Positions 1 to 62,156 of a stretch of DNA of 62,156 nucleotides are shown in pieces. The position numbers and the translations under genes are program-made. The stretch comes from Saprospiraceae bacterium (lineage in GTDB: Bacteria; Bacteroidota; Bacteroidia; Chitinophagales; Saprospiraceae), in the NCBI GenBank assembly GCA_021739645.1, contig JAIPBL010000030.1, positions 1 through 62,156 on the forward strand. Reading direction: 5' to 3'. Position 1 is the first letter of the stretch. Each line of letters begins with the position of its first letter. The notes below the pieces were generated by a model that saw only the letters and a program-made list of their open reading frames with translations, made no database searches and was not told the origin of the DNA.

Positions 1-69
1 TCGCCCAATTTATTGGGCTGACCGAAATAATTTTACAAAAAAACGGTCAGCCCAATAAATTGGGCGACC
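1..69. repeat. Nested palindromic repeat element, copy 1 (left edge cut by window start)
   Basis: Two arms (1-23 and 45-69) flank a spacer (24-44) that starts GAA and ends AAAC. Each arm folds on itself: GGTC, GCCCAAT, a 2-nt loop, ATTGGGC, one unpaired base, GACC. The arms are also reverse complements of each other, so a long single hairpin is the alternative fold. The element ends 9 nt before the ATG at 79. Other copies are at 11310-11391 and 62100-62156. Confidence 0.9.
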
Positions 70-78
70 ACAATCATC

Positions 79-276
79 ATGGCAAAAAAATCCAAACCCA
101 CCGAAAAAAAGCCCCCCAAAGTTCACGACGAACTCAAGGGCTTTGACATCAAAATCAACGCCTTTGGCGAACTCAGCTCGAACCTGAACATCGAGCGGCT
201 GAACCAGTTTTTGAACGAAAAAGTGGACGACATCAAGCTACGTGACCGCAAGGACGCCAAAGACGAGGAGGAGTGA
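79..276 (+). CDS. Small conserved Bacteroidota protein, unknown function
   Basis: 65 residues, very charged: a Lys/Pro-rich N-terminus (about residues 2-16), a central segment with FDIKINAFGELSS (about residues 22-34) and an acidic tail ending DEEE. No signal peptide or membrane segment, so probably cytosolic. The central segment resembles short hypothetical proteins that recur in this phylum; no function is known to me. The start is fixed by the ATG at 79, and the nested palindrome ends only 9 nt upstream, leaving no room for a normal ribosome binding site. The gene stands alone; the next coding region begins about 100 nt later. Confidence 0.75.
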   Translation: MAKKSKPTEKKPPKVHDELKGFDIKINAFGELSSNLNIERLNQFLNEKVDDIKLRDRKDAKDEEE

Positions 277-382
277 ACCCCTGACTTTTTACCCTAAACC
301 CAACTTTCCTTTGGTTCTTCCCGCTTTTTCGTGCAACCACTTTGCATATCTACTGTCACTTGTAACCGAAAACTAACTGAAT

Positions 383-940
383 TTGGACTACGGCAGCACC
401 CATCGGGACATCGTCGAGGACTGCATGAAGGGCAACCGGAAGGCGCAGTTCGAGCTTTACAGGCTGTACTCACAGGCGATGTACAACGTATGCCTCAGGA
501 TGGTGAACAACAGCCTCGATGCCGAGGATTTGCTGCAACAATCGTTCATTGACGTTTACTCAAAAATGGAAAGCTTCCGCTTCGAGTCCTCTATTGGGGC
601 TTGGATTAAGCGGGTTGTTGTCAACAATTGCATCAATTTTTTAAAGAAACGGAAGTTAAAAATTGAAACACTGGATGACCGCTTCCACCATGTGCCTGAC
701 CACGAACCAGCTAGCGAAACGCACCTGAACGTGAAGGCCATCAACGGTGCAATTTCCAGTTTACCGGACGGCTACCGGGTGGTTTTCAGCCTTTACACAA
801 TGGAGGGCTACGACCACAAGGAAATCGGCGAGATACTGGACATCACGGAGGCCACTTCAAAATCACAGTTCAGCCGAGCCAGGAAAAAACTCCGGGAACT
901 ATTGGAAGGGCAGCAGTTGGTAGTGGATGGCGGCCATTAA
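383..940 (+). CDS. RNA polymerase sigma factor, ECF (sigma-70 family)
   Basis: 185 residues. Region 2 is seen at about residues 15-85 (FELYRLYSQAMYNVCLRM, then AEDLLQQSFIDVYSK and SSIGAWIKRVVVNNCINFLKKR). Region 4 is at about 120-175 (SLPDGYRVVFSLYTMEGYDH, then EIGEILDITEATSKSQFSRA). These are the usual core-binding and -35-reading parts of an extracytoplasmic-function sigma factor. I chose the TTG at 383 because the reading MDYGSTHRDIVEDCMKGNR matches the normal N-terminus of the Bacteroidota family; the first ATG (425) would remove it, and a stop lies just upstream. It is followed 17 nt later by an anti-sigma-like membrane gene and a secreted DUF4097-like protein, the usual three-gene arrangement. 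Confidence 0.92.
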   Translation: MDYGSTHRDIVEDCMKGNRKAQFELYRLYSQAMYNVCLRMVNNSLDAEDLLQQSFIDVYSKMESFRFESSIGAWIKRVVVNNCINFLKKRKLKIETLDDRFHHVPDHEPASETHLNVKAINGAISSLPDGYRVVFSLYTMEGYDHKEIGEILDITEATSKSQFSRARKKLRELLEGQQLVVDGGH

Positions 941-957
941 AAATCGAAAAAAGAGAA

Positions 958-1506
958 ATGGATAATCTAGAAAAATTTATTCGGGAAAATAGGCCGGACT
1001 TTGACAGCGGGGTGCCAAGCCTCGATGTCTGGGCGAACCTCGACAGACACCTCGACCGCCAGCGGCCAAGTGCCAGGGTGGTTTGGATGAAGCGGCTGCG
1101 TGTGGCGGCTGCCGTGCTGGTGTTGGTGACTGCTGGTGGTTTTGGCGGTGCTTATTTGACCAATTCCTCCAAGTCGGTTGAGTCACTCGCTGATGTATCT
1201 CCGGAGCATGCTGAGATGGAACGCTACTTTAACACTCAGGTGGAAGAAAAACTGGCTAAGCTCGCCAGCTACAAACAGGATGGCATCGTGAAAGCTGACA
1301 TTCAAGAGCTGGACGAGACTTACAACCAACTGAAGCACGAACTTGAAAATGCCCCTGAAGGTGCTGAAGAAAAGATAGTGCAGGCCATGATTGAGACCTA
1401 TCAAACCAAGATAAATATTCTTGAACAGGTGCTGGAGAAAGTCGAAAAAGTTAACCCAACAAATCCTACAAACTTAAATTCAGCAAATAATGAAGTTAGT
1501 CTTTAA
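958..1506 (+). CDS. Anti-sigma-factor-like single-pass membrane protein
   Basis: 182 residues: a short cytosolic N-terminus (1-42, starting MDNLEKFIRENRPDFDSGVP), one membrane helix (about 48-68, VAAAVLVLVTAGGFGGAYL) and a long charged periplasmic part with coiled-coil character (about 80-165). This layout, directly downstream of an ECF sigma gene, fits a membrane anchor that holds the sigma factor; the N-terminal segment would be the sigma-binding part. No classical zinc-binding anti-sigma motif is visible. The last 17 nt overlap the next gene (start at 1490), so the two are probably translationally coupled. Role is inferred mainly from position and topology. Confidence 0.72.
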   Translation: MDNLEKFIRENRPDFDSGVPSLDVWANLDRHLDRQRPSARVVWMKRLRVAAAVLVLVTAGGFGGAYLTNSSKSVESLADVSPEHAEMERYFNTQVEEKLAKLASYKQDGIVKADIQELDETYNQLKHELENAPEGAEEKIVQAMIETYQTKINILEQVLEKVEKVNPTNPTNLNSANNEVSL

Positions 1507-2665
1507 AAATCAATCGTTTTGGGTAGCTGCCCTGTGCCTCGGCATATTGTTTTCCAGCTTCACGCCGGGTCCACGGGAAGGCAATCAACCCAGCCCACAA
1601 CAGGTACAGCCTGACCCCAATGGGCAGGATTACACCAAAACCATCAAGAAGGAATTCCCGCTGAACGCCAACGGCACTGTGAACCTCGTCAACAAATACG
1701 GTAAAATAGACGTGAAAACCTGGGACAAAAACCGGGCAAAAATAGACGTGACCATCGTCGTGAAAGCAGGCAGCGAATCGCAGGCGCAAACCGTGTTCGA
1801 CCGAATCCGTATCGACTTTTCCAACGATGACAGCTTCGTGAAGGCGGAGACGATCATTGAGTCGAACAAGAGTTCATGGTTCAATTTGGGGTACAACGAA
1901 CGCACCGAATTCCAAATCAACTACCAAGTCTATATGCCTGCCACCGCTGCGCTCGACCTGAGCAACAAGTACGGCGACGCAACGGTAGCTCCGCTAACGA
2001 GCAGGGTAAAAATGGACGTGAAGTACGGCAGTTTTCAACTGGATGGCGTAGGGGCGAACCTCACGCTTAACCTCGATTACGGCAATGGAACAGTAATGAA
2101 ATCGGGCGATGCAGCAGTAAACGTTTCATACAGCAAACTGAAATTCTATGATGTCCGCAACGTCAACCTAACCTCTAAATACTCAAAACTGACGGTAACG
2201 AACGGTGCAGATGTAAATGCCGAATCCCGTTACGACGAGTTCGACCTAGTGAAAGTGGCCCGTTTGGATTGCACCTCCAAATACGGCAACCTGACCGTAG
2301 GCAGTGCAGAAAGCATCAAGGCTACTGGGCAGTACACCGATTACAAGATTGACCAATTGAGGGACAACGGAGACTTCGACCTCATGTATGGCGGCCTCCG
2401 CATTGACCATGTTTCCAAGGGTTTTTCAAAAATCAATTTGGTTGGCAAATACGCTGATTTTAAAATCGGCGTGGAAGATGGAGCAAGTTACACACTGGAT
2501 GCCAACGCTAGCTTTGCCGGTATCGCCTACCCGACTGGGCTGGTGGTTACCTACGAAAAAGAAAAAGGAACTTCCCACGAAGTGAAAGGTCATGCAGGCA
2601 CCCAAAATGCCCGCAGTGCCATCCGGGCTAACCTGAACTATGGGGGATTGAAGGTAAAACAATAG
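1490..2665 (+). CDS. Secreted DUF4097-like beta-repeat protein
   Basis: 391 residues with an N-terminal signal peptide (WVAALCLGILFSSFTPG). From about residue 60 to the end it is built of repeats of roughly 20 residues centred on a Tyr-Gly or Tyr-X pair (NKYGKIDVKTW, SNKYGDATV, VKYGSFQL, LDYGNGTV, SKYGNLTV, LMYGGLRI, LNYGGLKV). This is typical of DUF4097/adhesin-type stacked beta-strand proteins in the Bacteroidota. It overlaps the anti-sigma-like gene by 17 nt and ends the sigma operon. It may be an envelope sensor or a target of the sigma factor, but the sequence does not show what it binds. Confidence 0.8.
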   Translation: MKLVFKNQSFWVAALCLGILFSSFTPGPREGNQPSPQQVQPDPNGQDYTKTIKKEFPLNANGTVNLVNKYGKIDVKTWDKNRAKIDVTIVVKAGSESQAQTVFDRIRIDFSNDDSFVKAETIIESNKSSWFNLGYNERTEFQINYQVYMPATAALDLSNKYGDATVAPLTSRVKMDVKYGSFQLDGVGANLTLNLDYGNGTVMKSGDAAVNVSYSKLKFYDVRNVNLTSKYSKLTVTNGADVNAESRYDEFDLVKVARLDCTSKYGNLTVGSAESIKATGQYTDYKIDQLRDNGDFDLMYGGLRIDHVSKGFSKINLVGKYADFKIGVEDGASYTLDANASFAGIAYPTGLVVTYEKEKGTSHEVKGHAGTQNARSAIRANLNYGGLKVKQ

Positions 2666-2729
2666 AAAAGCTTCGAACCAAGCATCGGAGCTAACCAAGC
2701 GATAATTTCATACTAATTCAGTTATTAAG

Positions 2730-2766
2730 AAGCCGCTCCTGGGAACAGGAGCGGCTTTCTTTTTTG
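2730..2766 (+). terminator. Rho-independent terminator of the sigma operon
   Basis: An 11-bp perfect stem, AAGCCGCTCCT with AGGAGCGGCTT, around a 6-nt loop, followed by a T-rich run (TTCTTTTTT). It lies 64 nt after the DUF4097-like stop codon. Confidence 0.92.
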
Positions 2767-2822
2767 AAAAAATGGCAAGGAAAAATTACCCCAAAGGCCA
2801 TCTAAACCCTAATTTTTTTCGT

Positions 2823-3464
2823 CTATAAAAACGGATTATTCTCCCGCTCAAAACCAATCGTGGTGGAAGGCCCGTGACCTGGGAACACCTTCACCTCATC
2901 TCCCAGCGGCAGCAGCTTGTTTTTGATGCTGGCAATAAGTGTATCGTGGTCGCCGCCGGGCAGGTCGGTGCGGCCAATACTGCCTTGGAAAAGCACGTCC
3001 CCGGCGATGAGCAGCCCATCTTCCTGGATGTAAAAAGAAAGGCTGGCAGGTGAGTGGCCGGGCGTCAGAATCGCCTCCAGTTTCGTGTTGCCGAAGGCAA
3101 TCACCTCCCCTTCTTCGATGAACCTGCCGGGCTTGGGCGATGGCTCGCCCATTGGTACGCCATAAAATTTGCTGACCTGTGGTACGGCCTCCAGCACGGG
3201 CAGTTCGTCCAGATGAATTTCCAGCTCCAGCCCCCAGGTTCGGTTAACGAAGGCATTGCCGAACACGTGGTCTAAGTGGCAGTGGGTATTCAGCAACCGA
3301 ACGGGTTTTAGGTTGTTTTCAAGAATAAAATTGTCCAGCTCGATGCGTTCATGCGCCTCGAAACAACCTGGGTCAATGATGACACACTCTTTTGTTTCAT
3401 CAAAAACAACGTAGGTGTTTTCCTGAAATGGATTGAAGGTGAAAATGACGATGGTGGCGGGCAT
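2823..3464 (-). CDS. MBL-fold metallo-hydrolase (glyoxalase II-like)
   Basis: 213 residues, the usual length for a single-domain MBL hydrolase. Metal ligands are all present: THCHLDH at about 60-66, GHSP with His137, the bridging Asp156 in IAGDVLF, and His197 in FPGHGP. The N-terminal strand pattern (FTFNPFQENTYVVFDE) is that of the YcbL/glyoxalase II-like group, which hydrolyse thioesters of glutathione or other thiols. It has no C-terminal glyoxalase II substrate-binding domain, so the substrate is uncertain. Monocistronic. Its leader carries the 22-nt element at 3496-3517. Confidence 0.88.
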   Translation of the reverse strand: MPATIVIFTFNPFQENTYVVFDETKECVIIDPGCFEAHERIELDNFILENNLKPVRLLNTHCHLDHVFGNAFVNRTWGLELEIHLDELPVLEAVPQVSKFYGVPMGEPSPKPGRFIEEGEVIAFGNTKLEAILTPGHSPASLSFYIQEDGLLIAGDVLFQGSIGRTDLPGGDHDTLIASIKNKLLPLGDEVKVFPGHGPSTTIGFERENNPFL

Positions 3465-3495
3465 ATCTTTGAAGGAAAATTGAGTGAAACGAAAT

Positions 3496-3537
3496 CCCGT
3501 ACCGAAGGTCGGGAAGGAAAAAGGAAAAAGGAAAAAA
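3496..3537 (-). repeat. Composite leader repeat (polypyrimidine tract plus hairpin core), copy A
   Basis: On the coding strand of the MBL gene this reads as a CCTTTTT tract followed by a 22-nt core (3496-3517) containing CCCGACC-TTC-GGT-ACGGG, a small hairpin. The same 22 nt occur at 18658-18679 in front of an unrelated gene, in the same orientation relative to the gene (31 nt before the ATG here, 26 nt there). The rest of the 417-nt gap between 3465 and 3881 is AT-rich and shows no other clear feature except the tract at 3843-3880. Confidence 0.85.
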
Positions 3538-3842
3538 TTGCGTGGAATGCTATTTGGTAATGATGGCAGTGCAACTCATTCAATTTTGCTTTACCTAAAT
3601 TTTTGAAGATACTTTATTGCGAAGCAACAGGTTTTTGTCTGCTGACTATCTTAAATTGCCTTTTTTATTGAAATCAGCGGCGAAGATAGTAATTTAGGGT
3701 AGGCGTTTGAAGGGTTCGCTTGGTTTGATTTCATTGAAACATCGTCAGATACTGACCGACAGGTGAGCTTTGTTTGACTTTTTTTCAAAAAAGCACATGC
3801 CAACGCCGAAGACTGCGTTTATTCAACAGGGCTGTGCTGCCC

Positions 3843-3880
3843 TACTTTTTACTTTCGACTTTGTACTTTTTACTTGTCAA
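3843..3880 (+). repeat. ACTTTTTACTTT word tract abutting a start codon
   Basis: Repeats of TACTTTTTACTTT and CGACTTTGTACTTTTT run up to 1 nt before the ATG at 3882. An upstream TTG-started frame (from 3774) reads through this tract and is rejected, because the true signal peptide begins at 3882. Confidence 0.7.
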
Positions 3881-3881
3881 C

Positions 3882-6800
3882 ATGCGAATAATTTACCCAC
3901 TTCTCCTCCTTCTGGCAACGGCCTCGGTGGCCTATGGCCAAACCACGCAAACCGAGTTTGGCAAAAACCGGGTGCAATTCAACAACGACTTCGCTGAATG
4001 GTCGCAGTACGAGAGCCGCAATTTTATCACCTATTGGTACGGCGAAGGTCGCCTCGTAGGGCAGGCAGTGGTACAGATGGCTGAGTACGATTTCTTTGAA
4101 ATTCAGGGCATCTTGGAGCATCGGATGAACGACAAAATCGAAATCATCGTCTATACCGACCTCACGGACCTGAAGCAGAGCAACATCGGCAGCGAAGAAG
4201 CCTTCGTGAACTCTGGTGGCCAGACGAAAATCGTGGGCAACAAAATGTTCGTGTATTTCAACGGCGACCACAACGACCTGCGCAGGCAGGTGCGGGAAGG
4301 CGTTGCCTCCGTTTACCTGAACGCCATGCTCTTTGGCTCCAATCTCCAAGAAATCGTGCAGAACGCCGTGATGATGAACCTGCCGGAATGGTTCAAGGAC
4401 GGCCTCATCTCCTACGTTGGTGAGGAGTGGAGCACGGAACTCGACAACCAATTGCGGGATGTGTTTCTTTCGGGCAAATATGAAGACTTCGAGGCGATGG
4501 CGGATGCACACCCAAAGCTGACTGGCCATGCACTCTGGTATTATATCAACCAGCACTATGGCCACTCCACGGTGTCCAACTTGTTGTACCTCACCCGCAT
4601 CAACCGCAGCATCGAGAGCGGTTTTTTATACGTGTTGGGCAATACCTATTTCAATACGACCAAAGGTTGGTACAGCTTTTTTCAAAAACGCTACGAGGCC
4701 GAGGCGAAGGAATTTGGCCGACCAACCGGAAAGGAAATTGTCATCAAAAATAAGAGAAAACTGCCCATCAACCAGTTGAAAATTAGTCCAGATGGCCTCA
4801 AAATCGCCTATGTCAGCAACGAAATTGGCAAAGCATGTGTCTGGATTCAAGACCTTAACACTGGCGACCGCAAGCTGATTTTTAAAAGCGGCTCCCGCAA
4901 TGCCATCCAAGCCACCGACTACAACTACCCGCTGCTCTCCTGGAGCCCGACAAACCAGGAACTGGCCGTGATGTACGAAAAGCGTGACATCGTTAAGTTG
5001 TTGAGGTACAATGTGTTAACCAAGGAAAAAACCACCGACCTCATGTCCACACAGTTCCAGCGGATTTACAGCATGGATTATGTGGGGCCAAACGACCTCG
5101 TGCTATCCGCAGCGGTGCGGGGACAGTCTGACTTGTTTCTCTATTTTACCCTAAACCGGCAGGCGCAGCGCCTGACCACGGACGTTTGGGATGACCTCGA
5201 CGCCAGCTACGTGCAGGTGCGGGGCCAGCGGGGCATCCTCTTCGCCTCCAACCGGCCCGATTCCCTCAACTCCATCGTCCTACTCGACTCGGTGCTGCCC
5301 ATCCAGAATTTTGATATTTTTTACCTGAACCTCGATTCCATCGGGTTCACGAGTAAAGGCGAATTGGTACAGGTGACACATACGCCGCACGCCAACGAGC
5401 GCCAGCCTGTGGCAATTGACTCCACATGGTTTGGTTTTGTTTCGGATGAAACGGGCGTGTACAACCGGAAAACGGGTTACCTCGAAGACTATATTCACCA
5501 TTTCGACAACATCATCCGGTTCAGAGACGGCACTGAGATGCGCCTCCACGCCGATTCCCTCATCACCAACGTGCTCGACAGCGTGGCGATGTCCCAGGTG
5601 GATTCCGTCTGGACGGACACCATCGTTAAACAGCGGGCGGTGAACCATTTCACCTCCAACTACGACCGCAACATTTTGGAACAAAGCAAGGCTCGACGTT
5701 CAAACCGCTATGTTGAAATGCTTTACCGGGAAGGGGGGCTTCATGTTTTTTTGGATGAAATGATGCCCGACACTGTAGTTAACCCCAGCATTAGCAGCCA
5801 CCAAAAACAGCGAGTGCAGGTAGTGGAGAGTCCGGCACCTTCCAAGTCAGACCCCCCAAGGAAAACCGTGCTGGATAAAGTCGGTACCGAGCCGATTGAC
5901 GTTTCCAAATTGCCGAAGGAAAAACAGGACACGGGCAAGATTGACCTCGACAACTACCTGTTCCAGAGCGAGTTTGACGACGCCGAAGTGCCGACTCGCA
6001 CCACGCCTACCCCGAAAAAAGAGACTGAACAACCGAGCGTTTCGCCGGAAAAGGTGCAGCCGTTGGTCTATATTTCGGACCAGCAAGCCGATGGCCTCCG
6101 GCAAAAATTACAGGAATTCCGGCCCAGCCGAATCATCCCGTACCGTCTCAAATTTCGCACCGACTACGTGACCACGCAGCTCGACAACGGCGTGCTGTTC
6201 GATGGGTTGAACTCCTACTCCGGTGTGCCACAGGATTTTGGCTACCCGCCACCGGGCATCCTGCTCAAGGGTAATTTCAAAGACCTGCTCGAAGACTACG
6301 AGTTCGAAGGCGGGGTCCGGGTGCCCACTTCCTTCAATGGAGCGGAGTATTTCCTTATTTACAACGATAAAAAGAAACGGCTCGACAAACGCTACGCCGT
6401 TTACTACCGCCGTTTGCGCTTTACGCTTGACAACACACCGCCGCCCATCAAGTACGACAACCGTATTTTCCTGACGCAATACCAACTGCGCTATCCGCTC
6501 GACGTGTTCACCAGCCTACGGGCCACGGCCACGCTGCGCTTTGACAACTCCACGATGCTTGCCTCAGATGCACCTACGCTGCAAACACCGAACTTGGAGG
6601 AACAGCGCATTGGCATCAAAGCTGAATATGTCTTCGACAACACCCTCGACATTGCGCTGAATGTGAAGAACGGCACTCGATACAAGGTGTTTGGGGAAAT
6701 GATAAAAGGCCTGCAGGTGGACTTGGGAGAGAACCCCCAATTTAAGGTGAATGATGGGTTCATGACTGTGGTTGGCGCCGACTTCCGGCACTACCAGCGG

Positions 6801-7361
6801 GTTCTGAAATGGTCAGTACTGGCAGGCAGGGTGGCAGGCGCTACCTCGTTTGGTCAACAAAAAATACTGTACATGCTTGGCGGCACGGATAACTGGCTTT
6901 TTCCGCAGTTTGACGATCAAATCCCACTGCCAGCAGGCGACGATTTTGCCTACCGTACCATTGCTACCAGTGCTCGTGGGTTCAAACTTAATTCCCGCAA
7001 CGGCAACTCCTACGCCATCTTCAACGCCGAATTCCGGATGCCTGTTTTCCGTTATCTTTTCCCCAGAAAACAGTCCAACTTCGTCCGAAATTTTCAGGTT
7101 ATCGGCTTCTTCGATATGGGCTCGGCCTGGGAGGGCTTCAATCCGTTCAACGAACAAAGCCCGCTGAACACTTGGGAGGGCAAAGGCAACAACGTGAGCA
7201 TCAAGGTCAACTACTTCCGTGACCCCATCATCTTCGGCTACGGCACGGGCATTCGAACCCTGCTCTTCGGCTACATGATCCGCCTCGATTACGCTTGGGG
7301 CGTGGAGACGAGGGTGGTACAGGAACCACGGCTGCATTTTTCCATTGGAATGGATTTTTAA
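3882..7361 (+). CDS. Large surface protein: peptidase-MA-like, WD40/TolB-type propeller and BamA-like barrel
   Basis: 1159 residues from the ATG at 3882, which opens a signal peptide (MRIIYPLLLLLATASVAYGQ). Part 1 (about 30-300) resembles a peptidase MA-like gluzincin region, with LPEWFKDGLISYVGEEW as the second metal-site motif, but I see no intact HExxH. Part 2 (about 300-560) has propeller-type repeats (LKISPDGLKIAYVSNE, LSWSPTNQELAVMYEK, LFASNRPDS). Part 3 is a Pro/Lys-rich linker (about 640-740). Part 4 (about 780-1159) has alternating aromatic strands and ends in LHFSIGMDF, like an outer-membrane barrel ending in Phe. It is probably an outer-membrane protein with a periplasmic propeller. 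Large proteins of this design are common and mostly uncharacterised in the phylum. Confidence 0.78.
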   Translation: MRIIYPLLLLLATASVAYGQTTQTEFGKNRVQFNNDFAEWSQYESRNFITYWYGEGRLVGQAVVQMAEYDFFEIQGILEHRMNDKIEIIVYTDLTDLKQSNIGSEEAFVNSGGQTKIVGNKMFVYFNGDHNDLRRQVREGVASVYLNAMLFGSNLQEIVQNAVMMNLPEWFKDGLISYVGEEWSTELDNQLRDVFLSGKYEDFEAMADAHPKLTGHALWYYINQHYGHSTVSNLLYLTRINRSIESGFLYVLGNTYFNTTKGWYSFFQKRYEAEAKEFGRPTGKEIVIKNKRKLPINQLKISPDGLKIAYVSNEIGKACVWIQDLNTGDRKLIFKSGSRNAIQATDYNYPLLSWSPTNQELAVMYEKRDIVKLLRYNVLTKEKTTDLMSTQFQRIYSMDYVGPNDLVLSAAVRGQSDLFLYFTLNRQAQRLTTDVWDDLDASYVQVRGQRGILFASNRPDSLNSIVLLDSVLPIQNFDIFYLNLDSIGFTSKGELVQVTHTPHANERQPVAIDSTWFGFVSDETGVYNRKTGYLEDYIHHFDNIIRFRDGTEMRLHADSLITNVLDSVAMSQVDSVWTDTIVKQRAVNHFTSNYDRNILEQSKARRSNRYVEMLYREGGLHVFLDEMMPDTVVNPSISSHQKQRVQVVESPAPSKSDPPRKTVLDKVGTEPIDVSKLPKEKQDTGKIDLDNYLFQSEFDDAEVPTRTTPTPKKETEQPSVSPEKVQPLVYISDQQADGLRQKLQEFRPSRIIPYRLKFRTDYVTTQLDNGVLFDGLNSYSGVPQDFGYPPPGILLKGNFKDLLEDYEFEGGVRVPTSFNGAEYFLIYNDKKKRLDKRYAVYYRRLRFTLDNTPPPIKYDNRIFLTQYQLRYPLDVFTSLRATATLRFDNSTMLASDAPTLQTPNLEEQRIGIKAEYVFDNTLDIALNVKNGTRYKVFGEMIKGLQVDLGENPQFKVNDGFMTVVGADFRHYQRVLKWSVLAGRVAGATSFGQQKILYMLGGTDNWLFPQFDDQIPLPAGDDFAYRTIATSARGFKLNSRNGNSYAIFNAEFRMPVFRYLFPRKQSNFVRNFQVIGFFDMGSAWEGFNPFNEQSPLNTWEGKGNNVSIKVNYFRDPIIFGYGTGIRTLLFGYMIRLDYAWGVETRVVQEPRLHFSIGMDF

Positions 7362-7373
7362 AGAATACCCAAA

Positions 7374-7412
7374 GCTGTCACTGGGCAATGACCTAAACTG
7401 TCCAGCGACAGC
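7374..7412 (+). terminator. Stem-loop after the large surface protein gene
   Basis: GCTGTC-a-CTGG pairs with CCAG-c-GACAGC around a 17-nt loop, 13 nt after the stop codon. The T-run is weak, so this may be a stability hairpin rather than a strong terminator. Confidence 0.5.
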
Positions 7413-7517
7413 CTTATTATTCACCGCTTCCTTCTTCTGAGCTTCGCAAGCGTTTATCCATAAAAATACAGGCCGTTTTACAAAAATTCCTACCTTTCAC
7501 CTACATTTTGGGAGGGG

Positions 7518-7605
7518 TTAGAAAATAGACTTTAGACTACTAGATGGGGGATAAAATTCATCGGATAAGCAGTCTAACGTCTAATGTCTTCAGTCTAAAT
7601 TCTAA
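7518..7605. repeat. Inverted word repeat (TTAGACT / AGTCTAA) upstream of a start codon
   Basis: Left half 7518-7546 contains TAGACTTTAGACTACTAGA; right half 7571-7605 contains AGTCTAACGTCTAATG and CAGTCTAAATTCTAA. The halves can pair. The right half ends 12 nt before the ATG at 7618, separated by an A-run. Confidence 0.65.
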
Positions 7606-7617
7606 AAAAAAAACATC

Positions 7618-8802
7618 ATGGCATTCTTCAACGATTTGAAAAAAATCTTCTTTGGTGCAAAATCCGTCACCAAGTCCGCTACCGGGAAAGCCGTGGACGC
7701 CACCAAGGAAGTAGGCGCTGACCTTTGGGACAAAGTGCAGGACACTGCCACTGACCTCGGAAAAACCGTGGCCGAAAAAGCCGATCAGGCAATGGACAAG
7801 GCCGCTGATTTGGCTGAAACTGCCAAAGAGAAAGCCGCTGACTTCGTCAATGACCTGACGGAAGATGCCCCCGCCCCCGTCGAGAAACCCGACACCGACG
7901 ACGTGATGGACGCCATCATTGCCGAACGGGAGGCTGTTTCACCAACACCAGCCCCACCAGTAGTTGAGGCAGAAGAAACCCTCGAACTTCCCCCCCTCAA
8001 AGTCGCAGCCGATGCACCCAAGCTCATCGACGACGGCGACCCCACCAATGACCACGACGAACCTGACTTCCTTTCTTCATTGAAAAACACCGCCACCGTT
8101 ACTGGTACAGCCGTGATGGACAAAGGCGGCGAGGCGTTGGACAAAGCGGGTGACTTCGCCAGCGAGGTCGGAAAAAAAGTGATGGACACGGGCAGCAAAC
8201 TCACCGATAAGTTCGGTGAAACGGCCGAGGACGTAGGCGAAGCCATTTTTGAAAAAGGTGGCGAAGCCCTCGACAAAGCAGGCGACTTCGCCAGCAAAGT
8301 GGGCGAAAAAGTGCTAGAAACAGGCGGCAAGCTCACCGATAAATTTGGTGAAACGGCTGAAAATGTGGGTGAGGCCATCTTCGAAAAAGGTGGTGAAGCT
8401 CTTGACCGTGCGAAAGACCTTGCTGCTGGCATTGGTTCCAAAATATTGGCTGCCAAGGACGACCTCATGGCCAAGGCTCAAGCCGAAGCTGAAAAATCGG
8501 GTGAGACCACCAGCAGCCTGATTGACAAGGCCAAGGAACTGAACCAAAAACTGGAGGATAAAATCAGTGGGAACAATACCAAATTTGCCGATACAACGCT
8601 CAACACCGGCGGCAGTGAATTTGCCAAACACGACAGTTTTTGGGAAAAAGCCGAGCGTTTTGCCAAGGGCGACCACCACATGAAAGGCGATGACCACCTA
8701 GAGCTAGGCGAACTGAAAATTACGGAAAATAAAGACACTCCATCGGAGAGCAAGGACAAAAAGACAGACGACTTGATTGACGATGCGATAGTGGAAAGCT
8801 AG
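7618..8802 (+). CDS. LEA-like amphipathic helical repeat protein
   Basis: 394 residues, mostly Ala/Lys/Glu/Asp, predicted to be almost wholly helical. The N-terminal part (1-85) has short LEA/YtxH-type 11-mers (KAVDATKEVG, KAADLAETAKEKA). A Pro-rich acidic linker follows (about 86-145). Residues from about 167 hold two copies of a 44-residue unit, EKGGEALDKAGDFASKVG followed by LTDKFGETAE-VGEAIF, and a diverged third copy. The C-terminus is acidic. No signal peptide or membrane helix. Such proteins are associated with desiccation or envelope stress in other bacteria; that role is inference here. The ATG at 7618 is the only sensible start. Confidence 0.75.
   Translation: MAFFNDLKKIFFGAKSVTKSATGKAVDATKEVGADLWDKVQDTATDLGKTVAEKADQAMDKAADLAETAKEKAADFVNDLTEDAPAPVEKPDTDDVMDAIIAEREAVSPTPAPPVVEAEETLELPPLKVAADAPKLIDDGDPTNDHDEPDFLSSLKNTATVTGTAVMDKGGEALDKAGDFASEVGKKVMDTGSKLTDKFGETAEDVGEAIFEKGGEALDKAGDFASKVGEKVLETGGKLTDKFGETAENVGEAIFEKGGEALDRAKDLAAGIGSKILAAKDDLMAKAQAEAEKSGETTSSLIDKAKELNQKLEDKISGNNTKFADTTLNTGGSEFAKHDSFWEKAERFAKGDHHMKGDDHLELGELKITENKDTPSESKDKKTDDLIDDAIVES
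8118..8447 (+). repeat. In-gene 132-nt tandem repeats (44 codons)
   Basis: Units begin at 8118, 8250 and 8382, exactly 132 nt apart. The first two encode nearly the same 44 residues, while the third diverges after about 20 residues. The copies differ at many third positions, so the duplication is not recent. Confidence 0.85.
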
Positions 8803-8804
8803 GT

Positions 8805-8896
8805 GAATTTACGATTTACGATTTTGGATTTACGATTGGGGGCGTCGAATTGACCAGAGGCTCAATCGTAAATCGTAAATCCAAAATCGTAAATCC
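8805..8896. repeat. TTTACGATT word inverted repeat filling a convergent gap
   Basis: Left arm 8805-8840 and right arm 8861-8896 are made of TTTACGATT and its complement AATCGTAAA and are near-perfect reverse complements, with a 20-nt loop. The element occupies the whole space between the stop codons at 8802 and 8898. The same words occur at 40624-40684. Confidence 0.9.
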
Positions 8897-8897
8897 A

Positions 8898-11300
8898 TCA
8901 CACCGCCACCTTCAGCCATTTTCCCAGTTCCAAAAAGGCAGTCTTCCAAGCTTCGTCAGCATCTTCCCAATTGGAGGTGAAATGATGCTGGGCCATTTGA
9001 AAGTAGCAGTTTTGGCTCTTCCAAAGTTCTGGCAGGATGCCCAATTGCGCCAGCACCTCCAGCGTTCCAGCCAGTCGGCGAAGGCTCTCAGTGCCCTCGG
9101 CATTCGCTTTGTTTTTTTTAAGCTCCGCAAAAATACGTTCGCCAGAAACCAACTTAAGTCGTTGCATGTCAATGAATTGCACACCCCAAAGATGGTGTTC
9201 CGCTGCCAAATTGCGTAGCTCCCGAACGTTCAGTTTCCCGTTTTCAAAAAAACGATGTAACGACTGCTCTACCACGAATTGGGTGATGCCCTTCCAATTG
9301 TCCGGTACAGGAATATCATCTTTTAGCATCCGGTTCATGAGCTGGTAATTGTCCTCGTAATAGTCCTGGATGGCCGTCTCTGCCGCTGGGTAGCTCTTCG
9401 CCAAAATCTGTTTGTAGATTTTTACCTTCTCGTCCTTGAACAGATTATTGAACGAAAACCTTTCTGTCCCAAAATTTTGAATCAAGTCTATGACGTCAAC
9501 GAGCGTTGCATTGCGGAACGAATCGGTCATTTGCGCCTGAAGTTTGTCAAACGCCGCTCTATCCATGTCGAGTGAAATACTGCCAATCATGTGGTGCTGC
9601 CCGAGATAGATGACCGCGTAACTAAAGTTTTTTTCGGAATTGGTTAGCCTTGAAACGACCGTAGTTCGCCCCATTGCCAATCGTTGACCACCTGCAGGGA
9701 TTCGCTCAAGCACCTCATTATTTACCAAAAAATGGAGAAAACTCGCAGTGTCATCGTAGTCCTCAAAGATGGACGAGGCGGCGTAGTGCATCGCCACTCC
9801 GGTCAGTGTGAGCTGCGACGGCTGTACGTTCACCCGGAAGCTATCGGCGGCGTTGGCAAAGACGTTGCTCGACACCTTTTCCAGCCGTTTGATGAAGACG
9901 GGCGCAAGGCTCACACCCGTGGCGTTGTAGTGGTGGTACGTTGCCCGTAGGGCATACTGCAGCACTTGGTTCGTCTCGATACCGGACACCTCTGCGAAAA
10001 ACCAAGCGCAGCTCGTGTACATCAGTTGGCACTGTCGCTGGATCTCCAACAAGCGCAAGAGGTTCGTTTTTTCCAGCTTCGCAAGTTCCCGTCGTGCATG
10101 TTTTTCGATAAAAAACTCCACGTTTTCGTGCGAACGGTCTAGCATCACGACAATGTACTCGTTCCTTACCTCCCAAATGTCCTTCACCCACTGGCTCGCT
10201 GAAAGCTCAAATTCTTTTGTCAGCTCGTTCTGTAGCCAGTCCAATTCATCCCGCAGCGGACCCCGCCATGCTTGGTTCCAGCCGGGTTGGCTGCCCGTGT
10301 TGCAGCCACAGTCGGAGCGCCAGCGCTCCACGCCATGGACGCAACTCCACGAGCTATTTTCATGTATTTCAATTTCGTAAACGGGGGGGTGCAATTCCAA
10401 AAACTGCCCGTAGTTCGTGAGTGTAGCTTCCGTTTTTTCTTCGACAAAATCGAGACAAAACGCCAGCGCCATCTCGCCCCATTGGTGATGGTGACCGTAG
10501 CTCTCGCCATCTGTGGCGATATGTGAAAGTTGCGGCGCATCATCATCATCGAACACGCTGACCATGCGCTCGGCAAAGGCACTTCCGTTGTTCAACAAGC
10601 CTTGGAAAGCCACGTCTTTTGCCACATTTCCATCATAAAAAAACAGGTCTATCTGCTTGCCAGAGGGCAAGTTGCAGCGATAGGCTTGGCGGGGGTCCAC
10701 GTTTTCGTGGGGCAGTTGGGTCCAGTCTGTTGAGCCGATTTTTCTTACAGCCTTCGCCTGCCGGGGCGCCAGCACGGTGAAGCGGATGTCGTGCGCCGCC
10801 AGTACCTCCAGTGTCGGGGTGTCCACGGCAGCCTCGGGTAGCCACATCCCCTCCGGCTTGCGGCCAAAGCGCCGTTCGAAATCGGCGATGCCCCAGCGAA
10901 CCTGCGTCACTTTGTCCCGTTCATTGGCCAGCGGTAAAATGGTGTGGTTGTAGGCTTGTGCCAAGGCATTGCCATGCCCCCCAAACCGGTTCCAGCTTTT
11001 TCTGTCGGCATCGAGGATGGTGTGGTAGGTGTCGGGGTCGGCGGTTTCAAGCCATGAGAGCAGCGTTGGCCCGAAGTTGAAACTGATTTGGGCGTAGTTG
11101 TTGACGATTTTACGAATAAAATCCTCCTCGCCGTGGATACGTGCCGCCGTGTTTCGGGCATAGCACTCGAAGTTGATGCGCTCGTTCCAGTCGTGAAACG
11201 GCGCTGCGCTTTCTTGTATTTCGATGACCTCCAGCCAAGCACTTTCCCGTGGTGGCTGGTAAAAATGGCCGTGGATACAGACGTATTTGTTGCTTTGCAT
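8898..11300 (-). CDS. Glycoside hydrolase family 57 protein with DUF3536 domain
   Basis: 800 residues from the ATG at 11300 (MQSNKYVCIHGHFYQPPRES). The HGHFYQPPRE start and the region to about residue 330 are the GH57 catalytic (beta/alpha)7 barrel: HISFNFGPTLLSWLE-type strand, RFGRKPEGMWLPEAAVD, and later DGESYGHHHQWGE. The C-terminal half is the DUF3536 all-helical part. GH57 enzymes act on alpha-glucans (amylase, branching or 4-alpha-glucanotransferase activity), so this is probably a glycogen-related cytosolic enzyme; glgC at 47939-49213 supplies ADP-glucose for the same polymer. It follows gldD on the same strand with nested palindrome copy 2 between them, 9 nt before its ATG. A longer frame to 11348 would run through the palindrome and is rejected. 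Confidence 0.88.
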   Translation of the reverse strand: MQSNKYVCIHGHFYQPPRESAWLEVIEIQESAAPFHDWNERINFECYARNTAARIHGEEDFIRKIVNNYAQISFNFGPTLLSWLETADPDTYHTILDADRKSWNRFGGHGNALAQAYNHTILPLANERDKVTQVRWGIADFERRFGRKPEGMWLPEAAVDTPTLEVLAAHDIRFTVLAPRQAKAVRKIGSTDWTQLPHENVDPRQAYRCNLPSGKQIDLFFYDGNVAKDVAFQGLLNNGSAFAERMVSVFDDDDAPQLSHIATDGESYGHHHQWGEMALAFCLDFVEEKTEATLTNYGQFLELHPPVYEIEIHENSSWSCVHGVERWRSDCGCNTGSQPGWNQAWRGPLRDELDWLQNELTKEFELSASQWVKDIWEVRNEYIVVMLDRSHENVEFFIEKHARRELAKLEKTNLLRLLEIQRQCQLMYTSCAWFFAEVSGIETNQVLQYALRATYHHYNATGVSLAPVFIKRLEKVSSNVFANAADSFRVNVQPSQLTLTGVAMHYAASSIFEDYDDTASFLHFLVNNEVLERIPAGGQRLAMGRTTVVSRLTNSEKNFSYAVIYLGQHHMIGSISLDMDRAAFDKLQAQMTDSFRNATLVDVIDLIQNFGTERFSFNNLFKDEKVKIYKQILAKSYPAAETAIQDYYEDNYQLMNRMLKDDIPVPDNWKGITQFVVEQSLHRFFENGKLNVRELRNLAAEHHLWGVQFIDMQRLKLVSGERIFAELKKNKANAEGTESLRRLAGTLEVLAQLGILPELWKSQNCYFQMAQHHFTSNWEDADEAWKTAFLELGKWLKVAV

Positions 11301-11309
11301 AATTAATGT

Positions 11310-11391
11310 GGCCACCCAATTTTTTGGGTAGGCCGAAATAAATACCATTCCCCCGTCCTTTCAAACGGCCAACCCAATAAATTGGGTGGCC
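11310..11391. repeat. Nested palindromic repeat element, copy 2
   Basis: Left arm 11310-11334: GGCC, ACCCAA, TTTT loop, TTGGGT, A, GGCC. Spacer 11335-11366 starts GAA and ends AAAC. Right arm 11367-11391: GGCC, A, ACCCAAT, AA, ATTGGGT, GGCC. Compared with copy 1 the GGTC/GACC pair has become GGCC/GGCC and the outer G-C pair has become A-T, so pairing is kept. It lies between the gldD stop (11395) and the GH57 ATG (11300). Confidence 0.92.
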
Positions 11392-11394
11392 ATT

Positions 11395-11988
11395 TCATTT
11401 CCACTCAAAAGTCTCAATCATCCGCTCCACGTCCTTCCGCACAAAGTCGTACACAGGAGCTAGACTGTCCGTGTTGGGTTCAGTGTAAAAGTACAATGCC
11501 CCCCTGAAAAAATGCTGCTGCTCCGCCGTGTCGGTTAGGAAAAACTGGAGCTGAGAAGCCACGGGGCCTTCCACCGTAAATAGCATGCCTTTTACATTGT
11601 GCTTCTGGATGAGTATTGGGTTTTCCTGGATATAGGTCGCTTTTTTGTTGTGCCAATCCGTCATCTTGAAGGCATCGGTCTTGAGGCGGTCGGCATTTTT
11701 TTCCTTCGTAATGGGTGCATAGCTGCAATGCAAGCGGCAGTCAAAATCCTTCACGACCACGTTGAACCAGCAGGGGTGCTCTGGTTTTTCATCGAAAAAA
11801 ATCGTGTCCTGCTGGATGACCGCGTACTTAGGATATTCGAACGAAATGCCGCAGTATCCTTCGGTAAATGGCTGGTATGCCTTTTCTGGGTAAACCACCT
11901 TAGGGTAGGCACGGGGCTTGGGCGTCAGGATGGGGTCCTCGCAGGAAGCCAAGAAAAGAACAACGAAAAAAAATGCTAGAAATCTCAT
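11395..11988 (-). CDS. gldD: Gliding motility lipoprotein GldD
   Basis: 197 residues with a lipoprotein signal (FFFVVLFLASC, lipid-attached Cys16). The body matches GldD: TPKPRAYPKVVYPEKAYQ, the CGISFEYPKYA motif near residue 47, and CWFNVVVKDFDCRLHCSY in the middle. GldD is required for gliding and type IX secretion in Flavobacterium and is anchored in the cell envelope. Its gene is normally in a mutY-ssb-gldE-gldD block; here it follows ssb after a 123-nt spacer with no gldE. The stop codon is 3 nt from nested palindrome copy 2. Confidence 0.93.
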   Translation of the reverse strand: MRFLAFFFVVLFLASCEDPILTPKPRAYPKVVYPEKAYQPFTEGYCGISFEYPKYAVIQQDTIFFDEKPEHPCWFNVVVKDFDCRLHCSYAPITKEKNADRLKTDAFKMTDWHNKKATYIQENPILIQKHNVKGMLFTVEGPVASQLQFFLTDTAEQQHFFRGALYFYTEPNTDSLAPVYDFVRKDVERMIETFEWK

Positions 11989-12010
11989 TTTCAGTAATTT
12001 ACAAAACTAA

Positions 12011-12043
12011 AACGAGCCGTTTTTTCAATAAAAACGGCTCGTT
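12011..12043 (-). terminator. Hairpin between ssb and gldD
   Basis: AACGAGCCGTTTTT (12011-12024) pairs with AAAAACGGCTCGTT (12030-12043), a 14-bp perfect stem. Reading from ssb it is followed by a modest T-rich stretch. It probably ends or reduces ssb transcription and so partly uncouples gldD. Confidence 0.7.
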
Positions 12044-12076
12044 GAGGTATCAATTTTAGCGGTGCCACCGTGGAAG

Positions 12077-12111
12077 CAGTCCCTGACTGCCCACTGGCAA
12101 ACTGCCAACTT
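12077..12111. repeat. CCAACTG/ACTGCC word tract after ssb
   Basis: Contains CTGACTGCCCACTGGCAAACTGCCAACTT, the same word family as 36607-36645 and 55711-55741. It ends at the ssb stop codon. Confidence 0.6.
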
Positions 12112-12573
12112 TTAGAACGGCAGGTCGTCGGTAGGCGGCTCGCCCACGTCTTCCATGACGCTAGATGCCTCGTTGGTGGTGGTGCGTGGTGCAGCGGTGT
12201 TGCTTGGTTCGTCGCCGGAGCCGGGGAAGTAACCGCCGCCACCGCCTTCTTTGCGCTCCAACATTTGGAAGTTGCTCGCCACAATTTCCGTGAAGTATTT
12301 CTTCACATTGTCTTTGTCGGTGTACTCCCGGTAGGTCAGTTTCCCTTCCACGTAGATGAGCATTCCTTTTTTGAGGAACTTTTCGGCAATCTCGGCTTGC
12401 CCCCGCCAAACGACAACGTTGTGCCATTCAGTGGTGTCAACCTTGTTGCCTTCTTTGTCTTTGTAGCTTTCGGAGGTGGCCAGCGAGAACTTGGCGACTG
12501 CGACACCTGATTCAAGCCTCCGAACCTCAGGGTCTTTGCCGAGGCGGCCAATGAGTGTAACTCGATTCAACAT
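12112..12573 (-). CDS. ssb: Single-stranded DNA-binding protein
   Basis: 153 residues. The OB fold covers about 1-105 (MLNRVTLIGRLGKDPEVR, FSLATSESYKDKEG, TEWHNVVVWRGQAEIAEKFL, VEGKLTYREYTDKDN). A Gly-rich and Ser/Thr-rich linker (about 108-145) leads to the acidic C-terminal tip DDLPF, which docks partner enzymes. It coats single-stranded DNA in replication and repair. It lies 66 nt downstream of mutY on the same strand. Confidence 0.97.
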   Translation of the reverse strand: MLNRVTLIGRLGKDPEVRRLESGVAVAKFSLATSESYKDKEGNKVDTTEWHNVVVWRGQAEIAEKFLKKGMLIYVEGKLTYREYTDKDNVKKYFTEIVASNFQMLERKEGGGGGYFPGSGDEPSNTAAPRTTTNEASSVMEDVGEPPTDDLPF

Positions 12574-12639
12574 AACAATGCAGTTTTGTGGTTAAAGTTT
12601 GCTCATACCCCCCGTCTAACGCCGGGGGATGTATGTTTT

Positions 12640-13791
12640 TTAAAACAGTTCTAAAGGTAAAAACTTCTGCTGAAAGTACAAGTCAATGACCTTTGGAAAG
12701 GCAAAGTTGGAAAGTTTTCTCCGTTCTACTGCCACCCAGTTTTCTTCTTTTGGTAAAAAATCGGCACCGACTCCCAGCTCCCAGAATGTCGCCACTATCC
12801 GCTGGTGCGTCAGCTCCTGCCGCTGCGGTGGCGATACCCGCAGCAGTTGCCAGCCCGATTCGCCTAGCCACGCTTCACAAGTTTTGTTCTTGGTCAAAAA
12901 CTGGCGGTCGTCGTGCAGCGCCTCCGTTTCAATCAACGGAAAGTCGTAGAGGTTTTGCCAGATGTCCTTCTCAGTTCTTTTTTTGATAAAAACCTCTCTC
13001 AATCGATTGATTATCAAATAGTTGAAAATGCGCTGTCGTCGCACCAGCTTCTTTGTTTTAACGGGCAACTCCCCCGTTTTTTTCTCCAAAAAAGCCACAC
13101 AATGCTCCTGCATCGGGCAAGTCGGGCATTTCGGCGTAGCAGGGGTGCAGTGCGTGGCGCCGAAGTCCATGATGGCCTGGTTGAACCCGCTGGGCGAGAA
13201 ATTGGGAATTGGGGAAATTGGGAATTGGGGAATTGTTTCTCCCCCAATTCCCCAATTCCCAATTTCCAACAAACCTTGCGCCAGCACCGCAAATTCCTTC
13301 TTCCCCATCGTCGAATCAATCGGCGTCTCCATGCCAAAAAACCGGGACAGCACCCGATACACGTTGCCGTCCACCACGGCATAAGGCAGGTCGTAGGCGA
13401 AGGAGGCGATGGCTGCTGCCGTGTAGTCTCCGATCCCTTTCAGCGAGCGGATACCTTCGTAAGTAGTTGGAAATGAGCCGTTTAGTTCGTGAGCGATATG
13501 CTTGGCCGCAGCGTGGAGGTTGCGAGCACGGGAGTAGTAGCCGAGGCCCTCCCATAGTTTCATCGCCTCGTCCTCCGGGGCATTGGCGAGGTCGGTGACG
13601 GTTGGGTAGGCCGCCTTGAACCGCTCGAAATACGGCAGCCCCTGCTCCACCCTCGTCTGCTGCAAAATGATTTCGGAGAGCCAAACGAGGTAGGGGTTGC
13701 GCTCACCTTTCCAGGGCATGGGGCGGTGATGCCCACTGTGCCAGTCGAGTAGGTTTATGGTGAAGAAAAGATGACGATTGGTGGTAGCCAT
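12640..13791 (-). CDS. mutY: A/G-specific adenine glycosylase MutY with a repeat-derived insert
   Basis: 383 residues. It removes adenine opposite 8-oxoguanine in base-excision repair. Visible parts: catalytic Glu40 in LSEIILQQTRV, the helix-hairpin-helix SLKGIGDYTAAAIAS (116-130), catalytic Asp141 in AVVDGNVYRV, the [4Fe-4S] Cys set C215, C222, C225, C231, and a C-terminal NUDIX-like domain (about 245-375). Oddity: between the HhH-GPD core and the FNQAIMDFG helix, where the family normally has a few residues, there is a segment of about 26 residues (176-201) rich in Ile/Pro/Gly/Asn, encoded by an ATTGGG-word inverted repeat. The frame stays open and all catalytic residues are kept. First gene of the mutY-ssb-gldD group. 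Confidence 0.95.
   Translation of the reverse strand: MATTNRHLFFTINLLDWHSGHHRPMPWKGERNPYLVWLSEIILQQTRVEQGLPYFERFKAAYPTVTDLANAPEDEAMKLWEGLGYYSRARNLHAAAKHIAHELNGSFPTTYEGIRSLKGIGDYTAAAIASFAYDLPYAVVDGNVYRVLSRFFGMETPIDSTMGKKEFAVLAQGLLEIGNWGIGGETIPQFPISPIPNFSPSGFNQAIMDFGATHCTPATPKCPTCPMQEHCVAFLEKKTGELPVKTKKLVRRQRIFNYLIINRLREVFIKKRTEKDIWQNLYDFPLIETEALHDDRQFLTKNKTCEAWLGESGWQLLRVSPPQRQELTHQRIVATFWELGVGADFLPKEENWVAVERRKLSNFAFPKVIDLYFQQKFLPLELF
13199..13268. repeat. ATTGGG-word inverted repeat inside mutY
   Basis: Left part: AAATTGGGAATTGGGGAAATT then GGGAATTGGGGAATTG; right part: CCCCCAATTCCCC then AATTCCCAATTTCC. The halves are complementary across a short TTTCT loop. It adds whole codons only, so the frame is kept. 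Confidence 0.92.
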
Positions 13792-13949
13792 TTAGCGGTG
13801 ATAGTGTGGGGCAAGATTTTGAACGTGGATTGAGTGAGGCGAAAGTAAAAAGATTGGGGGAGGGCTGGGAAAAATAGCTGCCCGCTAAATGACAAAGTGA
13901 ATGTTCAGAAAAGTGTGTCAATCGTTTTGGCCCGTAAAAAAGCACCTGG

Positions 13950-14018
13950 CAATTGTCCACACCAGAAACTTCGGCGCGGAGGCCGCTGCCTAGGCGACAA
14001 GGGTTTCACGGACAATTG
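13950..14018. other. Structured inverted repeat in the mutY/S9 peptidase divergent gap
   Basis: CAATTGTCC (13950-13958) pairs with GGACAATTG (14010-14018). Inside, GAAAC (13965-13969) pairs with GTTTC (14003-14007), and the GC-rich centre can form a CGGC/GCCG hairpin and a GCCTAGGC palindrome. It could be a structured leader or small RNA, but I match it to no known family. Nothing else was recognised in the 307-nt gap 13792-14098. Confidence 0.4.
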
Positions 14019-14098
14019 TTGCAAATAGCCCAAAAAAAAAGGCACAAGCAACGCTCTCGCTTTCTATTTTCACCGCTCAACCACTAATCACTTGACGC

Positions 14099-16921
14099 AT
14101 GAAATTCAAATTTTGCCTTTTTTTCTTCCTGTTGCTTTTGGTAAAAATACAGGCACAGGCTCCTGCCAAGAAACAACTCGAACCTGCCGACCTCGCTCAC
14201 TGGAACGAGATAAAATCACCAAAAATCTCCAACAACGGCCACTGGGTAGCCTTCACCCTCAAGGCGGAGGAAGGCGACGGCAGTCTCCAAATCTGGAACG
14301 CCAACAAGGGCACTACCCGCCGCTTCGAGCGAGGTGAGGGAGCTGTGTTTTCCGCTGACAACCAATTCATTGCATTCAAAATAAAACCGTTCGAAGACAC
14401 CATCAAGGCGCAGCGCCGGCGTAAAATGAAAAAAGAAGAACTCAGCAAAGACACCCTCTGCATCCTGCACCTCGGCATGGGGTCGGTGATTAAAATACCC
14501 GATGTGAAGTCCTTCGCCATGCCCGAAAAATGGGACGGCTGGCTGGCCTACCAGCTCGAACCTGCGCAGAAAAAGGACGAGAAACCCGCCGCTGATTCTA
14601 CCGTCGTTGCACCGGAAAAAAAGAAAGAAAAGAAGCCAAAAAAAGAGGGCAAGGATATTGGCTCGAAGCTCGTGCTGGTCGAAATGGCCACCCAAAAGGC
14701 GGACACCGTCGCCTTCGTTCGAGACTACAAACTGGCCAAGGAAGGCGCCCGAATCCTTATCAACAGCAGCGGCACAGGCGACTCCCTGCTGGCCGAGGGC
14801 ATCTATCTTTTTGACTGCAAAGAGCGGGCATTAAAGCCACTCGTTCGGCAAAAAGGCGAGTACAAAAGCCTGACATTCAATGAGAAAGGAACGCAGCTCG
14901 CCTTCTTCGCCAACCTCGACACCGCCAAGGCGCAGGTGCCGCCCTTTGGCCTCCTGTACTGGGAAGAAGGCATGAACGAAGCCGAAATACTGGCTGACTC
15001 GGCTTCGCAATTTTTACCAAAAACATGGCGGGTGAGCGAAAATGCCGCCCCGGTCTTTAGCAAGGACGGCTCCAAGCTCTACCTCGGCATCGCCCCGCCG
15101 CCAATTCTTCAAGACACCAACCTGCTCGATGATGAAATCGTGAACGTGGAAGTGTGGGCCAGCACCGACGGGCGACTCCACACCAACCAAAAAACCCTCG
15201 TGGACCAGGAGCGCAAGCGCACCTACGACGTGGTTTGGTTCGCTGCGCAAAACAGGTTCGTGCCGCTGGCAACTGAGGAGATGCCCGACCTGAGCTTCGC
15301 CCCCGACCGGGCTGGCAGCGTGGCGCTCGGCTTCAACGACCAGCCTTATTTGCAAATGATTTCGTGGGAAGGTGAGGGCCGCAAAAATGTCTGGTTGATT
15401 GACGAAGCGACAGGCAGCCGCAAGGAAATCACCAAGAACCTGCGGGGCAACCCTCGGCTCTCGCCCGCTGCTGACTATGCTTTTTGGTACAGCGATATAG
15501 ATACCGCTTGGTATGCTTATTCGGTGAAAATGGATGATATTAAACGCATCACTGACAACCAGACCGTGTCGTTTGTGGATGAACTGAACGATGTGCCGGA
15601 CTACCCCTCACCCTATGGCCTCGCCACTTGGGTCGGCGATTCGACAGGAGCCAGCACCAGTCTGCTCCTCTACGACCGTTACGACATCTGGCAAATTGAC
15701 CCGACGGGGCAGTCCGTTGCCGTGAACCTGACACAAGGTCGGGCAAGCCGTACCCAGTATCGTTTCGTCCGCCTCGACCCGGAGGAGCGGTTCGTGATGG
15801 CGGGCCAACGCCTGCTGCTCCATGTTTTTGATGAAAAAACAAAGGCCGAAGGCTATGCCCTGCTGATGCTGGGCGCCGGGCAGCCGATTCAGTTGCTGAA
15901 AGAAGACTTTGCTTACTCCAGCCCACAGAAGGCACTGGACGCCGACCGCCTGCTTTTTACGAAGGAAAATTTCCAGACTTTCCCCGACCTGCTGTACGCC
16001 GATTTCACCTTCCAGAAACCAAGAAGGGTGAGCAACGCCAATCCACAGCAAGCCAATTATCGCTGGGGCAGCATCGAATTGTACGAGTGGACGGCGCTGG
16101 ACGGCCAGCGTTTGCAGGGGCTTTTGGTGAAACCTGAGGGTTTTGACCCGAAGAAACAGTACCCGATGCTGGTGAATTTTTACGAGCGCAGCAGCGACGA
16201 ACTGCACCAGCACCGGGCGCCGTACCCGGGCCGCAGCAGCATCAACTACTCGTACTACGCCAGCCGTGGCTACCTGATTTTCAACCCGGACATCCCCTAC
16301 CGCACGGGCTACCCCGGAGAGAGCTGCTACAACGCCGTGGTATCAGGCGTAACATCGCTGATTGACAAAGGCTTTGTGGACAAGGCCCGCATTGGGGCAC
16401 AGGGGCATAGTTGGGGCGGCTATCAGGTCGCCTATTTGACCACAAAAACTGACATCTTCAAGTGCGCCGAAAGTGGTGCGCCGGTGGTGAACATGTTCTC
16501 GGCCTACGGTGGCATCCGTTGGCAGACGGGTCTCAGCCGGATGTTCCAGTACGAGCACACGCAGAGCCGCATTGGCGGCACGATTTGGGAGTACCCGCTG
16601 CGGTACATCGAGAACTCGCCGCTATTTTCATTGGACAAGGTAAACACACCGCTGCTCATCATGCACAACGACGCTGACGGGCATGTGCCTTGGTACCAAG
16701 GCATTGAGTACTTTACGGCGCTGCGCCGCCTCGGCAAACCGGCTTGGATGCTGAACTACAACGATGAGCCGCACTGGCCGCTCAAGCTGCAAAACCGCAA
16801 GGATTTCCAGCTGCGCATGAGCCAGTTTTTTGACCATTATTTGATGGATAAACCCATGCCACAGTGGATGGTGCGGGGCGTGCCGGCGGTGGAAAAGGGG
16901 ATTCGGTTGGGGGTGGATTGA
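14099..16921 (+). CDS. S9 family prolyl-oligopeptidase-type serine peptidase, secreted
   Basis: 940 residues with a signal peptide (FCLFFFLLLLVKIQAQA). Residues about 30-640 form the propeller-type N-terminal domain (WNEIKSPKISNNGHWVAF, FNEKGTQLAFFANL). The C-terminal alpha/beta-hydrolase domain (about 660-930) holds the catalytic triad: Ser771 in GAQGHSWGGYQ, Asp858 or Asp860 in HNDADGHVP, and His892 in DEPHWP. A Lys-rich insert (about 155-185) is unusual. Such enzymes cleave dipeptides or oligopeptides in the periplasm. Monocistronic, divergent from mutY. Confidence 0.92.
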   Translation: MKFKFCLFFFLLLLVKIQAQAPAKKQLEPADLAHWNEIKSPKISNNGHWVAFTLKAEEGDGSLQIWNANKGTTRRFERGEGAVFSADNQFIAFKIKPFEDTIKAQRRRKMKKEELSKDTLCILHLGMGSVIKIPDVKSFAMPEKWDGWLAYQLEPAQKKDEKPAADSTVVAPEKKKEKKPKKEGKDIGSKLVLVEMATQKADTVAFVRDYKLAKEGARILINSSGTGDSLLAEGIYLFDCKERALKPLVRQKGEYKSLTFNEKGTQLAFFANLDTAKAQVPPFGLLYWEEGMNEAEILADSASQFLPKTWRVSENAAPVFSKDGSKLYLGIAPPPILQDTNLLDDEIVNVEVWASTDGRLHTNQKTLVDQERKRTYDVVWFAAQNRFVPLATEEMPDLSFAPDRAGSVALGFNDQPYLQMISWEGEGRKNVWLIDEATGSRKEITKNLRGNPRLSPAADYAFWYSDIDTAWYAYSVKMDDIKRITDNQTVSFVDELNDVPDYPSPYGLATWVGDSTGASTSLLLYDRYDIWQIDPTGQSVAVNLTQGRASRTQYRFVRLDPEERFVMAGQRLLLHVFDEKTKAEGYALLMLGAGQPIQLLKEDFAYSSPQKALDADRLLFTKENFQTFPDLLYADFTFQKPRRVSNANPQQANYRWGSIELYEWTALDGQRLQGLLVKPEGFDPKKQYPMLVNFYERSSDELHQHRAPYPGRSSINYSYYASRGYLIFNPDIPYRTGYPGESCYNAVVSGVTSLIDKGFVDKARIGAQGHSWGGYQVAYLTTKTDIFKCAESGAPVVNMFSAYGGIRWQTGLSRMFQYEHTQSRIGGTIWEYPLRYIENSPLFSLDKVNTPLLIMHNDADGHVPWYQGIEYFTALRRLGKPAWMLNYNDEPHWPLKLQNRKDFQLRMSQFFDHYLMDKPMPQWMVRGVPAVEKGIRLGVD

Positions 16922-16943
16922 GTTGAGCTTAATCCTTTTTGGG

Positions 16944-16976
16944 ATTGTCGGTGTCGCTTGAAGCGACGCCGACAAT
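16944..16976 (+). terminator. Repeat-like hairpin after the S9 peptidase gene
   Basis: ATTGTCGGTGTCGCTT pairs with AAGCGACGCCGACAAT with a single G-U pair and almost no loop. No T-run follows, so it may be a dispersed palindrome rather than a classical terminator. Confidence 0.55.
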
Positions 16977-17047
16977 TACCTGCTGCTTCAAGTCCTGCTA
17001 TTTATTTATTTTCGGCGAAAAATTCATACCGTATGTTCTCCCACCCG

Positions 17048-17446
17048 ATGCAAATCACCTTCGCTACCCCTGCTCTGCTTTTCCCGGCCATTTCGCTGTT
17101 GCTGTTGGCCTTCACCAACAAGTTTTTGGCCATTGCCAACCTCATCCGCAACCTGCACGACCGCTACGAAAAGGAGAATCAGCTCATTTTGCGGGAGCAA
17201 ATCGTGCATTTGCGCAAGCGACTAAACCTCATTCGGCTGATGCAGGCGTTTGCCATCGGCAGCTTTTTGATGTGCTTCGTGTGCATGTTCCTATTGTTTT
17301 GGGAGAAGCCAGCGGCGGCCACTTGGGTCTTTGTCGGCAGCCTGTTGCTGATGATCGTTTCGCTGGTAATGAGCCTGACAGAGATTTGGATTTCGGCAGG
17401 TGCCCTTCGGCTGTTGTTGAAGGACTTCGAAAAAGAGGTGAAATAA
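17048..17446 (+). CDS. DUF2721 membrane protein
   Basis: 132 residues from the ATG at 17048 (MQITFATPALLFPAISLLLL), which matches the usual N-terminus of this family; an ATG at 17033 would add five residues. Three membrane helices are seen: about 7-25, 68-88 and 92-112. The loop between the first two is charged (NLIRNLHDRYEKENQLILREQ). DUF2721 proteins are small inner-membrane proteins of unknown function. The gene converges with the radical SAM gene, with a 35-nt gap made of AACTCAAAACTCACC words. Confidence 0.8.
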   Translation: MQITFATPALLFPAISLLLLAFTNKFLAIANLIRNLHDRYEKENQLILREQIVHLRKRLNLIRLMQAFAIGSFLMCFVCMFLLFWEKPAAATWVFVGSLLLMIVSLVMSLTEIWISAGALRLLLKDFEKEVK

Positions 17447-17481
17447 CCAACTCAAAACTCACCACTCGAAACTCAAAACTT

Positions 17482-18510
17482 TCACTCCTCCGCCCACACC
17501 TTGCACCCCTCCGTGCAGTTGGTGCAGATGTCAATCTGGTCACGCCCCGCCAGCAGCGAGCGGCGAAAGCACTGGTAAGTTTCGCCCTGCCATATTTCCC
17601 GGAAGGGCAGTTTCTTCAAATCGCCGAGGCGGTGCAGGGCGTCCTTGTCGAAGCAGCAGGGCACCACGAGGCCGTCCCAGGTGATGACGCAGGCGTGCCA
17701 GAGCTTCCAGCAATGGTTGAGGAGTTCGTTTTTTACCCGCCAGGTGCCGTCGTTTTTTTCTTCGTAACGGGCGTATTCTTTCAAGGTCGGAATCAGGTCG
17801 TTGCCATGCTCGTAGTCGTAAACTTGGGCAGTTTTTAGTTTGACTTCGTCAATTCCGATTTCCTCGGCGAGGCGGTAGATTTCGGGGATTTGGTGCTCGT
17901 TAGGTCGCACCACGAGGAACTGGAAAATGAGGTGCGGCGTCTTTGATTTCAACTGTTTTTTCCATTTCACCACGTTCCTTGCGCCCTGCAAAACCACCTC
18001 CAGTTTGCCCTCCTTGCGATAGCTTTCGTAGGTGTCCTGCGAGGTGCCGTCCACCGAAATGATGAGGCGATCGAGGCCCGACTCGATGGTTCGGCGGGCA
18101 TTTTCGTCGCTGAGAAAATGGCCGTTGGTGGAGGTGATGGTGTAAATGCCCCGGCTGCGGGCGTGCTGCACCATGTCGAGGAACTTGGGGTTGATGTACG
18201 GCTCGCCCTGGAAATAAAAGATGAGATAGAGCAGCTCCCGGTGCAGCTCGTCAATGGTTTTTCGGAAAAAATCTTCCTTCAAATTGCCCGTAGGGCGAGT
18301 GAAAGCTCTTAAACCACTGGGGCATTCCGGGCAGCGGAGGTTGCAGGCGGTGGTCGGCTCCAGCGAAATGGTCATGGGCATACCCCACTGAACAGGCCGG
18401 CCCAGCCACCGGGTGAGGTGGTAGGAGCTGAAAATCTTCGCCACGTTCCACACCCGCCGAGGGGTGAGTTTGGTGAGAAAATTCAGGGTGTCGTGGCGGT
18501 AAATTTTCAT
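17482..18510 (-). CDS. Radical SAM protein with SPASM domain
   Basis: 342 residues. The radical SAM motif is ACNLRCPEC (Cys56, Cys60, Cys63), followed by FQGEPYINPKF and SVDGTSQDTYESYR, typical of the core barrel (about 45-260). The C-terminal SPASM domain carries extra Cys residues (CWKLWHACVITWDGLVVPCC, then ICTNCTEGCK) for auxiliary Fe-S clusters. Members modify peptides or small molecules by radical chemistry; the substrate cannot be read from the sequence and no precursor peptide gene is adjacent. The leader before its ATG is pyrimidine-rich on the coding strand. Confidence 0.9.
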   Translation of the reverse strand: MKIYRHDTLNFLTKLTPRRVWNVAKIFSSYHLTRWLGRPVQWGMPMTISLEPTTACNLRCPECPSGLRAFTRPTGNLKEDFFRKTIDELHRELLYLIFYFQGEPYINPKFLDMVQHARSRGIYTITSTNGHFLSDENARRTIESGLDRLIISVDGTSQDTYESYRKEGKLEVVLQGARNVVKWKKQLKSKTPHLIFQFLVVRPNEHQIPEIYRLAEEIGIDEVKLKTAQVYDYEHGNDLIPTLKEYARYEEKNDGTWRVKNELLNHCWKLWHACVITWDGLVVPCCFDKDALHRLGDLKKLPFREIWQGETYQCFRRSLLAGRDQIDICTNCTEGCKVWAEE

Positions 18511-18637
18511 TTTTGAAGGAAGAAGTAAAAATTACAAAGGCAAAAGTACGGGGTCAGTGGCAATTGTGGTCAGAAAGGAAAACCTGCCAACCAAAAGTTT
18601 AAAGTAATGCTGTCAGGTTCATACCTTTACCGCCTTA

Positions 18638-18679
18638 CTTTTTACTTTATCCTTTTACCTTCCCGACCTTCGGTACGGG
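18638..18679 (+). repeat. Composite leader repeat, copy B
   Basis: A CTTTTTACTTTATCC tract followed by the same 22-nt hairpin core (18658-18679) seen inverted at 3496-3517. It lies 26 nt before the ATG at 18706. The following GATTTTGCAAAGC stretch also resembles the copy A flank. Confidence 0.85.
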
Positions 18680-18705
18680 ATTTTGCAAAGCTTAATTTTA
18701 CTTTC

Positions 18706-19194
18706 ATGATTACGGAAGCCATCATTGACAAAGTCCTCGAAAAATTTGAATCCCAAGCCGTTGACTACGAGCAAGCTGTGCGGGCATTTGCCAACCAGCA
18801 GCCCGCCATTTTTTCCTACCTGATCGGTGACAACGAAGGCACCTTCTCGCAGGACGAGGAAGACTTTCTGCTCTACCTCGCGTTGGCCATTTATACCGCC
18901 GTGGAAGATGCCAGCGAGGAAGAAGACTTGATGGGCATCGGCGAGGAAGAAATCACGGAAGCCGATGAAGCCAATTGGAGCCTGATGGAATCGTCCAAAG
19001 CCACCGATTTTCAAAAAAGGCTGGACATTTTTTACGAAACATCGCCGGAGGAAGACCTGATGGCCTTCGTGGAGGATGCCCTGACGGGCGAAGCTGAGAA
19101 CGAAGAAGGGGAGGCGTTCAGCATTACACCAGAAGGCCGTGAGCCGATGTTCGTGGCACTGAAGACGGTGATTGATGTGCTGACGGCAGTGTAA
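18706..19194 (+). CDS. Acidic protein of unknown function
   Basis: 162 residues from the ATG at 18706; a longer frame from 18607 would translate the leader repeat and is rejected. It is very acidic, with runs such as DASEEEDLMG and EAENEEGEAF. The N-terminal half looks helical (MITEAIIDKVLEKFE, EDFLLYLALAIYTAVE). There are no membrane segments, Cys residues or known motif. I do not recognise the family. It is followed by a strong terminator hairpin, so it is a single-gene unit. Confidence 0.7.
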   Translation: MITEAIIDKVLEKFESQAVDYEQAVRAFANQQPAIFSYLIGDNEGTFSQDEEDFLLYLALAIYTAVEDASEEEDLMGIGEEEITEADEANWSLMESSKATDFQKRLDIFYETSPEEDLMAFVEDALTGEAENEEGEAFSITPEGREPMFVALKTVIDVLTAV

Positions 19195-19248
19195 AGATGC
19201 CATCTCCCAAACATTTCTTAACTTCGCACCTCATTCATCCTCGCTAAG

Positions 19249-19327
19249 AAAGCTGTGCCGACAAGGGCAAAAAACTGGATTTGTACCAAAGTCCGCTTTT
19301 TTGCCCCGCCCGGCACAGCTTTTTTTA
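19249..19327 (+). terminator. Long two-part terminator hairpin
   Basis: AAAGCTGTGCCG (19249-19260) pairs with CGGCACAGCTTT (19311-19322), and inside it GGGCAAAAAA (19265-19274) pairs with TTTTTTGCCC (19297-19306). A T7 run follows. It ends the acidic-protein gene and lies just upstream of the next ATG (19348), so it could also act as an attenuator. Confidence 0.82.
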
Positions 19328-19347
19328 TAAAAAAAAACTTCGCAAAC

Positions 19348-20601
19348 ATGGATTTATTTGAAAAATTCAGGATCCCCGGCCCACTCGGCAGATGGCGTGA
19401 CGTGGCCGATGGTTATTTTATGTTCCCTCGCCTCGAAGGCCCACTCGGCAATCGCATGAAGTTCCAAGGCAAGGAAGTCATCTGCTGGAGCATCAACAAC
19501 TACCTCGGATTGGCCAACCACCCCGAAGTGCGGGAGGCCGATACCAAGGGCGCTGCCGACTGGGGACTCGCCTATCCGATGGGCGCCCGCATGATGAGCG
19601 GCAACTCTACTTTGCACGAGCAATTGGAGCATGAACTGGCCGATTTTGTAAAAAAAGAAACTGCCATGCTTGTCAACTTCGGCTACCAGGGCGTCATCTC
19701 TGCTATTGATAGCCTCGTGAACCGCCACGACGTCATTGTTTACGATTCCGAATCACACGCCTGCATCGTGGATGGTGTTCGCCTCCACCACGGCAAGCGC
19801 TTTGCGTTTGAGCACAACAATGTGGCCAGTCTCGACAAGAACCTCGCCCGAGCCACCAAGCTCGTGGAGCAGACCGGTGGCGGCATCCTCGTTATCACCG
19901 AAGGTGTATTCGGCATGCGGGGCGACCAGGGCAAACTGCGTGAAATTTGTGCCCTGAAAGAAAAATACGAATTCCGTTTGATGGTGGACGATGCGCACGG
20001 CTTCGGCATGCTCGGCCCAACCGGCGCCGGTGCCTGCGAAGAGCAGGGCATCATGGACGATGTGGACGTTTATTTCTCCACCTTCGCCAAGTCAATGGCC
20101 AGCATCGGGGCGTTTTTTGCGGGTGAAAAATTCATGATTCAGCACCTGCGCTTCACCATGCGCTCGCAGATTTTCGCCAAGTCGGTGCCAATGCCGCTTG
20201 TGGTCGGCGCCATCAAGCGTTTGGAGTTGCTTCGCAACAAGCCGGAGCTTCGCAAAGCCCTCTGGGACAATGTGAACTACCTGCAATCCGAATTGAAAAA
20301 CGCTGGTTTTGAAATCGGCGAGACAAATTCTTGCGTAACGCCCGTTTACATCCAGGGCGACGAAACCGAGGCGATGGTGATGGTAAGGGACTTGCGGGAA
20401 AACTTTGGTGTTTTTTGCTCCATCGTAGTCTATCCCGTCATTCCGAAGGGCATGATTATCCTGCGCCTGATACCCACCGCCGTGCATACAAAAGAAGATA
20501 TTGACATCACGATTGCCGCCTTCAAGGAGATAAAGAAAAAGCTGAACAGCCAAGCCTACACCGAGGCTGCGAAGGTGCTGTTGGCTGGCGCAATTGGGTG
20601 A
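19348..20601 (+). CDS. PLP-dependent alpha-oxoamine synthase, serine palmitoyltransferase-like
   Basis: 417 residues. Fold-type I aminotransferase motifs are clear: SINNYLGLANHPEV, GNSTLHEQLE, the Asp of VDDAHGFGML and the PLP-lysine in FSTFAKSMASIG. It belongs to the family of 8-amino-7-oxononanoate synthase, 2-amino-3-ketobutyrate CoA ligase and serine palmitoyltransferase, which condense an amino acid with an acyl-CoA. The ADDAHG/FAKSMASIGAF context and the absence of biotin genes favour the sphingolipid-type enzyme known from Bacteroidota, but substrate choice is inferred. The ATG at 19348 directly follows the hairpin; the longer frame from 19255 is rejected. Confidence 0.85.
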   Translation: MDLFEKFRIPGPLGRWRDVADGYFMFPRLEGPLGNRMKFQGKEVICWSINNYLGLANHPEVREADTKGAADWGLAYPMGARMMSGNSTLHEQLEHELADFVKKETAMLVNFGYQGVISAIDSLVNRHDVIVYDSESHACIVDGVRLHHGKRFAFEHNNVASLDKNLARATKLVEQTGGGILVITEGVFGMRGDQGKLREICALKEKYEFRLMVDDAHGFGMLGPTGAGACEEQGIMDDVDVYFSTFAKSMASIGAFFAGEKFMIQHLRFTMRSQIFAKSVPMPLVVGAIKRLELLRNKPELRKALWDNVNYLQSELKNAGFEIGETNSCVTPVYIQGDETEAMVMVRDLRENFGVFCSIVVYPVIPKGMIILRLIPTAVHTKEDIDITIAAFKEIKKKLNSQAYTEAAKVLLAGAIG

Positions 20602-20691
20602 TATTGGGTATTGGGATATTGAGTTATTGGGATATTTTTGGGTTAACGCACCTTGTAATATCTCAATCACTCAATATCCCAATCTCAAAAT
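20602..20691. repeat. ATATTGGG word inverted repeat filling a convergent gap
   Basis: Left half repeats GATATTGGG, TATTGGGATATTGAG and TTATTGGGATATT; right half has TAATATCTCAATCACTC and AATATCCCAATCTC. The element occupies the whole 90-nt gap between the stops at 20601 and 20692 and may serve as a two-way terminator. Confidence 0.9.
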
Positions 20692-21111
20692 TTACTCCTC
20701 CTCATCGCTCGCCACTTCCTCCATCGTCATGTACCCACGTTCGTGAAGGAAATTAAACCACCGCACAATTTTTTTGATGTCGCTCACATGTACCCGGTCA
20801 CGGTCGTGGTTGGGCAGCACTGCTGTGAAATAGGCACGGAGTTCGTCCGTCTTGGCATCTAATTTTACCACTGGCGTATCGGCCAGCTTATCGTACATGC
20901 TCTGGAATACCTCACGGATTTCCACCGAATCGTCCTCACCTTCTACGAAAACGGAGATGGTTTCCAGTGGCGAAAACTGGTGCTTGCGGGTCGGGGCAAA
21001 ACGGATTTTACCGGAGTCCATGTCTTCTACCAACATGCCATTGTTGCGGTTGGTTACCATTTTCTGAACGCCAGGAAAGCCAGTAACTACTACTAAATCT
21101 TTGAGTCTCAT
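20692..21111 (-). CDS. DUF5606 family protein
   Basis: 139 residues. It follows the family pattern: N-terminal MRLKDLVVVTGFPGVQKMV (an SH3-like barrel start), FSPLETISVFVEGEDDSV in the middle, and the C-terminal helical signature DRDRVHVSDIKKIVRWFNFL before an acidic tail. These cytosolic proteins are nearly restricted to Bacteroidota and have no established function. Its leader has TCATTCATC words and a TAnnTTTG box about 115 nt upstream. Confidence 0.85.
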   Translation of the reverse strand: MRLKDLVVVTGFPGVQKMVTNRNNGMLVEDMDSGKIRFAPTRKHQFSPLETISVFVEGEDDSVEIREVFQSMYDKLADTPVVKLDAKTDELRAYFTAVLPNHDRDRVHVSDIKKIVRWFNFLHERGYMTMEEVASDEEE

Positions 21112-21119
21112 GCTAAAGC

Positions 21120-21160
21120 GGAAATGAATGATAAATGATGAATGAGTGAATGATGAATGT
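21120..21160. repeat. ATGAATGAT word tract in the DUF5606 leader
   Basis: Direct repeats of AATGAATGATAAATGATGAATG. The same word family, on the other strand, is inserted in a coding region at 26224-26263. Confidence 0.65.
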
Positions 21161-21226
21161 GGCGGTCAAAATCCCACCCTTTCAATCTTTCGCTCCTTCA
21201 ATCCACCTTTCCTTAAAAGTGGGGCG

Positions 21227-21234
21227 CAAAGGTA
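21227..21234 (-). promoter_or_regulatory. Candidate Bacteroidota -7 box for the DUF5606 gene
   Basis: TACCTTTG on the minus strand matches TAnnTTTG exactly. A -33 TTTG at the right spacing is not evident. The rest of 21112-21462 holds the word tracts and no other recognisable feature. Confidence 0.35.
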
Positions 21235-21415
21235 ACAAAAACAGCATACTGTAGAGGGGCAGATGAATGTGTGTGTATCCCTGCTTTGTTTTTTTGCTGG
21301 CGCAAAAATTTAACAGCAGCGGCAATAAATACAGTACAGATTACAAAAATGGCTCGATTGTTTACCCGATATACTTCGCCGCCTTGCCCCTTTCAGGGTT
21401 TTGGTGCAAATTTGC

Positions 21416-21455
21416 CCCCAACAATAAAACAATAAAACAATCCAACAATTTTATA
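21416..21455 (+). repeat. AACAATAAA word tract before the TlpA-like gene
   Basis: Three near-repeats of AACAATAAAACAAT, then CCAACAATTTTATAAC, ending 7 nt before the ATG at 21463. A-rich and unstructured. Confidence 0.55.
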
Positions 21456-21462
21456 ACTACCC

Positions 21463-22065
21463 ATGCACAAGCTTTTCATCGCAACCATTTTCGCCAGTTT
21501 CTTTTTTTCGGCCTGCGGCCAAAATCCCGACACAGCACCCAAGGCTGACGCTACTGCACCCATCGTCATCCAACCCCGGCAGAGCAACTATTACGTGGAC
21601 TCCGCCCGCCCGTCCAACCAAATTCAATCCACTTTTCCCTACGATATTTCGCTTCGCAATGCACATGGCGATACCCTCAATTCCGCCAAGGTTTTTGAGA
21701 AAAACGGCAAGCCCACCGTCCTCATGTTCTGGCTCACCACCTGCGGCCCCTGCCGCATGGAACTCAACGCCATCAAGGGCAAATACGACGGCTGGAAGCA
21801 GCAGGCAGACTTCAACTTCTACGCCATCAGCACCGACTTTCCGAAAAACTATCCTCAGTTCGTCAGCCGGGTGGACGAGGGCAACTGGCGCTTCCCTGCA
21901 TACCACGACATGAACCGGGAGTTCCACATGGTGATGCCCGGCGAGCTGAACGGACTGCCGCAGGTCTTCGTTTTGGACAAAAATGGAAAAATCGCCTACC
22001 ATGCCCGGAAGTATGTGCCGGGGGATGAGGATAAGTTGTTTGAGGAGGTGAGGAAGTTGCAGTAA
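21463..22065 (+). CDS. TlpA-like thiol-disulfide oxidoreductase lipoprotein
   Basis: 200 residues with a lipoprotein signal (FASFFFSACG, Cys18). A linker runs to about residue 55, followed by a thioredoxin fold with the redox motif WLTTCGPCR (Cys94, Cys97) and the cis-Pro region LNGLPQVFVLDKNGKI. It probably reduces or exchanges disulfides of envelope proteins. Compared with full-length TlpA/ResA it lacks only a second domain. Single gene. Confidence 0.9.
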   Translation: MHKLFIATIFASFFFSACGQNPDTAPKADATAPIVIQPRQSNYYVDSARPSNQIQSTFPYDISLRNAHGDTLNSAKVFEKNGKPTVLMFWLTTCGPCRMELNAIKGKYDGWKQQADFNFYAISTDFPKNYPQFVSRVDEGNWRFPAYHDMNREFHMVMPGELNGLPQVFVLDKNGKIAYHARKYVPGDEDKLFEEVRKLQ

Positions 22066-22083
22066 ATATTAGGGTTTGGGTAA

Positions 22084-22107
22084 ACCTTCAAATCTGAAAG
22101 GCTTTTT
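22084..22107 (+). terminator. Weak terminator after the TlpA-like gene
   Basis: CCTTC and GAAAGG form a short stem with one bulge, followed by CTTTTTTT. Only 19 nt after the stop codon. Confidence 0.5.
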
Positions 22108-22122
22108 TTGTAAAAAACTGTA

Positions 22123-22149
22123 AGTGAATCGGATTTAATCCGCTTCACT
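22123..22149. terminator. Palindromic hairpin between tlpA-like and aroQ genes
   Basis: AGTGAA-t-CGGAT, loop TTA, ATCCG-c-TTCACT: an 11-bp stem with one mismatch, in a convergent gap. Probably a two-way transcription stop or a dispersed palindrome. Confidence 0.5.
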
Positions 22150-22181
22150 AAGCCTTTGTGATTCAAGAATATTTTACTGCC

Positions 22182-22598
22182 TCAAGACATAAAATAATCC
22201 ACGGCCAAGTTATACCCCTTCAGGCCCAGCCCGATGATGCAGCCCACGCAATTGGGTGCCGTCATGGACTTGTGCCGAAATTCTTCCCGTGAAAAAGTAT
22301 TGGAAATATGCACCTCCACGACGGGCGTCTCAATGGCGGCGATGGCATCGGCAAGGGCGATGGAAGTATGCGTGTAGGCCCCTGGGTTGAAGATGATGCC
22401 TTGGTATGAGAAGCCTGCTTCGTGCAGTTTATCTAACAGCTCGCCCTCGTGGTTGCTCTGGAAATAATGAAGGATGACCCCAGGATATTCTTGCTGCATC
22501 TTTTCAAAATACTCTTCGAAGGAGCGTTTGCCATAAATGTGTGGCTCCCGAGTGCCAAGCAGATTGAGGTTTGGGCCGTTGATGATGAGGATTTTCAT
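22182..22598 (-). CDS. aroQ: 3-Dehydroquinate dehydratase, type II
   Basis: 138 residues, normal for the dodecameric type II enzyme of the shikimate pathway. Motifs: NGPNLNLLGTREPHIYG with catalytic Tyr22, FNPGAYTHTSIALADAI, and EVHISNTFSREEFRHKS with the catalytic His. It converts 3-dehydroquinate to 3-dehydroshikimate in the cytosol. No other shikimate gene is adjacent. Its leader on the coding strand is a pyrimidine-rich tract of CTTTTTACTTTCTCC type. Confidence 0.96.
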   Translation of the reverse strand: MKILIINGPNLNLLGTREPHIYGKRSFEEYFEKMQQEYPGVILHYFQSNHEGELLDKLHEAGFSYQGIIFNPGAYTHTSIALADAIAAIETPVVEVHISNTFSREEFRHKSMTAPNCVGCIIGLGLKGYNLAVDYFMS

Positions 22599-22599
22599 T

Positions 22600-22638
22600 T
22601 TAAGAAGGAAAAAGTGAAAAGGAGAAAGTAAAAAGTGG
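22600..22638 (-). repeat. Polypyrimidine (coding strand) word tract in the aroQ leader
   Basis: Plus strand reads AAGGAAAAAGTGAAAAGGAG then AAAGTAAAAAGT; on the aroQ coding strand this is CTTTTTACTTT/CTCCTTTTCAC. The same words surround the four-helix-bundle gene next door. Confidence 0.65.
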
Positions 22639-22689
22639 GTATCCGGGTTGGGCTGGCAAACTAATCTTTTGGGCCTTTACTTTTTACTT

Positions 22690-23061
22690 TTATTTGGAAG
22701 TCTTGGAGGCAATAGTTCCAAGAATATTTTTCAACTCGCCAGATTCTTGAACCAAAGCCTTTCTCATTTCTTTATCACCGGGTTCAAGTGCATCACACAT
22801 TCTAAGCCAATAGTTCGACTCTCGCATTTCCTTCAAGGCAATTTCAACCTTGTTATGAAAATCAGCCCTTGATGCACCTGCCTGCGACGCTTCATAATTT
22901 GCTCCACTGGAAGAGGCAGATTTTGAAAGCTGATACCTTATCACATTATTCTCGATGTTCGGAGGCAATGTTTTGAGGTATTTCATCACGTTAACAGCAA
23001 AGCGAAACAGCCGTTCTTCCAAGTCGTTTTTGACTCTCATAGTAGAGTTAGTGGAGGACAT
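22690..23061 (-). CDS. Four-helix-bundle protein (23S rRNA intervening-sequence/S23 family)
   Basis: 123 residues (116 if the ATG at 23040, MRVKNDLEERLFRFAVN, is used). Family signatures are present: FAVNVMKYLKTLP, RYQLSKSASSSGANYEAS, ADFHNKVEIALKEMRESNYWL. The group was first seen inside intervening sequences of 23S rRNA genes and is also found free in genomes; its function is unknown, although related bundles serve diversity-generating retroelements. No retroelement is visible here. The gene is bounded on both sides by CTTTTTACTTT words that overlap its own stop codon and the recQ stop codon, so it looks like an inserted cassette. Confidence 0.9.
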   Translation of the reverse strand: MSSTNSTMRVKNDLEERLFRFAVNVMKYLKTLPPNIENNVIRYQLSKSASSSGANYEASQAGASRADFHNKVEIALKEMRESNYWLRMCDALEPGDKEMRKALVQESGELKNILGTIASKTSK

Positions 23062-23121
23062 TTCAAATGGAGCAATGCTACATTTTCGCTTTTCAACTTC
23101 TACCTTTAAAGGTAGAAGGCA

Positions 23122-23157
23122 CTTACTTTTTACTTTATCCTTTTTACTTTATCCTTT
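23122..23157. repeat. TTTTTACTTTATCC tandem words between recQ and the four-helix-bundle gene
   Basis: CTTACTTTTTACTTTATCC is followed by TTTTTACTTTATCCTTT, the last bases overlapping the recQ stop codon. A matching CCTTTACTTTTTACTTTT lies at 22674-22691 on the other side of the gene. A perfect 16-bp palindrome, CTACCTTTAAAGGTAG, lies at 23100-23115. Confidence 0.8.
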
Positions 23158-25372
23158 AATTCGCCTGCTCCGAAAGAAACTTCAAACGCACCAACAATAT
23201 CTCGTCGAAGGTACATTCATCGTCCTTCAAGTCTTTATAAGCCACCTTGGGGTTGTCAGTTTCGGAAGCCATGAAGTAGTCGTAGATTTCCTCAACTACC
23301 GCATCGTCCATTGCGTCTTCGAGGTAATAGTCAATGTTGAGTTTGGTACCGGAGCAAACGATGGCGTCCATTTCTTCCATCAGTTCGTCCATTTTCAGGT
23401 CGTTCTGGCGTGCGATGTCAGCGAACGGCATCTTCCGGTCAATGGCTTGGATGATGGCCACTTTCACCTTCGACTTGTTGGCTACTTGCTTGATGACGGT
23501 ATCCGATGGGCGGTCAATCTCGTTATCCTCCACATACTTCGCAATCATGTCAAGGAAGGGCTTGGCGTAGCGTTGTGCTTTTCCAATGCTCACGCCCTGA
23601 ATTTTGGCCATGTCCTCCATGGTAGTGGGGTACTGCGTAGCCATGTCCTCCAATGATGGGTCTTGGAAAATGACGAACGGCGGCACGTTCTTCTTCTTGG
23701 CCACTTCCCGGCGCAATTCTTTCAACATTTTGACCAAGGTCTCGTCAAGAGCGGCGACTTTGCCCATTTCATCATCTAAGTCAACCTCGTTGTTGTCGTA
23801 GTCGTGGTTGAGCGGGATTTTTACTTCAAATGGGACTTCGATGAACTCAATGCCAAAATCGGTCAATTTGAGCACGCCGTAGGTTTCGATATCCTTTCGG
23901 ACAAATTCATTGATGAGTGCGTGGCGGAAAACGGAATTCCAAAATAGTTCTCCTTTTTCCTTGCCTATACCGAAAAGCGGCTTTTTGTTGAATTTATAAT
24001 CCTTCATTTCCTTCGTCTCGTTGCCCAGCACGAAGTCAAGGATGGTATTGATCTTATAATTTTCTTCCAACGCTTTAATGGCCATGAGTGCCTGCTGCAT
24101 TTCCAACTGTACTTCCACCTTCTCTTTTGGGTAGCGGCAGTTATCGCACATGCCCCCGCAGCTCGATTCTTCAAATTCTTCGCCGAAGTAAAACAACAAG
24201 AACCGCCTACGGCAACCCGTGGTCTCCACGTATGAAACCACCTCCTGCATCAGTTGGGCACTCATTTCCCGCTCTGCCACTGGTTTGTCCCGAAGGAATT
24301 TTTCGAGCTTGGCCATGTCCTTGTAGCTGAAAAAAGCGATGCAACGCCCTTCTAGGCCGTCACGTCCACCCCGGCCAGTCTCTTGGTAGTAGTTCTCGAT
24401 GCTCTTGGGAATGTTGTAGTGCATGACAAAACGGACGTCTGGCTTGTCGATGCCCATGCCAAAGGCGATGGTGGCCACGATCACATCAATATCTTCCATC
24501 AAAAAAGCATCCTGTGTACCGGAGCGGGTCTTGGCGTCAAGGCCAGCGTGGTATGGCGCAGCTTTGATGCCGTTCACGTTGAGCACTTGAGCAATCTCCT
24601 CCGTGCTCTTTCTGGATTGTACGTAAATGATGCCCGACTGACCCGGCATGGTCTTGATGATTTGCACCATCTGCTTCATCGTGGCCTCTTTCTTGCCCTT
24701 TGGCCGAACCTCGTAAAAAAGATTCCCCCGGTTGAACGACGACATGTAGGTGTTCGTCTCCTGCATGTTGAGGTTCTTCAAAATATCGGACTGGACCTTG
24801 GGCGTGGCCGTAGCGGTAAGTGCTATGATAGGAATTTCCTTGTTGATGGCATCAATCATCATCCGGATTCGGCGGTACTCCGGCCTGAAGTCGTGTCCCC
24901 ATTCCGAGATGCAATGCGCCTCGTCAACGGCTACAAAACTGATGTTGACGTTCTGGAAAAACTCGATGTTTTCCTCCTTGGTAAGCGTCTCAGGTGCAAC
25001 GTAGAGCAACTTCGTCTTGCCATCCACGATGTCTTGCTTCACCTCTTTCATTTGTACACGGGTGAGGGAAGAGTTGAGGAAGTGTGCCACTTCGTCCTCG
25101 TCACTGTAGCCCCGGATGCTGTCCACTTGGTTTTTCATCAAAGCGATCAGTGGGGAAATAATCAGGGCGGTACCCTCCATCATCAGGGCGGGAAGCTGGT
25201 AACAAAGTGACTTGCCACCGCCTGTTGGCATTATTACAAAAGTATCTTTTCCGTCGAGGACGCTTTGGACGATTTCTTTTTGATTTCCTTTAAAATTTTC
25301 GAAGCCGAAAAATTTTTGCAGGGCTTCATTAATCCTGTCGGTTACGCCTGGTTTCTCTGCTACTAACATCAT
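23156..25372 (-). CDS. recQ: ATP-dependent DNA helicase RecQ
   Basis: 738 residues, longer than the roughly 610 of the E. coli enzyme. Superfamily 2 motor: Walker A MPTGGGKSLCYQLP (about 50-63), DEAH box DEAHCISEWGHDFRPEY (about 150), motif VI ENYYQETGRGGRDG. The RecQ zinc site is at about 378-412 (CRRRFLLFYFGE, CGGMCDNCRYP), then a winged-helix RQC domain, then an HRDC domain (about 540-610, VPPFVIFQDPSLEDMA). A C-terminal extension of about 100 residues has a helix-turn-helix-like part (FADIARQNDLKMDELMEEM). It unwinds DNA in recombination and replication repair. Confidence 0.96.
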   Translation of the reverse strand: MMLVAEKPGVTDRINEALQKFFGFENFKGNQKEIVQSVLDGKDTFVIMPTGGGKSLCYQLPALMMEGTALIISPLIALMKNQVDSIRGYSDEDEVAHFLNSSLTRVQMKEVKQDIVDGKTKLLYVAPETLTKEENIEFFQNVNISFVAVDEAHCISEWGHDFRPEYRRIRMMIDAINKEIPIIALTATATPKVQSDILKNLNMQETNTYMSSFNRGNLFYEVRPKGKKEATMKQMVQIIKTMPGQSGIIYVQSRKSTEEIAQVLNVNGIKAAPYHAGLDAKTRSGTQDAFLMEDIDVIVATIAFGMGIDKPDVRFVMHYNIPKSIENYYQETGRGGRDGLEGRCIAFFSYKDMAKLEKFLRDKPVAEREMSAQLMQEVVSYVETTGCRRRFLLFYFGEEFEESSCGGMCDNCRYPKEKVEVQLEMQQALMAIKALEENYKINTILDFVLGNETKEMKDYKFNKKPLFGIGKEKGELFWNSVFRHALINEFVRKDIETYGVLKLTDFGIEFIEVPFEVKIPLNHDYDNNEVDLDDEMGKVAALDETLVKMLKELRREVAKKKNVPPFVIFQDPSLEDMATQYPTTMEDMAKIQGVSIGKAQRYAKPFLDMIAKYVEDNEIDRPSDTVIKQVANKSKVKVAIIQAIDRKMPFADIARQNDLKMDELMEEMDAIVCSGTKLNIDYYLEDAMDDAVVEEIYDYFMASETDNPKVAYKDLKDDECTFDEILLVRLKFLSEQAN

Positions 25373-25725
25373 TTCGCTGTGTGTTTAATTAATTGCCTTG
25401 AAAATATAAAGAACTAAGTTGTTTGAAGAGCACGTACGAGGAGGTATTCTTGGTGGTTAAAAGTAGTCAAAATTTCAGTTTTAAATCTACGGTATCGAAA
25501 AAGATTTCAAAAAAAATCGATTTCAATTTTCGGATTGCAAACTAAGCCATGCACAACCTGGTTTCTTTTTTTTAAAAAAGTTGCCAAAGATAAAAAATGG
25601 ATTCCACAAAGCCAAATTATATTTGGTTGAAAAAAATCATTTGCTTTGAATACTTTTAAAGCAATTTCACAGTAACCCGTACTCGCCTCATTTTCAGAAC
25701 ATTGTCTTTTTCTAATGGTCAAAAC
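25373..25725. other. AT-rich divergent intergenic region recQ / lipoprotein gene
   Basis: 353 nt, strongly AT-rich, with several runs of A or T. A possible plus-strand promoter is TTG (25627-25629), 21 nt, TACTTTTA (25651-25658), a weak match to the Bacteroidota consensus. No repeat tract, RNA gene or ORF worth calling was seen. Confidence 0.4.
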
Positions 25726-26805
25726 ATGCGTAAAACAAATTATTTGTCAACTTTCGGCCCAGTTTGGTGCTGTTTTTTTTGCTTTGCAATAAACAGTTGC
25801 GCCCGCTTGGAACAGCCCCATCCTGCACCCATCCCTGCTTTTTACCACTGGAAAACGCATTTCCAACTTACCCAAGCCGAGCAGGGCTACCTCGACGCTA
25901 TCGGCACCAAAAAACTTTACGTCAAGTTCTTTGATGTGGATTGGGACGGAATCACCAACCAGCCCATACCGCTCGCAGTTGTTGAAATTGACACCACCAA
26001 GCTCAACGACCTGAATATTGTGCCGACTGTTTTCATCACCAACCGAACGCTGCTCCAACTGCCGATGGAGCAAGTAGACACATTAGCTGGTCTAATTTTT
26101 CGGAAAATAAAATCTCTTGAAACGCAGCATCCACTGGAAATTCAATTCGATTGCGACTGGACGGCAAAGACTAAAGCCAAGTATTTTGCTTTGTTGGATA
26201 ATCTGCGGCAAGCCTTTTCCGCCGATTCATCATTCATCATTCACCATTCACCATTTATTATTAGCGCCACCATCCGGCTGCACCAATTGAAGTATTTTGA
26301 GAAAACGGGCGTTCCACCCGTTGACCGGGGCATGTTGATGTGCTACAACATGGGCGACCTCGACGATTGGGCGACCGAGAACTCCATCCTGGACACTGAG
26401 GTGGCGAAAACCTACTTGCCCAAGAACAGTGGCGCCGCCTATCCAATCCCGTTGGACATTGCTCTGCCGCTGTTTCGATGGGGCGTCCTATTCCGGGATG
26501 GGCGGATGATAAAATTGCTGAATGACCTCAGCACTGCCAACTTGGAGGATACGAGCCGTTTCAAAAAAGCGGCCACCAACCGCTACGAAGTGCTCAAAAG
26601 CACCTACCTGAAAGCCCACTACCTTTATGCTGGTGACCAGTTGCGACTGGAGGGCGTTTCGGTGGAGGATTTGCTGAAAGTGGCGACGCTGCTGGGCGAG
26701 CGGAGAAATGACACGCCTGTAACAGTCGCATTTTACCACTTGGACAGTACGGCAATCAACCTATTTCCGAAGGAAAAAATATCGGAAGTGTTGCAGCGGT
26801 TTTGA
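25726..26805 (+). CDS. Putative lipoprotein of unknown function, possibly TIM-barrel fold
   Basis: 359 residues from the ATG at 25726 (MRKTNYLSTFGPVW), chosen because it opens a lipoprotein signal ending FAINSC. The rest alternates strands and helices (LYVKFFDVDWDG, LEIQFDCDWT, RGMLMCYNMGDLDDW, LDIALPLFRWGVLFRDG) in a way that suggests a glycosidase-type barrel; the DCDW strand would be near the active site, but I cannot name a family. Residues about 168-179 (SSFIIHHSPFII) are encoded by a TCATTCATC word tract, an in-frame addition. Confidence 0.7.
   Translation: MRKTNYLSTFGPVWCCFFCFAINSCARLEQPHPAPIPAFYHWKTHFQLTQAEQGYLDAIGTKKLYVKFFDVDWDGITNQPIPLAVVEIDTTKLNDLNIVPTVFITNRTLLQLPMEQVDTLAGLIFRKIKSLETQHPLEIQFDCDWTAKTKAKYFALLDNLRQAFSADSSFIIHHSPFIISATIRLHQLKYFEKTGVPPVDRGMLMCYNMGDLDDWATENSILDTEVAKTYLPKNSGAAYPIPLDIALPLFRWGVLFRDGRMIKLLNDLSTANLEDTSRFKKAATNRYEVLKSTYLKAHYLYAGDQLRLEGVSVEDLLKVATLLGERRNDTPVTVAFYHLDSTAINLFPKEKISEVLQRF
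26224..26263 (+). repeat. TCATTCACC word tract inside a coding sequence
   Basis: Reads ATTCATCATTCATC then ATTCACCATTCACCATTTATTA. It is in frame with the lipoprotein gene and encodes SSFIIHHSPFII. The same words sit in intergenic DNA at 21120-21160. Confidence 0.85.
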
Positions 26806-26821
26806 GCGGGGATGATTCATG

Positions 26822-26855
26822 TTGGTTTTATATCAAAATGCATTTCGTACCTTTC
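26822..26855 (+). promoter_or_regulatory. Candidate promoter of the MBL/beta-CASP gene
   Basis: TTG (26822-26824), 23 nt, TACCTTTC (26848-26855), close to TTTG-N19-23-TAnnTTTG. Predicted start of transcription is about 85 nt before the ATG at 26949. Confidence 0.4.
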
Positions 26856-26948
26856 GGCTTTACATGTATGGTTGCAGCCTTGTGATTTGCCCGCCCTCTG
26901 GGGTCAGTTTCAGGCACTCACGGCTAGCGACTTGAAAACAACTTTGAG

Positions 26949-28346
26949 ATGAACCTAAAATTCTGCGGGGCAGCCCGCGAAGTGACTGGAAGCGCCCACT
27001 TGATTACCCTCGATGACGGCTACACCATATTGCTCGACTGTGGCATGTACCAAGGCTACAGTAAACATATGAAGGAGTTCAATGAGAAATGGCTGTTCGA
27101 CCCCCGTGCCATTGATTGCATGATACTTTCCCACGCGCATATTGACCACTGCGGTCGATTGCCAAAGTTGGTTAAGGACGGTTATGAGGGGACAATTTAC
27201 AGCACACATGCTACCCGTAGCCTTTGCTCCATCATGCTGCTTGATAGTGCCATGATTCAGGAGCGCGATGCCGAGTTTTACAACAAGCGCCGTCGTCACG
27301 AGCGGGACAAACGGGAAGCACTTTACAACGAGGAAGATGTGAAGGAGACTATGGGGCGCTTTGCCAGTTTTGGTTATGGGAAAAAGTTTGAGGTGCGGCC
27401 CGGCGTAACCGTGGAGTTTCGGGATGCAGGGCACATCCTCGGTAGTGCAAGTGTGGCACTGGCCATTACGGAAGGCGGAAAAACTACCAAACTCGGCTTC
27501 TCTGGTGACATCGGCAGGCCCAACCGCCCCATCCTGCGCGACCCGCAGCAGATGGACGAAATGGACTACCTACTTTGCGAAAGCACTTATGGCGACAAGT
27601 TCCACGAGGCAGCGCCGCAGGAGATAGATAAATTGTTGCGCATCATCAAGCACACCTGTGTCGAGAAACGGGGCAAGCTCATCATCCCTGCCTTTAGCGT
27701 TGGGCGCACCCAAGAAATCGTGTACATCCTCGACCAACTTGAAAGCGCAGGCAAACTCCCGCCAATTCCGGTTTACGTTGACAGCCCGCTGGCCGTAAAC
27801 GCCACGGTGCTTTTTGGCTTACACCCCGAATGTTATGACGCCGAACTCAGCAGTTATATCCTCCGCGACCCGAACCCATTCGGCTTTGCCCGCCTGAAGT
27901 ACATTAAAGAGGTGGAGGATTCGAAAAAATTGAATTTTTCCGAAGAGCCCTGTATCCTCATCAGTGCATCGGGCATGGCCAATGCAGGTCGGATAAAGCA
28001 CCATCTTTTCAACAACATCGAGAATCACCGCAACACCGTACTCATCGTGGGCTATGCTACACCGGAAACGCCTGCTGGTCGCCTGCGTGATGGCACGAAT
28101 CATCTTAAGCTTTTCGGAGAGGAAAAAATGGTTCGGTGCGAGGTGGAAATCATGGATTCGTTCTCTGCCCATGCCGACCGGGGTGAGATTTCGGACTTTT
28201 TGAGCAACCAGCGGCAGTCGGTCAAAACACTTTTCCTGGTTCATGGAGAAATCGAACGGCAGGAGAGTTTAAAGTCGCTGTTGATGAAGGAGGGTTTCCG
28301 AAAAATTGAGATACCAAAGCTCGGTGAGGAGTTTGAAATAGGATAA
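26949..28346 (+). CDS. MBL-fold RNA-processing exonuclease with beta-CASP domain
   Basis: 465 residues, typical of the CPSF-73/YsiI-like group. The MBL part has the HAHIDHCG signature (about 59-66), DAGHILGSASV with the third His, and SGDIGRPNRPIL with the bridging Asp. The beta-CASP insert includes ESTYGDKFHE, FSVGRTQEIVYIL and SASGMANAGRIKHHL. Late motifs are FSAHADRGEI and LVHGE. These enzymes cut or trim RNA in the cytosol. There is no KH or N-terminal extension. Monocistronic. Confidence 0.92.
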   Translation: MNLKFCGAAREVTGSAHLITLDDGYTILLDCGMYQGYSKHMKEFNEKWLFDPRAIDCMILSHAHIDHCGRLPKLVKDGYEGTIYSTHATRSLCSIMLLDSAMIQERDAEFYNKRRRHERDKREALYNEEDVKETMGRFASFGYGKKFEVRPGVTVEFRDAGHILGSASVALAITEGGKTTKLGFSGDIGRPNRPILRDPQQMDEMDYLLCESTYGDKFHEAAPQEIDKLLRIIKHTCVEKRGKLIIPAFSVGRTQEIVYILDQLESAGKLPPIPVYVDSPLAVNATVLFGLHPECYDAELSSYILRDPNPFGFARLKYIKEVEDSKKLNFSEEPCILISASGMANAGRIKHHLFNNIENHRNTVLIVGYATPETPAGRLRDGTNHLKLFGEEKMVRCEVEIMDSFSAHADRGEISDFLSNQRQSVKTLFLVHGEIERQESLKSLLMKEGFRKIEIPKLGEEFEIG

Positions 28347-28444
28347 AAATCTGGTTAAAAACATGGCAGAAACTCCTTGAATGGCTCAACCCATTGGCTT
28401 GCTCCAAGCTCATTTTTATTGATAAAAAAATAAATGTGTATAGA

Positions 28445-28478
28445 TTTGATTTTCAGAATAATTTAAGTTGTATCTTTG
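28445..28478 (+). promoter_or_regulatory. Promoter of the RRM gene
   Basis: TTTG (28445-28448), 22 nt, TATCTTTG (28471-28478): an exact Bacteroidota -33/-7 pair. Transcription would start near 28485, giving a 5' leader of about 200 nt; the remaining part of the 339-nt gap 28347-28685 is this leader, pyrimidine-rich with no clear stem-loop. Confidence 0.75.
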
Positions 28479-28685
28479 CGGCGTTCATTGAGTAATTTTC
28501 TGTTTAGCAAGCGATACTCTTTTGGAAATATTGCTACTCGTAGTTCTGCAAGCAAAGTCATCTAAAGACAGTTTTCCTGCCCTCGGTTTTCTTCTTGCCC
28601 ACTCGTCCGGTTTCTTTTCCATTTATTTATTACTGCTCAACACCTAAGTTTTCTCAAGTTTTATTCATTTCAATTTTCATTATTA

Positions 28686-29030
28686 ATGAACATTTTTGCA
28701 GCAAAACTGAGTTTCGACACTCAGTCAGACGACCTCCGCGAGGCATTCGAAGAATTTGGCGAAGTTTCTTCTGCCAGCGTTATTACAGACAAGTTTACCG
28801 GTAAATCCAAAGGCTTCGGCTTTGTGGAAATGCCTAACGACGAGGAAGCTCAAAAGGCTATCTCTGAGTTGAACGACAGCACACTTGACGGACGTACCAT
28901 CGTTGTCAAGAAAGCAGAACCACGTGAAGATCGTGGCGGCGGCGGTGGAAACCGTGGCGGCGGCGGTGGTTACGGCGGCGGCGGTGGAAACCGTGGCGGC
29001 TACGGTGGCGGCGGCGGTGGCCGTTACTAA
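28686..29030 (+). CDS. Single-RRM RNA-binding protein with glycine-rich tail
   Basis: 114 residues. The RRM (1-80) has RNP2 as MNIFAAKLSF and RNP1 as KSKGFGFVEM, with the surrounding alpha/beta pattern intact. The tail (about 83-114) is Gly/Arg-rich with GGGG-N/Y-R repeats. Such proteins occur widely in Bacteroidota and cyanobacteria, often raised in the cold, and may act as general RNA chaperones. A strong promoter, a long leader and a strong terminator suggest high expression. Confidence 0.93.
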   Translation: MNIFAAKLSFDTQSDDLREAFEEFGEVSSASVITDKFTGKSKGFGFVEMPNDEEAQKAISELNDSTLDGRTIVVKKAEPREDRGGGGGNRGGGGGYGGGGGNRGGYGGGGGGRY

Positions 29031-29089
29031 TTGAAGATTTGAATGCCTTCTGGTCTTTGACCTGAACGATACAGATACTTTAAAATGAG

Positions 29090-29118
29090 AAAGCCCTGGG
29101 GGAAACCCCGGGGCTTTT
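29090..29118 (+). terminator. Rho-independent terminator of the RRM gene
   Basis: AAGCCCTGGGG pairs with CCCCGGGGCTT (one G-U pair) around a GAAA-type loop, followed by TTTTTGTTT. It lies 60 nt after the stop and just before the convergent dnaE stop. Confidence 0.9.
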
Positions 29119-29124
29119 TGTTTA

Positions 29125-32100
29125 TCACAACACTCCGCACTCCACGCCCAATTCCTCCACCGCCTTCACTAAGTCATTGTTCACATTCACCTTCTTTGTC
29201 TTGGACATGAACGAAAGGCTGGTCTTGTTCTCAAAATCCAGCAGCGTCATTTTGAGCTGTTGCTGGCCTTTGTGCTCCTTGCAAAGTGCTTCAAGTTGGT
29301 CAATCAGCGTGGGCGTCAAATCTTCCACCTTAATTTTAAGTGTAATCGCTTTGACGATGTTCTTCCCAGCATTTTCCAGCAGCGTCACGTCCTTCACTTT
29401 CAGGCTGAACTCATCTTCCCGCCCCCAACGAGCCTCGTAATTCCCAGTGATGAAAACACAGTTGCCCTGCTCAAAAAAGCCTTTGAACTTCATGTAGTCG
29501 TCGCTGAAAAGGTTGAACTCCAGCGTGCCGTGGTAGTCTTGCAGCACGAACGAGCCCCAGCCAGTTCCCTTCTGGCTCACCTTGTGCGTTGCTTTCACGA
29601 CGATGCCCGCTATCTTTACAGGCTGGCCTTTTTTCTCCTCCAATTCCTCCAGGGTGCATGAAATGAAATTTTCCATCTCCAGCTTGTAATCGTCGAGCGG
29701 GTGGCCGCTGATGTAGATGCCCGTCACCTCTTTTTCCCGCTCCAGTTTTTCGATGAGGCTCCAGGGGTTGCACTTGGGCGGTTCTGGCTCCGCAATGTCG
29801 AAGGCGAGACTGTCGCTGCCGAAAAGCGACATGGCGGCACTGGCTTGGCGGTCCTGCCAAGCGTTGCCGAAGGCAAGCACATGCTCGTTGAAGCTGTCGT
29901 ATTTTCCCGAAGGCGCAAAAAACTGCGCCCGGTGGCCCACGCCCGTCTCGGTGTTTTCGAAGCAATCAAAAGCGCCGCCCAGCACGAGGCTTTCGAGTAC
30001 TTTCTTGTTGGCGGATTTGTTGTCGAGTCGTTTCACAAAATCATAGATGGACTGGAACGGGCCGTTTTTGTCCCGCTCTTTCAGAATATCTTCCACCGGC
30101 CCCTCGCCCACTCCCTTGAGTGCGCTCAGGCCGAAGCGGATTTGTCCCGCTTTGTTGGAGGTGAAATCGGAGACCGACTCGTTGATGTCCGGGCCGAGCA
30201 CGGGCACGTTCATGCGGTTGCATTCTTGCAGCAACTTTGTGATGCCCGTGATGTCGCTCTTGTTGTTCGAGAGTACCGCCGCCATGAACTCGGACGGATA
30301 GTTTGCCTTTAAATACGCCGTTTGGAAGCCCAACAAGGCATAACAGGTCGAGTGGCTTTTGTTGAAAGCGTAGCTGGCGAAGGCTTCCCAGTCCTTCCAT
30401 ATTTTTTCGCAGACGTTCTTCGGGTGGCCATTTTTCTCGGCGCCTTCGAGGAACTTAGGGTACATCTTGTCCAGTACCGCCTTCTGCTTTTTACCCATCG
30501 CTTTCCGCAGCACGTCGGCCTCGCCTTTGGTGAAATTGGCGAGTTTTTGCGACAGCAACATCACCTGCTCCTGGTAAACCGTGATGCCGTAAGTATCTTT
30601 CAGGTTGCCCTCCATCTCCGGCAGGTCGTACTCGATGGTCTGCCTGCCGTGTTTTCTGGCGATAAAATCGGGGATATACGCCAGCGGACCGGGCCGGTAC
30701 AGGGCGTTCATGGCGATGAGGTCGTCGAAAGTGGTGGGTTTCAGCTCTTTCATGTAGCGCTGCATCCCCGTACTTTCATATTGGAAAATGGCGACCGTCT
30801 CACCTTTTTGGAACAACTCGTAAGTCTTTTCGTCGTCGAGCGGGATGGTGTCAATGTCAATTTTCACCCCATGAACCAGCTCGATGATTTTGACGGCATC
30901 GTCAATGATGGTGAGCGTGCGCAAGCCCAAGAAGTCCATTTTCAACAAACCGGCGCTCTCCGCCACGCTGTTGTCGAACTGGCTGACGAGCAATTCGCTG
31001 TCCTTCGCCACCGTCACCGGCACATACTTCGTAATGTCGTCCGGCGTGATGATAACCCCGCAGGCGTGGATGCCCGTGTTCCGTACCGACCCTTCGAGCT
31101 TGCGGGCGGTCTGAATCATGTGGGCAATATCGTCTTGTCCGTTGGCCAATGCCCTGAATTTCAACGCTTTATCCACATCGTCGCTGGTGTTGAGCTTGCT
31201 CCGAAGCTCACTCTCGGTAGACTCCAGCACATCGGCCAGCGAGGTGCCGAGCTGCTGTGGGAGGCTTTTTGCCACTTTGTCCACCTCACCGAGCGGCACG
31301 TTCATCACCCGGCCCACATCCCGCAGGCTCGACTTGGCGGCCATTGTTCCGTAGGTGACGATTTGGGCGACCTGCATCCGGCCGTATTTGTTCACCACGT
31401 AGTCAATCACCTTGTCACGTCCCCGGTCGTCGAAGTCAATATCAATATCGGGCATGCTCACCCGCTCGGGGTTGAGGAATCGCTCGAAAAGCAGGTCGTA
31501 CTTGATGGGGTCCACGTTCGTGATGCCCGTGCAATAGGCCACCGCCGAGCCTGCCGCCGAACCCCGGCCCGGCCCAACGCTCACGCCCATCTGTCGGGCG
31601 GTGCTGGTGAAATCCTGCACGATGAGGAAGTAGCCGGGGTAACCGGAGTTTTTGATGACGTTCAGCTCGAAGTTCAGGCGCTCCTCCGTGGCGGTGTCAA
31701 TATCGCCATAGCGTTTTTTTGCCCCCATGAAAGTAAGGTGGCGGAGGTAATCGTCTTGCGTATCAAAGCCTGCTGGCACTGGGAAGGCGGGCAGCAGAAC
31801 GTCCCGCACCAGTTCGAGCGGGTCAATTTTATCATAAATTTCTTGGGTGTAATCAACCGCCTGCGGCACGTCGCCGAAGAGGCGGTTCATCTCGTCCTGC
31901 GTTTTGAAATAAAAATCGGAGGACGGGAAACGGAAGCGCTTCTCGTCGGCGAGCAGGCTGTTGGTGTTCACGCAGAGCAGGATGTCGTGCGGCATGGAAT
32001 CTTCCTCCTCGATGTAGTGGCTGTCGTTGGTGCAAATGACCTTGAGGTTGTACTTTTTTGCGAAGCCCAACAAAACCTGGTTCACGTCCTCCTGGCTGAT

Positions 32101-32676
32101 GCCGAGGCCGTCAATGTTCTCCAATCCCCGGTGGCGTTGCAGTTCGATATAGTAGTCATCAGCACCGAAGAGGTCGAGCCACCATTTGAGCATTTCCTCG
32201 GCACGTTCGGCGCCATGGCGAAGGATGGTCTGCGGAATTTCCGCACCGATGCAGCAGCTCGTGGCAATCAGCCCCTCGCTGTATTGCGCCAGCAACTCCT
32301 TATCTATACGAGGGTATTTGCCGTACTGCCCTTCGATAAATCCAAGTGAACAGAGCTTCGAAAGGTTCTCGTAGCCCGTGCGGTTTTTTGCCAGAAGCAG
32401 CTGGTGGTGGCGCACGTCTTCCTCGTTGCGGGAGCGCAAAAATTGCTTTTTGTGCCTATCGGCAACAAGGTAGAACTCGCAGCCGACGATGGGTTTCAGT
32501 CCCCGTTTATTAGCGGCGTTTACGAACTCGAATGCCCCGAACATATTGCCGTGGTCGGTTAATGCGACAGCTTTTTGACCGTCCCGCACAGCCTTGTCCA
32601 TCATCTTACCGATGTCGGAAGCGCCGTCGAGGAGGGAGTATTGCGAGTGGCAGTGGAGGTGGCAGAAGTTGGGCAT
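29125..32676 (-). CDS. dnaE: DNA polymerase III subunit alpha
   Basis: 1183 residues from the ATG at 32676 (MPNFCHLHCHSQYSLLDGAS), the usual DnaE N-terminus; an ATG at 32694 would add six residues. The PHP domain is at about 1-275 (HLHCHSQYS, LTDHGNMFG, NDSHYIEEED). The polymerase active site holds GPGRGSAAGSAVAY and the catalytic Asp pair in PDIDIDFDDRGR (about 405-415). Then come tandem HhH elements (FASYAFNKSHSTCYA before them) and an OB fold (about 985-1070, VKIAGIVVKATHKVSQKG). It is the replicative polymerase. No frameshift or truncation is seen. Confidence 0.97.
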   Translation of the reverse strand: MPNFCHLHCHSQYSLLDGASDIGKMMDKAVRDGQKAVALTDHGNMFGAFEFVNAANKRGLKPIVGCEFYLVADRHKKQFLRSRNEEDVRHHQLLLAKNRTGYENLSKLCSLGFIEGQYGKYPRIDKELLAQYSEGLIATSCCIGAEIPQTILRHGAERAEEMLKWWLDLFGADDYYIELQRHRGLENIDGLGISQEDVNQVLLGFAKKYNLKVICTNDSHYIEEEDSMPHDILLCVNTNSLLADEKRFRFPSSDFYFKTQDEMNRLFGDVPQAVDYTQEIYDKIDPLELVRDVLLPAFPVPAGFDTQDDYLRHLTFMGAKKRYGDIDTATEERLNFELNVIKNSGYPGYFLIVQDFTSTARQMGVSVGPGRGSAAGSAVAYCTGITNVDPIKYDLLFERFLNPERVSMPDIDIDFDDRGRDKVIDYVVNKYGRMQVAQIVTYGTMAAKSSLRDVGRVMNVPLGEVDKVAKSLPQQLGTSLADVLESTESELRSKLNTSDDVDKALKFRALANGQDDIAHMIQTARKLEGSVRNTGIHACGVIITPDDITKYVPVTVAKDSELLVSQFDNSVAESAGLLKMDFLGLRTLTIIDDAVKIIELVHGVKIDIDTIPLDDEKTYELFQKGETVAIFQYESTGMQRYMKELKPTTFDDLIAMNALYRPGPLAYIPDFIARKHGRQTIEYDLPEMEGNLKDTYGITVYQEQVMLLSQKLANFTKGEADVLRKAMGKKQKAVLDKMYPKFLEGAEKNGHPKNVCEKIWKDWEAFASYAFNKSHSTCYALLGFQTAYLKANYPSEFMAAVLSNNKSDITGITKLLQECNRMNVPVLGPDINESVSDFTSNKAGQIRFGLSALKGVGEGPVEDILKERDKNGPFQSIYDFVKRLDNKSANKKVLESLVLGGAFDCFENTETGVGHRAQFFAPSGKYDSFNEHVLAFGNAWQDRQASAAMSLFGSDSLAFDIAEPEPPKCNPWSLIEKLEREKEVTGIYISGHPLDDYKLEMENFISCTLEELEEKKGQPVKIAGIVVKATHKVSQKGTGWGSFVLQDYHGTLEFNLFSDDYMKFKGFFEQGNCVFITGNYEARWGREDEFSLKVKDVTLLENAGKNIVKAITLKIKVEDLTPTLIDQLEALCKEHKGQQQLKMTLLDFENKTSLSFMSKTKKVNVNNDLVKAVEELGVECGVL

Positions 32677-32684
32677 AGTTAGAT

Positions 32685-33209
32685 TTATTGGCACAAAGTT
32701 TCAAACGAATCACATGTTTTGCAAAAGCCCCCAGTTCCATCGTGTTGGTTGGCATAATGGCAGTTTTGGCAATCTTCCGTTTCAAAGGCGCTAATTTTGC
32801 TGCATGCAATCCCCTTTATTGTTCCAAAATCGCCGTTGGTGCTTCTGGCTATTACGAGGTACTTGAATTTTCCGATGTAAAAACCAGGTTTGTTTTCATT
32901 CCAACTCAAGGCAATATCATTTGGTTGTATGGCAGAATAAGAAAGCAAAACGTTGCCGTTTAAATCGCTGATTTCAAACGTAATGTACAAGTCAATCTCT
33001 GGTGATGCATAGGGTAAGAAAACATCATTTATCCCATCCCCATTGGGTGTGAAAATATTTGGTATATAGATTTTGCCATTGCCAACAGTAAACTCAGTTT
33101 CGTTGGCGCAACAATCATTGGTTTGGACACTGTTTTTATCATCGTCCTTGCATGACATTCCCCACAATGAGACGAGGGCAACCAATAAGGAAATAATTTG
33201 GCACTTCAA
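32685..33209 (-). CDS. Lipoprotein with a gliding-associated (T9SS type B-like) domain and Cys-rich tail
   Basis: 174 residues with a lipoprotein signal (LLVALVSLWGMSC, Cys20). Residues about 45-135 match the gliding-motility-associated C-terminal domain: KIYIPNIFTPNGDGINDVFLP, then YITFEISDLNGNVLLSY. In normal T9SS type B cargo this domain is the last thing in a large secreted protein. Here it is almost the whole protein and is followed by about 40 residues with six Cys (CSKIS, CQNCHY, CKTCDSFETLC). It lies 8 nt upstream of dnaE on the same strand. Confidence 0.8.
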   Translation of the reverse strand: MKCQIISLLVALVSLWGMSCKDDDKNSVQTNDCCANETEFTVGNGKIYIPNIFTPNGDGINDVFLPYASPEIDLYITFEISDLNGNVLLSYSAIQPNDIALSWNENKPGFYIGKFKYLVIARSTNGDFGTIKGIACSKISAFETEDCQNCHYANQHDGTGGFCKTCDSFETLCQ

Positions 33210-33400
33210 TTTGTATAATTTTTGGAAAAAATAGCGATACGACTCAGCACGATTTAGGTCAAGCGGAAAAAGGGCTTGACGGGTTACCGGATTTTGCGAA
33301 GGTAGAACAAATCAGGCAGGCAATAGGGTTGACCCAAGGCAGAAGTTTTCAACAAAAAGTTTAAATCGAGCTTTTTTACCAAAAATGGAAGCTAGCGGGT

Positions 33401-36070
33401 TCAATTCCCCTTCCCCTTCCCCTTCCCCTTCTCCTTCCCCAAAACCCCATCAATAAACTCCTTCCGTTTTTCCTTTCGCTCCCGTTTTTTGAGCATCTTT
33501 TCGTTTTCCTTCTCAATGCGGAGCGCTTCCTCGCTTTTCGTGGCAGAGAGGTTGCCGCCTTTTTTAGTATCTGTTTCGTCGTCAATAGCCCCGCCTTCGA
33601 GGGGGGCTATGCCATCAACCTCGGTGGAGTCAGAGGGGGGGAGCAAGGCCCGCAAGCGCTGTAGGTTGAACTGCCGAATATCTTCTTCGATGGAATCCAG
33701 CGGGATGTTTTCGTAGTAGGCAATCGAATCCAAAATCCAATCAATGGGAACAATGCGGTCAGGGCAATTGAAGGCCGTGGCAGCAGCGCCTTTTAACGGA
33801 GGGAACGATTGCTTTGTCCACTCCTTGAAGGCAGGGTCATTGTAGGCATTTTTCAAAAAACGGCCAACGATGGGCAACGCCGTAGCGCCGCCCTGCCCGA
33901 TCCTCGTAGATTTCCAGCGCACCAGCGGCTGTTCGGCACCGACCCATGCGCCCACCACGATACTCGGCGTGAAGCTAATGAACCAGCCATCGGAATTGTT
34001 GTCTGTCGTACCCGTTTTGCCTGCGGCATGAAGGAAGCGGAAATCGGAATTGGCGAGCCAGCGGAGGCGGCCTCCGGTACCCCCGTCCACCACGCCTTGG
34101 AGCAAGTGGCGCACCATCTGGGCATGTTCCTCCTGCAAAATCCGGGGAAAGGACTTGGGGTCAGGGGTGTTAAATTCGACGATGGGCTGCCCGTCCATCG
34201 TTTCGATGCGAGAGACCATGCTCATGGTGGGCAGCACCCCCTCGTTGTCGAAGACCGAAAACAACCGCACCATCTCGAACAGCGTGGCGTCCACTGCACC
34301 AAGGGCGATGCCCGGTTCGTGCGGTATTTTCGAAGAAATGCCCATTCGTTTTGCCAGCGCAACGACGGAATCAATGCCCACGCTGTCGTTCAGGATGAGC
34401 TGCACGGCAGCGGTGTTCACGGAGTTGCGCATGCCGCCCATCATGGAGTAGCTGCCGCCGTACTTGCCGTCGGCGTTGCGGGGCGCCCAGTTGTCCCATT
34501 CCGGGTAGGTTCGGAAATCGTTTGGTATTTGCGCGCAGGGTGAAACACCCGCCTCGATGGCCTTGGCGTAAACAACGGGTTTGAAGGTAGAGCCCACTTG
34601 CCGAAGGGCATTGACGTGGTCGAACTTGAAATGCTTGTAATTGATGCCGCCAACCCAGGCCAGCACCTGCCCGGTGCGTGGGTCGGCAGCCAGCACGCCC
34701 GTGTTGAGGATGGAAAGGTAGTATTTCAGCGAGTCCAACGGGGACATGAGCGTATCCTGTTCCTGCGTTTCCGTTGCCCAACTGAAAACGGTCATCTGCG
34801 AGGGCGTGAGGAAATTGGAGTCAATTTGCGCCTCCGTCAGTCCCCGCTCTTTCAACAGTTTGTAACGCTCCGTCAGTTTTTTCTGCTGCTGGAGCAAATC
34901 CTCACTGCCATAGGGCACTGAGCCCGCGTAGCCTTTGAAGTGGTCAATGAAGCTTTTTTGCAGCGCCTTCATCTGAAACTGCACGGCTTCTTCGGCGTGT
35001 GCTTGCAGTTTGGAGTTGATGGTCGTATAGATTTTTAGGCCGTCGGTGTAAACATTGTAGGGCCTGCCGTCGGGATGGTGGTATTTGCGTAGTTCTGCCT
35101 CCAATTGTAGGCGCAGCGTCTCCCGGAAATAGGTTGCTTGTCCATCGTTGTGGTCTTCGATATGGTATTTGGTGATAACGGGCAGTTTGTACAACGAATC
35201 GGCAGCGGCTTGCTCCAAATATTTTTCTTTGACCATTTGCCCAAAGACCACGTTTCGGCGCTCCTTGGCCGACTTGGGATTGCGCACTGGGTTGTAGGCC
35301 GTATTGGCCTTCAACATGCCCACCAACGTGGCAGCTTCCTCTATCTTGATGTCGAAAGGGGTCTTGCTAAAAAACCGTTCACAGGCGATTTTTATCCCAA
35401 AAATATTTTCTCCAAAGGGGACAGTATTCAGGTAGAGGGCGAGTATCTGGTCTTTGTCGTAAACTGATTCCAGTCGCCTAGCAACAATCATTTCCTTGAA
35501 CTTTGCCACGGGCGTGGTCAGTTTGCCCAGCCGTTTGCGAGGATACAGGTTTTTGGCGAGCTGCTGGCTGATCGTGCTGCCGCCTCCACCCGACTCATCG
35601 CCCTGCAAAATACTTCGGAAAAGCACCCGCAATGTGGCCCGAAAATCAATGCCTCCATGGTCACGGAATCGGGCGTCTTCTGTCGAAATCAAGGCATTGA
35701 CGATGAATGGCGAAATGCTGTCAAGGTCACTGGGCAGACGGTTTTCGATGAAATATTTGCCCAAAAGCACACTGTCAGCGCTGTAAACCTCGGAGGCAAC
35801 GCTCTGATTGAGGTTGCGAAGATCGGATTTGCTGGCCACATGGCCGAAAACACCGATCAGAATGGCAAAAATGAATAGGAAAATACTGCCGAAGCCTAGC
35901 GCAAATAGCGATCCCAGCCAAAAAATTACCTTTGCCAGCCGTGGGGATTTTTCCTCTAAACGGCGGTAGCGCTTTATGAATGGCAGTAAAACTGGATAGG
36001 CCAGCGACTTGAAGCGCTGCCATTTTGCCTTAAAAAAACCTGATTGAGACCCTGTGCCTTTTTCTTTCAT
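33401..36070 (-). CDS. Class A penicillin-binding protein (PBP1a type)
   Basis: 889 residues. One N-terminal membrane helix (about 46-70, VIFWLGSLFALGFGSIFLF). GT51 glycosyltransferase domain (about 90-270): ALISTEDARFRDHGGIDF with catalytic Glu, and GGGSTISQQLAKNLYP. Transpeptidase domain (about 420-750): GSTFKPVVYAKA with the active Ser, the SxN motif SVNTA, and KTGTTDNNSDG. It polymerises and cross-links peptidoglycan in the periplasm. The C-terminus is charged and ends in GKGKGKGN, encoded by a CCCCTT word tract that overlaps the stop codon region. Single gene. Confidence 0.95.
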   Translation of the reverse strand: MKEKGTGSQSGFFKAKWQRFKSLAYPVLLPFIKRYRRLEEKSPRLAKVIFWLGSLFALGFGSIFLFIFAILIGVFGHVASKSDLRNLNQSVASEVYSADSVLLGKYFIENRLPSDLDSISPFIVNALISTEDARFRDHGGIDFRATLRVLFRSILQGDESGGGGSTISQQLAKNLYPRKRLGKLTTPVAKFKEMIVARRLESVYDKDQILALYLNTVPFGENIFGIKIACERFFSKTPFDIKIEEAATLVGMLKANTAYNPVRNPKSAKERRNVVFGQMVKEKYLEQAAADSLYKLPVITKYHIEDHNDGQATYFRETLRLQLEAELRKYHHPDGRPYNVYTDGLKIYTTINSKLQAHAEEAVQFQMKALQKSFIDHFKGYAGSVPYGSEDLLQQQKKLTERYKLLKERGLTEAQIDSNFLTPSQMTVFSWATETQEQDTLMSPLDSLKYYLSILNTGVLAADPRTGQVLAWVGGINYKHFKFDHVNALRQVGSTFKPVVYAKAIEAGVSPCAQIPNDFRTYPEWDNWAPRNADGKYGGSYSMMGGMRNSVNTAAVQLILNDSVGIDSVVALAKRMGISSKIPHEPGIALGAVDATLFEMVRLFSVFDNEGVLPTMSMVSRIETMDGQPIVEFNTPDPKSFPRILQEEHAQMVRHLLQGVVDGGTGGRLRWLANSDFRFLHAAGKTGTTDNNSDGWFISFTPSIVVGAWVGAEQPLVRWKSTRIGQGGATALPIVGRFLKNAYNDPAFKEWTKQSFPPLKGAAATAFNCPDRIVPIDWILDSIAYYENIPLDSIEEDIRQFNLQRLRALLPPSDSTEVDGIAPLEGGAIDDETDTKKGGNLSATKSEEALRIEKENEKMLKKRERKEKRKEFIDGVLGKEKGKGKGKGN
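33402..33441. repeat. CCCCTT tandem repeat at the 3' end of the PBP gene
   Basis: CCCCTTCCCCTTCCCCTTCC followed by CCTTCTCCTTCCCC; on the coding strand GGGGAAGGGGAAG. It encodes the last residues of the PBP (Lys/Gly repeats). Confidence 0.85.
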
Positions 36071-36106
36071 GTAGTTGAATGGTGTGCCCGCAAATGTAGC
36101 TATTTC

Positions 36107-36190
36107 AACGGAGTTTCGAGTTTCGAGTTTGAGTTTCGAGAGAACCCTTCTTTGCTCGCTGCCCGAAACTCAAAACCAGAAACCCGAAAG
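36107..36190. repeat. TTTCGAG word inverted repeat upstream of the GT39 gene
   Basis: Left: GGAGTTTCGAGTTTCGAGTT then TGAGTTTCGAG; right: CCCGAAACTCAAAACC then AGAAACCCGAAAGG. The halves are largely complementary. Confidence 0.8.
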
Positions 36191-36196
36191 GTTAAA

Positions 36197-36204
36197 TACC
36201 TTTG
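36197..36204 (+). promoter_or_regulatory. Candidate -7 box of the GT39 gene
   Basis: TACCTTTG matches TAnnTTTG. A good -33 TTTG is not seen at normal spacing. Confidence 0.35.
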
Positions 36205-36242
36205 CGCCTTAAAATGTTCGCCTTTTGAACCAATTGCGCCGC

Positions 36243-37889
36243 ATGTTGACCAACCCCCAGCACCTACTGCTACTTGCAGTTGGGCTGCTATTGTTGCCTG
36301 CATTGCTCACCCATCTCGGCTTGTTGGCCTTCACCGGCGATGAGGCAATCCGGGCACTGGTGGCACTTGAAATGCGCATCTCCGGCAACTACATCACCCC
36401 CACCATGTTCGGTGAGTTTTACTACAACAAACCGCCGCTCTACAACTGGATTCTGCTAGCCGTCTTCGACCTCACAGGCCGCACCGACGAGTTCATCGCC
36501 CGCCTCCCCACCGTGTTTTTCCTATTGGCCTACGCCACCACCGTCTGGTTTTTTGTGAAAAAACACCTCAGCGGGGAGGGCGACCGCAGGGGTCGCCCCT
36601 ACCACGGTACCGACTGCCAACTGCCAACTGTCGAACTGCTAACTTCCTTTGCCCTCATCACCTGTGGCCGAATCCTCTTCTGGGATTCCATGCTGGCGCT
36701 GATTGACACCAGTTTTTCGTGGGTAATGTACACCATGTTCATGGTCATTTTCACGCAAGGCGAACGGGGCAAGCACGGGCCGCTGTTCGTTTGGGCGTAC
36801 CTGCTGGCAGCCATCGGGTTCATGCTCAAGGGGCTGCCTTCGGTGGTGTTCCTCGGCATCGCCCTCTTGGCCTATTTTTTTTGGGTGAAAAAATGGCGCA
36901 AACTGTTCTCGTTAGCACACCTCGGCGGCATGGCCGTTTTTGGTGTGGTAGTAGGCAGCTACTACGCCCTCTACGCACAGCAGAACGGGCTGACCACGGT
37001 GTTCAGCACCCTGTTCAACGAGTCGGCCAAGCGCACCTTCGTCGAGCATGGACTGGGCAAAACGGTGCTGCACCTGTTCACCTTCCCCTTCGAGATGTGT
37101 TACCACTTCCTGCCGTGGACGCTGCTGGCGGTTTATTTGCTCCGCAAAAATGCGCTCCAGCTCCTGCGGCAGCACCACTTCATCGCCTGGAACGGGCTGG
37201 TTTTCATCACCACCATCCTGCCCTATTGGGTCTCCGTGGAAGTCTATCCCCGCTACCTGCTGATGCACGTGCCGCTGGCGTTCACGGTGCTATTTTACCT
37301 CCATTTCAAGAACAAGGAAGTCGGCTCGCCGACCGTGCGTTGGGTCGAGGGTATTTTTCAGGGGCTTTGCTGGGTGATGCTCGCCGCAAGTTTTGCACCT
37401 TTGTGGTGGCCAGCCGTGCAGCACGTGCCGTTTTTGTACCTAAAAGTAGGTTTTTTGGCTGCCGCAACGGGTTTGCTGCTTTGGGCGTACCGGCGCTGGG
37501 AAGCCCAGCGGATGTTGACTTTTATGGCCGTCATGCTCGTGGCAAGAATGGCCTTCAACTGGTTCATCCTGCCCACCCGGCTGGAGATAGACTGTAGAAA
37601 CCAGGTGCGCCAGACCACCCTCGATGCCGTGCAAAAACTCGAAGGCCGCCCTATTTTTATTTACAAGGGAAGCCTTGGCCAAGAGCCTGTTCCAGCCTAC
37701 TATTTTACCCGAGAAACCAATCAGATTTTGGCGATAAAAGAAAACGCCATTGACTCAAATGCCTATTATCTATTGAACCCAAACATCTACCCAATCAGTT
37801 ACAAGCAAATCACCAGCATCAAAACCCTCTGGAAATGTGAGGACTTGACGGTGGCTAAAATAAAAGAGGGTGAGAAGGTGAGAAGGTGA
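36243..37889 (+). CDS. GT39/ArnT-like membrane glycosyltransferase with repeat-derived insert
   Basis: 548 residues from the ATG at 36243; a TTG at 36225 would add six. The first membrane helix is followed by the family signature FTGDEAIRALVALEM (acidic pair) and NYITPTMFGEFYYNKPPLYNW. About 10-12 membrane helices are seen through residue 440, then a periplasmic C-terminal part. Members move a sugar from a polyprenyl-phosphate carrier to lipid or protein; the GT2 gene downstream probably makes that carrier. Oddities: after FFVKKHLSGEG there is a loop insert of about 22 residues (GDRRGRPYHGTDCQLPTVEL) encoded by a REP-like palindrome and CCAACTG words, and the C-terminal EGEKVRR is encoded by a GTGAGAAG word tract. 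Confidence 0.88.
   Translation: MLTNPQHLLLLAVGLLLLPALLTHLGLLAFTGDEAIRALVALEMRISGNYITPTMFGEFYYNKPPLYNWILLAVFDLTGRTDEFIARLPTVFFLLAYATTVWFFVKKHLSGEGDRRGRPYHGTDCQLPTVELLTSFALITCGRILFWDSMLALIDTSFSWVMYTMFMVIFTQGERGKHGPLFVWAYLLAAIGFMLKGLPSVVFLGIALLAYFFWVKKWRKLFSLAHLGGMAVFGVVVGSYYALYAQQNGLTTVFSTLFNESAKRTFVEHGLGKTVLHLFTFPFEMCYHFLPWTLLAVYLLRKNALQLLRQHHFIAWNGLVFITTILPYWVSVEVYPRYLLMHVPLAFTVLFYLHFKNKEVGSPTVRWVEGIFQGLCWVMLAASFAPLWWPAVQHVPFLYLKVGFLAAATGLLLWAYRRWEAQRMLTFMAVMLVARMAFNWFILPTRLEIDCRNQVRQTTLDAVQKLEGRPIFIYKGSLGQEPVPAYYFTRETNQILAIKENAIDSNAYYLLNPNIYPISYKQITSIKTLWKCEDLTVAKIKEGEKVRR
36586..36645. repeat. REP-like palindrome plus CCAACTG words inside the GT39 gene
   Basis: GGGCGACCGCAGGGGTCGCC (36579-36598) resembles a widespread bacterial intergenic repeat with the GGGCGACC/GGTCGCC pair. 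It is followed by ACTGCCAACTGCCAACTG and TCGAACTGCTAACT. The insert keeps the frame open. Confidence 0.85.
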
Positions 37890-38024
37890 GCGAGTGAGAG
37901 AGTGAGAGAAGTCAGCAGAATGAGCATGGGGTGAGGGGTGAAAACTCGCATCCGCCCGCTCACCCGCCCCTCTCACGCGCTCACTCGTTCACGCTCTCGC
38001 CGCTCTCACCTTCTCACCTTCTAT
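37872..38024. repeat. GTGAGAG / CTCACCTTC word inverted repeat between GT39 and GT2 genes
   Basis: Left half: GGTGAGAAGGTGAGAAGGTG, AGCGAGTGAGAGAGTGAGAG. Right half: CTCACTCGTTCACGCTCTC, GCCGCTCTCACCTTCTCACC. It begins inside the GT39 coding end and stops 4-5 nt before the GT2 ATG. Confidence 0.9.
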
Positions 38025-38028
38025 AAAA

Positions 38029-38958
38029 ATGAAATTATCCGTCGTCATCACGGTTTACAACGAAGAAGAAAACATCCGCCCGCTGTTCGACCAGCTCGTG
38101 GCGGCCTTGCAGGGCATTGACTACGAAATCATCTACGTGGACGATGGCTCCCGGGACAGTACGCTTTCGGAGCTGAAAAAGCTCAAGCACGACCGTCTGC
38201 GCTTTCTCGAATTCCGGAAGAACTACGGCCAGAGCATGGCGCTCATGGCTGGCATTGACCATGCGGAGGGTGACTTCATTGCCACCATGGACGGCGACCT
38301 GCAAAACGACCCTGCCGACCTGCCCGCCATGCTCCAACTGGCCGAGGAAGGCGACTGGGACCTCGTCGCTGGCATCCGGGCGAACCGCAAGGACGGCATG
38401 GTGCTCCGCAAAATCCCCAGCCTCATCGCCAACTGGATCATCCGAACCTCCACCGATGTACACCTGAAGGACTACGGCTGCGCCCTCAAGGTTTTCCGTG
38501 CTGACATCGCCAAGGACCTTGGCCTCTACGGCGAACTGCACCGCTTCATCCCCGTGCTGGCACGGCTGGAAGGCGCCCGCATCACACAGTTGGACGTGCG
38601 GCACCATGCCCGCCAATTCGGCAAGTCGAAGTATGGTCTGGGGCGCACCTTCAAGGTGGTCAGCGACCTGCTGCTCATGCTCTTCATGAAAAAATACCTC
38701 CAGCGTCCGATGCACCTTTTCGGGAACGTGGGCGTCGGCATTTTCTCCATCGGCGTACTCATCAACATTTACCTGGGAATCCTAAAATTCACGGGCCATG
38801 ACATCTGGGGCAAGCCGTTGTTGATTCTTGGCCTTATGCTGGTGCTGGCAGGCATTCAATTAATTACGATTGGTATTGTGGTGGAAATTCAGATGCGAAC
38901 GTATTACGAATCGCAGCAAAAGCGGCCTTATAAGGTGAGAAGGGAATACCACGGATGA
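38029..38958 (+). CDS. GT2 polyprenyl-phosphate glycosyltransferase (DPM1/ArnC-like)
   Basis: 309 residues. GT-A domain (1-225): MKLSVVITVYNEEENIRPLF, IIYVDDGSRDSTL (nucleotide-binding Asp pair), TMDGDLQNDPADLP with the metal-binding DxD-type motif. Two C-terminal membrane helices (about 235-260 and 268-292) anchor it. It charges undecaprenyl phosphate with a sugar from a nucleotide sugar. It lies 139 nt after the GT39 gene and very likely supplies its donor. Confidence 0.92.
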   Translation: MKLSVVITVYNEEENIRPLFDQLVAALQGIDYEIIYVDDGSRDSTLSELKKLKHDRLRFLEFRKNYGQSMALMAGIDHAEGDFIATMDGDLQNDPADLPAMLQLAEEGDWDLVAGIRANRKDGMVLRKIPSLIANWIIRTSTDVHLKDYGCALKVFRADIAKDLGLYGELHRFIPVLARLEGARITQLDVRHHARQFGKSKYGLGRTFKVVSDLLLMLFMKKYLQRPMHLFGNVGVGIFSIGVLINIYLGILKFTGHDIWGKPLLILGLMLVLAGIQLITIGIVVEIQMRTYYESQQKRPYKVRREYHG

Positions 38959-39052
38959 ATTACGATTTACGATTGGGCTGGTGTGCGCTCGTGCTACGGG
39001 GGGGCGGGCGCTGCATATTTGATGGAGCGCAATGCGGTCAGGGTTTTAATTG

Positions 39053-39090
39053 AAAAGGTGACACAGCGAGGAGCAGTATCACCTTTTTTA
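39053..39090 (+). terminator. Terminator of the GT2 gene
   Basis: AAAAGGTGA (39053-39061) pairs with TCACCTTTT (39079-39087) and runs into a T-rich stretch. Confidence 0.7.
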
Positions 39091-39107
39091 TTTGGGCATT
39101 GAGGCCG

Positions 39108-39138
39108 TTGCAGGATATTTTTTCCTGCGCTATCTTGC
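39108..39138 (+). promoter_or_regulatory. Candidate promoter of the Cys-motif protein gene
   Basis: TTG (39108-39110), 20 nt, TATCTTGC (39131-39138), a near match to the Bacteroidota promoter. Leader about 30 nt. Confidence 0.45.
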
Positions 39139-39173
39139 ATTCGCAATGGCCCAGCTTTCCAATGCAACATACT

Positions 39174-39929
39174 ATGGACGAAGAAAAATACATCCCTGGC
39201 ATTTACAATTACTGCGACCGTTGGTGTGAGCAGTGCAGATACACCGACCGCTGTTACAGCTTCCAAATGGAAGTAGAAGCTGGTTTAACAGCGGAAGACA
39301 AAGACATTTCCAACCCAAAATTTTGGGAGCATGTCTCCAACAACATGAAAAAGGCGCTCGAAATGCTCCACCAACACGCCGAGGAAATGGGCATTGACCT
39401 CGACAACTTGCCCGATGTGGAGGAGCCTCTGCCCAGCAAAAAAGTTGTCGAACTCACGGAGCACTGGACAAAACTCCACGACGACTATTTGGACAAAGCA
39501 GATGCGTTTTTCGAAGAAAACAAAGATTATTTTCCTGAAAAAGGCCATGAGTCCATCCGATGGGTGGAAATGGGAATTAAAGGGGAGAACGAAACATTGG
39601 CCTTCTGGCAGGACGTCACGAACAAGCGGGAAATAATTGGCTGGTACTTATACTTTATTGGGGCTAAAATAAGTCGGGCGCTGAACGGCTATGACGAAAT
39701 CAATGATGAGCACTGGGACAGCCCGCTTCAAAGCGATTCCTACTGCACTTCCCGCATTCTTGTCATTGCCATTGAGCGCAGCATGGCTGCTTGGCAGGTT
39801 TTTCTCGGCGCTTTTCCAGAAAAGGAAAATGAAATCCTCGATATGTTGACCCTGTTGGATAAATTGCGGCGGCAAGTAGTCGCCGTTTTTCCTGATTGGC
39901 AAAAGACAATGCCAGGGGTAGAATGGTGA
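39174..39929 (+). CDS. Conserved protein with N-terminal CxxxCxxCxxxxxC motif, unknown function
   Basis: 251 residues from the ATG at 39174. The N-terminus has NYCDRWCEQCRYTDRCYSF (Cys14, 18, 21, 27), a likely metal or Fe-S site recurring in hypothetical Bacteroidota proteins. The rest is helical and acidic, with paired Trp-containing helices (HWTKLHDDYLDKADAFFEEN, REIIGWYLYFIGAKISRALN). No signal peptide. I do not know the function; the layout (Cys cluster plus helical bundle) could be a ferritin-like or sensor protein, but no di-iron motif is seen. Confidence 0.8.
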   Translation: MDEEKYIPGIYNYCDRWCEQCRYTDRCYSFQMEVEAGLTAEDKDISNPKFWEHVSNNMKKALEMLHQHAEEMGIDLDNLPDVEEPLPSKKVVELTEHWTKLHDDYLDKADAFFEENKDYFPEKGHESIRWVEMGIKGENETLAFWQDVTNKREIIGWYLYFIGAKISRALNGYDEINDEHWDSPLQSDSYCTSRILVIAIERSMAAWQVFLGAFPEKENEILDMLTLLDKLRRQVVAVFPDWQKTMPGVEW

Positions 39930-39963
39930 CAAACAAATAATATTTTCATCGCAAACCAGTACC

Positions 39964-40680
39964 ATGCCCACCCGAGCCCACCGCTACCACTACGCCACCC
40001 AATACCCGCACGAGGGCATGCCCGTCGCCAACATCTTCCAGCAAATACACGACAGCGGCGCATGGAACGTCGTTACCACCGAGTCCGTCTCCGGCGAAGG
40101 CTCCACGCTGGTGCAGACCGCCACGCTGCGGGCCGAGCTGCCCGGCCTCCTCCGCAAGTTGGGCATCCGCTCCCTGCTCGACCTCCCCTGCGGCGACTTC
40201 AACTGGATGCAGCGCCTCGACCTTACGGGCATCCGCTACACGGGTGGCGACATTGTGCCCGCCCTCGTGGAGCGCAACCAAGCCCAGTTCGGCAACGAAA
40301 ACCGCCAGTTCCTGCACCTCAACCTGCTCACTGACCCGCTCCCCGCCGCCGACCTGCTCTTCTGCCGTGACTGCCTCGTACACCTCAGCTTCGCCGACAT
40401 ACAGACCGCCCTCGCCAATATCCGGTGCAGCGGTATCACCTACCTTGCCACCACCCATTTTCACGACGAACCTGAAAACGCCAACATCCTCACCGGCGGC
40501 TGGCGGCCACTGAACTTTTTCAAAGCGCCGTTCAAGTTCCCAGCGCCCGTGGCAGAAATCAATGAAAATTGTACGGAGATGGAGGGGGCGTTTAGCGATA
40601 AGTGTTTGGTGGTGTGGAGGGTAGATGATTTACGATTTACGACTGACGATTTACGACTGTCCCCCAATCGTAAATCGTAA
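39964..40680 (+). CDS. Class I SAM-dependent methyltransferase with repeat-encoded tail
   Basis: 238 residues. Motif I is SLLDLPCGDFNWMQ, then TGGDIVPALVERNQ and LLFCRDCLVHLSFADI, which complete the Rossmann core (about 60-170). The N-terminal HYATQYPHEGMPVANIFQ segment is typical of small tail-less methyltransferases of unknown substrate. The last 18 residues (DDLRFTTDDLRLSPNRKS) are encoded by the TTTACGA word repeat at 40624-40684, so the natural stop seems lost and the protein lengthened. It lies 34 nt after the preceding gene. Confidence 0.85.
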   Translation: MPTRAHRYHYATQYPHEGMPVANIFQQIHDSGAWNVVTTESVSGEGSTLVQTATLRAELPGLLRKLGIRSLLDLPCGDFNWMQRLDLTGIRYTGGDIVPALVERNQAQFGNENRQFLHLNLLTDPLPAADLLFCRDCLVHLSFADIQTALANIRCSGITYLATTHFHDEPENANILTGGWRPLNFFKAPFKFPAPVAEINENCTEMEGAFSDKCLVVWRVDDLRFTTDDLRLSPNRKS

Positions 40681-40684
40681 ATCG
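40624..40684. repeat. TTTACGA word inverted repeat forming a gene end
   Basis: GATGATTTACGATTTACGA, CTGACGATTTACGACTG, then AATCGTAAATCGTAAATCG. It encodes the methyltransferase C-terminus and fills the gap to the convergent gene stop at 40686. Same words as 8805-8896. Confidence 0.9.
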
Positions 40685-40685
40685 C

Positions 40686-42137
40686 TTAGTTTTTCCAATC
40701 CTTCCGCTCCTGCTCCCGATGGTGCAGCGCCACCCGCACCCCATATTTTTCCTGGATATGCTTCGCCAACTGGTCGGCAGCATACACCGAGCGGTGCTGC
40801 CCGCCCGTGCAGCCGAAGTTGAAGCTCAGGTCGGTGAAGCTCCGCTCGATATAATTCTCGATGGCGGGGTCGGTGAGCAGGTAAACCTGGTTCAGGAACT
40901 CCTCCATGTTCGAGTGCAGTTGCAGGAAATTGATGACCGACTCATCACGTCCCGTCAGTTTTTTGTATGGTTCATAGAGACCGGGGTTGTGGATGAACCG
41001 GCAGTCGAAGATGAAGCCGCCGCCGTGGCCAGTCGTGTCTTCCGGCAGGCCCTGTTTGTAGCTGAAACTCTGCACGCTTACCGTCAGTAGGCTTGAAGCA
41101 CCCCGCTCCTTGTCGAACGGCTCGAACTTTTTGGAAGAAACAATGGCGTTCAGCGCCTTGGTCAGTTCCGGCAGCTCGATGGGGAAATTGGCATTTTCCA
41201 AAATCCACTTCACGTTGCGGATGGCGAACGGTATGCTCTTGATGAAATACTCCTTCCGTTCGAACAGCCCCCGAAACCCATACGTCCCAAAGGTCTGGAT
41301 GCTGCGGATGAGCACGTAGCCGTGGAAGTATTCGAGGAACTTCGCCCGGTCCACCGGCTTTTGTTTTTCCACCGTGTCGAGGTAATGGTCAAGAAGTTCT
41401 CGACGGATTTCGTCGGGAACATTGGCCTTGGCTTGGAAGAGCAGCGAGGCAAGGTCGTATTGCAGCGCACCCTGTCGTCCGCCCTGATAATCAATGAAAT
41501 AAGGTTCTCCGCCTTTCACCATGATGTTCCTCGCCTGAAAGTCCCGGAACATAAAATGGCTGCAATCCGTCGTCAGCAGGTACTCGGCGAAGCGGTGGGC
41601 ATCGTCCTCCAGTGCTTGCTCGTCAAAGGGGATTTTGGCCAGTTTCAGAAAATAATACTTGAATGTGTTGAAGTCCCAGAGCATACTCTGTTTGTCAAAA
41701 GCCGGGCGTGGGTAGCAGGCCGAGTAGTCCAGCCCCTCGCCGCCCTGGATTTGGAGCAGCGCCAGTTTTTCCACCGTTTTTTTATACAACTGAACGAGGT
41801 AATCGGGAAACTGGTCGCCCGCCTGCAGCAGGTAGCTGTACAGCGTCGTGGCACCGAGGTCTTCTTGGAGGTACACACTGCGGTCGAGGTCTTCGGCGTA
41901 AATGGCAGGCACGGGCAGTCCCTTGGCATGGAAATGTTTGGAAAAACAGAGAAAGGCGTTGTTCTCCTTCCGGTCGAGGTTGTAGGTGCCGATGGCCGTT
42001 TTGCCTGTGCTACTCGACAAGCGGTAGTAGATTCGGGCTGAGCCACTGGGCGCCAGCGGCAGCACGAGGTCGGGGCGGTCGCCACTCCACTGCTCGAAGA
42101 GTTCGGCGAGGGCGTTTTCGATTTGTGTATTGGACAT
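40686..42137 (-). CDS. APH/AmgK-like sugar kinase fused to a RapZ C-terminal domain
   Basis: 483 residues. The N-terminal two thirds (about 10-325) is an aminoglycoside-phosphotransferase-fold kinase: SGSARIYYRL nucleotide loop, catalytic HFMFRDFQARNIMV (RD-x4-N), and metal-binding YFIDYQGGRQG. This resembles AmgK-type anomeric kinases for N-acetylmuramate or glucosamine. The C-terminal third (about 350-483) is RapZ-C: VSVQSFSYKQGLP, FIFDCRFIHNPGL, then SFNFGCTGGQHRSVYAADQLA. In E. coli, RapZ-C binds glucosamine-6-phosphate and small RNAs, and its N-terminal kinase-like part is unrelated. The fusion suggests sensing or salvage of amino sugars for cell-wall synthesis. The gene is followed upstream by a 25-bp inverted repeat. 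Confidence 0.88.
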   Translation of the reverse strand: MSNTQIENALAELFEQWSGDRPDLVLPLAPSGSARIYYRLSSSTGKTAIGTYNLDRKENNAFLCFSKHFHAKGLPVPAIYAEDLDRSVYLQEDLGATTLYSYLLQAGDQFPDYLVQLYKKTVEKLALLQIQGGEGLDYSACYPRPAFDKQSMLWDFNTFKYYFLKLAKIPFDEQALEDDAHRFAEYLLTTDCSHFMFRDFQARNIMVKGGEPYFIDYQGGRQGALQYDLASLLFQAKANVPDEIRRELLDHYLDTVEKQKPVDRAKFLEYFHGYVLIRSIQTFGTYGFRGLFERKEYFIKSIPFAIRNVKWILENANFPIELPELTKALNAIVSSKKFEPFDKERGASSLLTVSVQSFSYKQGLPEDTTGHGGGFIFDCRFIHNPGLYEPYKKLTGRDESVINFLQLHSNMEEFLNQVYLLTDPAIENYIERSFTDLSFNFGCTGGQHRSVYAADQLAKHIQEKYGVRVALHHREQERKDWKN

Positions 42138-42199
42138 ATTTCTTGTTTGGTGAAGGTGTTGGGTAAAAGTAGCAGACTTTTAATTTTCACGCAGGTGCT

Positions 42200-42275
42200 T
42201 TGTCATTGCGAAGCAAACCGTCCACGTCAAGTGTGTTGTCACATAATGCATGGACGGTTTGCTTCGCAATGACAA
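42200..42275. repeat. Perfect 25-bp inverted repeat (REP/MITE-like, GTCATTGCGAAGCAA)
   Basis: Arms 42200-42224 and 42251-42275 are exact reverse complements around a 26-nt loop. The core GTCATTGCGAAGCAA resembles the GTCATTGCGA...GAAGCAATC palindromes found in many unrelated bacteria. Confidence 0.92.
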
Positions 42276-42312
42276 AAGCGGCGATAACCGAGGCATGAAC
42301 CGACGAACAAGC

Positions 42313-45300
42313 TCACCCCTTCACAAAAGCCACCACCTGCTGCCGTTGCCCTGTGGCATTTATGCTCAAAAAATAATACCCCTTTGGCAAATTCACAGCT
42401 TCCATCTGTGTGAAATGGGTTCCAGCAGGCAGGTCAAAATTTTTCCGCAACATCTCCACCCCATTTACCGCTGAAACTGAAAGTCGGACGAGACCATCTT
42501 CGTTGTTGGAAAAACGGACGCCAATCGTCGGGCCGACGGGGTTGGGCACCACCACGGGGGCCACAGGGCCGCCGCTATCTGGAAGCTGGAATTCCAGCAC
42601 GTTGAAGCTGCGCAGTACGGGCACGGCAGGTTGCCAGTCGGTGTTGCCCTGCTGGCTGGCACGGACGATCACAGGGCCAGTCAGCCCAGTCACCGTCAAG
42701 ATGTCACCATTGATGATGGCCGGGCCGCTCGTCACGGTGAATTTGACAGGCAATCCAGACGTGGCTGTGGCATGCAAAATGATGGGAAGTGCAATCGTGA
42801 ATTGGTCACCAATTGGTTGGAAATCAATGGTTTGTTGTTTTGCTGCAACCTGATTCGATAGGCCAGGCGTCGGGAGCTGTGCCTGCCAAGATGTGGGCAG
42901 GGCGTTGTTCAGGCGCCAATCAATAAGTTGAAGGGAAAGGCCGGTACCGTCGGCATCTGGTGGCCAAGGCAGTTTGTTGTCATAGCGCACGGAGTCAATT
43001 ACGGTCAAGTTGGCATTTTTCAGGGAAATGCGCTCGCCGCCGTTGCTCAATTTGAAGCCGTGACTGCCAATGCCGAAGCTCCCCAACCAGTTTGTGGTTT
43101 GGGGGTAAAAACTGGTGAAAGCCGCCTCGTTTTCCACCAACACCAAAAAGCCGCCAGGCTGCAAGGTCGTGTTGGCGTGTAGGTTGAAATAACTCCCGCT
43201 CTCGTCCTCCAGCACCCAGCCGGAAACGTCCACGGCGTGTGTGTTCGGGTTGTAGAGTTCCACCCAATCACCGCCATCGGGCGAATGGTAGTTGATTTCG
43301 TTGATGACGATGGTGTCTGTGGCGATGGAGCCTTTTTTAAAAATGGCTGTCAGTGACTCATTGGCTGTTAGTGTAGTGGAGGTGGCTGAGCTTGCGCCAA
43401 GCGCACTGTTCGACCATTTTTCAAAAACAAAACCCGGTGCTGCATCGGCTTCCACGGGGATTTCTACCCCGGTGAAATACGTGCCGATCCACGGCAGTTT
43501 GTCCGCCGGAAGATGCAGGGTGCTGAAGTGGATGCCGCCGCCGTTTGTGGGTTGTGCTGCCAGTTGGACAGACACTTCCCCGCCAATTTCATCAAAAAAA
43601 TCCACGTACTGCTGCCGCACGAAGGCGGGGCGGTCGTTGCCGAATTTCCTGAGAATCAGCAGGTTGTCGGCCCAGGGATTCCAGCCCGACGACCAACGGT
43701 CGAAGTGGCGTTGCATCTCCGGGGCATACAGCGTTTCAAAGTCGTCAATTCGGCTACTCACTCGGTCGGTTGCAAAAAGCACGTTCAAAAAGTCGGCACT
43801 GCGGTTGATGAAATTGCGCCGGAAGTCGGTGCTCTCCATCGCTTTGCGGAACGGCAGGGTCGTCCACCACGGGTTGGGCCAAGCGATGGAGCTGTCGTCG
43901 AGCGCCCGAGCGAGGGAGTTGGCGGAGGCGTCACCGGTGTTGAACAGGATGTTGCTGCCCTCGATTTTTACCAGCCCAAAACTGAAGTCGAAATCGAAGC
44001 TCAGGAAACGCCAACGGGCATCGCTGCCGTTGCGCTCCCGCCAGCGGCGGAGGTTGTTGCCGGGCCAGTCGCTGTTGTCAATGATGATGTTGAAAGCGTT
44101 GTAATCCAAGAAATGGTCGAGGTCGAGGCGCTGCGCCAACTGCTCGTAGTGGGTCGGGTTGACAAAATTGTGGGTGTTGAAGAACTCCGTGAAATCGTTC
44201 CAGCGGTCAAAGTCGCCCGCCACAGCTTCGCCGTCGTTTTCCAGCAGGTCAATCTCGGTTTCCGTCAGGCCGAAATGCTGCTCGATATAGTCGGTTTTGA
44301 TATGTTCTCGCAGGTTGTGGATGCCCCAATATTGGCCGTTGAGGTAGGCCACGCCGGGCCGGAAGGCTTGCAAATACAGCTTCGGTGGCTCGATGATGCT
44401 GCCCAAATCCGTCAGGTCAGAGACGAGGCTGGCCACGAACGCATCCCGGAACATGGTGACGTTCCAGTCCTGTCCGCCATTGCGCAGCAATAAATTTTTG
44501 TACTCCTCAAACGGCAGTTCGGGAAAGATTGGGTGTTGAAAAAAGCCGCTCCCATTGTTTGCCAACGCCTTTATCTTCAAGGACTTTTGGGGAAACTGAG
44601 CACTGCCTGTTCCGCTCACCTCGGCAGTTGCATCCTGGCTAAAACCCGGCATCCCATCGGTTTCAAAAAACGCCACATGAACGGGGCTTTTCCAATCCTC
44701 GGTATAGTTGGGGTAAATGCCCGTCAGGGTGTCAAAAAAATCGGTGTCCTTGAACGACAGCGCCACCACCGGAAAGTCGTGCGGGGTATCGAAGAGGTAG
44801 CTATGGGTCGTTATGGGGCTGGGCAGATAGCCCGTGGCAAAGGTTCTCGCCCGCAGCGTGGAGTTCTGGGCAATTTGGATTGGATTGCTGTAAAATTGGG
44901 CGCTGCCGTCCGGCTCACTGCCGTCAAGCGTGTAGCGGATTTGGGCGCCGGGCGTTGCGGAGCTGAGTGCCAAGGCGAAAGCACTGCTGAAAAAGCCGCC
45001 ACCCACGGACACCGTTGGCGCTTGTGCAAAGCTGCCGCCGGGCGTCCCACCGTTCGAGGCGAGCGGGGTTGGGGTGGTGAAAAACTGGAAGCTGCTGCTG
45101 CCGTCAGCGCTACGCCCGTAGGAGACATTGGCGGTTTGCGGGCCGAAGGTAAGGGCATCCAGTTGGCTGCCGTCAGCGGCATAGAGCCCCAAATCCTCGC
45201 CACCAGCGCCGAGCTTGAAATTGGCGTGGAGGACGCTCTGCGCAGGTTCGCCATCGAGCCAGAAGAGCAGGTAGCCGCCGGGCTGGATGGTCGTCATTGC

Positions 45301-45552
45301 TGGATTTGTGGCTGGGACTTTCCACTTGGTGGGTTGGCCAAGGTCATCGGTGAGGTGCATGCTGCCAATGTCCACGGCGGTTAGTCCGGCGTTGAAAAGC
45401 TCGACCCAGTCCTCGTGCTGGCCAGCCTCATCCGTTGCCCCGTTGCTGTTGGAAGCGACGAATTCGTTGATGAAAATGGATTGTGAAAAGGCGATTTGAT
45501 AGACTGCCAATCCTGCAAAAAGCAGTAGGGGGCGCAATAAGTGTTTGTTCAT
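42313..45552 (-). CDS. Secreted CotH-kinase / lamin-tail-domain protein with T9SS sorting domain
   Basis: 1079 residues. Signal peptide (1-23), lamin-tail domain (about 27-150, IFINEFVASNSNGATDEAG), chitobiase-type beta-sandwich (about 175-250, GAQIRYTLDGSEP), CotH kinase-like domain (about 255-640, RNGGQDWNVTMFRDAF, GVAYLNGQYWGIHNLREHI, DFDFSFG), InlB-like repeat (about 660-740), second lamin-tail domain (about 745-880, VINEINYHSPDGGDWVELYN), a beta-sandwich, and a T9SS type A C-terminal domain (about 1005-1079, VVPNPVGPTIGVRF, LPKGYYFLSINATG). Probably exported through the type IX system to the surface; CotH homologues phosphorylate proteins in spore coats, which is only suggestive here. 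Confidence 0.9.
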   Translation of the reverse strand: MNKHLLRPLLLFAGLAVYQIAFSQSIFINEFVASNSNGATDEAGQHEDWVELFNAGLTAVDIGSMHLTDDLGQPTKWKVPATNPAMTTIQPGGYLLFWLDGEPAQSVLHANFKLGAGGEDLGLYAADGSQLDALTFGPQTANVSYGRSADGSSSFQFFTTPTPLASNGGTPGGSFAQAPTVSVGGGFFSSAFALALSSATPGAQIRYTLDGSEPDGSAQFYSNPIQIAQNSTLRARTFATGYLPSPITTHSYLFDTPHDFPVVALSFKDTDFFDTLTGIYPNYTEDWKSPVHVAFFETDGMPGFSQDATAEVSGTGSAQFPQKSLKIKALANNGSGFFQHPIFPELPFEEYKNLLLRNGGQDWNVTMFRDAFVASLVSDLTDLGSIIEPPKLYLQAFRPGVAYLNGQYWGIHNLREHIKTDYIEQHFGLTETEIDLLENDGEAVAGDFDRWNDFTEFFNTHNFVNPTHYEQLAQRLDLDHFLDYNAFNIIIDNSDWPGNNLRRWRERNGSDARWRFLSFDFDFSFGLVKIEGSNILFNTGDASANSLARALDDSSIAWPNPWWTTLPFRKAMESTDFRRNFINRSADFLNVLFATDRVSSRIDDFETLYAPEMQRHFDRWSSGWNPWADNLLILRKFGNDRPAFVRQQYVDFFDEIGGEVSVQLAAQPTNGGGIHFSTLHLPADKLPWIGTYFTGVEIPVEADAAPGFVFEKWSNSALGASSATSTTLTANESLTAIFKKGSIATDTIVINEINYHSPDGGDWVELYNPNTHAVDVSGWVLEDESGSYFNLHANTTLQPGGFLVLVENEAAFTSFYPQTTNWLGSFGIGSHGFKLSNGGERISLKNANLTVIDSVRYDNKLPWPPDADGTGLSLQLIDWRLNNALPTSWQAQLPTPGLSNQVAAKQQTIDFQPIGDQFTIALPIILHATATSGLPVKFTVTSGPAIINGDILTVTGLTGPVIVRASQQGNTDWQPAVPVLRSFNVLEFQLPDSGGPVAPVVVPNPVGPTIGVRFSNNEDGLVRLSVSAVNGVEMLRKNFDLPAGTHFTQMEAVNLPKGYYFLSINATGQRQQVVAFVKG

Positions 45553-45853
45553 CTTAAGCTCTGAAGTTTAACTACTAAATCAGTCAAGGGATGTTAAACA
45601 GCATTTCCAGGGTAGCCAACGGGAGGGTCTTAGCTGGCAATGATACGGAATTTCGAACTTGTTTCGGCGCAATTCCTGCGAAATGCGCCGTCCCGACATT
45701 CTGACCGCTTTGTTTCTGCCAACTAAATACCTTGGCCGTCTCGTTCTTCAGGTTAAAATGGAGAGAACACCTGTGGTTTTTCTCCGAATTTGTGTTATTC
45801 CTTCACGCCACGCATCCATTGACTTCACATCTTTCATCAAAAACTTGTCAGCT
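45553..45853. other. Divergent intergenic region CotH / VWA genes
   Basis: 301 nt. It contains a hairpin CGGCGCA (45665-45671) with TGCGCCG (45684-45690) and a moderately AT-rich leader to the ATG at 45854. I cannot place a promoter with confidence. A frame open from 45659 through this region is a non-coding extension. Confidence 0.4.
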
Positions 45854-47848
45854 ATGAAAAAAATCTTCGCATTGCTCACACTTTCCTGTTTGTTTCAAAT
45901 CACACTTCGCTCCCAAGAACTGAGGGGAACCGTCCTCAGTGAACGGGGTTTCGCCGCCGCCAAAGTAACGGTGGAATTTAAAGACAAATCCAACCAAGTC
46001 GTGACCAACCCCGACGGGACTTTCAAAATCATCGCCTCAAAACTCCCCGACACGCTGCTGTTCTCAGGAGCTGGATTCGAGCCATACAAGGTAGTCATCA
46101 CGGAAAAAAACCTTGCCGACCCGAAGTTCGAGGTGGTTTTGCTGGAAAAAAGGGCGGAACTGGCGATGGGGCTAAGAAATAAAGCCACGGTTGATGACAT
46201 ATATGTTGTAGGTGCACTTGACATTCCCATAAAAAAAATGGATGACGTCGCATACGACACAGTCATCGTTTTTGACCCGGAAACTTATGAGGAAATGATA
46301 ACCGTTACCCGGAAAAGTGATTTGGGATATGCCCCGGTGCCACCGCCGCCACCACCTACATCCGACAAAAAGGCGGAAAGGTTCATGGCAACCAGTGATT
46401 ATTCTGCACATTCCTTGAGCACTGTTGCCATCACAAGCAAACGCTCCAGGGAAACCCCAGCGAGCAACAGCGTCATCAACGGCAAGACTTTCGTCACAAC
46501 TGACACCTTGAGTTTGCCCGCAGCCATCTCCCCAAAATCACGGCTGCTCACGGCTGGCGAGGTGAACGATTTCCTGAAATGGGAAATGTGGAAAGACCTC
46601 AGCGAGGCCGAGTTCAAGTCGTTCAGCGAGCACTGGGGCATCGTGCCGAAGGAGCGGTTCTGTGTGCAATTGGCCAACAAATCGGGGGATGCCATCGTGG
46701 GCGAACCCGTAAGTTTGTTGGACAAAAAAAGCGGCAAAACCATCTGGCAAGCCTTGACCGACAACACGGGCAAGGCAGAGCTTTGGGCCAATATTTTTCC
46801 GGGGGAAAACCAGCAGGAATTTGTCATCAAGGGCGCTGGTTTTGAGGTGAAAAAGCCCGTCGCATTTCACAATGGCATCAATCAAGTGGAGGTGAAAACC
46901 GCCTGCCAAACCTCCAACGTCGTCGAAATCGCTTTCGTGGTGGATGCCACCGGCTCCATGGCCGACGAACTGGAGTTCCTGAAACTGGAACTGGAAGACG
47001 TCATCCGCAGCACCTTCGACCAACACGCCGACCTCGACCTGCGGGCCGCTTCCGTTTTTTACCGTGACCTCGGCGAGGAGTACGTGACCCGACACATCGA
47101 CTTCAACGACGACTTGCTCAAAGTGCTGAATTTCATCAAACTGCAATCGGCTGCAGGCGGCGGCGATGAGCCGGAGGCGGTTGACAGCGCCCTCAGCGTA
47201 GCGCTCCATCAACTGACCTGGAGCCAAACGGCCCGCACCAAAATCCTATTTCTCCTCTCCGATGCCGCACCGCATGCTGAGGCCAAAGCGGACATGAAAA
47301 AATTGATGGAAAAAGCAGCGGCGATGGGTGTTCGCATTATCCCTTTGGCTTGCAGCGGCACGAACAAAAACTACGAATACCTCCAGCGCTCCATGGCCCT
47401 CGCCACCAATGGCACCTACGCCTGCCTGACCAACCACAGCGGCGTCGGCGGAAACCACGAGGAGCCTACCACCGATAGCTACAAAGTCGAACTGCTGAAT
47501 ACCCTACTCCAGCGGCTCATCGAGCAGTCCGTCTTCGTGCCAGAGTGCAACGAGAATGACCAGCCGTTGCCCCTTGACAAAATGCCTGTGGCTTTTCAAC
47601 CGAACAACCCGGCTGGCCTGAAATCCTTCCCGAACCCGACTTCGGGCAACGTGACCGTGGAGTTGAATGGTGAAATGGAGGCGGTTTACCTGACCGATTT
47701 TACGGGTAAAATCCTGGAGCGGCTTGCGGTAGAAAAAACTGTTCATCAACTCAGTTTGGGTGGTTACCCGTCCGGGGTTTATTTTCTTGCCTATTTTACG
47801 AAGGACAAAAAACAAGGCACGGAGCGGGTGGTTTTGCAGCGTGGCTGA
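45854..47848 (+). CDS. VWA-domain surface protein with T9SS type A sorting domain
   Basis: 664 residues from the ATG at 45854, which opens a signal peptide (FALLTLSCLFQITLRSQ). Residues about 22-95 form a carboxypeptidase-regulatory-like beta-sandwich (LRGTVLSERGFAAAKVTVEF). A Pro-rich linker lies near 158-165. A second small beta domain (about 270-355) precedes the von Willebrand A domain (about 365-570): MIDAS motif VVDATGSMADE and FLLSDAAPHAEAKAD. The T9SS domain is at about 590-664 (SFPNPTSGNVTVEL, LGGYPSGVYFLAYF). Probably a surface adhesin or matrix protein. Confidence 0.9.
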   Translation: MKKIFALLTLSCLFQITLRSQELRGTVLSERGFAAAKVTVEFKDKSNQVVTNPDGTFKIIASKLPDTLLFSGAGFEPYKVVITEKNLADPKFEVVLLEKRAELAMGLRNKATVDDIYVVGALDIPIKKMDDVAYDTVIVFDPETYEEMITVTRKSDLGYAPVPPPPPPTSDKKAERFMATSDYSAHSLSTVAITSKRSRETPASNSVINGKTFVTTDTLSLPAAISPKSRLLTAGEVNDFLKWEMWKDLSEAEFKSFSEHWGIVPKERFCVQLANKSGDAIVGEPVSLLDKKSGKTIWQALTDNTGKAELWANIFPGENQQEFVIKGAGFEVKKPVAFHNGINQVEVKTACQTSNVVEIAFVVDATGSMADELEFLKLELEDVIRSTFDQHADLDLRAASVFYRDLGEEYVTRHIDFNDDLLKVLNFIKLQSAAGGGDEPEAVDSALSVALHQLTWSQTARTKILFLLSDAAPHAEAKADMKKLMEKAAAMGVRIIPLACSGTNKNYEYLQRSMALATNGTYACLTNHSGVGGNHEEPTTDSYKVELLNTLLQRLIEQSVFVPECNENDQPLPLDKMPVAFQPNNPAGLKSFPNPTSGNVTVELNGEMEAVYLTDFTGKILERLAVEKTVHQLSLGGYPSGVYFLAYFTKDKKQGTERVVLQRG

Positions 47849-47883
47849 GATTGGTTTTACTTCACAATTTTTACCAAAAAAAA

Positions 47884-47916
47884 AGAGACGCCAGCGCTTT
47901 ATGTGCTGGCGGCTCT
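47884..47916. terminator. Two-way terminator between the VWA gene and glgC
   Basis: GAG-a-CGCCAGC pairs with GCTGGCG-g-CTC around a 9-nt loop; A-run on the left and CCC/TTTT on the right, in a convergent gap. Confidence 0.75.
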
Positions 47917-47938
47917 CCCATTTTGCGAAGCGAAAAAA

Positions 47939-49213
47939 CTATGCCCCAATGCGGCTGCCGCTCGGTATGATGGCGTTCTTTTTCACCACTACGATGCCGT
48001 CCACGATGACGTAAGTGTCGGTCTCATGGTCGGCGAGCTTACCGGGGTTGCCCCGGATGACCACGTTGTCGCCGATGCAGACGTTTTTGTCAATGATGGC
48101 ATATTCGATGATGCTGTGCTTGCCGATGCCCATCGGGATTACGTTCTGTTCAACCAACTCTTCCATCTGCTGGAAGAAGTCGTTGCCCATTAGGATGCAG
48201 TGCGAAAGCACCGAATAGTTGCCGACCCTGGAGCGGATGCCGATGATGGAACGCTCAATGCGCTCTGCGTGGATGATGCAACCCTCGGCCACCAGCACGT
48301 GGCGGAACACGGTGCCGAAGAACTTGCTCGGTGGCAACATGCGGGCACGGGTGTACACCATTTTTCTGTTGTCGTGGAGGTTGAACTGAGGTATGTCATC
48401 TGTCAGTTCTATGTTGGCCTCAAAGAAGGAGCTGATGGTTCCGATGTCGGTCCAATAGCCGTTGTACTCGTAGCTGGCCACTTTGTAACCGTCGGTGATG
48501 GCGGCGGGGATGATTTCTTTGCCAAAATCCACCGCATCAATATGCGCTTCGAACAACCGGGCGAGCGCTTCTTTTGAAAAAATATAGATGCCCATCGAAG
48601 CGAGGTAGTCCTTGCCTGCACGTTTGTTTGCATCCGACACCTCACTGGTCCAGTTGGGAAGTTCTTCGGTGTTGGGTTTTTCCACAAACGACTCAATCAT
48701 GCCCGCTTGATTGACCTTCATGATACCAAAACCGGTAGCCTCTTTGGCCACGACGGGAATGGTGGCAATGGTCAGGTCGGCGCCCTTGTCCACGTGCTCC
48801 CTGGCCATTTTCTCAAAATCCATTTGGTAGAGCTGGTCGCCGGAAAGAATGAGGATATAGTCGTAGTCCTGGTTGATGAGGTGGCGCATGGACTGGCGCA
48901 CGGCATCGGCAGTACCCTGGAACCACTTGTCGCTGCCCCGGCGCTGCTCGGCAGCGAGGATGTCCACGAAGCCGGGGGCAAAATGGTCGAAGTGGTAGGT
49001 GTTCTTGATGTGCTGGTTGAGTGATGCCGAGTTGAATTGCGTGAGCACGAACATCCGGCGTACGCCAGAGTTGAGGCAATTGGAAATCGGGATGTCAATC
49101 AGGCGGTACTTCCCCCCGATTGGAACGGCGGGCTTGGAGCGTTGCTCTGTCAGCGGGAAGAGCCTGGAGCCAACGCCCCCACCGAGGATAAGGCTAATCA
49201 TTTTAATGACCAT
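47939..49213 (-). CDS. glgC: Glucose-1-phosphate adenylyltransferase
   Basis: 424 residues from the ATG at 49213 (MVIKMISLILGGGVGSRLFPL); the longer frame to 49285 has no support. Nucleotidyltransferase domain (1-290): GGGVGSRLFPLTEQRSKPAV, GTADAVRQSM, LSGDQLYQMD, and the substrate-loop GFGIMKVN. The C-terminal left-handed beta-helix (about 300-424) has hexapeptide repeats (IIHAERIERSIIGIRSRVG). It makes ADP-glucose, the first committed step of glycogen synthesis. Not adjacent to other glycogen genes, though a GH57 glucanase is in the window. Confidence 0.95.
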   Translation of the reverse strand: MVIKMISLILGGGVGSRLFPLTEQRSKPAVPIGGKYRLIDIPISNCLNSGVRRMFVLTQFNSASLNQHIKNTYHFDHFAPGFVDILAAEQRRGSDKWFQGTADAVRQSMRHLINQDYDYILILSGDQLYQMDFEKMAREHVDKGADLTIATIPVVAKEATGFGIMKVNQAGMIESFVEKPNTEELPNWTSEVSDANKRAGKDYLASMGIYIFSKEALARLFEAHIDAVDFGKEIIPAAITDGYKVASYEYNGYWTDIGTISSFFEANIELTDDIPQFNLHDNRKMVYTRARMLPPSKFFGTVFRHVLVAEGCIIHAERIERSIIGIRSRVGNYSVLSHCILMGNDFFQQMEELVEQNVIPMGIGKHSIIEYAIIDKNVCIGDNVVIRGNPGKLADHETDTYVIVDGIVVVKKNAIIPSGSRIGA

Positions 49214-49520
49214 GAACTTTGTTTTTTGCCTTCGGCAAAGTTGGCCTTGGGCGTTTCTCAATCTTAGATTTTTGTGGTGAGCCATTTGGTTGGGTTCCCC
49301 ACGGCTCGACGTATTTAGGTTTCAAGGCCAATTATAGCCATTTTTTTAAAAGGCAAGAATAAACATTTTTTCATTCATAAAAACTTAATGAAAACGAGCA
49401 TAGATGCTGCTGTTTAGTATTCGTCCAAACCTCCCAAATCAGCCAGTCATTGTTGATTTTTGGTAAAAATTGGCCCTTTTTTCTCAAAATCTGTAATTTT
49501 AAGCCGAAAGCAAATTCAAA
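49214..49520. other. Divergent intergenic region glgC / EAD gene
   Basis: 307 nt, AT-rich. A small hairpin AACTTTG/CAAAGTT lies at 49215-49241 in the glgC leader. For the plus strand, TTG (49470-49472), 21 nt, TAATTTTA (49494-49501) is a weak promoter candidate. Nothing else recognised. Confidence 0.4.
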
Positions 49521-50294
49521 ATGACCACAGCCGACCAAATCAAAAACAAGATAGCCGACGGGGACCTAGAGGAATCTCTCGACCTCGCCATCAACTTCCT
49601 GCAAGGGCGTGACCCCGGCCTGTACAGCGAGTGCCTACAGCACAAGGGCCGACTCAACGACCACAACCGCCAGTACCGCTTGAAAATCATCAGCGTGGAC
49701 ACGATGGACATGACCCGGGCGCAGGTGCGCAGCGCATTGTTGGATGTGGTCATCCTCAAAATAGATGCATTATCAGGGCCGGGAGTCAGTGCTTTTGTGC
49801 CGCCGTTCGAGCCAGCCCGGCAGCCGCAAACCGTCACGCTAAATTTTGGACATAATGCAACCCCTCCGAAGGGATTCTTCGTGCCCAAAACCAACAGCCC
49901 CGCCTCCTCCCTCGCCGACCATACTGCCGCTCGCCAGTTGATTGAAGATTTTGTGAAACTGCTGGCTACTTACGAGGTGGAAAATGCCGCATGGCGGGCC
50001 GCCCCGTTCCTCCACCGGAGCCTGTTGCAAGGGGAGATGATGCAGCCGCAATTCAAACAGAACAATTTTTACAGCGCCCACCAGCGTTTTCGGAGCTATA
50101 AAATCCCCATCAGTTTTGTCAAAACGCAAGCCACCAACCGAACGGCCATTGGTTCGCTTCGGGATAGGGATGAGGGAGAGGAGTACGTTTACACCCTCGA
50201 AAAAAACATGGACAACGGTGGTATGCCTGGCACGGTGCGGGTGTTTTTTCCGAATGACGGCGGCGGGCCGAAGATTACGCTGGTTAGTTTGTGA
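49521..50294 (+). CDS. Protein with N-terminal effector-associated domain (EAD-like)
   Basis: 257 residues. The N-terminal 85 residues (ADQIKNKIADGDLEESLDLA, then LNDHNRQYRLKIISVDTMD, RAQVRSALLDVVILKIDAL) look like an effector-associated domain of the small helical kind used as an adaptor in bacterial conflict systems; EAD11 is my best guess from the IKNLIA-GDLEEAL and ARYNRLK patterns. Residues 110-257 form a compact beta-rich domain I do not recognise, with AARQLIEDFVKLLATYEVEN and a C-terminal RVFFPNDGGGPKITLVSL. No catalytic motif or membrane helix. It heads a group of four same-strand genes. Confidence 0.68.
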   Translation: MTTADQIKNKIADGDLEESLDLAINFLQGRDPGLYSECLQHKGRLNDHNRQYRLKIISVDTMDMTRAQVRSALLDVVILKIDALSGPGVSAFVPPFEPARQPQTVTLNFGHNATPPKGFFVPKTNSPASSLADHTAARQLIEDFVKLLATYEVENAAWRAAPFLHRSLLQGEMMQPQFKQNNFYSAHQRFRSYKIPISFVKTQATNRTAIGSLRDRDEGEEYVYTLEKNMDNGGMPGTVRVFFPNDGGGPKITLVSL

Positions 50295-50340
50295 GAGCGT
50301 GAGCGGGTGAGAGGAGTGAGAGTGATTAGGTGAGAAAAAG
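50290..50340 (+). repeat. GTGAGAG word tract before the DUF2085 gene
   Basis: GTGAGAGCGTGAGCGGGTG, AGAGGAGTGAGAGTGATTAG, starting at the EAD gene stop codon and ending 8 nt before the ATG at 50348. Same words as 37872-38024. Confidence 0.75.
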
Positions 50341-50347
50341 AGCGGTG

Positions 50348-50710
50348 ATGTTTACAAAAAAAGAACTTTACGAATCCATGTTGAGCGTCTGCCACCGCAG
50401 GCCGGAGCGGTCGTTTTTCTGGAAGGGAAAACAATTCCCCGTTTGCGCAAGGTGCACTGGGACGGCCTTGGGGTTTGTCACTTTGCCGCTGTTTGCCCTG
50501 AAAATCTTGTCGCTCAACTTTCTTTGGATATTTTTGCTAATGCTGCCCTGCTGGTTGGACGGCGCTACCCAACTTTACGGTTGGCGGCAGAGCAACAACT
50601 GGCTGCGGCTGGTAACGGGCTTTTTGCTCGGCACGTCGCAGATGGGGCTGGTGGCTATCGTGGGGGATTGGATTATCGAAAAAACTGGAATCATCAACCT
50701 AATTTCATAA
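50348..50710 (+). CDS. DUF2085 membrane protein
   Basis: 120 residues from the ATG at 50348. The family signature is complete: SVCHRRPERSFFWKGKQFPV followed by CARCTG, i.e. a CHxxPxRSF and CxRCxG pair that may bind metal. Membrane helices lie at about 45-75 and 88-108, with the Asp of PCWLDGATQLYGWRQSNNWL between them. DUF2085 proteins are small inner-membrane proteins of unknown role. Second gene in the EAD-led group, 21 nt before the next ATG. Confidence 0.85.
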   Translation: MFTKKELYESMLSVCHRRPERSFFWKGKQFPVCARCTGTALGFVTLPLFALKILSLNFLWIFLLMLPCWLDGATQLYGWRQSNNWLRLVTGFLLGTSQMGLVAIVGDWIIEKTGIINLIS

Positions 50711-50731
50711 CAACTAAAAATCGAAGAACCT

Positions 50732-51097
50732 ATGTTTTGTCCAAAATGTGGTACTCAAAACAGCGAATCCGCAGGCTTCTGCGCCAGTTGCGGCACACCG
50801 CTCAAACCCACTGCCTCCAACACAGGTGGCAATGCTTTCGGCACACCACCCCCACCGCCGCCGCCATCTGGTCCCGGCCCCGGCAATGACCCCGGCGCCG
50901 ACACGGTGCTAAAAATCGTGTCTTTTTGCTTCCCGATTGTTGGCTTGGTGCTGTATTTCGTTTGGAAAACCGAGAAGCCAAAATCCGCCAGCGATGTTTG
51001 CAAGTTTGCGGCCATCGGCTTTGGCGTGGGCATCGTCCTTTACATACTCATGATGGCACTTGGCATGATGGCAGGTGGCATGAGTGGCGGCTACTAA
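50732..51097 (+). CDS. Zinc-ribbon membrane protein
   Basis: 121 residues. An N-terminal zinc ribbon (MFCPKCGTQNSESAGFCASCG; Cys3, 6, 17, 20) is followed by a Pro-rich linker (PPPPPPPSGPGPG) and two membrane helices (about 60-79 and 90-113), ending in a Gly/Met-rich tail. The family is loosely defined; the ribbon probably serves protein-protein contact. A second zinc ribbon of the same kind ends the pseudo-M48 protein encoded next, which suggests the two are linked. Confidence 0.85.
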   Translation: MFCPKCGTQNSESAGFCASCGTPLKPTASNTGGNAFGTPPPPPPPSGPGPGNDPGADTVLKIVSFCFPIVGLVLYFVWKTEKPKSASDVCKFAAIGFGVGIVLYILMMALGMMAGGMSGGY

Positions 51098-51131
51098 TCG
51101 GATTAGCCACTTTGAAAAAAATTAATTCAGC

Positions 51132-51174
51132 ACTTTCCGAAGCCGTGATGGTTTCGGAAAGTTTGCTGTTTTAA
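51132..51174 (+). terminator. Terminator after the zinc-ribbon gene
   Basis: ACTTTCCGAA (51132-51141) pairs with TTTCGGAAAGT (51152-51162), followed by TTGCTGTTTT. It lies 11 nt before the next ATG, so readthrough or attenuation is possible. Confidence 0.7.
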
Positions 51175-51184
51175 ATGCCATGAA

Positions 51185-52114
51185 ATGGAACTGACCAAAA
51201 TCAACGGCCTAAACCCGGAGGAGTACCTCCATCCCTTCGACGCCAAGGCGCTCCATGCCCTGCAAAACACCAAGGGTCTGGACACGATGGTGAAAAAACT
51301 CTACGAGTGGGGTTTCGAAACCTACCTCAAGCAGCAGTTCCTCGGCAGCAGCCTCAAGCTCACCCAGTCCAACTTCCCCGATGTGTACGACATCTTCGAA
51401 ACGGCCTGCGACATCCTCGACTTCAAGCCTCGGCCACAGCTCTACGTCATGCGGGAGGGGTACTTCGACTGCGTGTCGTGTGGGGTGGAAAACACCATTA
51501 TCGTCATCGGGACGGATGCGCTGGAGAAGTTCACGGAAGCTGAGTTGCTCTTCACTTTTGGGCGGGAAATCGGGCATATCCAGTGCCAGCACGTGCTGTA
51601 CAGCGAGCTGGGCCAGGTGATGCCCGTGCTGATGGACGCCCTATCTTCTGCCACAATGGGCCTCGGCGGTTTGCTTTCTGCTGGGGTACAACTCGCCCTC
51701 GTCGAGTGGCTGCAATGCGCCCAATACACCGCCGACCGGGCGGGCATCCTCGCCTGCCAGGACGTCACCGTGGCCTGCACCGCCCTCATCAAAGCAGCTG
51801 GCTTGCCTATGAAATACGACCCCACGCTCGTGCTCGACGACTTCAAGACACAAGCCATCGAGTTTCAAGGCATCCAAAAAAACATGTTCCTCAAGTTTTC
51901 CAAATATGCCACCCAAAACAAAGGCTGGGAAATCGCCCGTGCCAACCAGTTCTTCCAGTGGACCGAATCGGGCGAGTACCGAAACGTCATCGAGCGGAAA
52001 ACGGCCTACGCACCGCCGCCGCCCGGCAGCATCAATTTCTGCCCCAATTGCGGTGCCCGCCTCACGGCGGGGGCTGTTTTTTGCACGAATTGTGGGGCGA
52101 AGGTGGGTGCATAG
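51185..52114 (+). CDS. M48-like metallopeptidase with disabled zinc site and C-terminal zinc ribbon
   Basis: 309 residues. The fold is that of cytosolic M48/Ste24-type peptidases: RPQLYVMREGYFDCVSCG, NTIIVIGTDALEKFTEAE, LLFTFGREIGHIQCQHVLYS, LVEWLQCAQYTADRAGILA. In active members the core is HExxH with a downstream ExxAD. Here the first His is Arg127 (GREIGH, codon CGG) and the third ligand Glu is Gln180 (QYTAD), while Glu128, His131 and Asp184 remain. The C-terminus is a zinc ribbon (Cys286, 289, 300, 303). No membrane helix. It is probably a non-catalytic binding protein rather than a protease. Last gene of the EAD-led group. Confidence 0.85.
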   Translation: MELTKINGLNPEEYLHPFDAKALHALQNTKGLDTMVKKLYEWGFETYLKQQFLGSSLKLTQSNFPDVYDIFETACDILDFKPRPQLYVMREGYFDCVSCGVENTIIVIGTDALEKFTEAELLFTFGREIGHIQCQHVLYSELGQVMPVLMDALSSATMGLGGLLSAGVQLALVEWLQCAQYTADRAGILACQDVTVACTALIKAAGLPMKYDPTLVLDDFKTQAIEFQGIQKNMFLKFSKYATQNKGWEIARANQFFQWTESGEYRNVIERKTAYAPPPPGSINFCPNCGARLTAGAVFCTNCGAKVGA

Positions 52115-52120
52115 CGAAGG

Positions 52121-52146
52121 ATTGGAAAGCCCGCAGGGCTTTCCAA
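52121..52146. terminator. Two-way terminator after the pseudo-M48 gene
   Basis: ATTGGAAAGCCC pairs with GGGCTTTCCAAT around a tiny loop, in the 38-nt convergent gap. Confidence 0.75.
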
Positions 52147-52152
52147 TCTGTT

Positions 52153-54387
52153 TCATTCCCTCACCCGGCGCATCCTAAAATCCAGCGTCGCAAACCCGCC
52201 CCCCTCAAAATGCTCCACTTCCAGCTTGTGTTTGCCGCCCAATTTCACCCGCACCTCGTCCACCGCAGGCTCGTGGATGTCCCAGTGGTCTATCAGTTTT
52301 TTCCCATCCAAAAATAACTTCACGCCATCGTCGCTGGTCAATTCGATGACGTATTCCCCTAGCTCAATTTCGAATTCGGCCTCAGCGAAGGTGGCGAATT
52401 TGTCCTCCGACACACCTTCGGCGGGGCTACCCCACCAAGCGAAGTAGAGGTCGTCGGTGGTTTTTATCGACACTGGCGATTGAGTTTTCAGATTTTTGAA
52501 CGCCTCGTAATGTTGAAGCGAGTCGGTCGCTTCCTCGTAATTGTACCAACTCACCTGCCAGTCCAATTTTTTCTCAAACCGCATGAACCCAAACGGGAAC
52601 GGCTTCCCTTTTTTGTTGAAATGCCCAAACTGGTCCGTGATGGCTTGCCCGATGAACTCAAAATCGAAAGACAGCGACTCCGCTCCTTCTTTTTTCGTGG
52701 CGATGAGCATGGCCGGGAAATTCCCCGTTTTTTGGTTGAAACCTGCCCAACCCTCGCCGTTCACCATTTTCCAGTTCCCCTCCGGCGGGCCGAGCAGCAG
52801 GAACGTGTATTTATCGCCCTCAATATTGCGCAGCCAGATGCTCGGGTACTCGAAATTGAACGGCCCCCATTCGTTCATCAGAATATACTGACGGCCTTGG
52901 AGTTGTCCTTCAGACAATGCGGTTTCCATGCCGTCGGGCAGTTTTTCAACGGCATAAGGTCGGATTGCGCCGCTCATGTCGTGCGGGGCTTGGAGTTGCT
53001 TCACGATGGGGTTCATATTTTTGAAACTCGCCGCATCGTTCCAGCCCTTGTCGCCGACAATTTGGTTTTTTACGAAGTAAAAATCGGAGTTTGGTTGCTC
53101 CGCAACGAGCAGTTTCTCAAAGCCTGTGAACTGGTTGTCGTCGTTGATGGCCACCTTTTTGGAAGCACTGATTTTCAACGGGTTGCGCACCTTTTCGAAG
53201 CGGTTGTGCCCGATTTGGTAGTCACGGCTGGCCACGTCCCGATTCTTGGCGTAGCCCCAGTCGGCAGGCTGGCTGGCCCGTGCCCAAAGCTGGATGCCCA
53301 CCGTGTCATTCAGAAATTGATTGCCGATAATGGCGTTCTCCTGCCCCTGCTCGATGGCGATGCCCGTGCGGCAGTTTTCGATGTGGTTGCCCAGCATCAG
53401 CGACCCAAAACTGTAGCCGCCCCAGATGCCGTAGGTGCAGCCGTCCAGGCGGTTGCCGATGATTTTATTTCGGCTAAACGTCACCTCCACGCCGTTGGTC
53501 GGGGCATGGGAGAAGTCGTTTTTGTAGAGCAAATTGTCGTTGCAACCGCCCTCGCCTGTGTCCATCGTGGACTGCCCGGCCCACAGGAAAAAGCCGTCGC
53601 CTGAGTGCGTGGCGGAGTTGTAAGCGAAGACGTTTTCGCTGCTCTGCTCGTACACGAGGATGCCCGCCGAGTCCTGTCCCCGTTGGTAAAAACTGTGGGA
53701 GTAGCCCCGCACGTTCCAGTCCAGTTGGTTGTGCATCACCCGGTTGCGGCTGCTGCGGTACATGCCCACGCCGAGGCCGGAATTGAAGTGGAATTTGTTG
53801 TTGTAAAAAAGGCCGTCGTTGCAATTGGTGAGGAGCATTCCGTTCATGCCCTGCGTGGCGGTGCAGCCCCGCACGAGGGCATTTTGGCAGTTTTTGAGGT
53901 AAATGGCCGCCCCGTAGCGCAGCCACTCATCCTTTTCGTTTTGGTGAAATGAGAGCCAGTCGCTGAAGTCCTCCCGCTCCCGGATGCTGCGGAGGCGGGG
54001 CCGCCAGTTGTAGCTGAAATTGCAGTCGAGCAGTTTCAAACTGTCCACGCCCTCGGCGAAAATGGCGACCTTGAAGCCCCGCACCGTGGCGTTTTTCAGC
54101 GTGATGTTTTTGCCCTTGATGACGATGCCCGTTCCGCTGAACTGGTCAGGGGTTTCTTTTCCGGCACCGCCGTCGAGCACTGCACCCGCAAAATCCACCG
54201 TGATGTTTTCACCTTCGACGATGAGGGCGGAATGGAGGCTGTCTTTGGCATTTATCAGAAAAGTATCTTGGTGAAGCGTGGCGGATTGCGTGATAATCAT
54301 GCCTTGCTTGGGCACAAGGTTTTGTTCGCTGGTGCAGGAAAAAAGGGCAAGAGATGCGAGCGCCAGAAGAAGGAGTTGTTTTTTCAT
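52153..54387 (-). CDS. Lipoprotein with right-handed beta-helix (NosD-like) and PA14-like domain
   Basis: 744 residues. Lipoprotein signal LLALASLALFSC with Cys18. Residues about 40-440 are a parallel beta-helix of PbH1/NosD repeats (NITLKNATVRGFKVAIF, ALVRGCTATQGMNGML, DGLFYNNKFHFNSGLGVGMY, NAIIGNQFLNDTVGIQL). Residues about 440-610 are a beta domain, and the C-terminal 100 residues resemble PA14 (GEYVIELTSDDGVKLFLDGK, WDIHEPAVDEVRVKLGGKHKL). Both modules usually bind or cleave carbohydrates. Surface or periplasmic location is inferred. Oddly large single gene, no partner. Confidence 0.85.
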   Translation of the reverse strand: MKKQLLLLALASLALFSCTSEQNLVPKQGMIITQSATLHQDTFLINAKDSLHSALIVEGENITVDFAGAVLDGGAGKETPDQFSGTGIVIKGKNITLKNATVRGFKVAIFAEGVDSLKLLDCNFSYNWRPRLRSIREREDFSDWLSFHQNEKDEWLRYGAAIYLKNCQNALVRGCTATQGMNGMLLTNCNDGLFYNNKFHFNSGLGVGMYRSSRNRVMHNQLDWNVRGYSHSFYQRGQDSAGILVYEQSSENVFAYNSATHSGDGFFLWAGQSTMDTGEGGCNDNLLYKNDFSHAPTNGVEVTFSRNKIIGNRLDGCTYGIWGGYSFGSLMLGNHIENCRTGIAIEQGQENAIIGNQFLNDTVGIQLWARASQPADWGYAKNRDVASRDYQIGHNRFEKVRNPLKISASKKVAINDDNQFTGFEKLLVAEQPNSDFYFVKNQIVGDKGWNDAASFKNMNPIVKQLQAPHDMSGAIRPYAVEKLPDGMETALSEGQLQGRQYILMNEWGPFNFEYPSIWLRNIEGDKYTFLLLGPPEGNWKMVNGEGWAGFNQKTGNFPAMLIATKKEGAESLSFDFEFIGQAITDQFGHFNKKGKPFPFGFMRFEKKLDWQVSWYNYEEATDSLQHYEAFKNLKTQSPVSIKTTDDLYFAWWGSPAEGVSEDKFATFAEAEFEIELGEYVIELTSDDGVKLFLDGKKLIDHWDIHEPAVDEVRVKLGGKHKLEVEHFEGGGFATLDFRMRRVRE

Positions 54388-54519
54388 TGCTAAAAATTTG
54401 GCTGCAAGTTAGGGCTTGTTTAAGGTTTTGAGGGTAAAAACGGGACTTACAATCTGCTTAAAAATGAGTGGGGTTCGGCTATTTTCCCGTCCTTTGCGCC
54501 AGCAAAAAAGCTGTGCAGC

Positions 54520-55326
54520 ATGCTGAAACAAATCACCAGCCCACAAAATCCGCTGATAAAGAATATCGCCGTCCTGGGTGCTAAGGCCCGTGACCGCCGG
54601 GAGCAGGGCTTGTTCGTGGCCGAAGGGCTGCGGGAGGTGGAGCTGGCTTTTCGCAGCGGTTTTGAGGCAGAGGTGCTGCTGTTCGAGGAGGCCGTGACGC
54701 TGTTTTCGGTGGTGGAAAATTTGGTGGAAAATGCTGCACAAAAACCAGCCGAGGTCATTGCGACCAGCGCCCAGGTTTTTGAAAAAATAGCCTACCGGAC
54801 GGGCGTGCCGAACGTGGTGGCTGTTTTCAAAATGAAAACCGCTACCCTCGCCGACCTGGAACTCTCCGAAACCCCGCTGCTGCTCATCATGGAAAGCGTG
54901 GAGAAACCGGGCAACCTCGGCGCCATGCTCCGCACCGCCGATGCAGCCGGAGTTGATGCGGTGCTGGTCTGCGACCCGCATACCGATGTCTTCAACCCGA
55001 ACGCCATCCGGGCGAGCTTGGGAGCGATTTTCACCGTGCCAGTCGTGGCACTCGCTTCAGAGGAAGCAGTCTCCTTTTTGCGCAGCAAAAACATCAAAAT
55101 CATGGCGACTTGGCTGGAGGCGGCCACGTCACTCTACGCCACCGATTTGCGCCAGCCGCTCGCCTTTGTGCTGGGCGCCGAGGCGACGGGCATCTCGAAA
55201 TTTTGGGTGGAGCAGGCCGACGAGCGCATCATCATCCCGATGGTGGGGCAGGTGGATTCGCTGAACGTGTCAGCCTCAGCGGCGATTGTGTTGTTTGAGG
55301 CGGTCCGGCAGAGAGGGATGATTTAG
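54520..55326 (+). CDS. TrmH/SpoU family RNA methyltransferase
   Basis: 268 residues. N-terminal substrate-binding part (1-100, QITSPQNPLIKNIAVLGAKA). The SPOUT knot has motif 1 FNPNAIRASLGAIF, motif 2 LAFVLGAEATGIS, and motif 3 IIPMVGQVDSLNVSASAAIV. It methylates ribose in rRNA or tRNA; the target base is not clear from the sequence. Single gene between two repeat-rich spaces. Confidence 0.93.
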   Translation: MLKQITSPQNPLIKNIAVLGAKARDRREQGLFVAEGLREVELAFRSGFEAEVLLFEEAVTLFSVVENLVENAAQKPAEVIATSAQVFEKIAYRTGVPNVVAVFKMKTATLADLELSETPLLLIMESVEKPGNLGAMLRTADAAGVDAVLVCDPHTDVFNPNAIRASLGAIFTVPVVALASEEAVSFLRSKNIKIMATWLEAATSLYATDLRQPLAFVLGAEATGISKFWVEQADERIIIPMVGQVDSLNVSASAAIVLFEAVRQRGMI

Positions 55327-55333
55327 GAATGGA

Positions 55334-55398
55334 GGATGAGGTATCAGGGATGAAATGGCTATGTCATTCCTTATCCCTCGTCCCTCATCCCTGAAATA
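55334..55398. repeat. ATGAGGGATGAGG word inverted repeat
   Basis: GATGAGGTATCAGGGATGAAATGG pairs with CCTTATCCCTCGTCCCTCATCC over most of its length, 7 nt after the SpoU gene stop. Confidence 0.8.
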
Positions 55399-55490
55399 AC
55401 TTCTACTGTCGTTTGCCAGTCATCTACGCATTTGTACGGCTGGTATATGGGTTTCCAAAAATCCGATTGCGTGGCCTACTTTCGTAACTG

Positions 55491-55566
55491 TAAATAAATT
55501 TTTCTGTATTTCTTAGCGAATGAATGTAAATGGAGGACGCTGAAAGCAGTGTCCTCCATTTTTTTT
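55491..55566 (+). ncRNA. Candidate small RNA or ribE leader ending in a strong terminator
   Basis: A possible promoter TTTC (55452-55455), 21 nt, TACTTTCG (55477-55484) precedes about 75 nt that end in a strong hairpin: AATGGAGGAC pairs with GTCCTCCATT (55529-55560), followed by T8. It is separate from the SpoU gene and 180 nt upstream of the ribE ATG. No FMN riboswitch consensus is seen. The rest of 55327-55744 holds repeat tracts, including a GGGCGTCGCCC palindrome near 55590. Confidence 0.45.
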
Positions 55567-55710
55567 GCCCTTCTACCTGCATTTCGCAACGGGCGTCGCC
55601 CATTGCTGAAGTATGCCGCCCCTTCAGGGCTTTCTTCTTACCACAAATTGATAGTTTTGCAGCTTTCCTAATCTGGCAATTGCTGAGGCTTCAAAGTGCT
55701 TCGACACTGA

Positions 55711-55741
55711 CTGCCAACTGCCAACTGTCTAACTGCCAACT
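55711..55741 (+). repeat. CCAACTG word tract abutting the ribE start
   Basis: ACTGCCAACTGCCAACTGTC then TAACTGCCAACTC, ending 3 nt before the ATG. Same words as 12077-12111 and the GT39 insert. Confidence 0.8.
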
Positions 55742-55744
55742 CAA

Positions 55745-56359
55745 ATGTTCACCGGAATCATCGAAGCCTTCGGGCAAATTTCTGCCATCCAAAGGGAGGG
55801 TAGCAACGTCCATTTCACGGTTGCGTCTCCCATTTCATCGGAACTGAAAATTGACCAGAGCGTGGCGCACAACGGCGTCTGCCTGACGGTGGTGGCTGTG
55901 GACGCCGGAACGCACCAAGTGACCGCCATCGACGAGACGTTGCAGCGCAGCAACCTCAGCCAACTGCAAGTGGGCAGTCTCGTCAACCTCGAACGGGCCA
56001 TGCGAGCAAACGCCCGCCTCGATGGCCACTTCGTGCAGGGGCATGTGGACGTAACAGGCATTTGCACGGAAGTAAAAACGCTCGACGGTAGCTGGGTTTA
56101 CAGCTTTGAGTACCCGTTTTTGCCGGAATATTTGCTGGTGGACAAAGGCTCTATCTGCGTGAACGGGGTGAGCCTGACGGTGGTGAGGCCTGACATTTCT
56201 GAAAGCGAAAAAGCCCATTTCTCGGTGGCCATTATCCCCTACACGTTTGAGCATACCAATTTTAAAAACCTGAAAAAAGGCGATTTCGTAAATCTTGAAT
56301 TCGATGTGATTGGCAAGTATGTGGCCCGGCATTTGGCGCTTTATGCTGCTGGGGTTTAG
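55745..56359 (+). CDS. ribE: Riboflavin synthase, alpha subunit
   Basis: 204 residues, two repeats of the lumazine-binding barrel: MFTGIIEAFGQISAIQREGS with VAHNGVCLTVV in the first (1-95), GHFVQGHVDVTGICTEVKTL with SICVNGVSLTVV in the second (96-204). It dismutates two 6,7-dimethyl-8-ribityllumazine molecules to riboflavin. Other rib genes are not in the window. The CCAACTG tract almost touches its start codon. Confidence 0.96.
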   Translation: MFTGIIEAFGQISAIQREGSNVHFTVASPISSELKIDQSVAHNGVCLTVVAVDAGTHQVTAIDETLQRSNLSQLQVGSLVNLERAMRANARLDGHFVQGHVDVTGICTEVKTLDGSWVYSFEYPFLPEYLLVDKGSICVNGVSLTVVRPDISESEKAHFSVAIIPYTFEHTNFKNLKKGDFVNLEFDVIGKYVARHLALYAAGV

Positions 56360-56375
56360 TAGCCATTTTGCCAGT

Positions 56376-56395
56376 CGCCGAACTGGAGTTCGGCG
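56376..56395. terminator. Palindrome between ribE and the acyltransferase-like gene
   Basis: CGCCGAACT, 2-nt centre, AGTTCGGCG, in a 42-nt convergent gap. Could be a two-way terminator or a dispersed palindrome. Confidence 0.55.
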
Positions 56396-56401
56396 GCACG
56401 G

Positions 56402-57376
56402 TTAGTCCATCAGCCAGCGGACGGGCTTCGGGAAGGCGTTTTTCTTGATTTGCAAATAGGGCACTGGCCTTGTGCCGAAGCCCCGAAAAAAATTCTCCAC
56501 CGGCTCCAGCATCGAGCCTTCAAAATCTATCACCTGCACTTCCGGCCCGGCAGTTTCTATGCTCTTCCAGATGGCCAGCGACATGCCGCCCTGGTTGCCC
56601 AATTCGGCATCGAAAGCGCTGAACAGGTGGATGATTTTATGCTGAAATTGCTGGTAGATCAGGCCAGCATGTAGACGCCCCGTCTCATCCCGCACTTCCA
56701 GTGCAGTGGCAGTTTTGTGCTGGCGCAATGTGGCCCAGAGCTTTTTCAGCAGCGACTCGTCGAGGTCGTAGGTACTGCGGGGTTTGGCCAACCCGATGAT
56801 TTCTTCAATATCTTCCACCGAGGAGACGGTTAGCCCAGTCTTCACCGCCTTATTAATATAGGTGCGGGTGCGTTCTTCAAAATTTTTGAAAATAAGCGAC
56901 TTATCCTCCTGATTATCAAGCCAGTAGGAATAGCGGGTATGCAGCTCGAAGCCCGCCCAGTGGAAAGGGAGCGGATAGCCGAATTCTGGGGCGAATTTCA
57001 GGTTGAACACCTTCACCTCATTCGGGATAGCCTCGACGATAGCCTTGACCAGCCGCTTCTTGAGCGCCAGCGTAAGGGTTAGGTTCTTCTTTTCTATTTC
57101 ACCGAAAAAAATGCCGACGTACTGGGTGAGCGGCGGGTTGAAGATGTAGGAGATGCCGTGCTTTCTGGAAGTTTTCAGCGGCAGGACGGCGAGCATCTGC
57201 CCTTTTTTTGAAACAACGATGGCCTTCCAGCCGGGCCATACCACGTCCAAGTACCAAGTGCAGCCGTAGGGTGCAGCTTGGGGTGAGCGGGCAATGAACT
57301 CGTTCCAAACCGAATCCTCGATTTGGCTTCGTTCGAGCACCTCGGTCTTGTAGCCGGACTGTTGGTTGGTCTCCAT
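56402..57376 (-). CDS. GNAT/FemAB-like acyltransferase, unknown substrate
   Basis: 324 residues, soluble. The layout of two GNAT-like halves with linking helices is that of BioF2-type acetyltransferase/FemAB-like proteins: AAPYGCTWYLDVVWPGWKAI and ISYIFNPPLTQYVGIFFG in the first half, a helix RTRTYINKAVKTGLTV, then LHAGLIYQQFQHKIIHLFSA and VIDFEGSMLEPVENFFRGFG in the second. Relatives use aminoacyl-tRNA or acyl-CoA donors; the acceptor is not known. Single gene upstream of an XRE regulator. Confidence 0.8.
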   Translation of the reverse strand: METNQQSGYKTEVLERSQIEDSVWNEFIARSPQAAPYGCTWYLDVVWPGWKAIVVSKKGQMLAVLPLKTSRKHGISYIFNPPLTQYVGIFFGEIEKKNLTLTLALKKRLVKAIVEAIPNEVKVFNLKFAPEFGYPLPFHWAGFELHTRYSYWLDNQEDKSLIFKNFEERTRTYINKAVKTGLTVSSVEDIEEIIGLAKPRSTYDLDESLLKKLWATLRQHKTATALEVRDETGRLHAGLIYQQFQHKIIHLFSAFDAELGNQGGMSLAIWKSIETAGPEVQVIDFEGSMLEPVENFFRGFGTRPVPYLQIKKNAFPKPVRWLMD

Positions 57377-57463
57377 GACGCTGGCGAAGTTTACCGCAAT
57401 GTTAGGATAGAAAACTTGGTTTGAGGTGCTTGCTTGGCTTGAATTGTTTGAAGCGGCCTAAAA

Positions 57464-58012
57464 TCAAGCAGTCATAGGAGGAGTTCCATTTGACTCCCCA
57501 TGTTCTGGGCATTTTTCTTTGACGATGGCGAGCAATTCCATGTGTGAACTCATGAGTTGTTCCGAAAGGCCGTACAGTTGCTCAAATTGTTCTTTCAGGA
57601 AAATGGCCTCTTCAGGCAGTTCGGCGGCATTTTTTGTTTTCAAACGAAACAGGCAATGAAGCCCTTTTATCGCCTGCTGGAAGTCTTCGGCTTCTTTCAG
57701 GAAATGGTTGAGCATATCGGGGCCGGGCTGTGCAAAGCCGTTTGTGCTTTTAACCATCACCTGTTCAATGGCACCTTCCTCTTTTAAGCTCGAATGCGTT
57801 AAGCTGAATACGGGGATATTAAATAGGTGGGAAATTTTGACGAGGTTGCAGATTTTCGGCTCGGCAGTACCGTTCTCGTAGGAGGCGATGTTGCCCCGGT
57901 TGAGCCCGACCTTGTCGGCAAGTTCCTCCTGGCTCCACTTCATGTGTTTGCGTAGCGAACGCAGATTCTCTGCGAGGCGAAAACCACTTTCATTTTTTTC
58001 AAAATCCATCAT
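57464..58012 (-). CDS. XRE-family HTH transcriptional regulator
   Basis: 182 residues. The HTH domain (about 12-70) reads RLAENLRSLRKHMKWSQEEL and NRGNIASYENGTAEPKICNL, typical Cro/C1 type. The C-terminal part (about 90-182) is helical with no known ligand-binding motif and may form a dimer or sense a signal. It is transcribed divergently from the ECF sigma factor at 58285; a dyad in the shared region at 58122-58181 is a candidate operator. Confidence 0.88.
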   Translation of the reverse strand: MMDFEKNESGFRLAENLRSLRKHMKWSQEELADKVGLNRGNIASYENGTAEPKICNLVKISHLFNIPVFSLTHSSLKEEGAIEQVMVKSTNGFAQPGPDMLNHFLKEAEDFQQAIKGLHCLFRLKTKNAAELPEEAIFLKEQFEQLYGLSEQLMSSHMELLAIVKEKCPEHGESNGTPPMTA

Positions 58013-58121
58013 TTGCTTTCCTGCTTGTGTTTACGAAGTTCTATAATTTCCTGCGCTTTGTAGATAATATTTACAAAAAACCAGACCAAGTTTCATTTTT
58101 GGCGGCGAATTGTAAACAGCA

Positions 58122-58181
58122 TTGACAATCCAAAAGTTTAAACAGCCCTAAAAACTGTTAAGAGATTATTAAGATTGTCAA
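58122..58181. promoter_or_regulatory. Candidate operator dyads in the XRE / ECF divergent region
   Basis: TTGACAATC (58122-58130) and GATTGTCAA (58173-58181) form an outer dyad around a GTTTAAAC palindrome (58136-58143) and an AACAG/CTGTT hairpin. The spacing and position suit a dimeric HTH regulator. Confidence 0.45.
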
Positions 58182-58206
58182 GATTGCGTCTAAATAGAAA
58201 AAAATG

Positions 58207-58238
58207 TTTGCAAAAAATTCAACGTCACCGTACTTTTG
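58207..58238 (+). promoter_or_regulatory. Promoter of the ECF sigma gene
   Basis: TTTG (58207-58210), 20 nt, TACTTTTG (58231-58238): an exact Bacteroidota -33/-7 pair. Leader about 40 nt. Confidence 0.8.
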
Positions 58239-58284
58239 TAAAAAATAATTACAAAATCACCTGTTCACCGATAAATTACCCGTC

Positions 58285-58800
58285 ATGGAATCAAGCATCT
58301 ATAATCTATTACAGAAAATCACGCCTTCACTGAGGGCTTTTTCCTTGAAGCTGACTGGCAGCGAGGCCGATGCTAACGACCTCTACCAAGACACTTCGTA
58401 CCGCATCATCTCCAACGCTGACAAGTACACGCCCGACACCAATTTCAAGGCTTGGGCAGTGACCATCATGCGCAACATTTTCATCAACAACTACCGGAAG
58501 AAAGTACGCAGGGGCGTCATTTTGGACCAAACCCCCAACAACTACTACCTGAACTCCGGGGGGCCTGGCATCGAAAACGATGGCGAGATGATGATGGCCT
58601 ACAAAGAGCTGCTCAAAATGGTGAGCGCCCTTCCCGAGGACTTCAAGCGCCCGTTCTGGATGGCCTACAAGGGCTACAAGTACGACGAAATCGCCGAAAA
58701 GTTGGATGCCCCACTCGGCACCATCAAGAGCCGCATCTTTTTTGCCCGCCGCAAGCTCCAGAAAATGTACGAGGATGCTTCACGGGTAAAGGCAGCATAA
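58285..58800 (+). CDS. RNA polymerase sigma factor, ECF
   Basis: 171 residues. Region 2 (about 10-80): LRAFSLKLTGSEADANDLYQ, DTSYRIISNADKYTP, FKAWAVTIMRNIFINNYRK. Region 4 (about 105-165): ALPEDFKRPFWMAYKGYKYD, EIAEKLDAPLGTIKSRIF, FARRKLQKMY. Unlike the sigma factor at 383-940 it has no anti-sigma gene next to it and is preceded by an XRE regulator, so control may be transcriptional. It has a strong promoter and terminator of its own. Confidence 0.94.
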   Translation: MESSIYNLLQKITPSLRAFSLKLTGSEADANDLYQDTSYRIISNADKYTPDTNFKAWAVTIMRNIFINNYRKKVRRGVILDQTPNNYYLNSGGPGIENDGEMMMAYKELLKMVSALPEDFKRPFWMAYKGYKYDEIAEKLDAPLGTIKSRIFFARRKLQKMYEDASRVKAA

Positions 58801-58851
58801 ACGGTCCCTTTTTGCCAAGAACAAAGAGAAACCAAATAGCGTTAAGAGCAG

Positions 58852-58886
58852 GTGCTTGGGAACTTTTCCCAAGCACTTTTGCTTTT
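58852..58886 (+). terminator. Rho-independent terminator of the ECF sigma gene
   Basis: GTGCTTGGG pairs with CCCAAGCAC around a 6-nt loop, followed by TTTTGCTTTTTT. Confidence 0.9.
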
Positions 58887-58917
58887 TTAGGTTCACCTTG
58901 AAGAATGCCTTGCTGTT

Positions 58918-60213
58918 ATGAAGCAATTAATGAAAGAAAGCTGGCTGATTCCCATCTGTTTTGGCTTAATTTACTTTGTTTGGGGCTCCACCTACCTCGC
59001 CAACTGGTACGCCATCCAGGACATTCCACCGCTGCTCATGTCCGGTTCCCGCTTTGTCACCGCAGGCATTATCCTGTTTAGCCTGAGCAAACTTTTTGGT
59101 GGTGAAAAAACGACCCCTGTCCAATGGAAAAATGCAGCCACGCTCGGCATCATGTTTCTGGCCATCGGCACGGGCGGCATGGTTTGGTCAGAACAGTACA
59201 TCACCTCCGGCATGGTAGCACTCATGGCAGCCATTCAGCCGCTGTTTATACTACTATTAATGTGGCAATTGCATGGAAAGCGCCCAAATAAAGCTGGGGT
59301 CGCAGGTACCTTTCTTGGCATGATAGGCATGGTGTTCCTCGTCGGGCAAGACCAATTTACGGGCGGCGAAAAAACGATGCTCGGCTTGGGGATTATTTTC
59401 ATCAGCATACTTTCCTGGGGTATTGCTTCGGTGAAGTTGTCGAAAATGGACATGCCCAGCAACAAGCTCCAAAGCGCCGCCATCCAAATGCTGGCTGGTG
59501 GAGGTTTACTGTTGCTGGTTAGTCTTTTGAGTGGCGAAGCCTTCAATTTTCGTTGGGTGAACCTGACGTATCGTGGCATTTACTCTTGGATATACCTTGC
59601 CATTTTCGGTTCGGTCGTTTCCTTCTCCGCCTTCAATTATTTGTTGGTAAAATCCACGCCGGACAAGGTTGCCACTGCCAACTATATCAATCCCGTGGTC
59701 GCCATGTTCCTCGGCTGGGCGTTGGCAGACGAAATAATTACCGGGCAGTCGCTCATTGCTGCCGTGCTGATGCTGGCCGGGGTGGTGTTGATAAAAACCA
59801 AAATCTCGTTTTTTCAAAAATTCAATTTTTTCAAAAAATACGCTGCTCCACTCGAAGTCATGGGCTTTATGCCCGTGGGAGCGGTGAAAGTTATTGACGC
59901 CCCGCCGATTTTGTCGCCGGCCATTGCTCGTATTTGGCATGGCGTCACACCTACTGGCATGTCAGACGAGTACATCCGTCTCGCCAAAACCAATTGCGTG
60001 GCAAACTGCGAAGCCACACCGGGCAACCTTGGCGTCTCATTTTACCACCAAACCGAGGGCGACGTGACCCACCACACTTTTATCTCGTACTGGAAAGATT
60101 TTGAATCGGTAAAACGCTTTGCCGGGGAGGATTATGAAAAGGCGAGGACTTTCCCAGGGGAAGAGAAATTTTTGGTGGAATCGGATGAGGTGGTGGAACA
60201 TCGGGAGATGTAG
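58918..60213 (+). CDS. EamA/DMT transporter fused to an ABM-like domain
   Basis: 431 residues. The N-terminal 295 are a ten-helix drug/metabolite transporter (SWLIPICFGLIYFVWGSTYL, two EamA repeats, SVVSFSAFNYLLVKSTP, NPVVAMFLGWAL). After a linker rich in Phe/Lys (FFQKFNFFKKY) the last 97 residues (about 335-431) form an alpha/beta-barrel of antibiotic-biosynthesis-monooxygenase type: PAIARIWHGVTPTGMSDEYI, ATPGNLGVSF, TFISYWKDFESVKRFAGEDY. DMT proteins export small metabolites; a fused ABM domain is unusual and may bind or modify the substrate. The reading frame is continuous with no stop between the parts. Confidence 0.85.
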   Translation: MKQLMKESWLIPICFGLIYFVWGSTYLANWYAIQDIPPLLMSGSRFVTAGIILFSLSKLFGGEKTTPVQWKNAATLGIMFLAIGTGGMVWSEQYITSGMVALMAAIQPLFILLLMWQLHGKRPNKAGVAGTFLGMIGMVFLVGQDQFTGGEKTMLGLGIIFISILSWGIASVKLSKMDMPSNKLQSAAIQMLAGGGLLLLVSLLSGEAFNFRWVNLTYRGIYSWIYLAIFGSVVSFSAFNYLLVKSTPDKVATANYINPVVAMFLGWALADEIITGQSLIAAVLMLAGVVLIKTKISFFQKFNFFKKYAAPLEVMGFMPVGAVKVIDAPPILSPAIARIWHGVTPTGMSDEYIRLAKTNCVANCEATPGNLGVSFYHQTEGDVTHHTFISYWKDFESVKRFAGEDYEKARTFPGEEKFLVESDEVVEHREM

Positions 60214-60329
60214 AACCTTGAAGGCACACTGCATTTTCTCTTTTGACAACAATTGGAACACGGATTACACGGGTGTTCCAATTGTTGCCAAGCCGGAAAA
60301 AACGAATCAGCGTTCCAAATCTTACAGCC

Positions 60330-60763
60330 CCAGTATCTTCCGGTTCATCGCTTCATCCGCCTCTCCCCCGGCGAAGTCGTCGAGCGCCCGCTCCGTCACT
60401 TTGATGATATGGTTTTCGATGAGCGGAACGACAATGTTTATTACGAGCTGCGCCGCTTCTTCGACCTTTTGGCCAAGAACAATCCGAAGAACTACTGGCG
60501 ATGCCGGAGGATTGTGTGCTGCACCGGACATGGCGGAGGAAACCGCCCGTTATGGCGAAATCAGGGTGCGCCGACCGAATCGGATTTTTTTGCTAAAAAT
60601 CAGGGCAGGAGAATTTGAGTACGAAGAACTGCAGGTCTGGGCAGAGGAGAAAATCGCCAAAATAGAAGAGCTGTACACGGCATCGAACCTGCCAGATTCA
60701 CCAGACATGATTAGGATTGAAGAAATATTGGTTGAAATCAGAACAACTTGGTATCAAGCTTGA
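60330..60763 (+). pseudogene. Broken nucleotidyltransferase gene (DNA polymerase beta superfamily)
   Basis: Family-like segments appear in three reading frames in order. Frame 1 (60340-60480): GEVVERPLRHFDDMVFDE, then RNDNVYYELRRFFDLLAKNN. Frame 3 (60486-60530): EELLAMPEDCVLHR. Frame 2 (60570-60763): RIFLLKIRAGEFEYEELQ, WAEEKIAKIEELY, SNLPDSPD. Together they match predicted nucleotidyltransferases of the COG3541 kind, but the true N-terminus with the GSxxY/DxD catalytic part is gone and a central stretch is missing. No single frame covers it. It converges with the inositol monophosphatase gene, overlapping its stop. Confidence 0.8.
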
Positions 60764-61551
60764 TTTTTTACCACCCCAAACATCCCCTCAAAAACGCCCG
60801 GCGCAGCCGCCAGCAACCTGCCGCCAAAAACGAAATCATCGCCACCATCAAAATCGCTGACCCGTCCCCCAGCTTCCTGCACGAGCAGCACACCTGCCGC
60901 CACGTCCCAAGCGGCAAGGCCATACTCGAAAAACGAGTCGAAGCGGCCGCAAGCCACGTAGGCTAGGTCCACCGCAGCAGCGCCGTAGCGGCGCAGGCCC
61001 CGTGTGTTTTTCATCAGCTCTTGAAGGATTTCGATGTATCGGTGCATGGTGTCAAAATCCCGGTAGGGAAAGCCCGTGGCCACCAGCGAGTCGGCAAGAC
61101 TGGCTGTGGCAGAGGTACTGATTTGCTGGCCGTTCATCCAAGCGCCACCATTTTTCCAAGCATAAAAACATTCTCGGCGGTTCACTTCGTAAACGATGCC
61201 GAGGACGATTTCTTCGTGCTGGCGCAATGCCACGCTTACGGCAAAGCAGGGGAGTTGGTGGAGGAAATTAGTCGTACCATCCAGCGGGTCAATGATCCAC
61301 TGGAACTCCCCGGCGGCCTGTTCAACGGTCTCTTCTTCGGTCAAGAAAGTGGAGCCGGGCAGCAGTTCGCTCAGGCCAGCTACCAGCTTGCGCTCGGCAG
61401 TTTTGTCCACGTAGCTGACGAGGCTGTTGAGGCTTTTCGTTTCAATTTTTTCAGCGCCCACCTTGCCCACTTCGCCCCGGATGAAGTCGGCGACCGAAGT
61501 CACGAGGGTGCAGGTTTGTTGGCAGAGCAGTTCCAGTTCGTTGGTGTTCAT
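60754..61551 (-). CDS. Inositol monophosphatase family protein
   Basis: 265 residues from the ATG at 61551 (MNTNELELLCQQTCTLVTSV); the longer frame to 61590 is not supported. Metal site: FLTEEETV (Glu), WIIDPLDGTTNFLHQLPCFA (DPLDGTTNF), and AAWDVAAGVLLVQEAGGRV in the C-terminal motif. It hydrolyses sugar phosphates such as inositol-1-phosphate or fructose bisphosphate in the cytosol. Its start overlaps the hpt stop by 4 nt (ATGA), so the two are translationally coupled. Confidence 0.93.
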   Translation of the reverse strand: MNTNELELLCQQTCTLVTSVADFIRGEVGKVGAEKIETKSLNSLVSYVDKTAERKLVAGLSELLPGSTFLTEEETVEQAAGEFQWIIDPLDGTTNFLHQLPCFAVSVALRQHEEIVLGIVYEVNRRECFYAWKNGGAWMNGQQISTSATASLADSLVATGFPYRDFDTMHRYIEILQELMKNTRGLRRYGAAAVDLAYVACGRFDSFFEYGLAAWDVAAGVLLVQEAGGRVSDFDGGDDFVFGGRLLAAAPGVFEGMFGVVKNQA

Positions 61552-62087
61552 ATAGTTGATAGTTGATAAACGCTGGGCAAATTGCGGCACAGTCCATTGT
61601 AGTCCAGCCCGTAGCCGACCACGAATTTGTCGGGAATTTCGAAGCCGAGGTAGTCAATGTTTACAGGAAATTGCAGTGCCTCCGGCTTGAAGAGGAGTGC
61701 CGCCAAAGCGACTGAAGCAGGTTGCAGTTTTTGCAGTTCGGCGATGAAATGGTGCAGCGTCCGGCCAGAGTCCACGATGTCTTCCACGACGATGATGTGT
61801 CGGTTTTTTACCTCAAAATCCAAGCCCAGCACCGTGGAAACTTGCCCACTGGACGCCGTGCCTTCGTAAGATGCCAGCCTGACAAACGCCACCTCGCACT
61901 CGATGCTCGCTGCACGAACCAAGTCGGCTGCAAAGACAAACGCTCCGTTCAGCACCCCGACAAACAGTGGGCGCTTGCCCTTGTACTGCTGCCGGATTTG
62001 GCTGCCGAGCGCCATTACCTTGGCCGCTATTTCAGCTTCACTGATGAATGGCTCGAAGGTGAGGTCATGAGCGGTGATATTTTTCAT
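61548..62087 (-). CDS. hpt: Hypoxanthine phosphoribosyltransferase
   Basis: 179 residues. The PRPP-binding motif is IIVVEDIVDSGRTLHHF (about 96-112), with the flexible loop VAFVRLASYEGTASSGQV before it and IDYLGFEIPDKFVVGYGLDY at the base-binding end. It salvages hypoxanthine and guanine to IMP and GMP. It is coupled by a 4-nt overlap to the inositol monophosphatase gene. Nested palindrome copy 3 lies 12 nt upstream of its ATG. Confidence 0.95.
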   Translation of the reverse strand: MKNITAHDLTFEPFISEAEIAAKVMALGSQIRQQYKGKRPLFVGVLNGAFVFAADLVRAASIECEVAFVRLASYEGTASSGQVSTVLGLDFEVKNRHIIVVEDIVDSGRTLHHFIAELQKLQPASVALAALLFKPEALQFPVNIDYLGFEIPDKFVVGYGLDYNGLCRNLPSVYQLSTI

Positions 62088-62099
62088 GGTATCGCTTGT

Positions 62100-62156
62100 G
62101 GTCGCCCAATTTATTGGGCTGACCGAATATCCTGAAACGGTCAGCCCAATAAATTG
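62100..62156. repeat. Nested palindromic repeat element, copy 3 (right edge cut by window end)
   Basis: Left arm 62100-62124: GGTC, GCCCAAT, TT, ATTGGGC, T, GACC, identical to copy 1 wherever copy 1 is present. Spacer 62125-62138 starts GAA and ends AAAC. The right arm begins at 62139 and runs off the window. Confidence 0.93.

Follow-up and report, generated by a model that had tools for sequence, protein, structure and literature searches.

A probable REPIN family of inverted hairpin doublets in Saprospiraceae

Described REP systems and the copies in the window

REPINs of Pseudomonas, E. coli and other bacteria are described as pairs of inverted REPs, separated by a short and highly diverse spacer; they can adopt two alternative folds, leave singlet remnants and are dispersed between genes (PMC3116915; PMC8049555). 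REPs tagged by a GTAG foot form a superfamily of palindromes of 20-40 nt, in which the foot can be a degenerate GTRG (mostly GTGG in one family), doublets carry the foot on the outside, changes in the stem are complementary and convergent copies lie less than 20 bp from both 3′ ends (PMC3733652). The parts of that survey drawn on here list GTAG families for Proteobacteria, Cyanobacteria, Chloroflexi and the PVC group, and Bacteroidetes with CGTC repeats only. RAYT subclasses in Bacteroidetes were described as well (PMC6006769).

The stretch of DNA analyzed here (the window, 62,156 nt) is one whole contig, C7, of a Saprospiraceae genome of 6.16 Mb in 147 contigs (G000). An earlier note had reported three copies of a nested palindrome in the window, and all three were present at the positions given there. 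Copies 1 and 3 are truncated, each at one end of the contig, and copy 2 is located in the interior (11306-11395). The left arm of copy 1 (1..23, + strand) is missing the foot TTGT and the first 2 bases, lost at the contig end, and continues on contig C73 with an overlap of 56 nt. It is followed by a spacer of 21 nt (24..44, + strand) and by the right arm with its foot (45..73, − strand; ACAA on the + strand), which ends 5 nt upstream of an ATG at position 79. Copy 2 consists of a left arm with the foot ATGT (11306..11334, + strand), which matches the covariance model of the family with 42.2 bits (E 1.7e-6), a spacer of 32 nt (11335..11366, + strand) and a right arm with a decayed foot, AAAT on the − strand (11367..11395, − strand; 38.4 bits). 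The left arm of copy 3 with the foot TTGT (62096..62124, + strand) lies 8 nt from the ATG of a minus-strand ORF (61548-62087). Its spacer of 14 nt (62125..62138, + strand) has the commonest length, and the right arm (62139..62156, − strand) is truncated at the contig end and continues on contig C113 with an overlap of 54 nt. No match at the gathering score of Rfam was found within the window.

The inverted two-arm layout described in the earlier note was recovered, with a slightly longer unit that comprises TTGT followed by GGYCRCCCAATTTATTGGGYNGRCC, the spacer and the inverse arm followed by ACAA. A spacer starting with GAA and ending with AAAC, as had been described there, is found in these three copies and in none of the 58 other doublets collected. 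Spacer ends were tallied for 51 doublets, and a G...C pair adjoins the arms in 27 of them.

The arm is a hairpin of 25 nt with 10 pairs and one bulged base, plus a foot, which lies within the 20-40 nt of the imperfect palindromes of the GTAG type. The foot is mostly TTGT followed by GG, and TCGT followed by AG in some species. GTGG was identified in 31 of 34 arms of G000 and 33 of 36 arms of G008, GTAG in 9 of 11 arms of G010, 3 of 8 arms of G006 and 2 of 2 arms of G005; both agree with the GTAG foot or its accepted degenerate forms (GTRG/GTGG), and the prevalence of GTGG over GTAG in G000 is a point against the assignment. In 8 cells the first stem pair changes from G-C to A-U along with the foot. 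A total of 61 inverted doublets with variable spacers, the arrangement of REPINs and BIMEs, was found in 8 genomes, and single arms without an intact partner also occur.

The earlier note knew of no named element with this structure. An inverted hairpin pair with a diverse spacer that folds into a long hairpin or a 'clover' is the published REPIN (PMC3116915; PMC8049555), and inverted hairpins, short diverse spacer, singlet remnants, two folds and intergenic dispersal are all shared with it. With the GTAG-tagged superfamily the Saprospiraceae arms share the palindrome of 20-40 nt, the GTAG foot (degenerate GTRG; GTGG in one family), the dimers with the foot outside, the compensated stem variants and the siting within 20 bp of 3′ ends, as described in PMC3733652; unlike in the repeats described there, the last two bases of the Saprospiraceae foot pair in the stem. 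The CGTC-tagged REPs, reported in Bacteroidetes without a dedicated transposase, likewise form dimers with the foot outside, but the Saprospiraceae foot is GTRG and not CGTC or TGTC, the stem does not start with A-T pairs and the CCA tail given in that survey is absent (PMC3733652). An assignment to the CGTC REPs was rejected, a CGTC/TGTC foot not being found in the foot tally. Since the anatomy closely fits the published descriptions, the element was filed as a REPIN family: each copy is very probably a REP doublet (REPIN/BIME), with inverted hairpins, a GT[G/A]G foot on the outside and an unconserved spacer. It would be a new family of an already known kind, possibly orphaned here. No paper on a Saprospiraceae REPIN family was found in the literature search, which is no proof that none exists.

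Two other kinds of inverted repeats were observed in the window. At 42199-42276 there is a perfect inverted repeat of 26 bp, TTTGTCATTGCGAAGCAAACCGTCCA, with a middle of 26 nt, which resembles a CGTC/TGTC-tagged REP doublet, and inverted repeats of ATTTACGATT units at 8804-8897 and 40627-40684 represent another repeat family.

Fold and covariation of the arms

A lone arm forms a hairpin with a single bulged base, at −14 kcal/mol in one example (L107). The fold of copy 2 reaches −45.2 kcal/mol (z = −7.5), and none of 200 shuffles was as good. Arm-to-arm closure is the predicted fold of the whole copy 2 strand; a reversed hairpin is itself a hairpin, so that the doublet is able to close arm to arm too. 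For copy 2 the GGCC/GGCC and A-T variant described in the earlier note was found, and arm-to-arm pairing, which was said there to be kept, is imperfect (93% complementary); A faces A at the bulge position, and one other position is mismatched.

The covariation statistics were calculated for 61 distinct arms and compared to 500 shuffles, a procedure that ignores the relatedness of the arms. Paired cells amounted to 93.6% (shuffle mean 87.8), double-change cells to 48 (16.8 in shuffles) and the covariation score to 0.232 (0.126 in shuffles), values that were reached in 0 of the 500 shuffles in each case. Neither the pairs that changed on both sides (5 of 10; shuffle mean 3.7; 83 of 500 shuffles) nor the further pair types (12 compared to 11.8; 309 of 500 shuffles) were unusual in number. 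When partners were slid as a control, the paired fraction dropped to 52% or less. The mean frequency of the majority base was 97% in the loop, 88% in the stem, 87% in the foot and 57% at the bulge, which makes the unpaired loop the most conserved part. The earlier reading that the fold and not the sequence is kept thus holds for the fold, and the sequence of the loop is kept as well.

Covariation within and between arms was compared for 53 of the 61 doublets, the other 8 having an arm with more than 2 mismatches. The variable pair 3-23 is Watson-Crick within the left arm in 41 of 46 cases (shuffle mean 29.0) and within the right arm in 42 of 47 (shuffle mean 30.4), both with 0 of 2,000 shuffles as high. 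In the long fold, the inner-inner pair is Watson-Crick in 39 of 53 doublets (shuffle mean 33.2; 97 of 2,000 shuffles) and the outer-outer pair in 35 of 40 (shuffle mean 26.9; 1 of 2,000). In the four doublets with two arm types each arm is internally consistent and none is crossed; 7 doublets have one odd quarter. Covariation is somewhat stronger within than between arms, and because of the pair counts within arms and the internally consistent mixed doublets the single hairpin is favored as the unit, without proof.

The paired changes could be mutational in origin and result from template switching at inverted repeats (quasi-palindrome correction), an explanation that concerns why the fold is kept and not what the element is. 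It would fit the frequent joint change of both halves of a stem pair and the outer-to-outer covariation of the long palindrome (35 of 40 compared to 26.9). It is also in line with a copy in G013 (L052) that decayed by independent substitutions, with 3 mismatches per arm, which indicates that selection is not strong everywhere. However, the facing bulge bases, which correction of the long palindrome should match, match weakly (38 of 53; shuffle 33.1), and the loop sequence is kept (97%) although palindrome correction has no need of it. Template switching was considered a somewhat unlikely explanation for the kept fold.

Distribution, insertion sites and placement at gene ends

When up to 3 mismatches were allowed, a degenerate pattern of 25 nt identified 70 arms in G000 and the reversed-pattern control none; over 60 genomes this control gave 2 matches only, both in G012. 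The covariance model built from the 61 distinct arms yielded 72 matches in G000. Model matches were found in 11 of the 80 genomes searched (G000 included), namely in G000, in 8 of the 13 others of the genus and in 2 further genomes of the family. One of these two, G060, has a single match that resembles coding sequence and is probably due to chance, and the model did not confirm a pattern match with 3 mismatches in G019. Among the matches listed, the named records that carry the exact pattern are Saprospiraceae, Saprospirales, Lewinella and unassigned Bacteroidetes assemblies. As expected for REPs, many copies lie outside genes: the element is inside a called gene in 9 of 111 contexts, a number that counts both halves of a broken element separately. 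Integron attC sites were considered and dropped, the copies being dispersed and not in arrays.

Spacer length ranges between 4 and 260 nt in 53 doublets with good arms, with a mode of 14 in G000 and G008. Many spacers appear unrelated, and common sequence was found in the longer ones of G006, in those of G010 and among L017, L117 and L122. At one site common to G000 and its close relative G013 (flanks of about 91% identity) the spacers measure 12 and 45 nt and differ in sequence, and the arms of G013 are decayed. The 260-nt spacer, found in G010 (L102), holds two more hairpin pairs of the CCCCCGACTTCAGTCGGGGG and TTTTAACCCAAAA types, one nested in the other.

G000 has 294 contig ends, and 43 of them (22 starts, 21 ends) have an arm within 65 nt, including positions 1-73 and 62096-62156 of the window. 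By their unique spacers, the contig ends C7 end and C113, C7 start and C73, C14 end and C93, and C129 end and C28 were paired; a guessed join between L011 and L015 showed no overlap. In practical terms, unique spacers can be used to rejoin assembly contigs. A palindrome TCCCGATAGCTATCGGGA or a near variant was observed at the loop of one arm in six places in G000 (L012, L013, L026, L068, L074 and L089), and in L026, when compared with L108, the TCCCGATAGCTATCGGGA-type palindrome has been inserted in the loop of the hairpin. Exact copies of the core CCCGATAGCTATCGGG number 16 in G000, 3 each in G013 and G003, and none in G008.

For 30 readable combinations of site and species, the element was absent in 26 and present in 4, two of which are decayed. 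The value of 26 out of 30 overstates absence, because the sites (including a set of nine) are mostly those of G000 elements without a known shared copy; at least four further site matches are left out of the 30 combinations (G007 and G010 at the site of L024, G012 and G008 at the site of L028). In one case (L153) the element is absent and almost nothing occupies its place. At the site of copy 1, three relatives (L184-L186) yielded no copy, and the same holds for three relatives at the site of copy 2 (L155, L187, L189), though a copy in G008 (L060) adjoins the same right-hand gene as copy 2. Eleven elements of G000 share their gap or a neighboring gene with a copy in another species, and these fit old, stable elements better than active ones. 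Element-free sites are sometimes filled by other repeats (L154, L189). At the G013 site of the G000 element L073 (L154), another hairpin pair, CCGGAAATCCTTTCC / GGAAAGGATTTCCGG, stands in the same convergent gap of this sister species, which may reflect an insertion hot spot or a need for a hairpin.

Presence and absence at orthologous sites, together with the inverted arms and the variable middle, would also be found for a MITE, its arms serving as terminal inverted repeats for an ordinary (DDE) transposase. Such an element should leave target-site duplications, but no excess over shuffled flanks was detected (32 full elements, 9 boundary offsets). Furthermore, arms without an intact partner exist, every arm is itself a bulged hairpin with internal covariation, and no wide-spaced arm pair around a gene was seen among the arms listed. 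A MITE is therefore extremely unlikely. The presence and absence pattern is compatible with mobilisation by a RAYT, as for REPINs.

Gene contexts were taken from a simple purpose-made gene caller that misplaced some starts, and the tallies of placement omit the 9 contexts within genes and others with mis-called starts or distances of more than 400 nt. A stop codon was found within 10 nt of the element in 52 of 80 three-prime flanks and at 50-75 nt in 11. In tandem gaps, the element is closer to the upstream stop in 25 of 31 cases (p = 0.0009), and in 6 of 12 convergent gaps the distance is 0-8 nt on both sides (L039, L060, L073, L085, L112, L120).

This placement, along with the very stable RNA fold and the copies at orthologous places in several species, would suit RNA hairpins owned by the host, which evolved at gene ends as two-way terminators or protectors of mRNA 3′ ends and are not mobile DNA. 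The flanks do not agree with this. A GC-rich hairpin followed by a T-tract, as in an intrinsic terminator, was not found in the 78 flanks analyzed, in which the leaving side is not T-rich, and a scan limited to loops of 3-8 nt detected no terminator-like site at copy 2. For the flanks with a stop at 50-75 nt, a hairpin with a T-run already lies between gene and element in 5 of the 7 inspected (L004, L030, L071, L107, L113). The element is also present in 10 divergent gaps, and it is missing at most of the orthologous sites examined (26 of 30, mostly chosen as unshared), with almost no replacement at L153. Host-owned hairpins were accordingly regarded as very unlikely.

Link to RAYT transposases and significance

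Y1 transposase genes (PF01797) are common in the genus, with 53 matches in 12 of 14 genomes. None adjoins a family arm in the 14 genus genomes, several of which are incomplete; 34 of the 53 matches were checked in sequence, and the other 19 were compared by coordinates with listed arms only, the lists being incomplete for some genomes. No Y1/RAYT gene was detected among the ORFs within 1.7 kb of the arm loci L202-L272. In this respect the Saprospiraceae family may differ from REPINs, as no RAYT was found beside it within its own genus.

The nearest Y1 gene, on contig C41 of G006, is 1.76 kb from an arm, and three arm sites are located within 12 kb. This number seems higher than expected and may hint at a link. 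The motif of the protein, YIQDQEIHH, is closer to the non-REP subclass 1.2 than to a RAYT; this subclass is described as lacking typical terminal structures (PMC6006769). Long GTCCCGTAGGGACGC repeat arrays were observed on both sides of the gene (L282, about 41500-43300). With this motif and flanking arrays of its own, the enzyme was provisionally set aside as a candidate for the cognate transposase.

In the neighboring genus, a Y1 ORF on contig C69 of G014 carries the motifs NHVH and YILNNP, which fit the NH[IFV]H and YIxNNP of TnpA_REP subclass 2.4, a subclass that includes Bacteroidetes according to PMC6006769; the assignment is by motifs only. Four hairpins GTA[G/T]CCGTCAAATTTATTTGACAGGCT follow downstream of this ORF; upstream of it, the same AAATTTATTT core recurs in eleven hairpins, four of which have a GTAG foot. 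Between the GTA[G/T]CCGTCAAATTTATTTGACAGGCT hairpin and an arm of G005 (L053:1501-1529), the differences are one compensated base pair plus the last base; compared to the arm of G010, three pairs are changed, all of them compensated. Hairpins with a core as in G014 (AATTTATT) also accompany a second RAYT, found in G023. Judged from sequence, the apparent RAYT link is confined to this near-identical hairpin in the neighboring genus.

Within the genus, relatives of the G014 protein share 36-48% identity in the parts that matched. The hairpins found around them have another sequence, and no family arms were present in these RAYT loci. Many RAYT-like genes of the Saprospiraceae are surrounded by separate hairpin families; within the genus, such genes were observed at L033, L034, L037, L139, L140, L305-L308, L310-L313, L315-L317 and L319. 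Since several of these genes are flanked by other inverted hairpin pairs, the mechanism exists here.

By analogy, a RAYT (a Y1 HUH transposase acting in trans) would likely have produced the copies by cutting and joining the foot and hairpin on single-stranded DNA. The hairpin, loop and bulge may be kept through recognition by the transposase, or in part through template-switch correction of the stems. Where copies settled beside stop or start codons, transcription probably yields RNA hairpins, which may have a modest effect on mRNA ends; in E. coli, REPs near stop codons reportedly affect translation. The cognate RAYT seems to be lost or unassembled in the genus of the window, so that the family may now be an orphan population. 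A fuller version, in which hairpin-perfect copies, some at the same site across species, persist with the cognate RAYT gone, either through the Y1 of another family in trans or through adoption by the host as gene-end elements, was considered unlikely.

The finding adds a well-populated REPIN family for an environmental clade of the Bacteroidota. The RAYT-like genes of the genus with their own hairpins provide material for RAYT-REP co-evolution, and since a close relative of the family hairpin accompanies a RAYT-like gene in the neighboring genus, the joint change of RAYT and hairpin may be studied across genera.
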